Assembly (NCBI GenBank): GCA_013407085.1
Contig: JACCGJ010018819.1
Span: forward strand, 1-64,000
Direction of reading: 5' to 3'
From: Atriophallophorus winterbourni
Lineage: Eukaryota > Platyhelminthes > Trematoda > Plagiorchiida > Microphallidae
DNA length: 64,000 nucleotides
Program-made: the position numbers and the translations under genes
The notes under the pieces: model-generated
Database searches by the model: none
What the model was told of the DNA's origin: nothing
Seen by the model: only the letters and a program-made list of their open reading frames with translations
Shown here: in pieces, positions 1-64,000 of the stretch
Layout of the letters: each line of letters opens with the position of its first letter
How positions within the stretch are numbered: the first letter of the stretch is position 1

Positions 1-360
1 TTCGCCTGGCAAGCGTTCTCCCTTAACAACCACATAATCCATGATGACATCACGACGGGCGGATGTGAACTCGCCGCTCCAAAAGTCATTGCCCCTTGTC
101 CTATCCAAGGACATTGTATGGTGCACAGGCAAAAACTGAAGTCACCAAACTATCAACGGGGTTATCGGGCTCCGAACTGGAAATTCCAAGAAAAGGGCGT
201 ATGAACCGCTTCGTCGGTCACCGGCCACCGATAGGTGCGAACCTCTCTCGCTCCACTGCCTTGTGGGTAAAGGCTCGGGGTGTGACCCCCTAAACGAAAT
301 CTCCCCTACTTCGGTGTAGGCAACCGGGTAGTATCATGCCTACGTTCAACGATGCCGATG
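1..360 (+). repeat. GC-richer block, possible 5' end of an RTE-like element
   Basis: No protein is recognisable. The block is clearly GC-richer than the DNA after it and ends near a short palindromic run (ctacttcggtgtag). It resembles in texture the GC-rich 5' region of the retroelement at about 26.67-27.21 kb, but I could not align the two by eye. The assignment is weak; it could be any dispersed repeat. Confidence 0.2.
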
Positions 361-470
361 ACAACTCTTTGTACCCCCCTTCTCGCTTTGTACATCTCAT
401 TGTTTATGTTGAACGGCACTATATCTGTATCAGATTGTGCAAATATAATATACAAGTTGATCATATAATA

Positions 471-629
471 ACAAAGTTGATCAAGACGGTCCATAATGGA
501 AGCACTGGACTCGAGTTTCGCTCTCATTTGAGCTCATCAGCAGTGCATATCCACCGCTTCGGGGGCGGGATTCGAACCCCCGACCATCGCCATTGTAGTC
601 CCATGCCTTAACGACTTGGGCTACCGTCC
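471..629 (-). mobile_element. tRNA-derived SINE with hammerhead ribozyme, copy 1
   Basis: Read on the minus strand, the element starts with a tRNA-like head (629 down to about 555) containing an A-box-like TAGCCCAAGTCG and a perfect B-box GGTTCGAATCC. Next comes a hammerhead ribozyme (553-497), then a short tail shared with the copies at 859-1150. No 3' acceptor strand pairs with the 5' GGACGGT, so this is a tRNA-derived pol III element and not a tRNA gene. The organisation matches the schistosome Sm-alpha SINE (pol III boxes plus hammerhead). Confidence 0.8.
497..553 (-). ncRNA. hammerhead ribozyme in SINE copy 1
   Basis: On the minus strand the conserved core CTGATGA is followed by stem II (GCTC, loop AAATGA, GAGC), then GAAA and a minimal stem III (ACTC/GAGT). 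The predicted cleavage site is after the GTC triplet. Stem I pairs GCACTG upstream with CAGTGC downstream, extended by TGGA/TCCA. All core nucleotides are present. A stem III this short usually works better in a dimer, as known for Sm-alpha. The structure is read from sequence; activity is inferred. Confidence 0.82.
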
Positions 630-926
630 ACCGTTTGACCGATCGCAATTAAGCGTTTATGAACTGTTCTCCGGACTGGCACATTTGAGTAGCTTTGTTT
701 GCCCGACCAGTTCAGAAGGAGCCAGCAATATCTATTGTGGTCGCCCAACTGAACAGATCTCCGCGTCAGGTCTTCCCATCAGATACAGTGTAAGCTAACA
801 CCGATTAGATCTGATGGGCATTGTTGTTTTAAGCGATATTTGGAGAATAAGTTGTTTATATTTGTGACTACTCATCCGTGCCAAGCCCATCGAACTATTC
901 ACAAAGTTGATCACGACGGTCCATAA

Positions 927-983
927 TGGAAGCACTGGACTCGAGTTTCGATCTTATTAGAGCTCATCAGCAGTGCATATCCA
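927..983 (-). ncRNA. hammerhead ribozyme, left arm (stem II mismatch)
   Basis: Same architecture as the copy at 497-553, in the minus direction. One substitution changes stem II from GCTC/GAGC to GCTC/GATC, leaving one mismatch. The core CTGATGA and GAAAC, the self-complementary stem III and the stem I strands are intact. Activity is expected to be lower than in the right arm. Confidence 0.7.
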
Positions 984-1025
984 TCGTTAAAACAACAATG
1001 GGTTCGAATCCCGCCCCCTAAGCGG

Positions 1026-1082
1026 TGGATATGCACTGCTGATGAGCTCTAATAAGAGCGAAACTCGAGTCCAGTGCTTCCA
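1026..1082 (+). ncRNA. hammerhead ribozyme, right arm
   Basis: Plus-strand copy with stem I (GCACTG/CAGTGC plus TGGA/TCCA), core CTGATGA, stem II GCTC-TAATAA-GAGC, GAAA, stem III ACTC/GAGT and cleavage triplet GTC. All required core positions are present, so it is a good candidate for an active ribozyme. Confidence 0.82.
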
Positions 1083-1309
1083 TTATGGACCGTCGTGATC
1101 AACTTTGTGAATAGTTCGATGGGCTTGGCACGGATGAGTAGTCACAAATACAAACCTATCTTTTTTTGTGAAAGCGGGAACAGTAGTGCTACATTGAACC
1201 TTATCGGGGTATAATCTTGAGATCGCCGAGTCTTAGCGCTGTGCGGAAGAGTAAGGTACAAAGAAAGTCATATTTGTAGATAAAAAACGTATATCCATTT
1301 CTATTTTCA

Positions 1310-1425
1310 TTCTTATATCTGTCTAGGCCTGTGCAGCATGACAGTACCTTAGCCCTCGTGCAGTCTATGACTGTGCACAACATTATCTGGATCAGGCTTG
1401 TGATTTTATCATCATCATATACGGC
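1310..1425 (-). repeat. Dispersed repeat family R, copy 1
   Basis: Contains the hallmark of a short family (about 210 nt in its longest copies) found many times in the window: a ctgtctaggcctg...gcag block, then a ctggatcaggcttgtg block. Other copies lie near 2200, 2490, 24830, 25095, 25550, 29624, 32880, 33995 and 37990. No pol III boxes, coding capacity or clear terminal repeats were recognised, so the class (SINE or MITE) is open. Strand sign is arbitrary: the 37.99-kb copy is taken as plus. Confidence 0.7.
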
Positions 1426-2199
1426 TGTGCAGCATCTTTGCATGGATTCCAGTATGTGAATACATGCACAAAATATATCCGATAGATTGCCTAATAAACG
1501 CTTCAAAAAAGCAAGAATATAAATATTACTGGATGAACAAATTGCTGAAATGTGAGAAGGCAAAGCAACCCATTTGTAGAAAATATCTACATTGAAACTT
1601 GAAATAACCCATCAAAAGCGAATGAAAACTAACCCGAGGACCTATTTGGAGCACAATTATGGTTAGTTTGAATCTATCTAAATCCAAAACAATATGGGAT
1701 TAAATGATTTCACATAGCTAGTTTATTCGTAAAACATTTCTGAATAACGATTACAACTCTCGCCCATTAGCTCAAGCATCTCTTGTAGAAAACTAATTTA
1801 AGATGAATTTTATCTCATAAAATTTTGGGCACGCAAATTTCGTGTAATTATGTTTCGCTTCAAATAGCGTACTAAGTCTAATTGCTAATCACAGTAGAAT
1901 TTTGGTTTTCGGCTCTCGGGGCAACGGAGACACGTGGATACTTGTTTCGCTTAAACGGGGGTTCTGAATATTACCTTGTGTTGATATCTGAATTGAACTA
2001 AGCTAAAAAGAATACGGATAATCCCTAACTATGATATACGCTGCGACCAAAAGATAGCCCTAAGACATCTCAAAGAATAGATTAGTACAAACATTTTTTT
2101 GGAATTTATTGAAAGTCTAATGAACCTGTGTTATTAATAACTAGTGAAATAAGAACTGTCAGTCAAAATGAGATGTTGTTTTATGTATGTATGAAACCA

Positions 2200-2580
2200 G
2201 ACAATCTGCCGTTGACTGCATGTGCGCTAAGATACTGTCAAGTTTCATAGACCAAAAAAGATATGAAAATAGAAATGGCATAGACTACAGCGTGTTGTCG
2301 CGTGCAATTCATCACTGGTCGCAGAACAATTTCGCACAGAAGAACTGCACGATTGCACATCCGTTTATAGTTGTTGTTTTATTTCACATGCACCGATGGT
2401 GCGATGCAACAGATAAAGTAGTCACTGGCTGAGATAATGTTAATAATAAGATCGACTAAAATGACTCATGAATGAAATGAATGAACGCACAAGCCGGATC
2501 CAGGCAAAGTGCCGTACAGTGAGAGACTGCACGTGGGCTAAGATACTGTCAGGTTGCACAGGCCTAGACTCATCCCAGAC
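2200..2580 (+). repeat. Family R, two partial copies in tandem
   Basis: A diverged copy spans about 2210-2375 (gcgctaagatactgtcaag, then a gcacagaag...gcacgattgcac terminus). A second, better-preserved partial copy follows at about 2487-2570 (gatccaggcaaagtgccg, then ctaagatactgtcaggttg). The open reading frame across the first copy is therefore a repeat artefact and is not listed as a gene. Confidence 0.65.
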
Positions 2581-2589
2581 GCAAAGAAT

Positions 2590-3840
2590 CGCAGATTTGT
2601 GAAAAGGAAACAGAACTTAGTCCACTTAGATGGTATGTTCATCATATACTGACTCACCAAAAAGCCCAAAAACAATGCCTATGAGAGCTAGATTTCTGGA
2701 TTTTAGGAGTGCTTTCGGTTTAGTTGATGATAGGATACTTGATTGGGTGAAGGTGTTTCTCCAAATTACGTGAATATATTTTGAGCACTGTATTCACAAA
2801 GTATACGTTAATGTAAAAAATGATGATAGTTCATGTTATCCGACATGGACCCCCAAGTTTATGCTACCCAGAAGATTTAATTTGCTTATACAATTAGAAC
2901 AGCTTTATTTTGAATGGGTGCAAAGGTCTGTTGCAGGATCCAAAAATTTGAACTATATTCTGAGAACGAGGAAAATTCGGTTGTAAATCGTTCAACCAAA
3001 GTGGCTAGTTGTATTAATGGTTATGCCGATGTTTTCACATCGATTGAATCGCCGTTCCTCTTATTTGCGGACGATGTCAAAATCTGACGCTCACTCAAAT
3101 CGCCAAGGGATTCGCATGCCCTACAAGATGACTTAGATCGTTTACACAGCTGGTCTTTAAGGAATCATCTCCCATTTAACACCTCAAGTGTTGCGTTCTC
3201 CCCATCCGACACTCAGATCCGGTCGTTTACATTTTGGGCTCAACAGTACTTCAGAGTGTTCGACAAGAAAAAGATCTCGGTATCATCATCTCGGTTGCGC
3301 CACTTAATGCGAACAAGCCGCTGCAGCGGCCAATCGCAATATTGGCTTACTTCGCCGCTCTTTCGGCAGGTTTGACCGGTTTCTCATCCCGACATTGCTG
3401 AATGTCTACATCCGGCCACACTTGGAGTACGCTGTACATGTTTTGCAGCCTTGGCTATGAAAGACGTGTCATTTCTCGAAAAAGCCCTGCGGCGTGCGAC
3501 AAAGCTTATCCGTGGTATGCACAACATGTCTTACGAGGAAAGGTTACGTAGTTTAGATATATTCTCCGTTACGTACCGTCTTTACCGCGGTGACATGTTA
3601 CTTACCCACCGGATCTTGACTGACCCCTCCCATCCATGCAACTCCCTATTCGTTCCTACTTCAAGCACTAACCTTTGAGGACATGAGCCCAAACTGTTAC
3701 ATCAACAGAGCAGGCTTGAATGTCGATCCAGCTTTTTCTGTGAGAGTTTGCAGTTAGTGGCACACTCCCAGGCACGCTTTTTGAGGCCGCTTCTTTTGGT
3801 TCATTCAAAAGTCTCCTCGATTCTCACCTGCATGAAATCT
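2590..3840 (+). mobile_element. CR1/jockey-like LINE fragment, RT domain
   Basis: Degenerate non-LTR reverse transcriptase with many stops and shifts. Recognisable pieces are LDFRSAFGLVDDRILDWV near 2697 (RT motif with F-D/A-F variant), LLFADDVK near 3065 (catalytic box) and LDRLHSWSLRNHLPFN near 3138. A final open stretch at 3451-3678 includes LEKALRRATKLIRGMHNMSY and the RYRGDMLLTHRIL-like tail usual in trematode CR1-type elements. No endonuclease domain was found, so the copy is 5'-truncated, as is normal for LINEs. Confidence 0.75.
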
Positions 3841-5290
3841 TCCACCCCCAATACACAAGTACCCCGTAAACACTATTTTTATTTTTTTTAAAAACCCTAT
3901 CGCATTTTTCCCCAAACTCACTAGCTCGTGGCAACGGTAAGTTCTCTTTCTGTGCCATTTGCATTTTCGCCACAACCCCGCTAACTCTTTGCCAGTTTCA
4001 TTGCTCTTCCAGATCCCAGTATCAAAAGTCCGTATACACGAAGTTTCAACTGACTCTGTTCCGGAGGATGTGGTTGGTAGCTGTGTCCCGGGTTGACGCC
4101 CTAACTGTTCAAATGCCACAAAAATCCATTGATGGTATAGGGTAAACGCGAATGAGGCCCGCTATAAGGCTTTGGAAACTCGAACATTTCTTTGCTTTTT
4201 CGACCCACTGCTCAATCTTTCCTGCGGTTTGTACAAGCTCTTAGATTCTTATACCGTAATAAACTATTGAACTAGTGAGTTCATAAAATAAAGGTAATAT
4301 GGTTGGTAGCTGCATCCGGTTTAATTCTAATGTGGGTCATTATGTGTGGTTAGTGAATAATCTTGCATTAACGAAAAATAATTCGTGTATGGATGCCAGA
4401 AGGTAAACCCATAAAAACAATTTATCAATACGGTATTTTACACTTTTACTGGCTATAGATGAATATGATTACGAAGAAATTTCCAAGGAAAAGGTCAGCA
4501 TCATAAATAAATCAGGAAAAGGGTAAGCGAAAAGCAAGTATAAGAAGCAACAAATCTCACTATTATATTTGAAACATTAGATTATTACAAACTTAAAATA
4601 CTTTCAAAAAAGGTTTAAATATTAAAAAAGCGCCATAATAATATTCATTTCATCCTATTGACTTTGAAGCGATAAAACACCTAACAAACTAACTTCGAAC
4701 AAATTTCCGTATTTCTTTTTTTTATTCTTGATAACAAAACATCACATGAAGTTTCCAGATTGCCGAATTACGTTTTCAGCTTTTTCGAAATGAATAACAC
4801 TCAGAAGAATAGCGACTCATTAAAAAATAATATAGGTTAGGATAATCCATGGTAATCTCATACTGGGCTGCACTGGTTGTAGCGAAATCACAAGCAGTTT
4901 CAAGGGATGAATATTTGCAATTTAGGATCCGCGTAACAACTGGGATGTTCTACGAGAATCGTAGCATCCTTCTTATTTTAACGTGGCTGAAGTCTCTCCA
5001 AACAAATAGTGAACTAGAATTAACACGCATGGCACCTACTCGCCGTTACCGGGATAACACTAGGAGTACTAGAACTGTTCTCTTGTCAGAAACTTCTGTG
5101 CGAGAGATCACGGATTCACATATTATGTTATGTCACATCCACCAAATGCCCACTCCATTAACCTAATCGCGAGGTTTGAATTGCGGTAGTAATATATCGT
5201 CTAGCGTCAGAACAGAAAATTTTTAATCTGGCCCTATTTAACAAAATTTGTATCTCTGCTTCCATATTCACATGTGAATTTTTATTATTT
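3841..5290. other. AT-rich stretch without recognised gene
   Basis: Open frames near 3805-4119 (-) and 4849-5166 (+) have no recognisable motif and no convincing splice sites. The 4849-5166 frame lies just upstream of a LINE endonuclease remnant and may be an eroded part of that element. Nothing else was seen. Confidence 0.4.
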
Positions 5291-5299
5291 GTGAAAAGT

Positions 5300-6730
5300 A
5301 CCATTCACCCAGTACTCACCCCCGGATGCGCATTTTTGAGTTGCTGGAGAATATTCCTCGTTATAACCACATTTCATGTAATATTCCATAGCGCGAACCT
5401 GATGTACCTTCACTCTTTGATATTGTTCTGACAAGCAATTAACACGACGTTGATAACGTAGCTTTTAAAATCCACCCTGGACTGAGTGATCACGTCATCA
5501 TCCAGTGTGACCATCTGTCTGAATTTTTAAAAACAAATGATACCTGTAGAACAATCACACTGATGGACATTACGGTGTTGAGTGATGCTATTCAAAACGC
5601 GACTTAGTGCCAAGCAACGTAAAGGAGTTTTAGGCAAGGCTAATATCATATCTCTAGAAATCAATCCAAGTGAGTTCTACATTTCTCCTCGAAAACTCAA
5701 AAACATTAAATTTGAACTAAAAAGCTGAACACTTAAGTGATTTAAAGTACGAAACATTGCTTGGTGACACCATCGTCAAAACCAATCATCTGAGACCCGA
5801 AAAACATTCCATTGATTGCAAAGAACAGATATCACGCATGATAGAGTTCAACCCCTAAATCCTCTATCGTGTGGTTAACGATAAAGCTAAGGTGAAACCA
5901 GGTTCAAACGGTATAAACCCACACATATTGAAGCAACCTGTAAATTTGCTATACAAACCACTCGCATGTTTATTCAATGAATCGCTTGCGAATTGCGTGA
6001 TTTTAATCATTAGAAACGTTCAATATTTAAAAAGTAATCTGTTTCTTTTGAGAAAACGGCATGCGTTTACTGATAACGCTGGATGATTGAACACAAGCGG
6101 CAGATAAAGGGCAAGCAATTCACTCTTACTACCTAGATATCTTCAAAGCATTTGATCGACTTAACCACAGCTTACTACTGCAGAAGCTTGAAATATGGAA
6201 TTGTGTCCGTAGCCCAGAACACTGTTTGCTATAACAAAAAGATTTCGATTCTATTCACAATTTGTCGTTGAAGAACAAACAGCTATTTAACTGCCTCAAA
6301 TACAGGCTCATGAATGTGGGTAATCAATTTGATTTCCCATGCCATACAAACCTAAACTGAAGAAAGTAGTATTATTCTCTCCGTGTCTGTTTTACTTCGA
6401 ATATTTAACCTTCTACCGCTGATCATTCTACTGGCTTGCATGACTTAAAACTAAATAACACGATTTTTAAAAGAAAAAATCATTTCCTGATTAATTGGCT
6501 AAATAACTGCCTGATAAAGCGCAGCATAAATATGCTATTTAATTTAATAGTTCGGCTTGTTTCATACACCTGTATTTTAACATTTTGCAATTCTATGTTT
6601 ATTGCTGGGTTCTTTTTTAGACCATTTGAATTATTGAATTACCTTGAACGTCACCACTTATCCCATCGCATTTCTGTTGCATCTAATGATGAGTTATTTC
6701 TCGATGGTGTTTATTGGCACATCTTCAAGT
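5300..6730 (+). mobile_element. CR1/jockey-like LINE fragment, endonuclease and RT remnants
   Basis: The C-terminal endonuclease signature EPDVPSLFDIVLTS is at about 5398, followed by DNVAF and GLSDHVIIQCDH. RT pieces follow: FKAFDRLNHSLLLQKLEIWN near 6146. The C-terminal tail near 6385-6470 (VLLRIFNLLPL) parallels the tail at 61.8 kb, and the downstream 3' sequence (ttgaattaccttgaa) also recurs there. These two copies therefore belong to one family. Many stops; non-functional. Confidence 0.7.
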
Positions 6731-6739
6731 GAAGACATC

Positions 6740-7600
6740 TATGTTTCAGAAAGCGCTATAACCCTCGGGTGAAACTTAGCCACAATATAAATGTGTTTAA
6801 CAACCCTATTACTAATGCTGCATGCATCAGGGTACAATACAGCGTGCTGGTTATCCGTGCTTCTGAAACTTATATGTATGACCCTCGGTAAAAGCAGCCA
6901 AACGGGCTGTACAATTTTCGGCTCGCTACTCAATGCAGGAGTATCAGGTTTTGGCAGCAATAAAGTAATGGATCGTTGTCTGACAATTGACACCGCATCT
7001 ATCGTAGTGGGGTATCTACTGAACACCTGCTTGGTGTACATCTTTATTGGAGCGGAGCAAATCAACATCGTCTGGACCGGACAACATGAATCGTAACGAT
7101 GTGCGGTCAGGTATGATCGTCGGTTTATGAGTAGCGTTTTTGGTTACGTCTAACTAACAAACAGCACATGTTTCTGAAGGTAATATTTTTCTATTTGAAG
7201 CAGAAAAGTATAACCTAAACTCTTATAAGTTTTACGCATAACATCAAAGAAGATTTCGGCGGGTAACGAGGAGGTCAAAGTGTTTATGTTTATGTTCCAG
7301 TGGATACATAAACAACTTGAAAAGATGATCCACATAAGTGATCACATGAAGATATTACACCGTTTAAATTGGTATGCGCTAAGGTACGTGAAGGCTAGGC
7401 ACGTGACAACAATTCGAACGACGAAATGTAGTTAGTCATTGGTCATGTGGTTATTCATTCTACACGTCCTATAGTTCGCGCACGGTTTGTTTTGCAAATG
7501 TGACGCGCATGGCTCCACAAGATTCCCGCTTCTTCAGTATTGACTGCATCTTGTTGCCCCATGTTAGTCGCAACACATTCTTTTCTATGACACAGTCAAA
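6740..7600. other. No recognised gene
   Basis: Overlapping frames on both strands at 6739-7096 are complementary shadows without family motifs. No repeat match was found in the rest of the window. Confidence 0.35.
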
Positions 7601-7608
7601 TTCATTCA

Positions 7609-7900
7609 TTCAGTCCTCTCCGTGCCGGGTGGCACATCGGGCGAAGACAACTTCAAGCCAGTGGTTCCGGTCTGTCGCTGCTTCCGTTGCCGTCTGCACC
7701 GTGGATCCTTGTGCATGTAGTTCGCGTTCCGAAGTTCTGCGCCAAGTTTCCTTGGGCCGTCCCCTTTTTCGTTTACCTTGCGGATGCCAGTGCATGGCTA
7801 CTTTCGTATGCGAACTGGGATCCATCCTGCAGACATGACCGAACCACGGATCTGTTGTCATCGTTTCCGTAGCAATTTAGGTTTTACGGGATAGGGTTGC
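7609..7900 (-). mobile_element. RTE-like LINE, C-terminal tail
   Basis: The minus-strand frame 7610-7861 holds WFGHVCRMDPSSH and GKRKRGRPKETWRR, followed by a W-L-E-V-V-F/A-R motif. This is the conserved C-terminal end of RTE-type reverse transcriptases (RWLGHVLRM ... GKRKRGRPK.TWRR). Only this end is kept. The adjoining GC-richer block up to about 7965 may be its flank or a second repeat. Confidence 0.75.
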
Positions 7901-7969
7901 TAGCCATAAGCCCAACCCTCCTCCTTTCTCAGACGGGCTTCGAACCGTCCTTGGCGGAGTTACACAGTC

Positions 7970-10900
7970 AAATAATCTGAATTAATCATTATTCTGATTA
8001 ACGGTTTTCAGTAGGGGTGAGTTGCCTTTTTAAATCAACTGGCAAGCATTTTTCAAGTGTATGCTTTCGTGTTTGCCTCAAAACCAGCTTTCGAAAGGGC
8101 ATTTTATATGTTTAGTATCCAGATGGACAATGTGCTCTTTGTAGTAACCCACTGAGTACTACGCTTTTAAAGCGTAATTGAACGTTATTTTGTGCCGGCA
8201 TTGTGAGCGTTAAAAACATTGATAGCTCATCGCCATACTTTCCAGCTTGATAGATCTTGTGAGCAGTAAATCTTATCTGATTTAGCGATAGTTCAGTAGT
8301 AAAAAGTCGAGTTCAAATCCACGGTCTTCATAGCCTAACACTCTAATTGTGAGAATTATCGTTTTAGCATCGTAATGAAGTTGCTTCTGCGCATTGCACT
8401 ACGCAGTTGTAACTACGGCGTAATTAGTTGGTAGGTAGCTCGAGGTCCATGCTCAGGGATAGGCCTGATATGCGCACCGTATAACACACTAGACGCCTCA
8501 ACAAAGTGCCCACAGAAAACGGTGTGCATTTTCGATTTCTTCAATCGCTGCGGAGAAGGTGAAATGTTGAATTTCATAGCTTATTTTCACATAATCTGAC
8601 GAGCGCCATTTTCTTGGTATCACACTCAGGTAAGGATCTAAAAAACGCGCAAGCTCACTTAACTCATTAACATAGTTTATCAGACTATTTGCGTCATATT
8701 ATAACACATTTAGTATTTTAAATGTTTCACGAAATCGGTGTTAATGGAACTGTCTTCCACCGTATAAATTGCGTCATTTTCATCAATCGGAAACCCAAAA
8801 TATGAAGATCGCAGTACCCAGACTGCAACCGTTGCAGTAGTGTCTTTGTGGCTATCATTTTAATTTTTCATCTAAGAATAAATCGAGAGAGATACGAGTT
8901 TTTTCCACTAAATCTCGATCGTTTGCTGAAAATACTCGCTGCATTATTGTCAGTCTTTAAGTCGATTTTTGGTGGTCTCGGAGATGCAGTCCGATTATGC
9001 GGTCTTCGTCCTAAGCAAAATGCAGAGAACACTGTTACATGTGCTTTGCAATGGTCGGATAACTGCGACATTATGGTTTGTAATGAAGTCCAATCTTGCG
9101 AACGATTTTTCAACCAAAACGTGTTAAATATAATAACTTATTTCGACCTCCGGGCATCGAAGATTTTCTTGGTAGTGATAACCTAGCATTTCGGTAAATA
9201 ATTCTTATGTCATGTATCATGTTATATTCATGAGTATCTTGATGTTGACATTTGTTGATGCGACTGCTGCCCATGAGTTAATAATAGGTCGACGTGGCAT
9301 CTGACACACTTCAACAGGTGATTCACATGGAATTAATGGCTGTTTGGGCTGCTTCATTACGGTAGGTGTTCCCAATTGCTTTCCCATATTCCTCTATTTT
9401 CTATACACTACATTCCGGAACAGATATATTTGTGATAATATCTAAACAAGGAAAAATCCTCGTATCACCATATTTTCAACACAATGCGTCCTAAAATATC
9501 TGTCTCTCACTGTATAAATATTCTTAAATATCCTCGAACAAGAAATTGCAACGTAAAGTTAGATAGTTACACATCTTTGATATTGAATAAGTAGTAAAAA
9601 TTAGAATCTGAATTTTTAACTCTACGTAACGAAATAACAACTTTGCAAACTTTTTTGATTCTCTTAAACCGTTATTATCTTTTATAATTACTAATTCAAT
9701 TAATAATCATTATATCCTGATACAAGCCAATAAATTTGTAGAAACTCTATCCACTGAAATTAGTCAGAGAGAATCCAGTTCTCAGAATATCATTTCATTC
9801 AATATGGCTAATAAATATTCTTAAATCAATTAAAATAATTTATTTTTACTTTATATGTCATTACAGTATATTCTGCGGGTTTGTCCGCTTAAGCAAACAC
9901 AGCATGAAACCGTGAACCCCAATTCTTATAAAATTCAATGAGAAATGTTTAGTGTCATATTTGTTTGAAAATAAAAATATTTTAAAATCCATGCCCGATT
10001 TTCCAATGTTACTATGGATCCTCGCCTCACGCCACTGATTTGGCGTTTCGGTCGTAAGAAACGCAAAATACCATTACACCCCTAAACCAATCATCTTCTG
10101 ACGCAACTGAGAGCATGCGATGTGATTCATTTGTATTTAGTACCCCTGCCAGAAGTCAAGCTTCATCACCTTCTGCACCCAATAACATGGTGCACAGATC
10201 ACTGCCGGCCTCTGAGCATTCATTTTGCTTGCCTACATTTAGACAGACGCAAGCTCTCATTTTAAACCCTAGCTCATTTATAAACACAGTAGTCTGGACA
10301 CCTCTATACCAACAAATAACGCTTGTCAATTAAAATAATAGGCGCAAACACGATGTCATCTACAGTACTTAACTTCAATACCGCCCTATGCAGTTTAGTT
10401 AGTTCCCAATTGACTACGTCTGGCTTTATAGACCCTCCCCTTACCCAGAGGTCATTGTACTCAACCATTTTACTATTCTGATCACATCACTCGAAGCCCT
10501 TCATTTTAAAAACGATACACCTCCAATTCATTCAACAGACGCTTTTTATGACCATGACAATTTGTTTTCAAAAAATAATAAATTAAATATAAAATGCCCT
10601 AAATTGTTCACCAAATCTATTGTTCGAATTTTTGTGTCCGTATCGTTACTTATAAATGCCATATCAATTACACCTAAAATCCAAATACTGTAATCTTTTC
10701 TAATTTCGAACTCTGTAGACATTATTCTTATAACTAAAACGTAGACACGAGAGGACAAGCCTAACTGAACACTTAAGGAAACAAAGAATGAGACCGATTC
10801 TTCCTCTGTAGTTAGTTCACAGCGGTCTTTTCAGCATTTCTTTTAAAAATTAAAGTTTTATTGACGAAGGCGTAATATAAGCTCATTAGGCGTACAAAAT

Positions 10901-11440
10901 TAACGGTAGTCCAGAAAATAGAAAAGAAAATAATAGAGCCGAATTTTTTGCTATGGGAACGCATTATAATTTCGCTCTCCTTCGTTCTTATGAACCATTA
11001 AGAAGTGACAGATATGATCTCAGTTAACTCACTTAGAGACGATAAAATTACGACATTAAAGGTCATGAAATTACTGAGTAAGCTTTTCAAGTTAAGTTCA
11101 TTCAACTCACTAATCAACATAGATTTCATTATCAAATATTTTAATTCATCCGAAGCTTAAACAATCATTAGTTTCCCTAAATCTTTCTGTGAAGAATTTC
11201 TTGTAAACTGTAACTCTACCTACAAAAATTCCAACTACCCTCGACTGAATACTTTGAGTATTAACCTGAGTGACAAGTAAATTCTGTTAGCAAGCAACTG
11301 TTAGTATTGAACCTGACATAACAGGTATAATTTCAGCCATATGCAAAATGGGTGTCAAAACATTTAAACTTCTCTTGCTGAACTTATTCAACGCATATAT
11401 TGCATCTGTTAACTTTTCAGCAGAATGAAAACACTTAATA
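7970..11440. other. 3.5-kb AT-rich region without recognised gene
   Basis: Frames at 8848-9186 (+, 112 codons, LCGLRPKQNAENTV), 10115-10333 (+) and 10546-10758 (-) lack known motifs and splice context. No copy of the window's repeat families was recognised here. Possibly intron or old decayed repeats. Confidence 0.4.
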
Positions 11441-11449
11441 GTTAAACCC

Positions 11450-12335
11450 AGTTTCGAGTATGGCTCTAAGCACATAGCCACTATATACTTGACCAAAATA
11501 AACCATACAGCTTTTTTATCAAGATTATTTAAAAAAATAAAGATAGCTATAACAGAATACCTTACACCTAGTATTTTTCCTAAGGCAAAGCATTGTTTCC
11601 TTACCAAACGTTCCTGCATCACTTGCCAGTTAGAATACTTAGTTTGCATCACAAGCTCAATTGAAAGTGTTTAAGCAGTCATTGTTGACTTTCTTTAAAT
11701 ATAAATGAAGCTATCGACAAAGTGACACATGAACAGTTACTATGAAAGCTGAGTTTATTTGATATGGGTGGGAATCTTCACTCTTGGCTCACCTATTTCC
11801 TTATCTTTCACCATACACATACTGCGTTGAGGTCAATGGTCACAAATTGAGCATTCTGTCGATCCCAAGGCAGTGTTTAAGGTCCATTAAGTCTTCTCCT
11901 ATATACAAATAATGTATATACAGTCATTTCTCGTAGTAAAATATTCTTGTTTACAGACGACATGTAAGTAGTCATTTATTTACCATCTTTAGAAGCACTA
12001 CCTTATATTGCGAGAAAGAACAAAGATTTGGCTGCATTATCCAACTAAAGTAAAATTATTTGTCTCTTATTCTCTGTAGATAAATCTACGTTCATGCCTT
12101 CAAGATGTACAACACTGGATAGATCAATACATTTTAATAGTAAGCACATTCAAATGATCCACTGCACACGTGATCTTCGGTTTCGATATTCTGCATTGCT
12201 TACATTCAACGAGCATATACATCATGTGATCTTGAAGGCGAAGCAGAGTGTAAATATGATTCAAAAGTTCTTCACTCTCCACACTGTAAGTTACAGCTTT
12301 ATAAAAGTTTCACTCTTCCTTTTTTTGATTAATAA
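11450..12335 (+). mobile_element. LINE fragment, RT domain (jockey-like)
   Basis: Eroded reverse transcriptase. KHCFLTKRSCITCQLEYL near 11590 corresponds to the (Q)H-G-F-L-P-x-R-S-C/T region. Next come a D-F-L...K-x-F-D-K-V-T-H remnant near 11685-11720, FLFTDDM near 11945 in place of F-A-D-D, LRFRYSALLTFNEHIHHVI near 12175-12230, and a basic tail. Frames change several times. Confidence 0.6.
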
Positions 12336-12699
12336 AATATAATATATTGCAGCATAAACAAAACCGATAGCATAGTTTTAAAGAAAATCATATATAGAAA
12401 AGTGGAAGCAGCTGATGCCAGATCCAATCTGGGTCTTTATAATTAGACAAAACAAAATTCAGTTTTTTAGAATAATCATTTCCGATAATATAGATATAAA
12501 TTCGACTATTCGCTTCCGAAAGAAATCTAGGTATATTTTGAGAAATCAACCCAACATAGTGGAACTAACCAAGATTCCGCAGGGAAATAAGGAGACACTT
12601 TTACCTGAAAACATAAGGCTGGGCACTTCTTTACGTAATTTTAAAACACATCAAGTTACATTCGTAACAGCCGAAAAATGAGCGAAACTTTCGCATTTA

Positions 12700-13550
12700 G
12701 ATATATCTCTAGAAGAACTATATAATCATGGCATTTAGGCTACTAATAATAAAATTAGTTTTACAACTTTGATATTAAACATTCACTTAGCCTCTTAGTA
12801 TTTACCTTCAGATTACCTCGTTTACATCCACGTGAACAAAACTGACACATAGATGTTATGACAGTACCGCACAAAATCTTCTACGAAAACAAATCAGAAA
12901 TACGTCTTTCATTCACAACTGAACATTTTGACTAATCAGACTCATTGCGAATTCACAGATCTCCGATGATCACATCCGTTGAAATTCAAAATTCTTCGAA
13001 ACATTTATTTTTCCTTAACACATTACTTTATTCCGTACAATAACAACTCACAGAATAAATTTATGAAAAGATAATTGATTGCCGTTTACCTTCGTTATTT
13101 TTACGAAATTAATAATTCCCTGCACAACTGACCTTAAAAGTTTATTAACCATTGTACATAATTGGCTTTGTTTATACAAACAATTTGTTTATAATTGATC
13201 AGGCTTAGCATGCTTCGGGTATCCAAGAATAAATAATGTATTCATTAATTTAACAACAGTTGAACAAGTTTGTTCGGGCACTTTGAACTCGCCACCGAAC
13301 GATCATTGATCCCTACTATCAGAGCGGGTTGCATTGCCATCTGTTAAGAGGGATGAACCTGATAGCCTGCGTGATGTAGTGCCCACAAGGCTTGCTTTGT
13401 CAGAAGAAGTCACACATGTTCATGGTTGTGAAAAAGCCTAAACGGTATTTTATAACTTTTTTTCGATCCATAAAACGAAGGAAAAATTGAATCCACTGGA
13501 ACGACTGTTGAAAGTACAACTAAAAGAATTTCTCTTTACAAATAGTCAGT
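12700..13550. other. No recognised gene
   Basis: Very AT-rich spacer. No frame, repeat or splice signal worth listing. Confidence 0.4.
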
Positions 13551-13559
13551 TAACTTCTG

Positions 13560-14520
13560 CTTAGCGTGGGTATACGCGAAGACAATGATGCGCAATCAAT
13601 CTCATCACTTCTCGGTAGCAGTTGTGTGCTGCCTTCATTTATTTCAGTGAAATTATTTCAACTTGTCCCAATCAAACTCCAATTGTGCAACCTCCGTGCT
13701 CTAGGTGTAAATGGAGATGTTTTAAATTTGATTGAATACTTCCTTACTGGCCGGTATAAACAGATCGAGGTTAACGGATTTATGTCGCCGATTATACGTA
13801 CAACGTCTGGGGTTCCTCTTGGATCTGTTCTACGCCCATTACTTCTTAAAATACACCAATGACCTCTGCATTGTCTACTTTTCGCCAATGATGTGATATT
13901 TTGTGGTACCCTCTGCTTATATGCTGACAGTACAGTTTTCCAAAATCAATTGGACAAATTGCTTGATTCAACGGTTAAGTAGCAGCTTCTTGTAAACCGA
14001 CAGAAATGAGAAGTAATACATTTGGGACGTGCGCACTTCCAAAGGGTTGATATTGAACGTGACCCGCGGACAATTGTGATACAATCGCTTAAATCCAAGG
14101 AGGATACGAACAGAAATCTGCTGCTGCAATTCGAGCATGGTAGTCTATTAGTCAGTGGTCTTCAGCGATTACACCCGAAATGTTTCTCATTCTTTATTCC
14201 ACATACGCAAAATCAGATTTTGAATATTGTTTACCACTAAATCTTTCACAAACTAAGGACAACGTGACCAGCAGGAAAAAGCGTAACGGCTGGTGACGAA
14301 AACATTACAAGGATTGAAATCAATTTCTTATGTGGCGATAGTTTAACGCCTCAAATTCGTGACACTCAGTATTAGATGTTCGCGCTAACGCTTGCTGCTA
14401 ATAGAATCCGTTAATATTCTAAAGGGTGTCATGAGCGATCATATTATTCAATTACTGAATCTTGACTTTAAAACAGCTACAAAGAGTAATTCAATGAAAC
14501 CTTAAAAGAGTAGACACGGC
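13560..14520 (+). mobile_element. LINE fragment, RT domain
   Basis: GVNGDVLNLIEYFLTGR and QIEVNGFMSPIIRTTSGVP (13700-13830) correspond to the W-x-x-x-F-L-x-x-R-x-Q-x-V and S-G-V-P-Q-G-S-V-L motifs. An ANDV/LYADST region follows at about 13885-13935, in shifted frames, replacing the FADD box. Remnants of the C-terminal part run to about 14400. It is distinct from the neighbouring copies, with several frameshifts. Confidence 0.65.
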
Positions 14521-15140
14521 TTCTTGTATGTGATCACATTTTAAGCAACCACGTTGCAACCGCTGAAATGAGCTCTCAGGTGGTATGATGAACCTTCCTA
14601 ACGTGTTAGGTTTCAAGACGGAATTAGACGCTAAATAGCATACCATATTTCCAAACATTGTCTGATAAAAAACTAGAAAAGCACAACAAAAACAAAAACA
14701 TATTTGTAATGCTCACACATATTATTGCATTTTATTCAGAGTCGATGACCTTTAACCGTGCTGGTGAACAGAACACCTACCTTACTTTACAAGTATCCGA
14801 AAAACGAACGTGTGAACCGTACGAATGACACGCTACTGTGTGGAAGTATTTTTCGTTGCTCTGACAATTTTGATCACTTCTTCGTTGCATCTGCACTGAT
14901 TTATACCATTCAACAACTTTCGTATACCACTCGACGGTATCTATCGGGTGCCATACTTTTCGATAGTGTAAGTCAACTTACAGCAAAGTTAACAGTTTGA
15001 CAGGAAAAAAACATTTTATTCACGCGCACAAAAGTTTTCCGAACACAAGCTATCTCACGGATTTTGCAATCACTGCAGAGAAAACCTTGAGGTACAAGTT
15101 TCGTTACCTTATTTCGTGTTCTATCGTCTGTAGTTCACGA
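14521..15140. other. No recognised gene
   Basis: The short frame at 14758-15000 shows no motif. The second half may be the 5' untranslated region of the LINE that begins near 15.14 kb. Confidence 0.35.
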
Positions 15141-15149
15141 GTTATCGTG

Positions 15150-17480
15150 GATTATTTGTATAATGCCAAAATCTCGCCAACGAACACAATCAAATCTCTC
15201 AATCGACAAAACATTTAGTATGGATCAGCCGGCAAGCCCTATGCAACCCACAAACATGTGCGAACGTGTAAAGAGATCCACTGCCCTGACCACGAAAAAT
15301 ATCGATCCAGCTGTGACTGTGAGAAGTATTCATGCGACGGCGACACTGAATCGTTGTGACCTCAGCATCACGTGTTTAGATCCGGTAAGCGTTGATACTG
15401 TTTTAGTTAACATCCTTTATGCGGGTTTCACTTACACGTGTCATGTGATGAGACTATAACTGATGAGTGTTTAAGGTTTGTTAACCACATCTTTGTGTTA
15501 CTTCTGCCATGCCTGTTGAAATTCAAATATAAATGGCCATCGCAAGAGTATACATTCATCTGTGGGAAAAGTTTTAATACAATGAAAATAGATTGTAAAG
15601 ACTGAAAGAGGAGCTTGCACTAGTAGAGAATGCTGTAGAGCCATTACTCAAGCCTAAGACGTGTAAACTGAACAAACGAATGCGCTCAACTTTACCACCA
15701 CCAAACCATTCTCTGAAAAAGGTTGAATTGTTGCAGCAAGGTACTTAGGAGAGGGTTAAAAACGTATTAAAGCCTAAACCGTTCACATCGAATGCCCTAT
15801 TAACAAGAGTTGCCTTGAAAGGAATTTCTTTTAGTGTTATCTGCACCAACGTGCCAGAGTCGACTCAGACGTTATTGTCGAATAGAAACCAGAACGACTT
15901 GGCTAAATGGTTAGAACTGTGCACTCGGATGAGTCTAAAAGCGATCCAACTGGCTTCGTTGATTCGGTGTAGTCGTCCTCCCAAAGCGCTATACCAAGAT
16001 AAGACGTAGTTGCTCAAGGTAGTAGTGCAAAATAAGAAGGATTTGGAAGATATACGTCTATCGACATATCTGCTACGGGAAGGCATGGAAAATGCATCTC
16101 ATTTATTTGCTGATGTAGCGTGGTTAGATCGGGTAAAATTGACACCGGAAGGAAATAGAAAAACAAATGATGGCAATAAGCGCACGCTCAATCCCTCAAA
16201 TGTCCCAGATGAATCCACTGGTTCAGATACAAAGTGTAAATCCAACCACGACATACAACAGTGGAGATTTATTAGTAATGCTATCCAAACCAGCAATGCA
16301 GCGGTTAACGATACTTTCGCGTCAACAAAGCTGAGGGACCGGTTGGTATCCATTCAATTATGCTACGGAATCTCGCCCCACTGCTTCCAGAAACTTTATG
16401 CGAGCTACTAAATTCACTCTTGATCCTGAGAGTGGTTCCTAGTGAGCGAAAAGAAGCCATATTACTACCAATACCCAAGGGTGGTTGCTGGTCAAATCTT
16501 GGTAACTATAGATCTTTCAGCGTTATTAGCATCGTCTCAAAAGTATTAGCAAAACGATTAAGTGACAAAATCTGTCAGCATCTTTATCGGCATTCTCTAC
16601 TGAGTGTAACTCAGAATAGATTTCTTAGGGGAAGATCCTGCCTGACTCACCTTCTGAGGTTTCTCAATGCTGTCACCAAACGAATGGATGAAGTGAAGCC
16701 TACGGAAGCACTGAACATAGATTTCAGCAAGGCTTTCGATTGCGTAAACCACCACGTTCTAATGATTAAGCTAGCAGCAAAAGTAATATGGTGTATTTTA
16801 CTTGCTTGAATAAAGGCATTCCTTACAATTAGGACATTCAGTGTTCGGGTAAGATGTACGCTGTCGAACCAAACTGACGTGATCAGTGGGGTACTCCACG
16901 GGTCGTTACTCGGTCCTATTCTATTCCCGATTTTCATTGATGACTTCTCGTCTGCATTGAAGTGCCCTTGCTTCATTTTCGAGGATGATGTCAAATTCCT
17001 CGGATCAAAGGATAGAGTTACACTGATGCATGACCTTGAACAGGGCATAAATGGTCATACTAGTGGTACGTTCCACTGCACATTAATAAGAGCCAACTCT
17101 TGTCGGCAGTGGTTTATTCCAGTTGTCCATAAATCCTCTCAGTGTTAATCCCACACAGTTTGTTAAGGATTTGGGAGTGCTGGTTATGACTGAATTCAAA
17201 TGGGAGGACTAAGCTCAACGTGCTCGTGAAGAAAGTTCTCGTCTGAGATCAGTGATATCAAGCAAAAGATCCGATGTATCCCGACCACTTTACAAGGCTA
17301 AAATTTGGCTGCATTGAGAATATTGTGTCCAGGTGTGGTACCCTCACTACAAGAGGGGCGTCGATCGACTCGAAAGCGTACAACGTCTCGCAACTCGCAT
17401 GAATAAAGGTCAGCGAGGGAAACCTCTCGCTGCACTCCTGAAGTCCCTAGATCTTTTGTTTTTAATTGCTATGCAAGATT
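15150..17480 (+). mobile_element. CR1-like LINE with ORF1 remnant joined to RT (endonuclease lost)
   Basis: The first part (15163 to about 16340) reads as an ORF1-type protein: VPESTQTLLSNRNQNDLAKW at 15850, then LEDIRLSTYLLREGMENA and WLDRVKLTPEGNR at 16040-16155. From about 16345 an RT frame starts directly (IMLRNLAPLLPETLCELLNS). It continues with LPIPKGG, FSVISIVSKVL, NIDFSKAFDCVNHHVL, SGVLHGSLLGPILF, FEDDVKFLG (catalytic box, normally F-A-D-D) and a C-terminal RLESVQRLATRM. The endonuclease that should separate these parts is missing, so this is an internally deleted copy. Stops at 16808 and beyond confirm decay. Confidence 0.75.
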
Positions 17481-17829
17481 AGGTAGTTCACCATTTACAG
17501 CGTTATCTGGTAACTAAAGTAAATGCTAGAGTTCTGTATTTATTAATACACAACTCTTCTTTAGCTGACCTCTTGCCCTACTGGAAAAGAGAAATTGCTT
17601 TATATTTTTCTCGCATCATTCATAACATGCTGGTGCGTAAATACAACCTGAATAATCTTGTAGTAGTCCAGATTACTACAATAACGTCCACAAGAATGTT
17701 GGAGAAAATGCAGGTTGACTGGAAGATTTATAGCGGTAGCCAAAAAAGTACACGAAGGTACATGGTAGCAATCACGGAACACGAAATAACGGAAAGTGTG
17801 TTATCAAGGTCCAATTGTTATGTTCAGTA

Positions 17830-18690
17830 AAACAATGTTGTTACACAGCCCCCTCCCAAGAAGTCTGGTCAGAGGAGACTTCTGATCAGGAATTGACAAT
17901 TGAACTGGCCAAGCGGTGTCAGGTCGTTCCAGGCTGGAACATAGTCTCTCAGCAACCAGTAACTTCGAAGTCAGCCAAGGCACTTGATCTGCGTGGGTCG
18001 ATTGTCGGTGGTGACCAGGGTAGGATACACGAAAAACCGATCAGTACTAAGCCAAGTCACGTCTCACATGGAGTGAACGTGCTGCCGGAGCCGAATCACA
18101 TGGGGTGAACGAGCTGCTAGCGGGAATCGCCCGTCTGGCATGGTCTTAGTATGAACCCAGTAGGAGCAGATGTAGGCACATCCGTAGGCTTGACAACGAA
18201 GAACCAGAAGCTTCGAAAACATAGTCCGTGCTGAGAAGTTCCTGCACCCCCAGGGTCGATGGCGAACGGCCTCGCCTGGAGAAAGCTGAGTGGCGTGTCG
18301 TCGGGCTGGTAAGGACCTTGTCTGATAAGTTTCGTGTTGGGCGGCGTGTGCTGATGGTAGGGGCTACCGGAAGGATGGCGACAGGCGTCGGCGATCCGGG
18401 GGTGGCGCGTGCCACGATTTCCACAGCGGGAGGTACATGCGTACAGAGGGGATACACGAAGGATGCGTGTATTCCAGGTTACCGGATAGGATGTCGACAA
18501 GCGTCGGTGATCCGGGGGTGGCGCGTGCCACGATTTCCACTGCGGGAGGTGCATGTGTACCTGAGAAGTGAGAAGAAGAAAAAACTCTCTGGTGCATGGG
18601 TTTATGGCCACGACCGATTTTCCATAAGTAAAGCTTCCACAATCCTACAATCACAACATATCCCATGCACATTACCGGCTTTAGTCGTTT
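17830..18690. repeat. GC-rich unit with 116-bp tandem repeat, fused upstream of Gypsy gag
   Basis: Composition changes sharply from AT-rich to GC-rich. A block around gatccgggggtggcgcgtgc starts at 18393 and again at 18509, giving a period of 116 bp over about two units. The open reading frame of the downstream Gypsy element runs through this block from 18228, but its residues there are repeat-derived ([20 protein letters not shown]). It is probably a different repeat joined to a 5'-truncated retrotransposon. Confidence 0.6.
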
Positions 18691-20612
18691 CTAATCTCCC
18701 TCTTTGGTTCGGCCAAATTGAAGCTATCTTTCGTATATATGGCATCACCAATGAATCTATTATGTATTCTCATTTGGTGACCCTGCTCCCTCTCGACGTA
18801 GCTGAACAAGTCAGTGATCTAATTTATGCTATGTCTGAGGTCAAGCCATACGAAAAGCTCAAATCCGCTCTAATAGACCGAATTGGTTTTTCTGAGCAAG
18901 AGAAGCTCAACGTCATCTTTTCCAAAATGGCTCTTGGTGACAAAAAGCCATCTCAGCTTCTTCGCCAGATGAAAGAGCTACTTGGAGACAGAAGGATTAA
19001 GGAGAGCATTTTAACACAGTTGTGGTTTAAAAACCTCCCAACTGACATTTGCCAAGTGCTTGCTGGTTTGATTACATACGTATCATTAGACGAACTAGCA
19101 CAAGCGGCTGACAAAATGCTCGAAACAAAAGAAGCCGACCACACATCCGCACACATCAAATCGCCCTGCCTATGTTCGGAATTAAAAGAAAAAGTCGCTG
19201 AACTAACTCTTGCGGCGAACTCTCTTCTGTCAAAATCTCCCAACCCACCTCGCTCAAAATCTAAATCTCGACCATCGGAAACCCCTGAGCGCGTATGTTG
19301 GTACCACAAGAGATATGGGGATAAAGCCTCGAAATGCATCTTCCCGTGTTCAAAAACCGTCAAAATCAAGGGTCAATCAGTTACGGCGACTACTGTTCCC
19401 GGCCTACCAAACCCGAGTCGCCTATTCTATGTTACAGACAAATCGAGTGGTCTGCGTTTTCTAGTCGATACTGGCGCTGAAATTAGCGTCATACCTCCAA
19501 CATCCAGCACCTCCAAACCGTCGTCCTACACTCTTCAAGCGGCAAATGGCACTCGTATTAACACTTACGGCCAACGCCTGCTAACCCTCAACGTAGGACT
19601 AAGACGCAGTTTTCCCTGGGTGTTTCTCATCGCGGAGGTAAATTGCCCAATAATCGGCATCGACTTTCTGTCTCACTTCGGTCTAACTGTCGAAGTAAAA
19701 CAGCGGAGATTAGTAGATACGAAAACCTCTTTACAGGTCTCAGGTATCACTACTAAAGCCATTTCCTCCGGCATCAAAGCTGTCACTCCAGAAGCTTCGA
19801 CTTTTAGTGCTATACTGCATGAATTTCCATCCGTCATGCAGCCCCCAAGACCGACAGACAAAGTGACACACTCCGTGAAACATCACATTGTCACTAGCGG
19901 ACCACCAGTCTCCTTCAGACCTAGGCGACTTCACCCGTCGAAACTCAAAATCGCAAGAGCCGAATTTGAGCACATGCTAGAGCTTGGGATCATCCGTCCC
20001 TCTTCCAGCTCTTGGTCGTCACCACTTCATGTGGTTCCCAAGAAGACCTCAGATGACTGGAGGCCATGTGGCGACTATCGTGCTCTCAACAACCGAACGG
20101 TCCCCGACAGATATCCGGTGCCACACATCCACGATTTCTCTTTGAATCTTTGTGCCACGACGATACTTACTAAGCTTGATCTCGTCCGTGCTTATTATCA
20201 CATCCCGGTAGCCGAGGAAGACATACCCAAAACGGCAGTCACGACTCCTTTCGGCTTATACGAATTCACTCGGATGCCCTTTGGCCTGAGAAACGCTGCA
20301 CAAACCTTCCAACGTTTCATCGACGAAGTCTTGCGAGGCTTGCCGTTTGCCTACGCATACATCGACGACGTCTTGATTGCCAGCAACTCTCCAGAGGAGC
20401 ATGTCGAGCACATCCGTCTCGTTTTAGAGCGTTTCGTTAACTACGGGATAAAGATCAACACAAGTAAATGCATTTTCGGCACAGATTCACTGGACTTCCT
20501 CGGTCATCGCCTTACTCGATCTGGTATCACACCTCTTCCCGAGAAATGCCAGGCGATTTCCGACTTTCCTGTCCCCACAACGGTAACCAGTTGCGCCGCT
20601 TTATCGGCATGA
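18690..20612 (+). pseudogene. Gypsy (CsRn1-type) gag-protease-RT, frameshifted
   Basis: The gag homology starts near [20 protein letters not shown]. The nucleocapsid motif is [18 protein letters not shown] (about 19294-19347): C-x2-H-x9-C-x3-C, the CHCC variant that defines the CsRn1 clade first described from Clonorchis. Protease [13 protein letters not shown] is at about 19459. RT motifs are [24 protein letters not shown] and the catalytic YIDDVLIAS near 20357. The frame is lost near 20590, where RT meets RNase H, apparently by a single-base deletion, and stops at 20612. The upstream 462 nt of the open frame are not gag-like. LTR retrotransposon, host-genomic; not a functional copy. Confidence 0.88.
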
Positions 20613-22516
20613 TCAACTTTTACCGTCGCTTTATTCCAAACTGCGCAAAGATCATTGCACCGCTGACCGATTTGCTCGACTCCAAATCAAAATCACTACA
20701 GCTTTCGTCAGAGGCACTTGAAGCTTTCGCCGCATCCAAAAAAGCTCTTTGCAGTGCCACAGAACTCTCATTCATTGATCCGGAACCGACCTTTCCTTTG
20801 TCATTGACGACCGATGCCTCCAATTCGGCTGTGGGAGCTGTTTTACAACAACACCACAAGAACACAGTCCGTCCACTGGCATTTTTCTCGCAAAAGCTTA
20901 ATCCGGCACAAACTCGCTACAGCACATTTGGCCGTGAATTACTTGCGATATATTTGGCCATACGACATTTCCGTCATTTACTGGAAGGTCGTGACTTCAT
21001 TATCTTTACGGATCACAAACCATTGACTTTTGCTCTGCAGTCTAAACTTGATCGTCATTCGCCACGCGAGATTCGCCACTTAGATTACATCTCTCAGTTC
21101 TCTACCGATATTCGTTACATCAAAGGAGATGCGAACTTGGTTGCCGATGCTTTATCAAGACCTGACATTTCTGTTTTGTCTACAGGCACACCATTTGATC
21201 TCTCCCTTTTGACTAACCATCAAGCCGAGATTGATAAAACCGAACTCGCGAAGTGTCGATCCCTGGATTTGCAGCAAATTCAGTTACCAAACGCCGATGC
21301 CTCGTTGACGTGCGATATCTCGACAGGGAAACCTAGACCTCTTGTCCCTCTTTCTCTGCGACGTGCCATTTTCGATCATTTTCATTCGATGTCTCATCCT
21401 GGAAAGCGTGCCACCGTGAGGCTAATCGCAGATCGTTTTGTTTTGCCGTCCATGAATAAGGATATACGAAATTGGGTCCAGCATTGCATTCCTTGTCAAA
21501 AGAACAAGATATCTCGACATACCTTCACACCTTACGTTCCATTTAGGCATCCCAACTGTCGATTCTCTCATGTGCATCTTGATCTCGTCGGTCCTATGCC
21601 ATCATCGAACGGATACTCATTCATCCTAACGGCGATTGATCGCTTTACTCGATGGCCGATTGCTGTTCCGATCAAAGACACATGTTCAGAGACTGTAGCA
21701 CGCGCCTTCGTCGAACATTGGATTGCCAATTTTGGCACACCATCTGTCATCACAACCGACCGTGGCGCTCAGTTTCAATCGACTCTGTTCCGAGATTTGA
21801 CGCGACTCCTTGGCTGTCAGCACATACGAACCACCGCCTACCACCCTAACTCGAACGGATTGGTTGAACGCTTCCATCGGCAGCTTAAAGCCTCTTTAGC
21901 TTGCCAGCCTGATCCTAATAAATGGACTGAGAATTTGCCACTTGTTCTTCTTGGAATACGTTCCGCTATCAAAGAAGACATGCAGTGCTCAGCCGCAGAG
22001 TTAGTTTTTGGTACCGCCTTGTGTCTTCCCGGTGAACTCGTTGTGCCCTGCCAGTCACTACCTCCGGCGTCAGATTACATTTCTCGCTTGCGATCGTTCA
22101 TGTCCAAGTTGGACTTTACGCCTCCTCGTCAGCGCATTATCCACCAACAAAAATCACCTCATCTTGATACGTGTGATTTTGTTTTTGTGCGACGCGACTC
22201 TGTTTGTAAACCTCTTCAGTCATCCTATCACGGACCTCACAGAGTTATCGAGCGTAAACACAAGTTCTTCGTTTTGGATATGAATGGTCGACGTGACACA
22301 GTTTCTATTGACCGCTTAAAACCCGCTTTTGTCGAGCTTAAGCCGCAATCTCCACCAAGCATCACTACGCCTCACGCACAACCCCCTGATAATCCTCATG
22401 CGCCAACCTCCACCCATGTTCATCCTAATTCCCCGGTCCCTCCTACCCCCGTTCAAACCCGAACCGGTAGACATGTGCATTGGCCCAAACGCCTTGCTGA
22501 CTACGTGACCTTATGA
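20595..22516 (+). pseudogene. Gypsy (CsRn1-type) RNase H-integrase
   Basis: Continues the element in another frame after the break (the open frame itself extends back to 20468). [19 protein letters not shown] sequence begins the connection domain. RNase H shows TTDASNSAVGAVLQQ and FTDHKPL. The integrase zinc finger is HPGKR...HCIPCQKNK (H-H-C-C). The catalytic core shows DLVGPMPSSNGYSFIL, VITTDRGAQFQS and HPNSNGLVERFHRQLK (D, D, E). The C-terminus is proline-rich. Apart from the frame break, this part is open for over 600 codons, so the insertion is relatively young compared with the LINEs around it. Confidence 0.9.
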
Positions 22517-22563
22517 ACATTTCGAGCGTATGTTACCCTTCATTCAAGCCTAACTAACGCTCT

Positions 22564-22573
22564 GGTGGGGGAG
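22564..22573 (+). other. Polypurine tract of the Gypsy element
   Basis: ggtgggggag lies 3-4 nt upstream of the inferred 3' LTR, the position where plus-strand priming occurs in LTR retrotransposons. Confidence 0.75.
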
Positions 22574-22576
22574 TAT

Positions 22577-22985
22577 TGTAGTGATCTACTTTCCCTTGTA
22601 CCTTAGCATTTTGTACATACACTTTTTGGCCTTGTATGATTGTTCATTTTTGGCCATGTGTACTTCATTCGAATTAATGCTTGTACAATACACTTTTTGG
22701 CGGTTAATACAATTTGGAACACAGACTTTGTCTTCTTCCGCGATTGCGGAGTTTGCGTGGATCGCCGCGTGCCGGAAATGTGATTAACGGATCCTCCAAC
22801 ATTTTAGCGCTTTCTGCACCTTGGATTCCATCATCTCTTGGACTTTTCCTGTGTGGATTATTTTGCTATCGTTGGACTTCTCTGGATCTTTATTTGATCA
22901 TTTGCTCCTTTTGGTCTTTTAATGAGTTCTTTCCATTTTTGCCATTTTGTGTGTAGTGCTAGGCTTATATTTTCGGTCCACTACA
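22577..22985 (+). repeat. 3' LTR of the Gypsy element
   Basis: Bounded by TGTAGTG at the left and CACTACA at the right, a perfect 7-bp inverted terminal repeat with the usual TG...CA ends, 409 bp long and directly after the polypurine tract. No second copy was found upstream of gag within the window, so the element lacks its 5' LTR. The exact left edge could be 3 nt earlier. Confidence 0.8.
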
Positions 22986-22999
22986 ATCTCTTAGCATCG

Positions 23000-23815
23000 C
23001 GATCGTCGGAGATATCCAACGAACAATAAGAAAAAAACGTTTCGGCATTGATGGTGTCTTCTCTGCAGCTTTCCATCGGAAGAATTTCTGAGCGCTCGAT
23101 TGGCTCGTTAGCCACTTACTGTCCTGTGCAACTGAACTGAACCACTTAAATTTGTTATAGGAGTACCAGGTCCGTAACGTACTTTCAATTTTGGGTTTTC
23201 TGAATTCGCTGCGCGGATTTTACGTTATTTATTATTCCGTGTTATTTGAATTGATTTTGAATATAGCGGAGTGGTGCATATAACATCCGATGCATTTTAC
23301 TTGTGCTGGTTCGTGCTAATGTCAAATTTTCCGCGCGGTACATTCAAATTGGTTGTATTTCCCACGCTTTGTTATGAAAATTATTACCAGTTTTTTCTAA
23401 TCTGTGAAATTGTTTAAAAATTTACCAACTATTTTACTATACTATTAAAAGTAAAACGTTCGTTTTATTTCTGATATTTCCTGCTGATGATAAAATAAGC
23501 CTGTATTTTTCTGGTACATTATGGTTTCTCAAGCATCTTACTGGCAGATGTGAGTATAAATAATTCTTGCCTTAACGTCAACTGCAGCTGAAATTGGTCA
23601 GCTTGCAGACGTTGCGCTCACACTAGCTGCTCTGGTATACATAAATCTCACTGGGAATTTTGCAAAATGCCGATGGTTGCAGTTGTATTGTAGCGGCTAC
23701 CACTAACGCCGCTTCTATTAATGAAAAACTACGGAATACTGTAATCTCGCTAGCTCGTCAAATGTCGTACCCAGTCAAATATGAGCCCGGGGACAACTGC
23801 AGTCAAGGCGAAAGT
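23000..23815. other. No recognised gene
   Basis: AT-rich flank of the Gypsy insertion; nothing recognised apart from ordinary low-complexity T runs. Confidence 0.35.
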
Positions 23816-23819
23816 TGAC

Positions 23820-25020
23820 CAAGTTAGCCAGTTACTGTGCAACGCCACTCATTTCGTAAGCTAACTGTCGTGGTATTCATTGAATTCCTAACCGGATTCG
23901 ATTCGATCGATCGCCAAAGTCTATGGAACTGTCTGCTGAGACATGGATTGCCCGAGAAGTATGTTTTGATCCTTAAAGCATTATATTGCCAAACCTCTGG
24001 CAAGGTTGGAGCGTACGAACAATTGTCGTCCACGTTCAATATCTCCGGCGGGGTGCGGCAGGGCTGCCTTATCTCACAGTTCCTTTTTAACTTCGCGATC
24101 TACGATTTCCTAAGGAAAGCTTCAGCTGTTCTAGTGTTGAACTTATCTCGGGTGAGAGAGCTACCGATCTAGAGTATGCAAATGACATCGCCCTTCTGGG
24201 AGATGACCCTCGTATAATACAACAAGCCCTGGACCGCCTGGCACTTGAAGCTTCAAGGTATGGCATGTGCTTTGCCCCAAACAAGTGTAAAACACTTACA
24301 CAGGACTGGAGCGGCTCTCTTCTAAATGTAACTCTAAATGTGACGTCAATCTTGAATTGGTTGACAGCGTTGTTTACCTTCACACTGCTGGTGGTTGTAC
24401 GATCAGATCTCACAACTTGTTCGCAAAGCGGGTGTAGCGTTTGCTAACCTTCGCCATTTGTGGCGTCGAAGCGATGCTTCCCTCCATACGAAAGGCTGAG
24501 TGTACAACGCTGTTGTGCGTGTTACACTACTTTATGGCTGCGACACCGGTCTATCCGAGCGGAAGATATACGTCAGCTTTCTGTTTTCGACACCCGTGCA
24601 TGCGTATGATTGCTCGCATTCGGTGGCAGCATCTCGTTATTAATATAAATGTCTGCAAACGGGTGTTAAGAGAAAGCTGCTACGGACTGAGAGAACTGCT
24701 GTTTGCTCGTTTGTAATGGTTGGGACTTATTTTAAGAATGCCTCCTCACCGTTTACCATACCACGCCTTATTCGCAGAGCCTGGCAGAAGCTAGGAGGAT
24801 CGACCGGGTGGACAGCCCATTTGCGGCTGCCTGGATCAGGCTTGTGATTTCATGCATGCATAAATGTCGACCTGTGGTTTTTATTTTTTGGTTGGGATGA
24901 AGAAACTCACTGTAGCGTTAGCCTCAGTTGGGCGTATTCGTTTGCCTGGGTGGGGTCCAAAAGATCCACCTGAAGGTTGGCTGGTGACCTTGCGAGATAT
25001 GCCTGCAAACCGAAGTCAGT
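23820..25020 (+). mobile_element. RTE/SR2-like LINE fragment
   Basis: RT motifs are FDSIDRQSLWNCLLRHGLPE (23895), SGKVGAYEQLSSTFNISGGV plus RQGCLIS (24000-24075), LEYANDIALLGDDP (24170, the Y-A-D-D box with D to N) and AFANLRHLWRRSDASLHTKG (24440). The 3' end, LPGWGPKDPPEGWLVTLRD, is at 24935-24990. The 3' part is interrupted by a fragment of repeat family R (about 24832-24893). At least three frameshifts. Confidence 0.78.
24832..24893 (-). repeat. Family R fragment nested in the RTE-like LINE
   Basis: The tail of family R (ctggatcaggcttgtgattt, then a catgcataaatgtc/acctgtggttttt block) interrupts the coding sequence of the LINE. An identical-looking fragment is at 25552-25616, so this tail piece moved or was duplicated as a unit. 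Confidence 0.65.
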
Positions 25021-25093
25021 GACGCCAGTATATTTTGTGTCCTAATTTTTAATACAGTATTATCATATTATATATTATTATTATATATTTTGC

Positions 25094-25320
25094 ACGGATG
25101 TGCAATCGCACAGTACTTCTGTGCTGTGCGGCTAACACCGTGCTAAATTGATTGGCCAATGGTGGTGAGCTGCATGCTAAAACAGGCTGCAGTCTCACTA
25201 CCATTTCTATTTTCTTTTTATCTGTCTAGGCCTGGGCAACCTCACAGTATCATAGCCCACTTGCAGTCTCTGACTGTACGGCACTTTGCCTGGATCAGGC
25301 TTGTGCTTTCATACATCATA
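25094..25320 (-). repeat. Family R, near full-length copy
   Basis: Runs from a gtgcaatcgcacagtac end through gagctgcatgct, the tctgtctaggcctgggcaac block and ctggatcaggcttgtgc. With the copy at 32880-33085 and the reverse copy at 37990-38205, it defines a unit of roughly 210 nt. Confidence 0.75.
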
Positions 25321-25551
25321 TTATATTTGATGAAAAAACAAAAAATCGCATGCAGTGAAACTACAAAAAACAAGCTGCTTTTTGCCCATTTGCTTTCACA
25401 TATGCCACTTGCCCGCTTTCCTGTTTTTCACGCGCTTGCTTATCTGCTTTTCCTGCTTCATGTTGCTTGGCACTTTTTCTGACTTATGACTTTTGCGTCA
25501 TGATGATGATTATTATCTTTGCTCACGTGCAGTTTTGGCTGTGCGCGGCTG

Positions 25552-25616
25552 CCTGGATCAGGCTTGTGATTTCATGCATACATAAATGTCAACCTGTGGT
25601 TTTTATTTTTTGGTTT
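25552..25616 (-). repeat. Family R tail fragment
   Basis: Same tail piece as at 24832-24893 with two or three differences. No other part of the repeat is attached. Confidence 0.6.
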
Positions 25617-25742
25617 TAACACCGTTATACATTTTTGATCTGTTGAATACTAACACACGATTTTTTAATTGAACAATAATTTTTTGAACCATTTTCATGT
25701 AGAATTGTCACTTTGGTTCCGTAACAAATTATGTATTTTCAG

Positions 25743-25801
25743 ATGCCAGAACAGACATGCTCAGACGAAGCTTCGTTGCGTTCGTTTATTGCTGCGAACA
25801 A
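25743..25801 (+). CDS. GLRX3: Glutaredoxin-3-like (PICOT) gene, exon 1
   Basis: Start codon ATG at 25743, directly after a splice-acceptor-like tgtattttcag. The start is therefore at the first base after an acceptor, fitting either a 5' UTR intron or spliced-leader trans-splicing, which is common in trematodes. It encodes MPEQTCSDEASLRSFIAANK with the last codon split. The donor is aa|gtacgt. The following intron is only 28 nt (25802-25829), in line with the very short introns known near 5' ends of flatworm genes. GLRX3/PICOT proteins carry iron-sulfur clusters and work in cytosolic iron homeostasis. Confidence 0.8.
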
Positions 25802-26666
25802 GTACGTATTTTGCCAGTTTCATATACAGGCCATGTGTATTCAATTTCACTGCCTCGTGGGCTCCACAGCACCAGCAGGTCATTGACGTCTTGGGGTTGC
25901 TTTCCAAAGAAACGGGAAATCTTAGCATCAATTTCATCCACGTAAGTTTTACGCTCACAGTGGGTTCACGTTTGCATGGTTACTGCAGAGCAACACCTAC
26001 ACGAGCTTCTGTGTTGTTTACAGTTAACCGTAAATCGAAAGCATTCCTTTCCTGACCCACTTCCAAAGCAACGTTGATGGGTCCTCAAAGAACGCTAACA
26101 ACCTTGTTTCTCCTCTGAAGTTTTCCTTTTATAATATTATTATAATTATCGATGTTGTTGGTATTTGAATAAACGTGTAGGTATAATATCACACATTCAA
26201 AGCCTAGTCAAGCACCGCAAATTCATTGACTGCACGTGTTCTGACATACGATTGGGATGTCCTGGCCCTGATAAAATAAAATGCTAACAGACGTGGAACT
26301 TAAACAACTACGAAATCTAAATGAGATTAAGCTCAAACAAATCAGGGGAGAGCCAGACAGATATAGGAAATTATTAGTGACAGTGAGACTTGCTTCTTTC
26401 CTCTATTTCATATCAAACCACTGGGGCCATACTGCCCGTGCTTATTATCGGCTTCGTTACCACGAAGATGTATCATCATGATGAAGCACAAGTCTGGAGC
26501 CAGACAAAGTGCCAAGCTGCATTAAGTTGTATATGTTATGTGATTTCGCCCGTTAGGCATGGTAGTAGGCTGCCAAGGTTATTTTCTCTTATTTGTCGTT
26601 ACCCATTTCACGCCGACATATCTGGTTATAAGGTTTAGCACCCCTTTTACTGTCTTTTGCGGCTGT
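25776..26666 (+). repeat. Tandem duplication block A (first copy)
   Basis: About 891 nt matching 27386-28276 at a constant offset of 1,610 nt, with few substitutions and no indel noticed. It includes the 3' half of exon 1, the 28-nt intron, exon 2 and about 725 nt of the following intron. It ends at ...ggctgt, where a retroelement has been inserted. Confidence 0.9.
25830..25941 (+). CDS. GLRX3: Glutaredoxin-3-like gene, exon 2 (thioredoxin-like domain), copy A
   Basis: Reading in phase from exon 1, it encodes PCVFNFTASWAPQHQQVIDV followed by LGLLSKETGNLSINFIH. It aligns with the N-terminal thioredoxin fold of PICOT proteins, where human has WAPQC. Here the last position is His, so the single thioredoxin-site cysteine is absent. 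The donor cac|gtaagt is phase 0 and joins exon 3 to give the expected F-I-H-V-D-A-E. A second copy of this exon lies 1,610 nt downstream. Confidence 0.83.
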
Positions 26667-27217
26667 TATCATAGCCGGGAGTCGCAGTGTTGATAAGCTC
26701 CCACTGTCTATATAATGCTCCCATATGGCGCGCGTCTCAAATAGCCTCTGACAACCAAGTCCAGCTTCTGGGGTGCACGAGTGGCTCCCCGAGCCCGGCG
26801 GAACTGCTTCTACCAACAGGAGAATGGGCTTGGCGAGTGACTGGCGCCTGAAAACCAGTTTGCTTCGGGTAGATGGAGCTCGTTAGCCTGGGAGGGCATT
26901 TCATCTAGGGGAGGAAAAACCCTGATTTTAAACCTCGCTGCCTTGCGGGATACCCGATCGCGAGAAAGGCTTCGGGAGAAAACCCTGAGGAAAAATCTGG
27001 AGCAGAGTCTCGTAGACGGTTAGTTGGTGCACACCACCTCTTTCTGGCAACACCCTGCTGCCTTGCAGTTCGCACTTGGTTGTGCAAAGGCTAGAAAAGC
27101 TGACTCTAACAAACGCCGAGTGGTGCTGGGGACGCCGCTTTCTACCCAGATTCCTAAGACCCTTCATTGAAGCCAACTCATCCTCCAGGAGGATATTGTC
27201 GTACAAAAGTAAAGTAA
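26667..27217 (+). mobile_element. Non-autonomous element with RTE tail, inserted in duplicated block
   Basis: The second duplication copy reads straight through ggctgtggcaggcatag, while the first copy is interrupted here by about 553 extra bases. The insert is GC-richer with no RT motifs. Its last ~50 nt (ttgaagcc, actcatcctccaggagg, then the tail aaagtaaagtaa) match the 3' end of the RTE-like LINE at 30985-31035 on the other strand. It is probably an RTE-mobilised, internally deleted or SINE-like element in plus orientation. No long target-site duplication is visible. Confidence 0.75.
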
Positions 27218-27385
27218 GTGGCGGGCATAGATCTTCACCATTGTGCTTTCGCGGTTCAATTTATTACTGATGACAAATCAGTTCAGTACAGTGTGACATG
27301 TGCAGCACATAATTATTGCACGATTGTACAACAGTGTCCCGATCTTATTATTTTAGTATGGCTGATTGCGCATCCTTCACGTTCT
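27218..27385 (+). repeat. Tandem duplication block B (first copy)
   Basis: Matches 28275-28434 with a small indel of about 8 nt. Begins gtggcgggcatag (second copy gtggcaggcatag) and ends ccttcacgttc, where it abuts the second copy of block A. The ancestral unit is thus A+B, about 1.05 kb. Confidence 0.82.
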
Positions 27386-28276
27386 TTGCGTTCATTTATT
27401 GCTGCGAACAAGTACGTATTTTGCCAGTTTCATATACAGGCCATGTGTATTCAATTTCACTGCCTCATGGGCTCCACAGCACCAGCAGGTTATTGTCGTC
27501 TTGGGGTTGCTTTCCAAAGAAACGGAAAATCTTAGCATTAATTTCATCCACGTAAGTTTTACGCTCACAGTGGGTTCACGTTTGCATGGTTACTGCAGAG
27601 CAACACCTACACGAGCTTCGGTGTTGTTTACAGTTAACCGTAAATCGAAAGCATTCCTTTCCTGACCCACTTCCAAAGCAACGTTGTTGGGTCCTCAAAG
27701 AATGCTAACAACCTTCTTTCTCCTCTGAAGTTTTCCTTTTATAATATTATTATAATTATCGATGTTGTTGGTATTTGAATAAACGTGTAGGTTTAATATC
27801 ACACATTCAAAGCCTAGTCAAGCACCGTAAATTCATTGACTGCACGTGTTCTGACATACGATTGGGATGTCCTGGCCCTGATAAAATAAAATGCTAACAG
27901 ACGTGGAACTTAAACAACTACGAAATCTAAATGAGATTAAGCTCAAACAAATCAGGGGACAGCCAGACAGATATCGGAAATTATTAGTGACAGTGAGACT
28001 TGCTTCTTTCTTCTATTTCATATCAAACCACTGGGGCCATACTGCCCGTGCTTATTATCGGCTTCGTTACCACGAAGATGTATCATCATGATGAAGCACA
28101 AGTCTGGAGCCAGACAAAGTGCCAAGCTGCATTAAGTTGTATATGTTATGTGATTTCGCCCGTTAGGCATGGTAGTAGGCTGCCAAGGTTATTTTCTCTT
28201 ATTTGTCGTTAACCATTTCACGCCGACATATCTGGTTATAAGGTTTAGCAACCCTTTTACTGTCATTTGCGGCTGT
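27386..28276 (+). repeat. Tandem duplication block A (second copy)
   Basis: Second copy of 25776-26666. Its left edge falls inside the old exon 1, so the start codon and the first codons of exon 1 are not repeated; the sequence to the left is block B. A few bases of microhomology (ttc) lie at the junction. Confidence 0.9.
27440..27551 (+). CDS. Glutaredoxin-3-like gene, duplicated thioredoxin exon (exon 2'), copy B
   Basis: Same splice acceptor, donor and phase as exon 2. It encodes the same peptide with Asp to Val (VIDV to VIVV) and Gly to Glu (KETGN to KETEN). It could be spliced from exon 1 in place of exon 2. Inclusion of both would break the frame: exon 2 ends in phase 0 and exon 2' begins in phase 2. 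Hence it is either a mutually exclusive alternative exon or a silent duplicate. Confidence 0.55.
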
Positions 28277-28434
28277 GGCAGGCATAGGTCTTCACCATTG
28301 TGCTTTCGCGGTTCAACTTATTACCGATGGCAAATCAGTTCAGTACAGTGTGACATGTGCAGCACAGAATTATTGCACAACTGTGCCCCGATCTTATTAT
28401 TTTAGTACGGTTGATTGTGCGTCCTTCACGTTCG
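28275..28434 (+). repeat. Tandem duplication block B (second copy)
   Basis: Ends at ccttcacgttc, after which the sequence continues uniquely into the intron leading to exon 3. This is the undisturbed A/B junction that shows where the retroelement entered the first copy. Confidence 0.8.
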
Positions 28435-28514
28435 TTTGTATAAGACCTCATTTCCGTTTTACCGCTTTTACTTGTTGAAGCAATTGACAGTTATCGGTTG
28501 GCTTTATTTTATAG

Positions 28515-28589
28515 GTAGACGCTGAGAAATTTCCTGAATTTTCAAAAGAACTAAAAGTAACTGATGTCCCAACTGTCATCGTTTACAAT
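28515..28589 (+). CDS. GLRX3: Glutaredoxin-3-like gene, exon 3
   Basis: Acceptor tttattttatag, donor aat|gtgagt, 25 codons, phase 0 at both ends. Encodes VDAEKFPEFSKELKVTDVPT and then VIVYN. This is the second half of the thioredoxin-like domain, with the cis-proline context V-P-T, a close match to the family. Confidence 0.9.
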
Positions 28590-28774
28590 GTGAGTTGCAT
28601 TTCTGTTCAGTGTTATTTTTACTTTGTGCTTGCATTACATTTATTTTAGTATTGTGTCCATTGTGTATCAGTACAAAATGTCGCGGATCCATCCAATTGA
28701 TTTCGATAGCCACATCTGTGTTTTTGTGGAATTACTGAATCCTTCCTGTAGAAATTAACTAAAAACATAATGCA

Positions 28775-28900
28775 TGCAAGGCTCACTGAACCTAATATTA
28801 CTGTCTCCACCTGATGACGGCAAACAGCCAGAAACCGGTAGTGGTGCGTAAGTGTGGGTGATGTGAGCAACACATTACTTTGGTAATGCGTTTATTTCGC
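28775..28900 (+). repeat. Dispersed repeat family P with hammerhead-like core, copy 1 (intron of GLRX3-like gene)
   Basis: Shares the ctgtctccacctgatgacgg block and the gtgagcaacacattactttgg block with copies at 50.07-50.16 kb (-), 50.21-50.45 kb (+), 38.21-38.40 kb (+, partial) and decayed ones near 60.3 and 63.6 kb. It lies inside intron 3 of the glutaredoxin gene, in the sense orientation. Confidence 0.75.
28805..28846 (+). ncRNA. Hammerhead-like motif in family P, copy 1
   Basis: CTCCAC then the core CTGATGA, a hairpin CGGC-AAACA-GCCA as stem II (three G-C pairs, with one C/A mismatch next to the core), GAAA, stem III ACC/GGT, the cleavage position A after GGT, and GTGGTG pairing with the upstream CCAC as stem I. 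This fits a type I hammerhead with a minimal stem III, like the SINE hammerheads and those described in Penelope-like elements. The weak pair at the base of stem II leaves activity uncertain. Confidence 0.55.
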
Positions 28901-29095
28901 CTATTTTGTTTTCATCTTTCGATACGCCAGCGGATTCTATTTGCTCTCAGCATTCGTTTAACTATTCTCCTATTACTTGGCAATAACGTCTTATCACTTT
29001 CTGTATTGATTGTGTGCTTACGTCTGCTTAAAACCGCTAGACCCGCTATTTCATTGTAAATCTAACATGCCTAACGTTTCTTGGTAATATTTTAG

Positions 29096-29363
29096 AACGG
29101 CAAGGAAATTGTTCGTATCTCCGGTGCCAACATTGCTGAAATATCCAAGACGGTGCAGAACTTGTCACAGCAAACCACTTCCTTTGTTGATTTGAAAACC
29201 AGGTTGCACGATCTAATAAATCGTGCTCCGATTATGTTGTTCATGAAAGGCAATCCGAAGCATCCCAAGTGTGGCTTCAGTCGAAAGATGCTAGAAGTGC
29301 TTGATTCACACAAGATATCCTACGATACGTTTGATATATTAGAGGATGAAGAAGTTAGACAAG
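29096..29363 (+). CDS. GLRX3: Glutaredoxin-3-like gene, exon 4 (monothiol glutaredoxin domain)
   Basis: Acceptor ggtaatattttag, donor caag|gtatgc, phase 0 in and phase 1 out. It starts NGKEIVRISGAN, ending the thioredoxin-like domain. A linker and the glutaredoxin domain follow: IMLFMKGNPKHPKCGFSRKM with the CGFS active site that binds a shared [2Fe-2S] cluster, then YDTFDILEDEEVRQG. Human GLRX3 has two glutaredoxin domains; this gene has one, as in some yeast Grx3/4 proteins. Confidence 0.93.
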
Positions 29364-29623
29364 GTATGCACCTGTCGCTGCTATCATGGATGTTTGTGAC
29401 TTCATTGCCTGTCATTCTTCCACTGTACGATAATATATTTCCCACAAACAGAACAGTTAATTTTGTATACAACTTTATTTCTCCCTTTTGCAACCGTGTC
29501 CTCGATGTTTACCAGCAGACTACTCAGAGTTGATGTCTTGCGCTGATCTCGGTAGATATGGAGCAAAAAGGACATGAATTCAATAGAAATAAAACTGAAC
29601 TCATTGCCAGGTATGGTACGAAA

Positions 29624-29720
29624 GCAAAAGCCTGATCCAGGCAAAGTGCCGCACAGTCATAGACTGCATGTGGGCTAAGATACTGTCAGGTTGCTTAGGC
29701 CTAGACAGATATTAGGAAGA
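29624..29720 (+). repeat. Family R, partial copy in intron 4
   Basis: cctgatccaggcaaagtgcc, then ctaagatactgtcaggttgc and ggcctagacagatat, in the orientation of the 37.99-kb copy. The outer third is missing. Confidence 0.7.
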
Positions 29721-30504
29721 AAAAAGAACTGGACGGAAGTCGTCGCATTCAAGGATTTCTCAAACCGTGATATTCAACGCCACAGTCGATCAACTAGCAT
29801 GTTATTTTAGTGTTATTTACGGACCAACGAGGATGCCAATACCAGTAGATGAAATCGAACGCAATAGGTAAATTCGAAGGATCCCCATCACCAATTTGCT
29901 TCGGAAGAAGTTTCGTTAATGATGTCATCCAGGCGAAATGTCATTTATTCACTCTAGCTGTACAACGGTGTTCCTTACAAGGCATAACGGGGGACACCCA
30001 CCGAACATTAAACAAACCAATTGCCAATCTAGTTTTCAAGCGATTTGTCAGTATAGATTTGCTTGCTTTGTAGCCCAGCTTTACTTATCCATGTTCGTAT
30101 AATTTCATCTTGGCTGCAATATAGCAAATCACCCCGTATTGTCTATCGACTAGCCTCCCTATGACAATGTCAAGCTGCCGTTGACTTCTAACCGACCTCC
30201 TAAACTGATAACGCGTTCACTGTACTTGTTATTCATTTCTCTCTTTGTTAAACCGGTAGCTATGTTTTATTTTCTGCTTTGAGGACCGATGTGACATATA
30301 TTTTAGGATGATTGAAATTTCAATCATTCATTTGGGTTATTTTTCTCATTTATTTATTGAATTTGCCACCGCGACATGCATCCTAACATGTTTAGCATTG
30401 TGTTCAATTGCCTATTGACCTTAAGTGTGACAGAAATGCGAGCAAGCGAGTATTTTAGTGCTGATTTATCTTCTTTCATATGTCACCGCTGTTGTTTTTC
30501 GTAG

Positions 30505-30632
30505 GCCTCAAGTCCTATTCCAACTGGCCAACCTATCCCCAATTGTACGTCAAAGGCAATCTGATCGGCGGCTTGGATATTGTGAACGAACTTGCAGCAT
30601 CCGGCGAGCTTACCGAATCCCTCTGTGTATAA
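30505..30632 (+). CDS. GLRX3: Glutaredoxin-3-like gene, exon 5 and stop
   Basis: Acceptor tgtttttcgtag. It encodes [20 protein letters not shown] and then GGLDIVNEL, the conserved WPTYPQLY (cis-Pro) and GG-D glutathione-binding elements. It ends GELTESLCV and a TAA at 30630. The five exons sum to 642 nt including the stop, giving a 213-residue protein with one thioredoxin-like and one CGFS glutaredoxin domain. The GGLDIV motif and the short C-terminal tail are complete. Confidence 0.93.
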
Positions 30633-30656
30633 TCGAGCATTTAGAACCTTTGTTTC

Positions 30657-30662
30657 AATAAA
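30657..30662 (+). terminator. Polyadenylation signal of the glutaredoxin-3-like gene
   Basis: AATAAA lies 25 nt after the stop codon, implying a very short 3' UTR. Confidence 0.65.
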
Positions 30663-30984
30663 TTCCATATTCTTGTTTTTGCTTTTTCGCCTTCCGATTA
30701 GTATTTGTCATCAACAATATATTAGAGTCAGTTATCTGTTTAGCCATAAAGCGAGATATTATAATGTAGTACTTATACACGCCGACGTCTGACTGTGAAA
30801 AATGCTTTTTTAACTTGATACCTCGTTCGTATCGGGAATCGTGTCACATGGTCTAAAAGACTGCTTGTTGGTCGCACTACTCTAGTTGAAAATAAGTAGT
30901 TTACTTGTGGCAACTTTACTTATTTTCTCGGCAGATTCTACTCGTGATTATGATTGGTTTAGATCTGGTAAGGCTGTTGGTAAT

Positions 30985-31895
30985 ATACTTTACTTTACTT
31001 TAGTGCGACTATCTCCTCCTGGAGGATGAGTCGGCTTCATTGACGTCACGGATTGCAGCCGCCCACGCTCGGTGGTTAGAAGCGAGATCCGCGCAGATTG
31101 TAAGCCAGGTCCGGTCCCACGTGCGCCATCCGTAAACCGATCCCAAGCAGCTCCACGTCCGATCTCACGGTGGCGAGCCAAGTCTTCACTTGTCCTCCGC
31201 TACGACAACGCCATTCTGCGCAGGGTGTCGGCGATAGTGTCATCCTGGTTAGTTCAGCGTCCGAGCGTCTCAGGATGTGGCCAAACCATCTCAGTCGGTG
31301 TTGCCGCAATATCGAACTCAGGCGAGGGATATCAAAACAACGGTGGCGAACCTCGTCATTCGTTACCCGCTCATCCCATCGAACATTGAGGATGCGTCGG
31401 AGACACCAGTGGTCGAAAAACCTCTAGTTTCCGCATATCCTCCACCCGCACAGGCCACGTCTCGCATCCATAAGTGAGAACTGGGCGAATCGCCGCTCTG
31501 TAGACGCGCAGCTTTGTACGTCGGCTGATTTCTCTACGGCTAAATAGAACCCAACGTAGTCGCGAAAACGCCGTGCGCGCAGCTTGTACACGGGTCGGTA
31601 TCTCATCCCTGGCTTGGCCTGACGGTAGCACGGACGAACCAAGGTAACGAAAAGTGTTCACCATCTCCAAGTTCTCGCCACCAATCTTGAGAGGCAGATG
31701 AGGTCCAGTAGCGGTGGTAAAATACTTGGTTTTGCGCGTGTTGATTCGTAGCCCCAGCATAGAAGCAAATGAGCTGAGGCGTTCCAGGGTCGTCTGAAGC
31801 GTTTCAGGATTACGATGTCGTCGGCATACTCCAAATCGGCAATCAAAACGCTCGGACTCAGTATCACACCGGCGTAATATAGCGGACATTAAGTG
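30985..31895 (-). mobile_element. RTE-like LINE, 3' half
   Basis: On the minus strand: LEYADDIVIL (near 31830, RT catalytic box Y-A-D-D), LSSFASMLGLRINTRKTKY, EMVNTFRYLGSSV, VYRAAIRPVLTYGCETWPVR, RQHRLRWFGHILRRSDAELT, and a tail rich in Gly/Arg. It ends with an acttcatcctcc-type 3' sequence and a TAAAGTAAAG tail near 30985. This is the classic RTE-clade order. 5'-truncated near 31895, with one or two frameshifts. Its 3' end is shared with the insert at 26667-27217. Confidence 0.85.
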
Positions 31896-31899
31896 CGCC

Positions 31900-32505
31900 T
31901 CTTATATTAACGCTGTTATGAGTCCCGAAGTCCTTACGATGTTTTTCTCCCCGATTGTTCCTATTATCCCATCGCGGGAGAACGTTGAATGACTTTTCAC
32001 AACGATTGGTTGATGTGCGTTATTGCTCGCTTACTATGTGCATCGCACAGACAAACAGTTCTATGAGCTCAGAAGATGTTTCTGTTGCGGAATTGCGACG
32101 CATTGCTCATCTCAACAGTAGCATCTAGCTAATCTCTTGTTGTATTCGATATATTTCTATCCTTCCTTTTTGTTGTACCTACCGACACGTATCAGTGATT
32201 TCATTAGGACCGGATCAATCTTCTCCCGGAAAATCCGTTTTGACGGATCCGGAATAAGTTTAATACAAGAAAGTGGAGTGTGAATGCACAACGGTTGAGA
32301 AAACGTTCTGCTCGAAAAATGAAAAGCGTGCGATTGAGATGCAATCAAGTATGACAAGTAGCACGGGTGGAAAAGCATGATAAACGGTGGCGAAACCGTG
32401 TGCTCTCTCGGTCCAAAGACGAATGCTTTTGAATTCACATTTTGAAGTGATGAATGTGGTACAGAATAGATAAAACTGCATAGGAGCCGTTTTGTCCAAC
32501 GTTGA
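31900..32505. other. Between RTE fragment and last exon of the LIM gene
   Basis: Would contain the 3' UTR of the minus-strand LIM gene. No AATAAA on the minus strand was convincingly located. Overlapping minus frames at 32157-32499 have no motif. Confidence 0.35.
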
Positions 32506-32508
32506 TCT

Positions 32509-32599
32509 TCAATCTTCTTCCTCTTCGCTTTCCTCGTCTGATCCGTAGCCAGCTACGACATCAGCGGAACGGGCTGCCGGAGTGTTTTCGAATACCCCG
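32509..32599 (-). CDS. LIM-domain gene, last exon (acidic C-terminus)
   Basis: Acceptor tgtgcacag, one base completing a split codon, then GVFENTPAARSADVVAGYGS followed by DEESEEEED and TGA (32509-32511). The G-V-F-E-N-T-P...D-V-V block is the third copy of a motif seen in the exons at 35986-36174 and 37122-37286, which ties the exon to this gene. The acceptor needs a two-base overhang from the preceding exon, while the exon at 34332 ends in phase 0. A short exon between 32.6 and 34.3 kb is therefore still missing from the model. Confidence 0.7.
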
Positions 32600-32879
32600 C
32601 TGTGTGCACATTGTTCACCCCAAATATCGATCTGTAATGCAGTTCGTAATACGAGATAATTCTACCGAAAGCGAAATGAACGTCGAGGCTAAACTGTTTA
32701 TTTACACAAGCTGTTACGGTTTTAAGAAAATTCCATAGTGAATCTGATTCAAAGTTTAATCGGTCATAAAGTCTATTTTTTGTTTTGTCCATCCCCAGAT
32801 TATTTACGTAGTTCGAAGTTGTTGCTTATTTACGGGGTTTTCAGATAGCCACACATGAGGTTGTGATTTCTTGTTTTTA

Positions 32880-33085
32880 GGCTCAATTTACTGTACTGTA
32901 GTACGCGTGTGCAATCGTGCTAAATTGATTGTCACCCGTTGCGAGCTGCATGCTGAAACACGCTGGAGTCTCAGTACCATTTCTATTTTCTTTCTGTCCT
33001 GGCCTGGGGAACCTGACAGTATCTTAACCCACGTACAGTCTCTGACTGTGTGGCACCTTTCTTGGATCAAGCTTGTGCTTCCATA
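32880..33085 (-). repeat. Family R, near full-length copy (intron of LIM gene)
   Basis: gtgcaatcgtgctaaattga, then gagctgcatgctgaaacacg, ggcctggggaacctgacag and ttggatcaagcttgtgc. Same order as the copy at 25094-25320. Confidence 0.75.
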
Positions 33086-33109
33086 CCATCGTACCATACT
33101 GTAGTTCGC

Positions 33110-34330
33110 AGAACTCATGAAACGTGCTCATATAGTGTAATCCAAATTTCTTTTGTCTGTGTTGACCACGATGTATACGTAGATGTGGTTCAATACTAGC
33201 ATGTTTCTAATGGATATTTGTGTCTCAACATTAAGTTATTTGAATTAACCTGCTGCAAGTTCTCGTGCTGATGTCATTCTACTTGTTCAAGATTTAGACC
33301 TCCCAGTCTGTCTGTGATTATTGTTCCACATATTCCATGGAATCCCACCATCTTTCTATCTATGATTATTCTGTCATAGTTTTATGGCATATTATCATTC
33401 GGTATTTGGCCAAGTTTTACTTCTGTGCCACCGTTAAATGAGGTTCGCACAACGAACCAAATATTGAAACACAAAGTGATTTCGCATCAAGCGCTAGAGA
33501 CGTTCACAATCGACGGATGTAGTGTTCTGCACGGATGAACTCAATTAGTCGAGGTCTTCACCTGCATGAGTCTTTTCGAAACAGAATTCGCTAATCGGAC
33601 CGCGTCCCTGCTATTGACATGAATCCAGTCTAAAGGTTGGTTCTGGTGCATGAGCTTGCGGAATTTGCCAACATCCACAAAGTGATCGCCGTTGAAATGT
33701 AAAATTTACCCGCTAAAAGGTTGGATGCATTTAATTCTTTCGTAATATGCATCTTCACTCCAAAAACCAAAGATCGATAGGTAGCCAACTTAGATAAATC
33801 TCTTGATCATATTGCTGGACCGCTATTTGCGAATTCTTAATCATCTGCGCTAGCAGATGCACACGATTTTATAAATGTGTCGTGGGTTCTGTGTGTTAAG
33901 CTTCCAACAGTATTTGGTCGGTGAAAAATAATTGTTGTGCAGTGGAAATGGGTCAGAAAACGAAGCTTAGAGCTATTTGGTTTAGGTTTAATCATCCTGG
34001 TTGTGGCACTTTGCCTGGATTCATACATTGTGAACTTCCGCGTACGAATTTTCATTATGATCATCGTAGTGTGTGTGGGTCGGGATATTGCCAGGTTATC
34101 CATCTCTAAACAGGCAATTAATTAACGTTCATGGCCAAAACCCTGATCCTCACGGCAGCGGCTTAAGATGGAATTCGCTTGACCTTCCGGGTATGATTGA
34201 TTCTGGCAGTAACCACCTAGGATAGCTTAATAGTTTATAGTAACACAAACAACAACAACACCACGTTCAAATCCAGTCACCGCTTTGGCTTTGTATATCT
34301 GTCAATGTTTGCCTGGTATCAAATGACTTA
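33110..34330. other. Intron-like stretch of the LIM gene
   Basis: AT-rich; a small family R fragment (gtggcactttgcctggat) is at about 34001. Frames at 33837-34125 on both strands are shadows. A candidate small exon at about 33570-33620 on the minus strand (acceptor tag, donor gtgaag) has the wrong phase for the last exon, so it is not called. Confidence 0.4.
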
Positions 34331-34331
34331 C

Positions 34332-34463
34332 AATATCTGGCCTTGCTTTGTTCTTCGCTGCCTCCTCCGCATGTCTTTGTCTTTCCAAAAAAGCCTGTTT
34401 CGCCTGAGTTGCGAAACGGATTTCTGATTCACCACCAACTTTTTGTAAATCTTCAACAATTGT
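34332..34463 (-). CDS. LIM-domain gene, coiled-coil exon
   Basis: Acceptor cgtttctgttgcag, donor att|gtaagt, 44 codons, phase 0 at both ends. It encodes TIVEDLQKVGGESEIRFATQ, then AKQAFLERQRHAEEAAKNKA and RPDI. The heptad-like, charged sequence is predicted to be helical. Phase 0 fits the end of the exon at 35986. Confidence 0.75.
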
Positions 34464-34601
34464 CTGCAACAGAAACGAAAAACGTTTTTATTTATGTGAC
34501 AATGTTTGTAGTCTTTAAAGAAGATCGTTACTTTCTCTAACATTTTTCCTAGGTACGAAACGAATAGCGGTTTAAGAAGTAAATCTTGGATAATCTTGGA
34601 T

Positions 34602-34935
34602 GTTTGTTGTTAACCGCTTGTTGGGTGAGGCGTCCTCACCCATGACACGTGCGACCTTGGTAGTCCTTATCCGAACATTGCGGATGCATGCTGTGACATG
34701 TTGTAACCTTACGCTTCAATGTCCTTACCGCTTACTTCGCACACCCCTTACTGTTCTTTATATAAACACTGGCCCTGTCCAGCTCTAGGACCTGTGAACC
34801 GATGTCTTGAGTCTCGGCTTGGTCATTTCATAACCATCCTGTGTTGTTCTGTTCTGTGTCTCGGTGGGCTTGGTCTCCCGTGTCATCTAGTTGATCACCT
34901 GGCACAACTGTCTCTCAATCCCACTACAACAACTT
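34602..34935 (+). repeat. Probable 5' LTR of a degenerate Gypsy element
   Basis: Precedes a gag remnant and contains a TATA-like ctttatataaacac at about 34756. The region after it (ctacaacaacttggcgacgg) sits where a primer-binding site would be. No partner LTR was found, so the boundaries are estimates. Confidence 0.45.
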
Positions 34936-34954
34936 GGCGACGGTGTGTTTCTAA

Positions 34955-35480
34955 TCATGTCCGCTGAAACCGAAGTGCCTGTTTTAAAAAGGTGCTCGAA
35001 CATCTACTCCAGATGAAAGAAGCAAATTCTTCTGCAAATGATCCTAAATCTCCATCTATCGAATCTCTCATGTCATGGAATTTCACTTCGACCCGAAAAA
35101 CCATGACTTTCGACACGTTATGAAGATATATTCCGAATAGACCTCAAGGACCTGGGAGATGACTGCAAAGTTTGACTGCTCTTGCGTAAGTTGGGTGCAG
35201 CGGAATTAGATAAATATTGCAGGCGGTACATAAACCAAAGCAGAACAACACTCAACAAATTCTCCGCATCTAGCACGACAACCAAATCTGCTCAACACAG
35301 CTCCAAAATCCAAGCCGTATCCATGCAGACATTGCGGAGAATGGCACGTTCACCGAGAATGCTCCCACAGAACCAATCGATGCAAGCAATGCAACCAAAT
35401 AGGACACAAAGTTGTTCTTGGCTTGTTCGTGTTTCTGTCCTAACCCCATCCTTATTTGTTCATGTCCGCGGTACGTTGTA
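34955..35480 (+). mobile_element. Gypsy gag fragment with two zinc knuckles
   Basis: Begins with atgtccgctgaaaccgaagt and keeps FHFDPKNHDF and an Arg/Lys-rich stretch. Two nucleocapsid knuckles then follow: PCRHCGEWHVHRECSHRTNR (C-x2-C-x4-H-x4-C) and CKQCNQIGHKV. This CCHC arrangement differs from the CHCC motif of the 18.7-kb element, so a different Gypsy family is present. Several stops; intronic in the LIM gene, antisense to it. Confidence 0.65.
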
Positions 35481-35549
35481 TTACAATAAACTCAATTCTT
35501 GCGTTGTTCCAAACACATATAATGCGTTCTGAAAACGTTCACTCGTTGC

Positions 35550-35985
35550 ATAGACGGCGAATCGGATTTTTGATTTAAACTTTAGCGAAATCATTTGGCT
35601 ATATAATGTTACTTAATTAGATAAATGCTAATTACGCGGGACTCCTTGCAAGTTAATTGATATAGGCGTTGCCTTTTAGCTCACTCTATATTTCATCAAC
35701 TAAATGTTGCACAACTTCAAACCTCGTTGATGTGAATATATCAAATAATGCGAACGGAAGAATGTGGTTGATTACATCGCTGAGTGATTAGTCTGTTAAT
35801 CTGTCGGGCACCTTCCAACACCAATCGCTCCTCGATTTTTGCTGCGGTGTTTAAATTGGCATCCTTCCACGTTTAGATGTGGCCTAGATTTGATAAATCA
35901 ACCTAGCTTTTCTGTCTGCAAGTTTGTCATCAGATTATATGTCATTCATTCAATGAATACAATTACATCGCGTTGGCAAACCGAC
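35550..35985. other. Intron-like stretch
   Basis: AT-rich intron between the exon at 34332 and that at 35986 of the minus-strand LIM gene. No repeat recognised. Confidence 0.4.
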
Positions 35986-36174
35986 CTGATTGCGTTGAGT
36001 TTTCTCCTGTGCTTTGCTCGCTTCTTGCATGAATCGGTTCTTCGCCTCGGACGCCCATTTCGCTGACGTGGGCGGATAATCGTCGGTCTGTTCGTCATCG
36101 TATCTTACCACGTCCTCACGCCTTGTTGGCTCATTCTCATAAATCCCGCTTTCAGCTGCGTTTATGTCTATCAG
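35986..36174 (-). CDS. LIM-domain gene exon with ENEP motif (second of three)
   Basis: Acceptor gacataacag, donor atcag|gtcggt, 63 codons, phase 0 both ends. It encodes LIDINAAESGIYENEPTRRE, then DVVRYDDEQTDDYPPTSAKW, ASEAKNRFMQEASKAQEKTQ and RNQ. The SGIYENEP...DVVR block recurs in the neighbouring exons. The A-K-W...K-N-R-F-M-Q-E-A-S half parallels R-R-E-E-F-L-R-K-A-S in the next exon, suggesting a repeated exon-sized unit. The donor (gtcggt) is weak. Confidence 0.75.
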
Positions 36175-36179
36175 CTGTT

Positions 36180-37120
36180 ATGTCAATTGAAAATATGGAA
36201 CAATGGATCATTGCTTTTCATTATATATTTATGATTGATTCATATGATAATTTTTAAAGCAAATTATGGTGATCTTGCGATGGTGTGAACTTATCCCATG
36301 AGTCCTTCAAGCAAGCGGTTGTGAATGAAATCCAATTTGCGTTACTCATGTGATAAATTTCACCCCGCTAAACTCAAATATAAAATAGCTACCGACAACC
36401 ACATAGAAAGTTAAAAACAGTATAGCACTTATCCTATATGTAATGTACCACGTATATCCCTATCACATTCGGAGATTATTGCACCGTTTGAGTACCCTTT
36501 GAAAGCGAAACATTGATGTATGTAGGATAATTGAGCCGACGCACATCTCATTATAAAGCCAGACCTTAGTGTAAATCATCATCGTTAGTGGCTCAATTGA
36601 CCACTTGTCATTGTATCGAATGTGGCCTCACTCTCTTCGTAACGGAATGTTGTACAAGGCTGGAAATCACAAACTCTGTATTTTTCGTTCGTTTTCGCCT
36701 GGACTGAATCACTTATGGTCGAATGCGGCAGCTACGTAGCTTAGACGACGCGCATTCCAGAACCCTAATTCAACTGAAATGTGCTTGGCATTACTGTCTG
36801 ACCACATTCCGGTCAAAAATGGGCAATGCTGTTTAACTCTATTCTACAAAAAACTGGTTTCGGTGACTCTAGTGAGCTGATTGTGAAATAAAACTAAACG
36901 GTCAATTATTGAGTCGGCATCTGTTCAATGGATCATCAATTTCAATCTATCGCTAATAGACATAATTTGTAGTCTCTAAATTCAACGACCTCCGCTCAAG
37001 GCCAGAAGTCCAATGCCGGGCAGCAACAGCGTTAGCGTCCACAAGATTTCTTAAACCGTTTTCCAAAGTTTAAACTAATCACCTGGTAAACGTTGGACAA
37101 TCAACGTAACCGTTTGCTTA
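36180..37120. other. Intron of the LIM gene
   Basis: About 0.95 kb between two phase-0 exons; no repeat or frame recognised. Confidence 0.45.
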
Positions 37121-37121
37121 C

Positions 37122-37286
37122 TTTGGTCGGATCTTTCTTTACGGTGGTGGCCTCGCTCGCTTTCCGTAGAAATTCTTCTCTTCGCTCCCGAGCACTGATC
37201 CCGGCCGGTAGATCTTTGTTGTCTTGACCACCGCGTGTAATGTTCTCCAGTTGCTCTGGTTCATTCTCGTAAACACCGCCATAACC
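37122..37286 (-). CDS. LIM-domain gene exon with ENEP motif (first of three)
   Basis: Acceptor attttcatgcag, donor aaa|gtaagc, 55 codons, phase 0 both ends. It encodes GYGGVYENEPEQLENITRGG, then QDNKDLPAGISARERREEFL, RKASEATTVKKDPTK. The charged helical second half is followed by the start of the next ENEP unit. Confidence 0.78.
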
Positions 37287-37904
37287 CTGCATGAAAAATA
37301 TTTTCATTTGTAAAACGTTCCTGGTCTCATTCCTTACCAAGAATAGTGTTAGAATTGTGAACCGTTGAACGCAATTATTATTCATCTATTCCGCTAATTC
37401 AAAACGAAAGAGACAAATGTTTCATGGTGCTAAATGTTACATTTTATTAACGGATGATATCCGAACTGAAGAAGTGAAATAGTTAGACCCAATTTGCTAT
37501 TTAAGTGTCTGATTTTCATCGTGTGAGCTCAACCTTAGAACTTTCTTTGCAGTAATTCGAAATATTGCAATAATGATGTAACCAGTGCCCAGGTTATAAA
37601 CCTGAGCGACCATCGGAAAGGGAGAAATGGGGACATAATATAGAATCGACTGTTGCTTGAATTCCACTACCGTATTTCGTAAGTCAATGCTTACTTGCAT
37701 TAATTTAGAGTAGTATATCACAAGTAAGGCGAGAAATCCATTTAGATAATTTAACTTAAATAATTCTAAGGACGTCGCTTAATGCGGATCACTTTTTCAG
37801 ACTGAACACAAAAAACCTGTTCGGAAAGTCTGACCAGGAAAATGCACATCATTACTAGTCAACGCGTTAAATGCAAACAATTTTGGTTTATGTAATGTTG
37901 ATGG

Positions 37905-38400
37905 CATACCCTGTACTTGCACACCACAACCGGTTTGTGGATGTTTATATATGTTTACCGTCATCATTCGGAGATATATATGACATAAAAAGTACAAGCC
38001 TGATCCAGGAAAAGTGCCGCACAGTCAGAGACTGCACGAGGGCTAAGATACTGTCAGGTTGCCCAGGCCTAGACAGATATGAGGAAGAAAAAATAACAGG
38101 AAATGTTAGTGAGACTCCAGCGATTTTCGGGATGCAGCTCACTACGGGTGGCTAATCAATTTAGCACGGTGTTAGCCGCAAAGCACAGAAGTACTGCACA
38201 ATTGCATATTCAGAAATAGCCAGAAACCGGTTCTGCTGTGTACGTATACGTGGAATGTGAGCAACATTTTACTTTGGTTTATTCTAAGCGTCTTGTCCGT
38301 TTGACGACAAATCACGTCGTGATTCTCTATATAAAAACCGTATTTAACAGTGGCTTCAAAGTGTAACTTGATTTCGGTTAATGTTCGTATTCATGTGCAA
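37905..38400 (+). repeat. Composite repeat: family P fragments flanking a full family R copy
   Basis: A minus-oriented family P fragment (caccacaaccggtttgtgg, about 37918) is followed by a full family R copy in plus orientation (37990-38205). Next is a 5'-truncated family P copy (agccagaaaccggttctgct, 38218 onward) that includes the ttctctatataaaaaccg block also seen, diverged, at 50.35 kb. Family R appears to have been inserted into or next to family P. Confidence 0.65.
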
Positions 38401-38409
38401 TCAAAAAAT

Positions 38410-39085
38410 ACTTTGTGGGTATGCACTTTTTTACAAAATATTTTATTGAATCGCATTCGTCCCTCTCTATCCCGCCAGGGATCCAATAAAATTAATTAGA
38501 AGCAACCAACCCATTTGTAATGCAGCATCCACGTGTTAGTCGATTACATTAATGTTGCTCTGTATGTTCATGGATAACAATGTCAGCTGACTCCCTAAGC
38601 CACTCCCGGTTGCATCTGTAATATAGTTACTTGTATTCAACTGCGCATCTAATAGTGCTTATTTTACTGGCTAACGGATCGATTACTTTTCGTGCACCAA
38701 GACATTTCCTGACCGCTGATGTCGTTCTGATTCATGATTGTACAGGTGTGGAAAATGAAAGCAGTTTGGATCTTCAAGACCTGTCATGGATGTGCGTTAG
38801 TGTATCGTAGGACAGCATATGTATCGGTGGGTTTTCGGTAGACTGACGATTTTATCTTTTAGTCTTCTTTTTGTGCGAAACACATTGAAAATGTAAGAGT
38901 GTAGAACCGTGATACTTGGGTCTAGGTCATTCGAATAGTTCGATAAGGCCTCAAACTGTTCCCACATTACAATACGATTTCTTATTGCTTGTACTCATCT
39001 TGTGAAGACAATGTACCTTGTTTGTAATAAGTAGATAGAGCCCGACGTTACCTTATGCAGCCCCTATGGTCCACTCCTTAAACGG
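38410..39085. other. Intron-like stretch
   Basis: No recognised repeat, exon or frame. Confidence 0.4.
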
Positions 39086-39089
39086 TCTC

Positions 39090-40840
39090 TTCCCACAGCG
39101 GATATAAGCTATATGGTCAAATCATTGGCGCGCTTTAATCCTAATAATACGCTTCACTACCGGTCCCATACAGATGGTAATCATTCGGTGGAAGCAAAGT
39201 TCCGACCGGAGGGTTATTGTGGTGGTGGAAAACATGAACTCGTCGTCAGAAGACTAAGTGCAACTGCAGTAAAATTGGCCATTTGGTCACAAACAAACGT
39301 ACTCGCGTTATGAACCAATTCCGGTGAGTACAATGATGAGTTTATCTCGCAATTGATCCACATTATATCAACTACTTTAGAGCCAATTGAAGTAGCCCCA
39401 TATATGGTATCTGTCAAAATAAACGGGGTTCCAACTTCATTGGAAGTTGATGCAGGATCACCTGTAACTCCCATAGAACGAAAATTGATAGACTAACATT
39501 GCTTGATTTGACCAAATACAAATATTTTCAAAACTTGCTCGGGGAAAATATGGATGTGCCGGACTAATGCCAGGTAACCGTTGAATACGATGGAACAACA
39601 CGAAAGTTACCGGTTTGTTCAAGTATACACACTTGCCGTTTGGTATCAGCCACTAACTCAATGGACAATGTGAATCTGCTACAAAATCTTGACAAGTCGC
39701 CCACATCAAGCAAGAAAATACTTGTTGAAACGGCACGAGCCTTGTTAGTTTTTCAAGTGCAAACCATGTTATTACGGGGTTGTCCATTTAAAGCAAACGA
39801 GAACCGCCGAGATTATTTTGATTCCCGGTCAGAATTGAGCCTTTAGGACATACTTAGAGGCCCTCGGATCGTGGTACCCACGTTTTTAAGACCAACCATA
39901 CTCAAAGAGCTACATAATTCCCACCCAGGTGTTTTACAGATGAAAGATATTGCTAGTGGCAGAGAATCGACAAGATATCAATGAAGAAGTACGACATTGT
40001 CATACGTGTCAATATCATCAACGAAACAAAACACCGGGCCCTATACGGTCATGGAAAATACCAGATGGACCGTGGCAGCGAGCGCATGCGGATTACTGTG
40101 GGCCGGTTGAGGGGAAGATGTTACTTGTGCTGGTTGATCAGCATTCCAAATGGATTGATGTTCGCATCGTTCATTGCATGACCATCTCCGTTCTATCCTT
40201 GCCACTTACGGACTTCCGAAAACCCTAGTGACGGACAATGGTCCCCAATTCACCAGTAGAGCCGTGGATCAGTTCCTGGTGATTAATGGAATTTATCATC
40301 TTACGACTGCACCCTATCATCCTGCGATAAACGGACTTGCAGAAAGCGCCGTTCAAACGATCAAAGCAGGTCTTGTGAATAACAAAAGGGAAGCTTGCAG
40401 ATAAAAAAGGATAGATTTCTGCTGGCCTATCGCAGCACACCATTTGATTCAATCCAGAAAAGTCTGGCGGAAGTAATGTTTGCGCACGCGTTTGGACCTT
40501 ATGTGGCTGAGCTCAGCAACTTGAAGAAGAATGAATTGGTCTATACCAAACGACCTCGTGAGCAAACTTAGCCATCAGGTGCCATCCTACAGAGAACGAC
40601 AGTGAAGCAATCGTTCAGTTGCAAAACGGACAAACAGTTCGAAAGCATATGGATTATGTTAAACCGAGACCATCTGAAGACGGAGTTGTTCCCGAAGCAT
40701 CAGATACGAGATGGCATAACAAGTGATCCAGTGCCTCCAGTGACCTCAGATGGATTTACCCCAATAGCTTTGCATAAACCCACGCGTGGCCTAAAACCAG
40801 TTTAACAATACACACTTTAATCGTGGCATCAACTGCAGTG
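39090..40840 (+). mobile_element. Gypsy pol remnant with internal RT deletion
   Basis: Starts with a decayed nucleocapsid (YCGGGKHEL, KCNCSKIGHLVTNKR). The protease (INGVPTSLEVDAGSPVTPI, about 39420-39475, active-site D-T-G changed to D-A-G) follows. Sequence then jumps to a sliver of RT (TLAVWYQPL-like, L-P-F-G-I-S region at about 39630), so the catalytic RT and RNase H are gone. Integrase follows: LRPTILKELHNSHPGV (zinc-finger His), EEVRHCHTCQYHQRNKTPGP (CxxC), HADYCGPVEGKMLLVLVDQH (first D), TLVTDNGPQFTS (second D) and YHPAINGLAESAVQTIK (E). At least three frameshifts. Antisense inside the LIM gene. Confidence 0.8.
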
Positions 40841-41039
40841 TGGAGGGATGTTACATTGTGCGACCAACGCTTAAGTGTCTGTCGACAGCTGATTGGATAG
40901 TTTGGACTAAACGATCGATATTCAGGCCGCGCTTCATTCGCGTTGATAATTGTGAGTTTCGGAATACAATTCACTCTGTAATCGATTGGAATATGTTTGG
41001 GACCGATCGCGTATTCATAATGCAAAGAAATTTGAATGC

Positions 41040-41650
41040 AATCGGTTAGAGCAGTTTTGGGTAACGTTTCACTTCTGACACAGAAGCTTCGTCAGACCAA
41101 GGGCGATAGCCAAATGATGAAGGTAAAATACCCGTCCGAAAAATCGGAGAAATATTGGCGGGATACCGTTTGTATACCATATGTAAAATGCACCTCTGAA
41201 ACGATACGTAGATTCTTGAATCGCGTAACTTATAAGAAATTGAAAACTATCCGTTCGGTTCTGATACACCTCAAGGATAAGACACCTTTATCTAACATTA
41301 AGAACAGCATATACAGAATCAATTGTAAGGATTTTTAGGGTGTAAACATAGGGCAAACATAGAGAAATTCACACGAGAATCGAAGAACACCGAAAGCGTG
41401 TCCGGAGACAGCCCCAGGATGCGAGTGAATATCAATCTCTTATTCGTGATTCCACCTTGGCGGAGCACGTTTTAGATACGGGCCACAGCGTCGATCTAGA
41501 CAGTGTGGAAACGTTGAGACGGGGTATTAAACCGTATTGCGAAAGCCTGCATGCGTAAGGTGTCAAAATTGCCATGGCAGGTCGACTGGCGGTCAATAAG
41601 GTTGATGGGGCAGAAATCACAATCTGGCGCTCGGCACTGATACGAAAGTA
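41040..41650 (+). mobile_element. Penelope-like element, 3' part with GIY-YIG endonuclease
   Basis: TSETIRRFLNRVTYKK and IRSVLIHLKDKTPLSNIKNS with IYRINCKDF (41190-41335) form the connection to the endonuclease. After an in-frame stop, the G-V-N-I-G-Q-T and I-H-T-R-I-E-E-H-R-K core follows in shifted frames, then DSTLAEHVLDTGHSVDLDSV near 41448. This order, with the C-x-D/N-C...Y-I-G-x-T...R-x-x-E-H...A-x-H...G-H scheme, is that of Penelope-like GIY-YIG endonucleases. RT domain not found upstream, so 5'-truncated. Confidence 0.75.
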
Positions 41651-41744
41651 AATAGTTTTTATTCACCTTATGCCTACTAGTTAGATCAGATTTTGTTTTT
41701 CTTCAAAAATAGCTTAACCTTAGCCCCGTTAGTTATGTACTTTT

Positions 41745-42060
41745 AAGCATGTGGGCCGCTGTATCAACTGACCTTGACCGTGTTCACTTGTATTAGATTG
41801 ACGTGGATACACACTAGGAAGAAAATCGACCACTGATCCTGGTCATTCCCGCGAGACGTGACACAGTGTAGGCGTACGATAGGCTGTTTAGTGATATGGT
41901 CAAATAAGTGGTGGTGGGTTGATTGCTACTTAATCATGTTCCCTGTCCTGACTGTCACCCTTGGTCTGATGAAGCTTCTGTCTGAAGTGGAACGTTACCC
42001 AAAAAACTGCTCTGACCGATTGCACTCAAATTTCTTTACATTACAATTCACTCTGGTTTT
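41745..42060 (+). repeat. Repeat family Q, copy 1 (possible Penelope pLTR)
   Basis: Starts with tgaccttgaccgtgttcact and ends around aaactgctctgaccgattg. Copies at 47470-47700 and 53740-54010 share the same order, all in plus orientation. It lies about 100 nt after the Penelope-like endonuclease and contains a CTGATGA...GAAC-type core at 41961-42000, so it may be the pseudo-LTR of that element. In other animals such pLTRs carry hammerhead motifs. Confidence 0.55.
41961..42005 (+). ncRNA. Hammerhead-like core in family Q (speculative)
   Basis: TTGGT, CTGATGA, a possible stem II GCTTC-TGTCT-GAAGT, then GGAACGTTACCC. The copy at 53951-53995 has GAAACGTTACCC, restoring G-A-A-A and a minimal stem III AC/GT followed by T, with ACC able to pair with GGT as stem I. 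Neither copy has every core base, so this is a family-level hypothesis and not a call of an active ribozyme. Confidence 0.35.
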
Positions 42061-42756
42061 GTCTTCGCGTGTTATTGCTGACTCATTGTTGGCACATCGT
42101 CTGTAAAGACTTGTGTGATAATAATAATAATAATTGCTGACTCAACTGGCTACACGTCCGGAAATTACTATTACTATTGGAATTAATACGTATAACTCTT
42201 GAACACGCGGAGCGGGATAGATGGTTATTTAAACCGTAAAACCGAGATTAATTTAGATCCCTGGTGGGGAACTGTTATCCCTAGGTGGTGTGCAGTAAAC
42301 TTATTTCACGGTCGCTTCAAATTATTACAGTTAACAGTAATTCTCTATATGAAATATTAGCATAACCCAAAATGATTCTAAAACGAATGACTACGCTGGA
42401 TAATTTTGCTGTTGCATTCACCCGAATTTTTAGTGAGCGTTGTGTTGTGAGATTTCATTCAATGACGACAAACCAGGCAAGTCTCGGTTTGCAAGATTCA
42501 CCCTTTGTTTATTTAATCATGGTCACTCCATATTTCAATATCATTTACATATCTTGGTGAATGTTGAATTAATAGAAACGTAAATCGATTACTAGTAACT
42601 GCGCAGGATCAATCTAATCGTAATTCTGTGGCTCGACATTTTTAAATTGCATTTTGGTGTTATTTCGCCCTTTGGTTTAACGATACGATAGGGCTTACTT
42701 GCTATATTCATAACCGGGTACTTTAATAAGTGCGTGGTATGTGAGCAGAAAAATAC

Positions 42757-42978
42757 CTTGCGTACATTAGATGTTTGAAAGCTTTCTGAATGAGGCAGTT
42801 TTGCAGGAACCAAACTCACTTCACCACGAACGTCAATTTTCGGTCTTTCCGTGGGTGGTTCAGCTTCAACTTTTCCACTTTCAATGTCTCTCCAACGCGC
42901 TCTAGATCGGCTTGCCTCGGGTGCTACTGTCTTGAACTCTTCCATCAATTCATTGGGTGTTGATTTCTCCACATCCAT
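42757..42978 (-). CDS. LIM-domain gene exon (basic helical segment)
   Basis: Acceptor gctttgaatag, donor aag|gtattt, 74 codons, phase 0 both ends. It encodes MDVEKSTPNELMEEFKTVAP, EASRSRARWRDIESGKVEAE, PPTERPKIDVRGEVSLVPAK and a Ser-rich end. Follows E-E-T-G-G-K of the exon at 44038 in frame. The R-A-R-W-R-D-I-E-S-G pattern resembles short helical actin-binding segments, but no named domain is recognised. Confidence 0.78.
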
Positions 42979-42984
42979 CTATTC

Positions 42985-44030
42985 AAAGCATTCAACTTGT
43001 TGTAATAATGGTTAGAACCGCTTGAAATTCTCCTAGATTTTGCCGAAAACATTTATAAAGTTGCACGCAACGTTGCTGAATATTTTATTATAATAAAATC
43101 TTTTGTTTCTATTATATCAGGAACAGTCAACATTTTTAGCCGAAACACTAATCTGAAATCTCGCTTTACGTAACTGACAATCGCAGTAATGTGGATACTC
43201 CACAGTTACCGTAAACATTTAAAACTTGAACATCCCTGATGCTCTAATGCATCTGTCTCACCTAATCAGAGCAAGTATTACTTCTGCAATAATACGCCCA
43301 TCCTAATCGCGTCGACTTATTTTGGCAGACAGAAATTTAGCGCTTTGTGCGATTCTACTAATAGATGTCTCTCGCGATCTATTCGTTTTCACTAGAAAAA
43401 TATTTCTAATTCATCGTTGTGTCTGCTTGCGTAGCGTCATCCCACTTAAATTGGTCTCGATGTCCGTTTATGACACAATTGAGGTTCCGTCGATCAAGTT
43501 GTTTTATCTGTGAACCTCACAAGAGAACTTTATAATGGACTCATATATTTATACATTCAGTGTAAAGCAACTCCGATGTGCTACTTACTATTTCGAACAT
43601 CTGGACACATAATTACTGTTCCCGGCTCATAAAACGATAAACAGTTTGTTTTTCGTTTAATAGGAAGCACATTTACAAGCTGTCGAATTTCAGAGTTTCC
43701 ACTATTTCTGACTTCCGTCTATCGTCGTTGTCCGTCTTGCGAGTGACCTTTCGTGGACAGCAAAAGTTTTTTCTGCCTTCTGATCATTAATTCAGCCAAA
43801 AATCAGGTTGTCATTTGCTTTAGGTTTACTAAAAAAACGACCCATGTTTACGTTAATCATTAAGATTTCGTCGTAATGATGTATGATTGATCACATCGTC
43901 ATTCGGTAGCCACTGTTTTATCTGTGTTTTATGCCAAGGTTTAATCTTTGGTGACCACTTGACCCGACACCGCACTGATCAATTAAAAATCCAAAGGAAT
44001 TCTACCGCAAACATTCTTACTAACTAATAA
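42985..44030. other. Intron of the LIM gene
   Basis: About 1.06 kb, AT-rich; no repeat or exon recognised. Confidence 0.45.
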
Positions 44031-44037
44031 CTTTTAC

Positions 44038-44447
44038 CTTTCCACCGGTTTCTTCCAATTGTTTGAATTTGGCTCTAAGGTTCTTTGTGGTTTCGCTGAT
44101 CATCGATAAATCCACTGGCTCTAGCATATCGTCTGCGGTGACCACATCCGGTGCTCTCGGCTGCGGTTGACTTTCCAGCACTCCAACAGCGACGCCCGCC
44201 GGAGGTGGAGTGATTTCTTTCGGACCCCTGGGACCGTTTGCAGACTCGTTGCTTCCTTTCGTGGCGGTCTCTATGAATTTCATTTTCACCGATTCTGCGC
44301 CAGCATATTTGATTTTTGGGGCGGACTTTTTCTTGGTTTTCTTTTCGCTTACTTCACCAGATTCGAATTTGTTTCGTAGGTTTCCCATCCGTTCAACGCC
44401 GACCTTCGATCGATGTTCAGCTTTTGATGATTCAACGTTTGATTTGT
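44038..44447 (-). CDS. LIM-domain gene, long charged exon
   Basis: Acceptor ccacttcacag, donor gaaag|gtaaaa, 410 nt entering with two bases of a split codon and leaving in phase 0. It contains ERMGNLRNKFESGEVSEKKT, KKKSAPKIKYAGAESVKMKF, a Pro/Gly-rich stretch, and ISETTKNLRAKFKQLEETGG ending K. The two N-L-R-x-K-F-x-x-(G/L)-E repeats recall helices in actin-bundling LIM proteins of the EPLIN type, but I cannot assign a family with certainty. Confidence 0.8.
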
Positions 44448-44449
44448 CT

Positions 44450-46180
44450 GTGAAGTGGAATTTCAAAGGACTTACTTGATTGACATTTCGATAGCATGTT
44501 TGTATAAAAATTCGTAACTCAAATTTTTATGGTTGAAAAAGTAATCATCTCAACAAAAACCACAGGATGACGAGTAATATGGAGTAAAAACATATACATC
44601 CGATATTTGTTTGGGACAGTCACATAGCGCATGGTTTGTCATGTATTCTTCAAGATTCAAAGTGAAAACACTCATAATTGTTTCTTTCAAGGAACGCCAC
44701 AGTGTCACAGCAGTTTTTATTGTGTTTTGTGACCTAAACTACTAATCGTCTTATTAAAGTCAATTAGTTTGACTTTCAGAGCCGAGTTCCATGCGATAGA
44801 TTATTCAACGATTTCGCGCATTACATAGCGGGTCACTCGCTCCCAGTTTAGTCTAATGCTAATAAATACCTTGCTGTGGATCGAAAACAGCAGGATACCA
44901 TGGTAGTTGGATCAGAAACATAAGATTTCACCTTTTTCGGGAATCTCAATTTATCACACTTTTCCATTCAACTACGATAATATCACACCTCCAGATTCCC
45001 CAGAAGATTGGATAGAGTAGACCCCATAATGATTTAGTCATCAGCACTAAACATATTACCCGGGATGTATTCAGATTTTGGTTATTTACCATTTCTCTGT
45101 TGTGTTATAGACTTGTGGGTATTGTCATTAGTTGGTGGATTGCAGTCAGCCGGTACTGCTTTTTCTTCGGCAGGTTTTTGGTCAGATAGAGTTGAAGATG
45201 CTGTGTGTTCAATAGTGCTTTATTTAGCCGATAATATCACATTTATTTTATGAATGTATTCGTCTATACACACCTTCTTATAATATATTGCCAACACCAC
45301 CAAAATACATTAAATGATTATTGCAGCAATGTCGATCACTATCAACACTGAAATATTACGCTGATGCTTCAGGATGATGTTTTTAGGCAGAAACTATCGG
45401 GACTCGCTCACGGTTGTATTACTATATAAGAAAAAAATCATTTGCTTTCCTGTTGAAATGAGTGTATAAAGTTTGCGATTTAAATTCATACCAATATTGT
45501 TTATTTGAAAATTTGTCTATAATACCCGGGAGTTCAAGGTACGAAATGATATCATATAGATGAAGTGAAGGACAAAGTAAATTCCAAGATTGTTACGGTA
45601 TATTAATACAGATTAGTTTCAGTGAGAGGTGAAGGAGCGATAAAATGGTAACCAAGGTTTGGACTTAAAACCTCTGTTGAATAAGATACATACAACGAAC
45701 CAGGGTGTTTAAATAGATTTTCACAGAGGGATTACGGGTCATGTGTTTGGTGTGGCTATAAATCGCTTATCTGTTTTGTTGTACATATCAACTCCGGTTA
45801 CAAATCACTACCCATTTTAGTGTTTGTTATCATATTTGGGTTAAGACCACTAAGTACATTAGATGGAAGTTTTTAACAGGGAAACGGTGGTGAAACAAGA
45901 AGGTTTTGTGTCAGCCAATAGCAGTACACGAAAATTGAACTGAATGATCACACGCTAACTAGTTTTTAAATGCCTTTAAGTTGTGTGATTATTCGTTCAA
46001 ATACTGACCAATTACAAAGAATGCTTTAATGGAAATATGCGTTTTTCACAATGGATTATTCAATGGCATCTATCGCGAAACACTAAACATTCTTATAGAT
46101 GAATTGGTCCATGCTGATTCCTTATAGTAGGTACAGAACAAAATATTTACCAACTTTGAACTAAATTTCCCGCCTCGAAC
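44450..46180. other. Intron of the LIM gene
   Basis: AT-rich, no recognised repeat. The frame at 45065-45253 (+) has hydrophobic residues but no context and is taken as chance. Confidence 0.45.
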
Positions 46181-46184
46181 CTAC

Positions 46185-46220
46185 CTTCGTTTTCATTCTT
46201 TTTGCCGTTACTTTTTGAAT
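46185..46220 (-). CDS. LIM-domain gene, candidate 36-nt micro-exon
   Basis: Acceptor tcttttgtag and donor gaag|gtaggt frame a 36-nt exon that reads (x)SKSNGKKNENE and hands one base (G) to the next exon, forming D-K-S-N-V in the correct phase. The upstream phase is not yet matched by the LIM half-exon, so either an exon is missing or this micro-exon is wrong. Confidence 0.4.
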
Positions 46221-46427
46221 CTACAAAAGAAAAGCGTGTTTTTGTGGATCAGTCGCTTAGGAATACAGCTGACATGCAACCGAACAAATAAAAGGTCTCA
46301 TGCAGAAATAGAAATATATTTCGCTCGAAACAAGGGTGCATGCTGTTCAGACGAATATTGCACCAAATGCTGTTCACATTCAAAGTTTAATCCTTCATCA
46401 GTTTGCAACTCCTTCTATGCAAGTGAC

Positions 46428-46488
46428 ATCGAAATCGAAATGAGCGGCACACGACCAAATCCCTTTTTGACAAACGGCAGTGCGGTTT
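46428..46488 (-). CDS. LIM-domain gene, second zinc finger of the LIM domain
   Basis: Acceptor ttcacaatttcag, in perfect phase with the previous exon (AC|A = Thr). It reads TNRTAVCQKGIWSCAAHFDF. Counting from the last Cys of the preceding exon, 17 residues lead to C-A-A-H, matching the LIM rule C-x2-C-x17-H-x2-C-x2-C-x2-C-x16-20-C-x2-H/C/D. The donor is uncertain (gat|gtcact, or gga|gttgca 18 nt further), so the low coordinate may be 46410. Confidence 0.6.
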
Positions 46489-46773
46489 CTGAAATTGTGA
46501 ACATTATTATGGCTGAAGCGATTGGATGACTATTCAGAGATTTTGCGTGATAATATTTGAATAAAAGACATAACAATTAAAGGTTTCCGTGATATTTAGG
46601 ATACGATTAGACAAAATAAACAGATAATATGCGAAAGGATAAATTGTAACAGCACTTGAAACGTTTTGTGGCCGTATAGCTTGGTAACTGGCTCCGGTGA
46701 TGTACAAGTTGATACTCATATGCCATATCACATACTTCATACCACGTTATCAAGAAGATTAAGATGAAAGTCC

Positions 46774-46779
<6 letters not shown>

Positions 46780-46803
<24 letters not shown>
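46780..46803. repeat. (TA)n microsatellite
   Basis: About 12 units of TA in an intron of the LIM gene. Confidence 0.95.
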
Positions 46804-46808
<5 letters not shown>

Positions 46809-47469
46809 AAAATTTGTGAGATTATTGTGTATCGCAAGGTAAAAATTTTGCTTCCTGTTGAGACTATGTCTGGCAATAGATGCAGTGCAGTGCCAGTGCT
46901 TGTTGGAATATTTCACAATAGTCCAATAATAGCTTATACCCCAATTCTATGTGCATCGACAATCATCTACTATTACTTCCGTCTACGTCTTAGACTACGA
47001 ATTATTGGCTCTGAGTTGGGTGATAATTTAGCCATAATACTGTCATTGGAGGATTGCGAAATATTCCAGTCATTGGTGCTGCAAAGCACCAATTGTGAAA
47101 GATTAGTTCACACATGAATATAAATTTAAAGGCGCAAATAAGGATTTATCCTAGACTTTCCAAACAATTTGGCGAGGCATTTAGATGTGCGATAAGAGCC
47201 CGTGTTAATTGACTCTTGATGCCAGCAGATAGGTTCATATTCGGCTCCCCGATTAGATCATTGCATTGTCATCACTCGACGGGGATGAAATCTCCTTAAT
47301 ATGGCACTCGGTGCTGCGACGGACAACTATTAATTAAAACTAAATTCTGCGCAGTTTTTATTTTATTTAATTCTATCATCTGTTGATAGCTTTATGCACA
47401 ATTGTCAAACGTGTAGCAGGGCATGTGTGAACCACAGCGACAATTGACCGTGATAGATTTCACGCAGTG

Positions 47470-47700
47470 CTGTGTGAATAGGCTGACTGAACTTGTCTTG
47501 GTCTACACCCCTAGGATTTCAATAAGCTGTTTAGTGAGACGACCAATTGGGGTTGGTGGTTAGAGTGCTACTTAATGACGTTCCCTGTTCTGACTAATAC
47601 CCTCGGTTTGACGAAGTTACTGTGTCAGAAATATTACGTTACCCCAAACCTGCTCAAACCGATTGTTTTTCAAATTTCGTTTTCATGTAAATAATTTTCG
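47470..47700 (+). repeat. Repeat family Q, copy 2
   Basis: tcaataagctgtttagtgag, ttccctgttctgactaatac, ggtttgacgaagttactg and attacgttacccc correspond in order to 41.88-42.01 kb. The hammerhead-like core has degenerated to TTGACGA. Confidence 0.65.
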
Positions 47701-48442
47701 TTAATGCTGAAGGATCATATTGTTGGAATGATCATTTATATCGCTCAAATGTACATTATTTACCTGACAATCGCAAAACCTGATGTCCTGCTCAGCTGGA
47801 ATTATAAAATCATGGAGATTCACTCCGCATTAAAAGTGATTGTATGTTGCGCTACACACTTAAGTGGTGACACATGGGATATGTTTTAAGGAAGGCACGT
47901 GCAAAAATGATGAAAGGTTAAAAATCCGTACTTGCGTGCACGCCCATCCCACACCCCGCGACCGGTTTCCTGCTTTAATTGATCCGATACATGTTCAACG
48001 GATTCCGGTCTAGTTACTGTGATTTCTACCTAAAAATTTCCTTATCAACCGTCGCGGTTAGCATAAGAAGATGTTTGCTTGCTGATGCTTAATTTGCTTA
48101 TCTTTATTGCCACAACCTGGCGTGAAGAATTGGTCAGTATATGGTGGCTGACATTTTAGCTATTCTCGACTATTCAAGTGACCTTGACGAATTAAGGCAG
48201 CAAATCTTGTGAACAAATGGTGAACCAATGGGACCTTGAACATTTTTATTCTACCCGCATTATTAGGTAATTGGGATAGGCCTAAATTACCAGACCATAA
48301 AATGTTTAGCGTTTAAATACAAACTGGTTGATGCTCAAACAGAACGCTTCGGCGCCGATACTGTGACCAACAGAGTGACGTATTGTTTCAACATGATTAC
48401 AAAGTTCCAGAGAAATGCCATTTCTTTTCATAAAAAACTCAC

Positions 48443-48594
48443 GTTAAACACTCTCCACAATTGGCACATAAAAAGCAGCTCCGATGTACCACCCGACCGA
48501 CAAGATTGTAACGGTCGTTTTTGTGTACGGGTTGCAGACACGTATCGCAATAGCCATTCCTGCTCGGATCGTAAGCTTGAAGTCGCGTTAGAAT
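48443..48594 (-). CDS. LIM-domain gene, first zinc finger of the LIM domain
   Basis: Acceptor gtttttactcag, donor ttaac|gtgagt, phase 0 in and two bases out. It encodes ILTRLQAYDPSRNGYCDTCL, then QPVHKNDRYNLVGRVVHRSC and FLCANCGECLT. Spacing is C-x2-C-x17-H-x2-C-x2-C-x2-C, exactly the first module and linker of a LIM domain, a protein-protein interaction zinc finger common in actin-associated proteins. Strong call. Confidence 0.9.
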
Positions 48595-49241
48595 CTGAGT
48601 AAAAACAATTATACATAAAATGTAACAGAAACTGCACCTGAACATCAGTATTCATGTCTGCAAATTAAGTATCTATCTATATAACTATATATATCTATCT
48701 ATTGTCTGTCAGAATATACTCCAAAAGAGGCGTTTATTATTTGACCAAACTGTTCAATTTCGTGTCCGAACCCATAACCATGAACAAAAATGCATGCAAA
48801 TGATAATTTCTGTTCAAGGTGTTTATTATATGATATACTTTCAAAAATTTAAGTATATCTTCCACTATTGCATTTTTTGATATCTCTTCTCAAAATCATA
48901 TAAATTTTGAATCAAAAACTGTTGACAACGTAAAGCGATGACAATGCACATCAAAAAGTTTCTTTAAGATCTGGACGAATTCAGGGTCAATAGGTTTTCT
49001 AATTTCGACGACTTTTAGAGGTTCAGAAGTGTAGACATTTTTATTACCATTTTACCGTATAAAAATATGCTTTGTAGGGTTTATTAGACCGACAGTGTAT
49101 TCAACATCACTGCTTCAATTCAATTGTTTGGCACATCTCATCCCGAAAGATTCTAGTAAAGCGATAGCAATGTTAGGCACTCCATTTTGCTGATAATGGA
49201 TTTCATTTTCATAGTTTTATTTACTACTTGACATAGCCGAC

Positions 49242-49284
49242 TGTTTTAGAATATATATATATATATATATATATATTCTAAAAC
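49242..49284. repeat. Perfect palindrome around a (TA)n run
   Basis: gttttagaa, then about 12 TA units, then ttctaaaac: the unique flanks are exact reverse complements, making a cruciform-prone palindrome of about 42 nt. Confidence 0.85.
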
Positions 49285-49384
49285 ATATATGGTTGTTCAC
49301 TTTCTATACAATCGCACTTTATCAAACACATACACCAGATTTACTTAACAAATAGTTGAACTAAAGGAAGAAAACCTACCTTGT

Positions 49385-49385
<1 letters not shown>

Positions 49386-49434
<49 letters not shown>
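49386..49434. repeat. (TA)n microsatellite
   Basis: About 24 TA units. The length is likely to vary between individuals or be mis-assembled. Confidence 0.95.
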
Positions 49435-49438
<4 letters not shown>

Positions 49439-50069
49439 GAGTGATCTATTCGCGTTACAATAATGCAACTGATTAACGGCTCTATGTTGGAATCTAAACC
49501 TCTGGATTTCGACAATTTAGTCTGCATTAAGTTGTTCATATGCTGAATATATGATGTTGTTACATATAGAGCAATTTTCTAGCATTTTATTTGTCGCAAT
49601 ATCTACCGATAGACACTGACAATTCGGTAGAACATCATTTTTCGGAAGTGATATAGGTTCAACTTGATCGCGATAGTAAAATATGTCCATCTCTACACAA
49701 AGTCATTTTCTCAATATCTCTCCCTCCTGATTGACTGCCACGCGTTGATATATTTATACAAATCACATTTGATATGCAACCACTGGGATACAGCAAATAC
49801 AATATTTCTTGACGTCATTAATTTGTCGCACAGGCAAACGACAATCAGCAACTTGTTTTCGTGAGATGTCAACACGCCAAGTTCCTTTCCACTTTCGCTG
49901 CTTTGTAGGAGCAAGCTTCCATGTTCACAATAACATACATAATTCTCAACTAGATTTGAAGTATATGAAAAGATTTGTTCCACAAATACGATGCAATTTT
50001 AAATTAGATGTAGCACATTCCATTTTTTCTGCGAGTACCAATACCAACCGTGTAAAGTTTTAGTGGAAT

Positions 50070-50160
50070 ACCAAAGTAATGTGGTGCTCACATCCCCCGC
50101 ACCTACACACCACTACCGGGGTCCGGCTGTTTGCCGTCATGAGGTGGAGACAGTAAGATT
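50070..50160 (-). repeat. Family P, inverted copy
   Basis: Minus-oriented copy facing the plus copy at 50214. Its hammerhead-like core (50108-50149) is degraded: CTGATGA became CTCATGA and GAAACC became GACCCC. Confidence 0.75.
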
Positions 50161-50213
50161 AGTTACAGTGAGCCCTGAAACAATGGATAAGTGGTAAACA
50201 AAGTTACAGTTGA

Positions 50214-50450
50214 ATGCCTAATTTTACTGTCTCCACCTGATGACGGCAAACAGCCAGAAACCGGTAGAGGTGTGTACGTGCGGGGTGTGTGAGCAACACA
50301 TTACTTTGGTCATCCATAAGCGCCATGAATGCTTGACCAGGAATCACTATGCGATTCTGTATTTGAACACTGTGGTTCGTGGTACGAACCCTATGTAACA
50401 GTGGCATTCAAGTATAACTTTGTTTTCGTGGAATACTTACATTGGGTCTT
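50214..50450 (+). repeat. Family P, longest copy
   Basis: Includes the hammerhead-like block and extends through gtgagcaacacattactttgg, catgaatgcttgaccagg and cagtggcattcaagtataac, parallel to 38.25-38.37 kb. Together with the copy at 50070 it forms an inverted pair with a spacer of about 50 nt. Confidence 0.75.
50231..50272 (+). ncRNA. Hammerhead-like motif in family P, copy 2
   Basis: CTCCAC, CTGATGA, stem II GGC/GCC, GAAA and stem III ACC/GGT as in the 28.8-kb copy. Here the downstream stem I strand is GAGGTG, giving one mismatch. Confidence 0.5.
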
Positions 50451-51628
50451 TCCATTTGACCCGGCGAAATCGGAGTTTCACCTGTCATTCTCCAGCCGGT
50501 ATTTCTCTCAAAATCCAGATCCTCGACCTTGTCAATATTGTGGGAAAAAAGTTATAGACAACTCAAAACGGAATGAGAATTAGAATTTGGAGGTAAAATG
50601 AGAACTTAAAACAGTAAATATGAAACATTTGTCTAATTCATCTATCACCAACAGTCCAAAACCAGTTCTGAATTGCTGATAGACTTTAGCTGTAGATCAC
50701 GGAATATATGAAATTAAAATGGATAAAACAATCCCATTCAACTAAACCCTTCATAATTTAGCCGCATTTTTCATTTCGCGATTACTTAAAGATACACTAA
50801 TCGACTTTGAAGCGTGTTATTCTTGCCATCAATGGTAAATGTCAACGAATTGAGGAGAAAATTAACGAATCGTACTCTCGGTGTTTTCTCAAATAAATTC
50901 GAAACCGCCAATCATTTTTGAGGCATCCAGATAAACACAATATCATGTCCAACTTTAATTTGTATCGAACGTTTATATTAATGTCGAAATTGAGGTCTAA
51001 TATCTCAATGTTTTCAAGCTAGGATGTTTTGTTTATTTTGAACAACTTGATGGATAAATAGAGTGTGTTTCCCCTTGATTCTACCCAACAAGCATCAGCA
51101 AGCTTGACACCAGTTGCATAAAATCGATCTAAAATGGAATTTTGGTTGATGCTCAATTTGACATTCGTGTTTTTAAGCCAATTTATCATTAGAGCGAAAT
51201 CATCTTTGATGCGGCTGCTGGATTCGTTTGGCCAATTCAACTCATTTTGATCACGAGAACCCAAAATTTACATGCGGGTATGATGTAATGAATTAATTTG
51301 ATCCATTTTGAATTCCCACTCTTTCTCCTCATTGCATTTGTGTGCATTCGATTGAAGATTATTAGTTGTACCATGCGTATTGAACAGTGACTTGAAACGG
51401 TAACATTATGCACTGTTAACATACTGATATATCTGGGAACGATTAAACAATAATCCATTTTCTGCTCATTAGGAGATACAATATTTTTTTCTTGGTATGA
51501 TTAAATAGAAGTAAAAGAGTTCGGTTGGATTTCAATTAACCATTTTGGGTGGATATTGAACTCGGAAAATCTACCTGTCGTGTGTTTTATGATTAAATAT
51601 ATATTTTCAGTATATAGAAATAGCTTAC

Positions 51629-52038
51629 TTCAGCTTTGACGAGCATGGGGGATATACTATCTTGCAATGTGGAAGACGTCGAACGTTGGATATCCAAGCC
51701 GAATCCTTCGAATTGGTTGTTCGGTTCCGGGCTATTTGGGATTTCTTCTGGTGGGATAACCAACGGGCTTTGGCTGAATATTCGTGAACTATTTGTTGAA
51801 ATAATCGGGAGACTGATCTCCGGTGGTTGTTCGGTCGACTGCTTCTTCTTAGATCGAGAGCGAGAACGTTTGAGAGACAATTTGCCCATGGCCGCTCGAA
51901 ACATTCCACGACCTCTTGACCTCGAACGACATCGTCGGGATTTAGGCTCCTCGGGTTGCTGGTTGTCTGGGACCGATAAGTCAGGTTCACTTTTGTGTCT
52001 TTTCTTCGATTTCCTTCTGGTTTTACGCGGTGTGCTCG
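51629..52038 (-). CDS. LIM-domain gene, SR-rich basic exon
   Basis: Donor gctgaa|gtaagc, phase 0, joining the first LIM half-exon in frame. The acceptor is probably ccatattgctaaag, entering with two bases of a codon (410 nt). It encodes STPRKTRRKSKKRHKSEPDL, then KSRRCRSRSRGRGMFRAAMG, KLSLKRSRSRSKKKQSTEQP and a Ser/Pro/Asn-rich end with SPMLVKAE. It is strongly basic and probably disordered, with nuclear-localisation-like stretches. The frame upstream of the acceptor stays open to 52069, so the exon start is an inference. Confidence 0.75.
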
Positions 52039-52044
52039 CTTTAG

Positions 52045-53220
52045 CAATATGGGGAGCGCATGCAAGCAATAAGCAAACTCGTTAAACGCATGCGCAAGTA
52101 CATGCATCGCATTTCAGACGAACAAGGGCATTTAAATTCATTCATCTTTCTGAGAATTTTTTATATTAAACATGCTCAGTGTTATTATTCAAGTAATCCA
52201 AGTTTTTCAATGTAATAAACATTTAAAATTTTGACTGAAAATTTCCATTTGTCCGAACAAAACACGATTCCTATGAAGAAACCCCTTTTCGTTATTTTAC
52301 GTCATTACTATGTATACACCGAAAAAGAATCGGTTTAATATAAAACCTTAAGTTTCAAGGATTTATTGTGGCAAAACAAATAAGTCGATGCCATATGTTA
52401 TTGCTGAAGTTGAGTGTTCGGTTGATGTTGATGCTGGCTAAGTCAGAACGATAACGAAATAGTCGTCTCTGGGCAGATAAGCTCAGTCTAAATATTTTGA
52501 TTGCGATCTCCTCATCTGCGATCAAAATATACCAGCGAAGTGTTTAATCTACACGTTCATTGGAATCCTGAGAACACATAGTCAGGTTTGACTCGGTAGC
52601 CCATGCCGAACGGTTTACCTTTCTAAGACAAATTTTGTTCTAAGAATACTAATGCTTTGTATCTACAGTTTCAAACAGCTGCACACATATTCATATGGGA
52701 TGATAGAAGAATGAATAGTTGAAATTACACACATTTTCATCAATCTACTTCTCCTGCTTTAAGATAAATGTTTATTTTATACCATAAATTGTTTTTTCGA
52801 AGTAAAGTGAAAATCAGACTACATCTAATAAGTGCTTGATAAAAAATCATAAATTGTTTGGTAGAATTAGAATGTATGTTCAAGGCTTCGTCTTTTAAAT
52901 ATTATAGCGTTGATTATGCTGTAGAGTAGTTTCATGGAACCAGCATTAAAAGATTCTAACTAGTCTGCAACGGTTTTAAAACCATGCGCATGTTTATCGC
53001 AAATAGGATTATTTCGCAAAGTTTACATCAGTTTGTTTAACTACCAAAAGTGCTCAATTCCTTATGTTTCAACTGAGGTATTTTGTCACTCATATACTTT
53101 CGCCAATTAATCGTGCAGACAATAATTATACAAGATATTAAAAAGTTTGAATACGTAAACACATCCTTGTATGCAAGTATGACATATCAGACGAAATGTA
53201 AGAAAATATAGAAGCCTTAA
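52045..53220. other. Intron-like stretch
   Basis: AT-rich; no repeat, exon or motif recognised. Confidence 0.4.
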
Positions 53221-53225
53221 ATCCT

Positions 53226-53735
53226 GTGATCAATGCTTTCATTACACGTGGGCAAAACGCGAGATTTATGACTTGTGGTAGCAAAAGCATATATCAGTGT
53301 TGTGCAGTAGGCAGAGTAAAAATTCGAAAAGTAATAATTGTTAACATTCGGGTTAGTTTATGCGTTGTGGTTAACAAAATCACAAGCGTGGAAACCGTTA
53401 CATTAACGGCAGCCGTTCTGCATGCACTCAACAGCAAGACAAAAATATGCCAACAATTTAACTTACCAAGCGAAGTAACCATCTTGTTAGTATCCTGTAT
53501 AGATGAACAAAATCAAAGAAAGCGTTTAAACGTAATGTTGTTTATACAACCTGCTACCGGATATACTGATAATGTGTTACTCAAAACGTTGGTCAGTAGT
53601 ATAATCAAATTCAGAATCACCGCCAGAGAATCAAAATCGCTGGAACTTATTCAATTTAGAATCAATCGTCAATTAGTATCTTTCAAAATTTATTTAACCT
53701 TGACCCCAAAAATTTCTCCAGTTTCATATATGTGA
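53226..53735 (+). other. Unrecognised 169-codon open frame
   Basis: Long for this AT-rich region and rich in Val, Ile and Asn, with VSLCVVVNKITSVETVTLTA and TGYTDNVLLKTLVSSIIKF. The first codon is a TTG-type non-ATG start. No family, splice signals or repeats are recognised. It ends immediately before repeat family Q (copy 3), so it could be a decayed upstream part of the same mobile element, or chance. Confidence 0.2.
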
Positions 53736-53739
53736 GCCA

Positions 53740-54010
53740 TAGTGTTAGCCGACCTTGACCGTGTTCACTTGTATCAGGTTGATGAGAATACACATATTAT
53801 TAGACAAAACCTGATTATGCCTACATGACTTGACACCCCCTAGGCTTGCTATAGGCTATTCAGTTAGGTAGGAAGAAAGGTAAGGTAAGGTAGAAAACGT
53901 ATATACAGGTTGGAATGGTACTTAGTCATGTTCCCTGTCATGACTATCACCTTTAGTGTGAAGAAGCTTCCTGTCGTCAGTGAAACGTTACCCGAAATCT
54001 GCTGTAGCCG
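53740..54010 (+). repeat. Repeat family Q, copy 3
   Basis: gaccttgaccgtgttcactt, aggctattcagttaggt, tcatgttccctgtcatgact, then aagaagcttcctgtcgtcag and tgaaacgttaccc. It preserves the GAAACGTT part of the hammerhead-like core, but the first part is changed from CTGATGA to GTGAAGA. Confidence 0.7.
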
Positions 54011-54014
54011 ACTG

Positions 54015-54845
54015 GATGCAAAATTATTTCTATCATAAATACACGATCGGTCCAAACATATTTCAATCAATTAAAAAAGAACCAGTACAAAAAGCGAGAG
54101 AGAAGAACTTTGAAACATTGTGGACCTTGAATCAGGGCTTGTTTTTCGTTCACTTTCTAGGGAAGTTAATCCAACTAATTCTGCTCGACGGTTATTGCTT
54201 TAATAATTTATGAATTTAGTGAACACTAACGACATTAAATTGAATTGATTCAACTTGAATATTTATGCCCGAGATAAAGAAATATTTGGATTTAAGAGCC
54301 TGAATGTAAGACATAGAATAGTTGCACTTGTTTGCAGGAAAAGGGGTTACAATAGCCGTGAGAATGCCCAAAAACCGATGAATTGACGTAAAACTTATAA
54401 CTGTTTAATATCAACTGACTTCGTTTTATACACGAAATTGTGCCCTTTACACTATGGTCTTATATCACATTAATATTTACACCTCTATAACACTTGTTAC
54501 ATCTGAAACATCTTTTTATTAGTTCACTTAAACTGGATCAGCGCGAAATTTCTTAGTAAAATCAAGTTGCATCAACAATACTTTTCGTTTGGGAAAACTG
54601 GGAGATCTAAAATAATATTTTCTCTCGCTCGCTTTGTAGACGCATATTTTTCCTTATGCAGAATTTTCGGTAAAAGTACACAACTGGTTGATTCGATTAT
54701 AGGAACCATGTTTTTAAGAATAAGAAGAAAGAAGAAAAATGGCTTTATTCGAGTACACGAATTTTCAGCGATACAATTAATTCGACCACACGTAATAAAA
54801 TGTACATATTTTAAAAAAAAAGACATGTCAAATAAGGATGATCCC
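54015..54845. other. No recognised gene
   Basis: AT-rich sequence; overlapping open frames at 54567-54890 are two-strand shadows. Confidence 0.35.
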
Positions 54846-54849
54846 ACTC

Positions 54850-55240
54850 CAGTTATTATACTGTCAGTTTCTTCCTCAAATCGAGAATAACTTTTGTATG
54901 ATCAACCAAATATCGAACCAGGTAAAGAATAAAAGAATTTTTGAATTTCTCAGTTCTTGCATACGGGACGATATGTTGACTACGCGTAGCTGGAAACGAT
55001 CTGCAAGCCATAAGGACCTCATGCAGTGGGTGTGCATTATCAGACGATATGACTCTGACCAATCTGTCACATTCACGAAAGTGGCGTTCAATAAAAATTG
55101 TTTCTGTGTGTCTGACAGAGAGAGTAGTTATACCATCAGCTTTCGATATAAGGGACATATCTGTCTTGCCATGAGAATAAGATACCTGAATATTTTTTGA
55201 GAAGGCAGATTGGGATGACTGCTTCAACAAATCTTGTATA
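54850..55240 (-). mobile_element. LINE fragment, C-terminal end of RT protein
   Basis: The minus-strand frame 54856-55230 reads ADGITTLSVRHTETIFIERH, ECDRLVRVISSDNAHPLHEV, then LPATRSQHIVPYARTEKFKN (first residue approximate) and SFILYLVRYLVD. This matches the C-terminal tail of non-LTR elements (N/D-x-x-H-P-L-x...R-S-x...I-P-x-A-R-T-E-R/K-F-x-x-S-F). The open frame on the opposite strand is its shadow. Confidence 0.65.
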
Positions 55241-55249
55241 GCTCGTCTG

Positions 55250-58200
55250 GGGCACCCATTATATAACCGGTTTTCGATGGCCGCAATATTTCGATAATTT
55301 ACTCGATATGCGAAGTTTCATTTTATTTGCACATGGAATTCTGTTCCTCTATGATTCCCCCGAAAAGCTCATTCCTTTCAAAATACCAAATTTCATCATC
55401 TATCAACATGCAGCTAAAATTATATCCCTTTTAATAAACGTTAAATATTATTCAAACCGCCTCCCATTCAAGTGTGGCAGATGTATTGCCCTCAGATCTG
55501 TCACGCATTGGTGAGCACATCACTAACAGAGTATAGGCTACTCACTATTCAAAATATTAATAAAACTAGCCGATTAGAGGGTAAGCGAACAGTGATCGGC
55601 TTCGTTATTCTGTGAGAAAAAAACGGCATGAAATTAAAACTAAAGCGGTTGACCTCTCAGCATCATTCTCACAGATCAATGTCTGAACGGTAGGGTGTCC
55701 AGCGTTGTCGTGTATAGAAAAAAATTAATTGCAAATGGAAGTTAATCATGGTATTTACTGCAATAAATTAACAGAGATAGCCCGTGTGCAGCAAGTGGGT
55801 GAGACGACATTTTTCCTGTCCGGAATGGCATAACAACCTATCGCGTTTATCCAAATCGATTTGGTGAAGAATATAAATATGGCCACTCAAAGAAGCGTAA
55901 ACTTGCTATCTCTGCCTGATCTGTGCGTTCGGATATGAGTAAGAAAATATCATCATGCTTAGTGGAGCGTAAGTCCCGAGAAGTGAGTAGTACAACAAAT
56001 TAATACTTATCGATGTCGTTTGTTCTTCACAGCAAGCTTAGACTTATCATTTAAGCCGTTGTGCATTTTTCTGGCAGAATTACCATACTTTCATTCCGTG
56101 CATATCTTTCTAAATGCAACCAAGTATTTTTCTCGTTAAACCTCAGTAAAAGCGCGTCTCATAGGTAAACACAGAAGAAATAAATAGTTTGTGTTTTGGG
56201 CTCAAGCCTTTACATATCTTTGCTAGCTCTATTGGCTATCTAACATCACGGATATTTTTATCAATATTACATGACCACTATTAGATATAATAATTTGCTA
56301 AACGGTCATTCAAAAATAAGGCCCTGTTATAATCAGTGCAAAATGATGCTTCATACGCATTTTTTCGCTTGATCCAGACTGCATGTAAAATTCTCTACGG
56401 GATGACAAACCTGGCTCGATCGTAACAATACGATCGAAATATTTGCTAACTAATGAATACTTTGTAGAAATGGGCTTAGTATTAAAACATAATGATTTTT
56501 ATATTTCCGTGCAATTGAATACGTTAAAATTATTTTTTATGACGTAGAAAGCGTTTGGTATAATCATAACCCTAGAATAAAAATGTACGTAAGTGTCTCA
56601 TCGTGACAACTCTAAACGTGCCAAAGTCACTTAATTTTCTATTCAGGATACAAAAGATCGTCAATATTTCATATTTTATTCGAGGTATGGTGATGTCAAA
56701 TACACTCCGATTGTTGCTAAAGGTTTGTGTACACAAGTAAAGCCATTTTCGTCTTCTTCTTTAATAAACATTTAGATTCCTTTGGAGCGAAGTAAATTCA
56801 GTGAGTTAGTATACAAGAATGCAAGCCTTCCGTCGACGCCGTTGCCAAACGGAATGAGATTCACACAACGTTTTCACCGCCAAGTTAGCCATTATGGGAA
56901 TAGTCGGTTTTTATAATCCAACAGTATTATTACTTATGTTTTGTGTTATGTGACGTATCCGCAGTATAGTTCATATGTGTGAAACAGAGATAATCCCGGA
57001 GATAATGGAAACAGTGTAATTATTGAATGCAATGATTGCAATTTTTCCGCGAGATTATGAAAATTCCATTCATTTCACGTGACGCCATGGGTCTGGCATA
57101 CGCATGCCTCGCACGCACCAAGAATTGTCGAATTTTCGAGTGAAATTCGCTGCGGGATATCGATTTGATTTTGCAGAAAACCCATGCGCTCGATCGCAAT
57201 ATTGGACAAAATGGAAGACTATTGAAAGATACGTGACGCCCATGGTCTGTCGTACATAACCTTAGGATCAGGTTCACCTGAATGTATGGCAGTTTGAATT
57301 TAGTTAGATAGATGTGGAAGAGATGCTCTAATGGGAAAATTATTAATTTCGTCCGAGTATGGTTTTCTTCACTGTCCAACATTTTAATTAGTTTTGTACT
57401 GGTTTTAAAGTGTACAGTTAAATGTAGACATATCTCTCACCCTAACAGCCATTTAGCGTCCTATATAGTTTGTGAACTACACGATGGAATCGGGTAGGTA
57501 TTCCAACAGCGGAGAAATGGTACATAACTTAAACCATAACAGTACTATTCTTCAACATACGTTAAGCAAAACTAACGGCCAAATCCGCAGGTACATGTTT
57601 TCAACGACCATGAGTGTTCATCGCAATTACAGAATCATCTCATGCTGCACCCGATTCATATGACTATACAACCTGAGAAACAGTCTCTCTCACCACGTAC
57701 ACATTACTCTGTCGATCGGTGCTGTTTGCATCCGTTCAGCAGTCGAAAGCATCACGCGCGCATCCCCAGCTCGAAGACCACGTTTTACACTATACCTCCA
57801 GATTGAACGGGCAAAAACACTTGTTCTTCGCATTAAATAGACCTTGAAGTTTGCAATCGACTGATTGCCTTTAATTATGACTTGACTCAAAAGGGAACTT
57901 GCTGAACGTGGTTGCGATCCGCCTCTATCTCTGTTCAGCTCAGCGTTAGCAATTGTCTGTTGAGTGTTCGAACTCCGGATTACTTATTTATGTCTTGTTT
58001 GGAGTAAGCCAAAGCAGTATTGTTATTTTCGATTTGCTGAAATAAATGGGCTGAGAAAAAGACGGTTACCTATGTAAGTGTCTTCGGTAAACGCTTAGGT
58101 TGACTCGTTAGTCCGGCGGTTTTTTATGTGACCAGTCTGTGTTGTGAGTTAGTCGTCATCAGAAAACTAGCTTGTTTTATGTAGTTAATGCTCAACAACC

Positions 58201-58645
58201 TAATTCTTGAATCAAATCCTATTTTTACTTGTTACATTATTCGTAGTTCTGTGGTTTTATGCGAAACTATATGCACTAAAATTAAGTTAAACTGAACAAA
58301 CTAGAAATGAGACAATTTAGGCGGGTTTCATCTGGTCTAACAAAAAGATATACGTATCGATTGAATTAAATCTTAATTACAAAGTTTAAAATAGTATCCC
58401 GCTAGAAAGTTTGTTCACAATCTGTTCATTTGGTGAACTACTGAAACAGTGTTCGCGTTATCGTTATATTTGTGCAAGCCAATCGATTTAATTTAGTGTG
58501 TACTCAAATTTGAAACCTTGTTGACTTTAGAACAGAAAGTGATGGACCAAAGATCTAGTGGATAGTTGGAAATAAAATAACCGACTTCCAATGTTTAAAT
58601 CTAAATATTGTGTCATAAATGTGTCAGGTCATTGTTGGATGAAGT
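55250..58645. other. 3.4-kb AT-rich region without recognised gene
   Basis: Frames at 55308-55514, 57020-57382, 57472-57663 and 57690-57890 lack motifs. No copy of families P, Q or R was seen. If the coding region at 58.7-59.9 kb belongs to the LIM gene, this would be one of its introns. Confidence 0.4.
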
Positions 58646-58664
58646 TTCATGCCGATAAACCTAC

Positions 58665-59117
58665 TTCGTTGTCTGTTTCGCACCATTGAGGCAAGGAATT
58701 GTCAGAACGGAAAGTTAAATCATAAACAATCCTCGCTCGCATCAGAGTTAAACCTTGGCCGAGCCCCGTGGCTTGCAAACGTGCAGTGTTTCCCATCGAA
58801 TTGTTTGATAAACAAAGCAGCATGGATTTCGTGAAATTGCAGACGGATACATATCGGTGTATTGTTGGAGATGAAATACGGCATGTCAAGTATGTCGAGT
58901 AGTTCTTGTCGAATGTGTAATTGGTTTGATTATTTGGACGGGGTTTGGTAGCTGTGTTGCCCGGTTTACTGGCCTGGTAGGATATCTGTGCTGATCCGCG
59001 CGTCGAATTTCCAAATTGTCGTGCCTTGGGGATAGGTTTACTATGACTCGGTTCAACAGTTACCAGCCCCGAGTAATCAGTATTATTCACAGTGCTGTCG
59101 AAGCCACTATTTCGGTC
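58665..59117 (-). CDS. Unrecognised coding exon (downstream part)
   Basis: Open in one frame from about 59156 to 58647, with a good donor gaa|gtaggt after WCETDNE (low end 58665). Residues include NPYTAYLLTDRNSGFDSTVN, PIPKARQFGNSTRG, KPGNTATKPRPNNQTNYTF and GNTARLQATGLGQGLTLMRA. It is rich in Asn, Ser, Thr and Arg and looks disordered. It overlaps the upstream exon's frame by about 64 nt, so a short intron of about 100 nt (donor at 59224 or 59226, acceptor at cttacacag or gctcacag) or a frameshift must join them. Family unknown. Confidence 0.5.
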
Positions 59118-59224
59118 TGTGAGCAAATAAGCTGTGTAAGGGTTGCACAAATCGCATGATTAAGGATTGGCGGTTGACTTTGAGCCAAACGACGTGATAA
59201 TCTCTGGTCTGATATTGTGCTTAC

Positions 59225-59917
59225 GTTACCAAGTGATCTGGTCAAGACGATCGACCTTTTGCTGCTGGTGGTAGCACCTTCATACACTTTTTCCATAGAG
59301 ACAACTTTCGAAATCGCATTTTGCTTCAATGGTTTAAGTAAATTGATATTGCTCATTGATTTTCGCACGTCAGGACTAGAATGGGATAAAATGGGTTGTA
59401 TTTTCTTTCTTTTCGTCCACCCAATTTTGCTGTATGCAATCCGCGCTTGTTTAAGGCGTTCTATGTTAGCAGGATTCGAGTGACTATTGATACCTTGCCA
59501 TGAATGAGGTCCAGGCGGATAAAACGGGGGTCGATCCTTCGATGAACTGATAGGAACTAGAGATGAATATGACCGAGATAGATGACGAATTTTCTCTCGA
59601 GTATCATACTGCATGGGTTGAGTATGACGTATTTTGTTTCTCGATGATTCTGTGTGTGCTTCCATGACTTTGTGGAAACTTGTTTGATCAATTCTCGGTA
59701 AATGAAATGTCCTCTTAGCAGACCGAGTATAAGGTGAATCCGCGAGTGCTATTTGGGGCTTGTTAGAGAAACCACCATAAACTCCGATGGCTAGCCCATG
59801 AATGGGATGTGGAGATTGCGACTGATCTATTTGACTGTTTATCGAAGGCAATTTGCAAATATTCGAAGGAGAGGAAACTGTATTCCCATGTATACCGCGC
59901 GATGATGCATCGAACAT
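59225..59917 (-). CDS. Unrecognised coding exon with start codon (upstream part)
   Basis: First ATG at 59917 (MFDASSRGIHGN). The frame runs 231 codons to a strong donor aac|gtaagc after VLTRSLGN. Residues include SRNKIRHTQPMQYDTREKIR, SSSKDRPPFYPPGPHSWQGI and RLKQARIAYSKIGWTKRKKI. The basic, Ser-rich, low-hydrophobicity protein has no recognisable domain. If the donor is skipped, the frame ends at 59087 after STAL. It could be the 5' part of the LIM gene (similar style to the SR-rich exon) or a separate gene. Confidence 0.55.
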
Positions 59918-59929
59918 TAAATGCAACTT

Positions 59930-61515
59930 TCACACAAATTTGATTTGTGGAGTAGTTAGTCTGAATTATACATTCGGCGGTAGGTAGTGTTGGTTGCTTA
60001 AATTCGACTGGCACGTATTTGCGGAATTGCGTGGTATAAATCGCAATCGACCACAGGCGTTACCGCAAAACTTAATCGACCAGGCTAGCAAAATCAATAA
60101 AACGTTGACCAATCACACATTAATTGTGTTAGTAAATTGACCTGAAGCGTGGGACGCTTCACCCGTCGATCTGACTTAAAGTCATGTCTTAGTAAGCTTG
60201 ACCTTGACAAAACCCAGTAGGACGACAACCATTGAAATCAAGCAAGTTTTGGGTGCACGTTGATGGTCGCCAAATTCATGTTTTTCGTTGGTTAATGCAT
60301 TGCTGTGCTCAGATCCCCTCACTAACACACCACAACCGAATTCTAGTTGATTGTCGTCATCATGTAGACACAAAAATAGGTTTGTGATGCGGTGTGTTCA
60401 AATTTCGTGTATGCGAGTTTGAACATAGATCGATTGTTGAAAGGATATCTGACTAAAATCCTTGGAAATTGCAACTTATTTTTCTAATATCTAGACAACG
60501 TTGTAGCCTGGATCTTGGTCGTATACTCCGGAACTAATATACACAAGGACTAGTCACTTCTGTACTGTTTGTTTTTCGCTTTGCTACTAACGCAAAAGCA
60601 TTTCAAAATATATTGTCTTGTATCTGGTATTTGTCACTAAATGCCTTGAAAGATTACTTGGGCTCCGCTGGTCTGTGGTTTATTATAACGCGACGAGAAA
60701 GTTCGATTGGTGGGATATATGTATTTGTTTGCCCATATCCTCTGGGACCACCCCCGAAAGCGCCTAAGGAGAGCTTTTAAATGAAACCTTTGGGGTAAAA
60801 ACTAAAGATGAACCTCGATAATGATATGAAGAATATTGTTTTTGCACGAGAACTTCTGGGTAGATTAGTAAAAGTCCTTAACGAATAGAGAAAACTTGTG
60901 GTGAAGTCTGAGTTAGGAATATTCCAGAGCAACCATCTTTTATATAAGGTCCTTTAGAGGATGAGAATAATTGCCGTGTAATTTTTTCTAAGTAAACGAG
61001 CAGTTCTATATATTCTAGCTCCTTGATACATAAGAAGTATATATGAGTAAAAAATGCATTAAACTTATCGGCCTCCATATTCAGCAAACTACAAACGTCG
61101 CAAGTAATAACGTCCGTGGAGCTGATCATGAGTGAGGATAAGAATAAAATAATAAACGTCACGTTTCATCTTAACACAATCCATCTCACTTGATGAGCTA
61201 GATCTGAATAAATTCTAGTTAAAGTTATGCATTTCTTTTTAATTAACAAGTTTATACACTTAAAAGCTACACTGAAATGCTATTATGGTTTTTCTACTTC
61301 AACCAATTCGACGGTTTGCTGATAACTTTGACGATTCGGAAGTAGTAATATCTCCGCAAACACTTGCGCAGCTAGACAATTTCAGACCTATTAGTACTTC
61401 TCATTAGATGCCTGTTTCATCGTCATTCAGTAATTATAAGTAGTACCCGATGTTCCCTATATTTGGGAAATTTGGGAAATTTTCGCCCAAGATATTCCCA
61501 CGGATCATGATTACA
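59930..61515. other. Upstream region of the 58.7-59.9 kb gene; decayed family P copy
   Basis: A decayed minus-oriented family P copy lies at about 60290-60375 (cacaccacaaccgaattct, gtcgtcatcatgtag). No promoter element is convincing. The rest is AT-rich without recognised content. Confidence 0.4.
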
Positions 61516-61519
61516 TACT

Positions 61520-62080
61520 TCAGACCAGTTATGGACTCCGTGGCTCAAGAAGGATGTTGAACTTATGCAGCGAATCTATCACCGCTCAACATAACTAGTT
61601 TTCATCATCCGAAATAAACCATATAAAGAAAGGATAGCTCAACTGAAACTGTTCCACTTTCTCTATCGATGAATCAGAGGAGACCTAATCTTACTTTACA
61701 AAACATTCCATACCCCGAACCATCCCTTACAAGATTTATTCACGCGAAGGGATACTAGAAATTATCGGACCCATGAACAGGTGCTGGTGGTACCCCATTT
61801 CCGCCTGAACTGTAGAAGGTATTTTTACTCCGTCCGTGTCTGTTATACTTGGAATAGTTTACCTTCAACCGTTGCTCACTCCACTAGCTTGCATGAATTT
61901 AATTTAAAACAAAATTAGATGAATTTTTATTGAATAATTCGTTTCCCGAACACTTGTATACTGCTTAATCTAATTCCTCATCTTGCTTAAACACTTAAAT
62001 TTCAATTTTTACCACCCTATGGTTATTGTTACATTTGTTGCTTTTCAGACCATTAAAAACCTTGAATTACCTTAAAATTG
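61520..62080 (+). mobile_element. CR1/jockey-like LINE, 3' end
   Basis: YKERIAQLKLFHFLYR, RGDLILLYKTFHTPNHPLQD, LFTRRDTRNYRTHEQVLVVP, HFRLNCRRYFYSVRVCYTWN and SLPSTVAHSTSLHEFNLK (about 61619-61905) form the typical C-terminal tail with W-N-S-L-P. The following 3' sequence parallels the copy at 6.4-6.7 kb. One or two stops; nearly continuous, so younger than most LINE copies here. Confidence 0.8.
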
Positions 62081-62089
62081 AAGCTTTAC

Positions 62090-64000
62090 ACGTAGACTTT
62101 AAATAATTCTGTTGAGAGATGGTTCCTATTAGTGCATCGGGTTAGCGTGCATAATTTATGTTTCTCGTATACAGAAGCAGTCACTGGAAGCTATATCTCA
62201 AACGCTACATAGTTTGTCGTAAACACCTTGTACGTAGAAGCAGACTGGAGATGGATATTTGTGTGTATTGGTATGAATTTTATTCAATGGTAAACGTATG
62301 TTCCCCTAGACTTTTTGATCGTAAGTGATAGCAATTCACTTACAATCGGTGCAACATTTATACATTCTTACCCGTCTAAAATCAATTAATTGGACCTATT
62401 TGAAAAGTTTGTTTACTTTCCAACATTAAACACCGTTTCTGGAGACTACGTTTATTACCTGAATCACATAAACTGTTTAAGCGAAAAAGTTACGATTAAA
62501 AAGCAAAAGCTAAACTCCACTAATTCTTGGTCCTTCATATGAACATAGAAATCGATAAAAAGTATACAATCTTGTGTCGGGACTGCTCATTTGTGTTTCA
62601 CGTATGCAATTTCTGCGCTATGTGATCGTCAAACACAAACGAGTTATATCAAAAATTGACTCATCACAAATTTCGCTGTCGAATTAAGATATTGCGAATA
62701 ACCTCCGTTGGTAAGATGCCTATCTTGGAACCAAGAATTTTATGGCAACGTTGATTTATGACATCGTGTAAGGTGACTCAGCTGCGATGAGGATCTAGAC
62801 AGCCTCGCACAGGTAATTATCAGCACAAATTTGGCATCTGGAATATGCGGTTGGCAAATAATTGTGAGAAAATTAGCACCACCGAATTCACAACAAGCTT
62901 TCCTACGGGAACGTTATCTGTTAACATCGTGCGTGAACTTGTTTATTATTTATAAATGTTACAATTATGAAGTCTGTATCGCAAGTGTCCCAGCTAAATG
63001 TATATCAAGGAAAATGAAACAAAACGCGCAAGCTATTCTTCCGATATTTAATTTCGATCATCTGGATGGGTAAAAGTAAAATGTTTGAAATGCGCGCTCG
63101 AAATTGTGGTCTACGAAAATGTGGTTGTTCAGAACGAATTTAAGAATTCCTGGTGAGTGTTGAGAATGCATACTGGGTTTCGGCTGATCTAAACTTGTGT
63201 ATTATTTATCCTTGGTATAAAACGCCTAACAACATTGTGTTGCCCACATTGTGATTTTAGAAGACCGTCAAATAAATAAACACAGAGAAACTGAGATGAT
63301 ATATAAAATGTTCGTTGCGATTTTTTTCTATTATCTCATTGCAATGGCTCATCTACAATAAACTTCACATTTAACCTGAAGTGCTGTGATTTCTCTAACT
63401 ACATAAGAAATGAAATAGTTGAAAGGTTCAAATTAGTTGGTGACTTTGAATGCCAGGTTCTGGGCCGTTGAAACTAAAGAACATTACGCTACATCCAGGT
63501 CCCCCTAGGGCGAACAAAAAATATAAAATCTTAATGTATTCTTTCTTCCTTAAAATGATTAACTAGATTCGTTTCAGGGTACTGATTGTACTGCCCCTAC
63601 CTGATGAATGCAAACAACAGGAAAACAGCCTTGAGGGTGTATGATGGAAATGAATACAAATGCAGATTTTTATATCCTTTTTGATTAGATAAATGCTCAG
63701 CGATTTAATAATGTCGGAGTATTAACACACTAAGCGCGGTACCTAACGGATTCCGCGTTTAGATTAACCTCGATGCGTATAATCACAAACCAACACTTGA
63801 ATTATTACGGTTCCACTGGAAGTGTCTTCGATTTCTGAAATTGTCGACTGCGTCGTCGAAAATAAGTAAGTCACAGTTTCGACAACATTTATAAGATGTG
63901 TAGCAATCTCATGCAACCAGTTCATTTTGTCTTAAAGTAATGCTATGGCTCAAGTGTAAATTGTAATTTACCCATGCGGAAGTCTTCATTGAATCTTTCA
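62090..64000. other. No recognised gene; decayed family P copy near 63.6 kb
   Basis: A plus-oriented decayed family P copy is at about 63583-63650 (ctacctgatgaatgcaaaca, then gagggtgtatga). The 62831-63073 open frame has no family motif. The remainder is AT-rich. Confidence 0.4.

Follow-up and report, generated by a model that had tools for sequence, protein, structure and literature searches.

The systems closest to the locus described here are the metazoan non-LTR retrozymes, the Sm-alpha (W36.2) and Sj-alpha elements of schistosomes, and the Penelope-like elements. Retrozymes, as set out in PMC7229834, carry a type I hammerhead in tandem units of 150-450 bp with a GC content below 50%, have TSDs of more than 4 bp when these are present, and give rise to a structured RNA; circular RNA is known for other metazoan retrozymes, and platyhelminths are named among the hosts (PMC7229834). 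Sm-alpha and Sj-alpha (PMC2770079, PMC8490949) likewise possess a type I hammerhead and occur as dispersed copies and tandem arrays, the unit of Sm-alpha measuring 332-335 nt (PMC8490949) and its head being reported as derived from tRNA-Gln-TTG (PMC2770079). As for Penelope, of which the Anolis protein was purified from E. coli (PMC11167929), a purified protein cuts and extends both target strands, and reverse transcription (RT) starts at two adjacent internal sites that lie in an AC-rich stem loop and are separated by an optional genomic tail of 30-40 bp (PMC11167929). Counted from the beginning of the ORF, the commonest RT start is at 111-118 nt and the hammerhead cut at 26 nt (PMC11167929), which places the two about 85-92 nt apart. 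Rotifer Penelope copies, according to PMC3846280, are flanked by pLTRs in inverted, head-to-head orientation, with TSDs of 8-10 bp, and one of the pLTRs may carry a 31-bp tail. On the basis of shared features and co-occurrence, Penelope has been proposed as the mobiliser of retrozymes (PMC7229834, PMC7761336, and PMC11722881), and a search of the open-access literature returned no report of a Penelope footprint in retrozyme insertions.

The locus examined here lies near the start of a stretch of 64,000 nucleotides from the trematode Atriophallophorus winterbourni, which as a whole is referred to as the window. The original prediction had read it as three copies of a SINE. Copies 1 and 2, both on the minus strand, lie at a distance of exactly 430 nt and form the two ends of one complete unit (937-508), and copy 3 resides in the inverted arm of a duplication that spans 854-1155. 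Three independent copies were consequently rejected, as two of the hammerheads delimit a single unit; the feature is better read as a single insertion of a retroelement whose two arms span about 1.2 and 0.36 units. Its parts are as follows, positions within the unit being prefixed with u:

508-937, minus strand: complete retrozyme unit of 430 nt, from cleavage site to cleavage site, as delimited by end-to-end alignment with a tandem unit of locus L032 (97.4%)
938-986, minus strand: truncated upstream neighbour unit (u382-430), by mapping onto the unit
471-507, minus strand: trailing partial unit (u1-37), whose end falls short of sites A and B and is hence not canonical
1000-1155, plus strand: head-to-head inverted arm (u359-430, u1-84), ending at site A
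502-546, minus strand: hammerhead copy 1, type I (RF00163, 36.1 bits, E 2.3e-5, cut-off 34), predicted cut between 508 and 507
932-976, minus strand: hammerhead copy 2, with limits carried over from copy 1 by analogy and the cut predicted between 938 and 937
1033-1077, plus strand: hammerhead copy 3, type I, in the inverted arm (RF00163, 35.6 bits, E 3.3e-5, cut-off 34)
565-629, minus strand: tRNA-like head inside the unit (u309-u373), tRNA alignment score 67 against a maximum of 49 in 300 shuffles
612-623, minus strand: A-box-like sequence TAGCCCAAGTCG (u315-326)
568-578, minus strand: B box GGTTCGAATCC (u360-370), no mismatch to the searched pattern
819-866, minus strand: AC-rich loop (u72-119) holding sites A and B, longer than any other unpaired stretch in the predicted RNA circle
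854-858, minus strand: site A, putative RT start (u80-84), ...GTCACAAATATAAA, where many genomic copies end
827-830, minus strand: site B, putative RT start (u108-111), ...CAAATATCGCTTAAA, about 26 nt 3' of site A

A cmscan of the 64-kb window at the curated threshold returned the two RF00163 matches listed above and no further match, the middle copy (932-976, minus strand) remaining below the cut-off. The originally predicted hammerheads are confirmed in all three copies, the first and third of which pass the type I model. CTGATGA, GAAA, the GTC cleavage site, and a stem III of ACTC/GAGT, the latter precisely as foreseen, occur in all three copies, whereas the earlier count of two copies with a complete core was too low, since the middle copy also keeps its core bases (946-970, located by pattern) and differs in stem II instead (GCTC/GATC, one mismatch). 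Under a permissive threshold, the top Rfam match of all three was Hammerhead_HH9 (RF02275), which we take to be the amniote intronic hammerhead, at 35.3-40.9 bits and thus under its cut-off of 52 (35.3 bits for the middle copy; 37.0 against 36.1 and 40.9 against 35.6 bits for HH9 and RF00163, respectively, in the two copies passing RF00163). The window copies have the HH9 core and its stem II GCUC/GAGC, but their stem III is a loopless palindrome. For amniote hammerheads, a domestication from retroelements has been suggested (PMC6155905).

Throughout the host genome (537,331,230 bases in 15,840 contigs), the 33-base hammerhead pattern CTGATGAGNTCNAANNANAGCGAAACTCGAGTC has 1058 exact matches (549 + 509), and the same pattern read backwards has none (0 + 0), which argues that the pattern is not due to chance. 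Bacterial and archaeal contigs, scanned for one 36-base pattern, gave no match. In the Rfam search of the genome, 27 of the 32 listed matches exceeded the cut-off (74 of 96317 candidates were scored, and some of the 32 are of the Penelope type). Judged by these scores and counts, the hammerheads of the window are real and well above chance.

In the fetched loci, which partly overlap, neighbouring hammerheads are spaced by 428 (n=3), 429 (n=4), 430 (n=16), or 431 nt (n=1), and twice by 857 nt. The 24 hammerhead-to-hammerhead units found in tandem in these overlapping loci represent 15 distinct unit sequences, and one array (C15381) comprises at least 7.1 units. The GC content was 47.9% in one tandem unit, and the unit RNA is predicted to be structured (z -6.1 against 60 shuffles). 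Hence, with a type I hammerhead in short tandem units bordered by TSDs, the family agrees with the metazoan non-LTR retrozymes in hammerhead type, unit size, GC content, TSDs, and structured RNA, and departs from them, as far as they are described in PMC7229834, by its tRNA-like pol III head, its two clusters of 3' ends, and its head-to-head pairs. With Sm-alpha and Sj-alpha it has in common the hammerhead type, the dispersed copies, and the tandem arrays (PMC2770079, PMC8490949), and with Sm-alpha also the tRNA-derived head (PMC2770079). The unit of 428-431 nt, however, exceeds that given for Sm-alpha by PMC8490949, and the head is closest to Ile or Lys in a panel of 23 tRNAs, as opposed to the Gln reported in PMC2770079. 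The family is therefore related to Sm-alpha in design but apparently not the same, in line with the earlier suspicion of a related but separate family.

The tRNA-like head itself is located inside the unit, with 33 nt between the A-box-like sequence and the B box, both upstream of the hammerhead. In the panel of 23 tRNAs, the best scores were 67-68, with Ile-AAT for the window and Lys-TTT for a second subfamily (L092), and Gln was outside the six best for either subfamily; ARAGORN and Rfam called neither a tRNA nor a cloverleaf at the head. The predicted union of pol III head and hammerhead in three copies applies in full only to the first copy, which has both boxes, whereas the third has the B box alone (1001-1011) and the middle one, truncated at 986, has no head. 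In the L032 unit, the only one checked, TTTT is absent, so that pol III would not stop inside it, and transcription by pol III from the head may be envisaged. Although the boxes of a tRNA-derived SINE are present, its 5' head is not: 5' ends scatter over the unit, and 14 of 90 arms, of about one unit in length, start near u56-108 instead of at the head. A SINE with a 5' head and a single hammerhead was accordingly rejected, as the head is in mid-unit, the 5' ends vary, and the units are tandem. The genome search for full-length copies and their head, which the original prediction had called for, found plentiful copies, the full-length ones not starting just upstream of the A box.

Insertions were collected from loci obtained by the Rfam search (L001-L028), by similarity to positions 460-660 of the window (L029-L058), and by taking the first 52 occurrences of the hammerhead pattern in exact form (L059-L108), a choice that favours hammerhead-bearing copies. 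Mapping L001-L108 onto the window unit yielded 110 insertions, 16 of which were dropped as flank duplicates; 15 of the remaining 94 with distinct flanks were cut by a locus or contig end and excluded, leaving 79 complete distinct insertions, which are not a random sample of the genome. A further 16 fresh loci were picked without the hammerhead, and these are biased to long arrays and near-identical copies.

Conservation of the ribozyme was assessed in copies of both samples, the original prediction having counted on a core that does not mutate at random across the genome. In 21 copies that had never been search bait in any locus, differences from the window affect 18 of 294 sites within the 14 core positions, compared to 238 of 1464 well outside the ribozyme (p 2e-6), whereas in 15 young copies from the fresh loci the core (6 of 210, 2.9%) does not differ significantly from the outside (54 of 1202, 4.5%; p 0.35). 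Intact cores were present in 9 of the 21 and in 11 of the 15 copies. The stems and near flanks of the hammerhead were not more conserved than the rest in the non-bait copies (228 of 1365, 16.7%, against 16.3%). This pattern suggests that the core is kept between subfamilies and drifts after insertion, as in a mobile element.

The outer 3' ends of the 79 complete insertions (n=101) are clustered, as 87 fall at u70-125, namely 39 at u77-86, 28 at u104-114, 12 between these, and 8 in the rest of that region, with 14 outside. Sites A and B are positioned 80-84 and 108-111 nt beyond the hammerhead cut, and the stretch between them is an optional tail. The segment u73-121 consists of 71% A+C and has a predicted mean unpaired probability of 0.84, compared to 0.40 overall, ranking 4 of 381 segments.

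With respect to orientation, 30 of the 79 insertions are plus, 25 minus, 22 head-to-head (-+), one ++, and one --, and none is tail-to-tail (22:0 for head-to-head, p 5e-7). Both outer ends lie within u70-125 in 16 of the 22 head-to-head pairs, and the other six, including the window's own, have one outer end outside. LINE twin priming produces non-overlapping arms; it was rejected here, since the arms overlap by at least 15 nt of the unit in 21 of the 22 pairs (the exception being L063), which are thus not the product of one linear twin-primed RNA. Furthermore, the outer borders share at least 9 bp in 9 of the 22 pairs (1.7% in mismatched controls) and in 19 of the 57 other insertions (1.4%). 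The 28 shared borders of at least 9 bp are richer in A+T than the window (72% against 60%). At the window's own copy, the borders have fewer than 7 bp in common. Borders of 9-15 bp indicate that the pairs bearing them, at any rate, each arose in a single event, with both ends of the target presumably priming a copy. One fresh locus (L111) also contains a head-to-head pair, which ends at A on one side and at B on the other and whose outer borders, compared by eye, share 15 bp.

Whether the two arms of a pair prefer different sites is at most suggestive. When ends that pass u76 without the tail are assigned to class A, and the right end of L005 is called A by eye against its score, the 16 classifiable among 26 pairs comprise ten AB, four AA, and two BB, a distribution short of significance (p 0.10 if the end frequencies are taken from non-pairs and 0.21 if taken from pairs); the values become 0.036 and 0.09 after one reclassification, and 0.021 and 0.06 when L111 is added. 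The 63 classed non-pair ends, cut ones included, comprise 39 A, 18 B, and 6 that are not anchored.

These features are shared to a large extent with Penelope-like elements. Common to both are the hammerhead, the AC-rich loop, AT-rich targets, a second start site after the tail, head-to-head inverted copies, short TSDs, and partial tandems, and the spacing between hammerhead cut and RT start is 80-84 nt in the unit, where the start is putative, and about 85-92 nt in Penelope, the comparison of loop and spacing having been made after the ends were mapped. Two adjacent start sites and head-to-head copies within one TSD, as expected of a Penelope-mobilised element, are found at the frequencies given above (87 of 101 ends, 22 of 79 insertions, and 9 of 22 borders). 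In contrast to Penelope-like elements, the unit has a canonical stem III and a tRNA-like head, and it is too short for a Penelope ORF, as 430 nt cannot encode both a reverse transcriptase and a GIY-YIG endonuclease. As read from ends, arms, and borders, the insertion marks are Penelope-like rather than LINE-like, and we infer a mobilisation by Penelope.

We therefore consider it probable that the 430-nt unit is a non-autonomous retrozyme of the metazoan type, moved by a Penelope-like protein that primes at site A or B. Such a unit would combine a tRNA-like pol III promoter, a type I hammerhead, and an AC-rich RT start module 80-110 nt past the cut. RNA transcribed from tandem copies would be cleaved by the hammerhead into 430-nt monomers, probably closed into circles, and the Penelope-like protein, with its reverse transcriptase and GIY-YIG endonuclease, would cut both strands of an AT-rich target. 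Internal priming at A or B and extension of one target end might then result in a single or tandem insertion, whereas extension of both ends, with the two cDNAs meeting, might generate a head-to-head pair flanked by a single TSD. The arrays, as well as copies that continue across the cleavage site, require an uncut, multimeric, or circular template, and by analogy to other retrozymes a circular RNA is the likely one. In the first sample, 14 of 90 arms formed a peak at 0.94-1.04 units, that is, one turn; this peak was not borne out as proof of a circular template in the 16 fresh loci, a sample biased to long arrays, of which three stop at one turn (L111, L122, and L123, the flank of L122 being already in the first sample) and nine (L113-L121) continue to the edge of the stretch, past 1.2 units.

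Among the alternatives, the one that survives best, albeit as an unlikely one, is that the unit is no unrelated retrozyme using the machinery of Penelope but an internally deleted Penelope-like element, reduced to a bare pLTR that gained a tRNA head. Hammerhead, site A, tail, and site B follow each other in the order and spacing reported for Penelope, and a derivation of retrozymes from Penelope by reduction, as proposed in the review PMC11722881, would fit this origin. Penelope hammerheads, however, lack stem III, whereas that of the unit has one and is scored by Rfam as type I or HH9. Somewhat more doubtful still is a tRNA-derived SINE of the ordinary sort, which pol III would transcribe from the head and a LINE would move through single-ended target-primed reverse transcription, the hammerhead being incidental. 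Its A- and B-box-like sequences and tRNA-like head would be expected of such a SINE, and copies moved by a LINE likewise show 3' ends in clusters, 5' ends that vary, and TSD-like borders such as those of 9-15 bp seen here. Yet the head lies inside a tandem unit, the 5' ends do not start at it or just upstream of the A box, and head-to-head pairs make up 22 of the 79 insertions, both outer ends falling in the start region in 16 pairs and the arms overlapping in 21; moreover, two start sites about 26 nt apart are a reported trait of Penelope. It is very improbable that the units are mere satellite DNA, propagated through unequal crossing over and segmental duplication without an RNA step: arrays of at least 7.1 units and recurring flanks (16 of 110 insertions removed as duplicates) would suit this view, but TSD-like borders, clustered 3' ends, and 94 distinct flanks would not.

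Returning to the favoured reading of a retrozyme moved by a Penelope-like protein, we looked for relatives of that protein in the host genome. The GIY-YIG profile search yielded 17 matches at E<=1e-3, all over the cut-off (150 of 1370 candidates were scored), with examples on contigs C3643, C3257, and C5959; the family is widespread, having matches in 12 of the 14 control genomes (all prokaryotic) as well, so that a match alone is no proof of Penelope. Locus L125 has a GIY-YIG match at 1402-1653 (minus strand) reading IYIINCKDCSGVYIGQTSREIHTRIKKH, with the YIG motif YIGQTSR, and L079 has an endonuclease-like piece at 454-681 (minus strand), with the motif YIGQTGR, to which a Pfam scan assigned no family; both pieces are presumably of the Penelope type. 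The window and the fetched loci, several of the latter having been obtained through the search for hammerheads itself, contain 16 stem-III-less hammerheads of the Penelope type. Minimal stem-III-less hammerheads form a third family (e.g. CTGATGAGTGCAAACAGGACGAAACCGGTC), observed in L019, L020, L021, L023, L025, L028, L047, L101, and L107, with two units 246 nt apart in L025.

Several other repeats were noted in the window. A second hammerhead family, in which the cleavage base is changed to A (CTGATGACGGCAAACAGCCAGAAACCGGTA), occupies 28777-28887 and 50069-50313; within the latter, 50069-50177 (minus strand) and 50217-50313 (plus strand) are arranged head-to-head, and three 3' ends of the family stop at about the same point (...CATTACTTTGG). 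At 7912-7966 (minus strand) there is a Type-P1 twister-like match (38 bits, cut-off 67.2, E 1e-4), the core of which contains GGTTCGAAGCC, a B-box match, and the sequence downstream of it looks, by eye, like a non-LTR reverse transcriptase near its end; RTE elements with truncated twisters at their 5' ends are mentioned in PMC7761336. At 18225-22516 (plus strand), two overlapping frames of a Gypsy-type element encode protease-like, RT, RNase H, and integrase domains. Among the best 120 of 6719 relatives of its protein, the top two are 66-67% identical, and the named ones are mostly from flatworms at 46-58%, including Sparganum, Hymenolepis, Spirometra, Dicrocoelium, Trichobilharzia, Heterobilharzia, and Schistosoma, which by itself points to a flatworm as the probable host. 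In addition, the window holds a direct repeat of 895 bases (25772-26666 and 27382-28276, 97.9% identical) and a dispersed repeat of about 80-240 bases, with copies 72-93% identical, at 1291-1407, 2214-2337, 2477-2569, 25098-25326, 29613-29733, 32916-33089, and 37974-38209.

Marks of the Penelope-like kind would explain how animal retrozymes are copied. More than 1000 hammerhead matches in a single genome allowed the insertion marks to be read, and those of the sampled copies agree with the in vitro action of a purified Penelope protein. A broader proposition, on which we are evenly divided, is that animal retrozymes are the SINEs of Penelope, that the hammerhead and the next 110 nt constitute a module recognised by Penelope, and that both cut ends of a target prime copies from the RNA circle made by the ribozyme, giving rise to tandem and head-to-head insertions with one TSD. 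The footprint described here suggests why Penelope elements and retrozymes both place their hammerheads about 80-90 nt before the start site.
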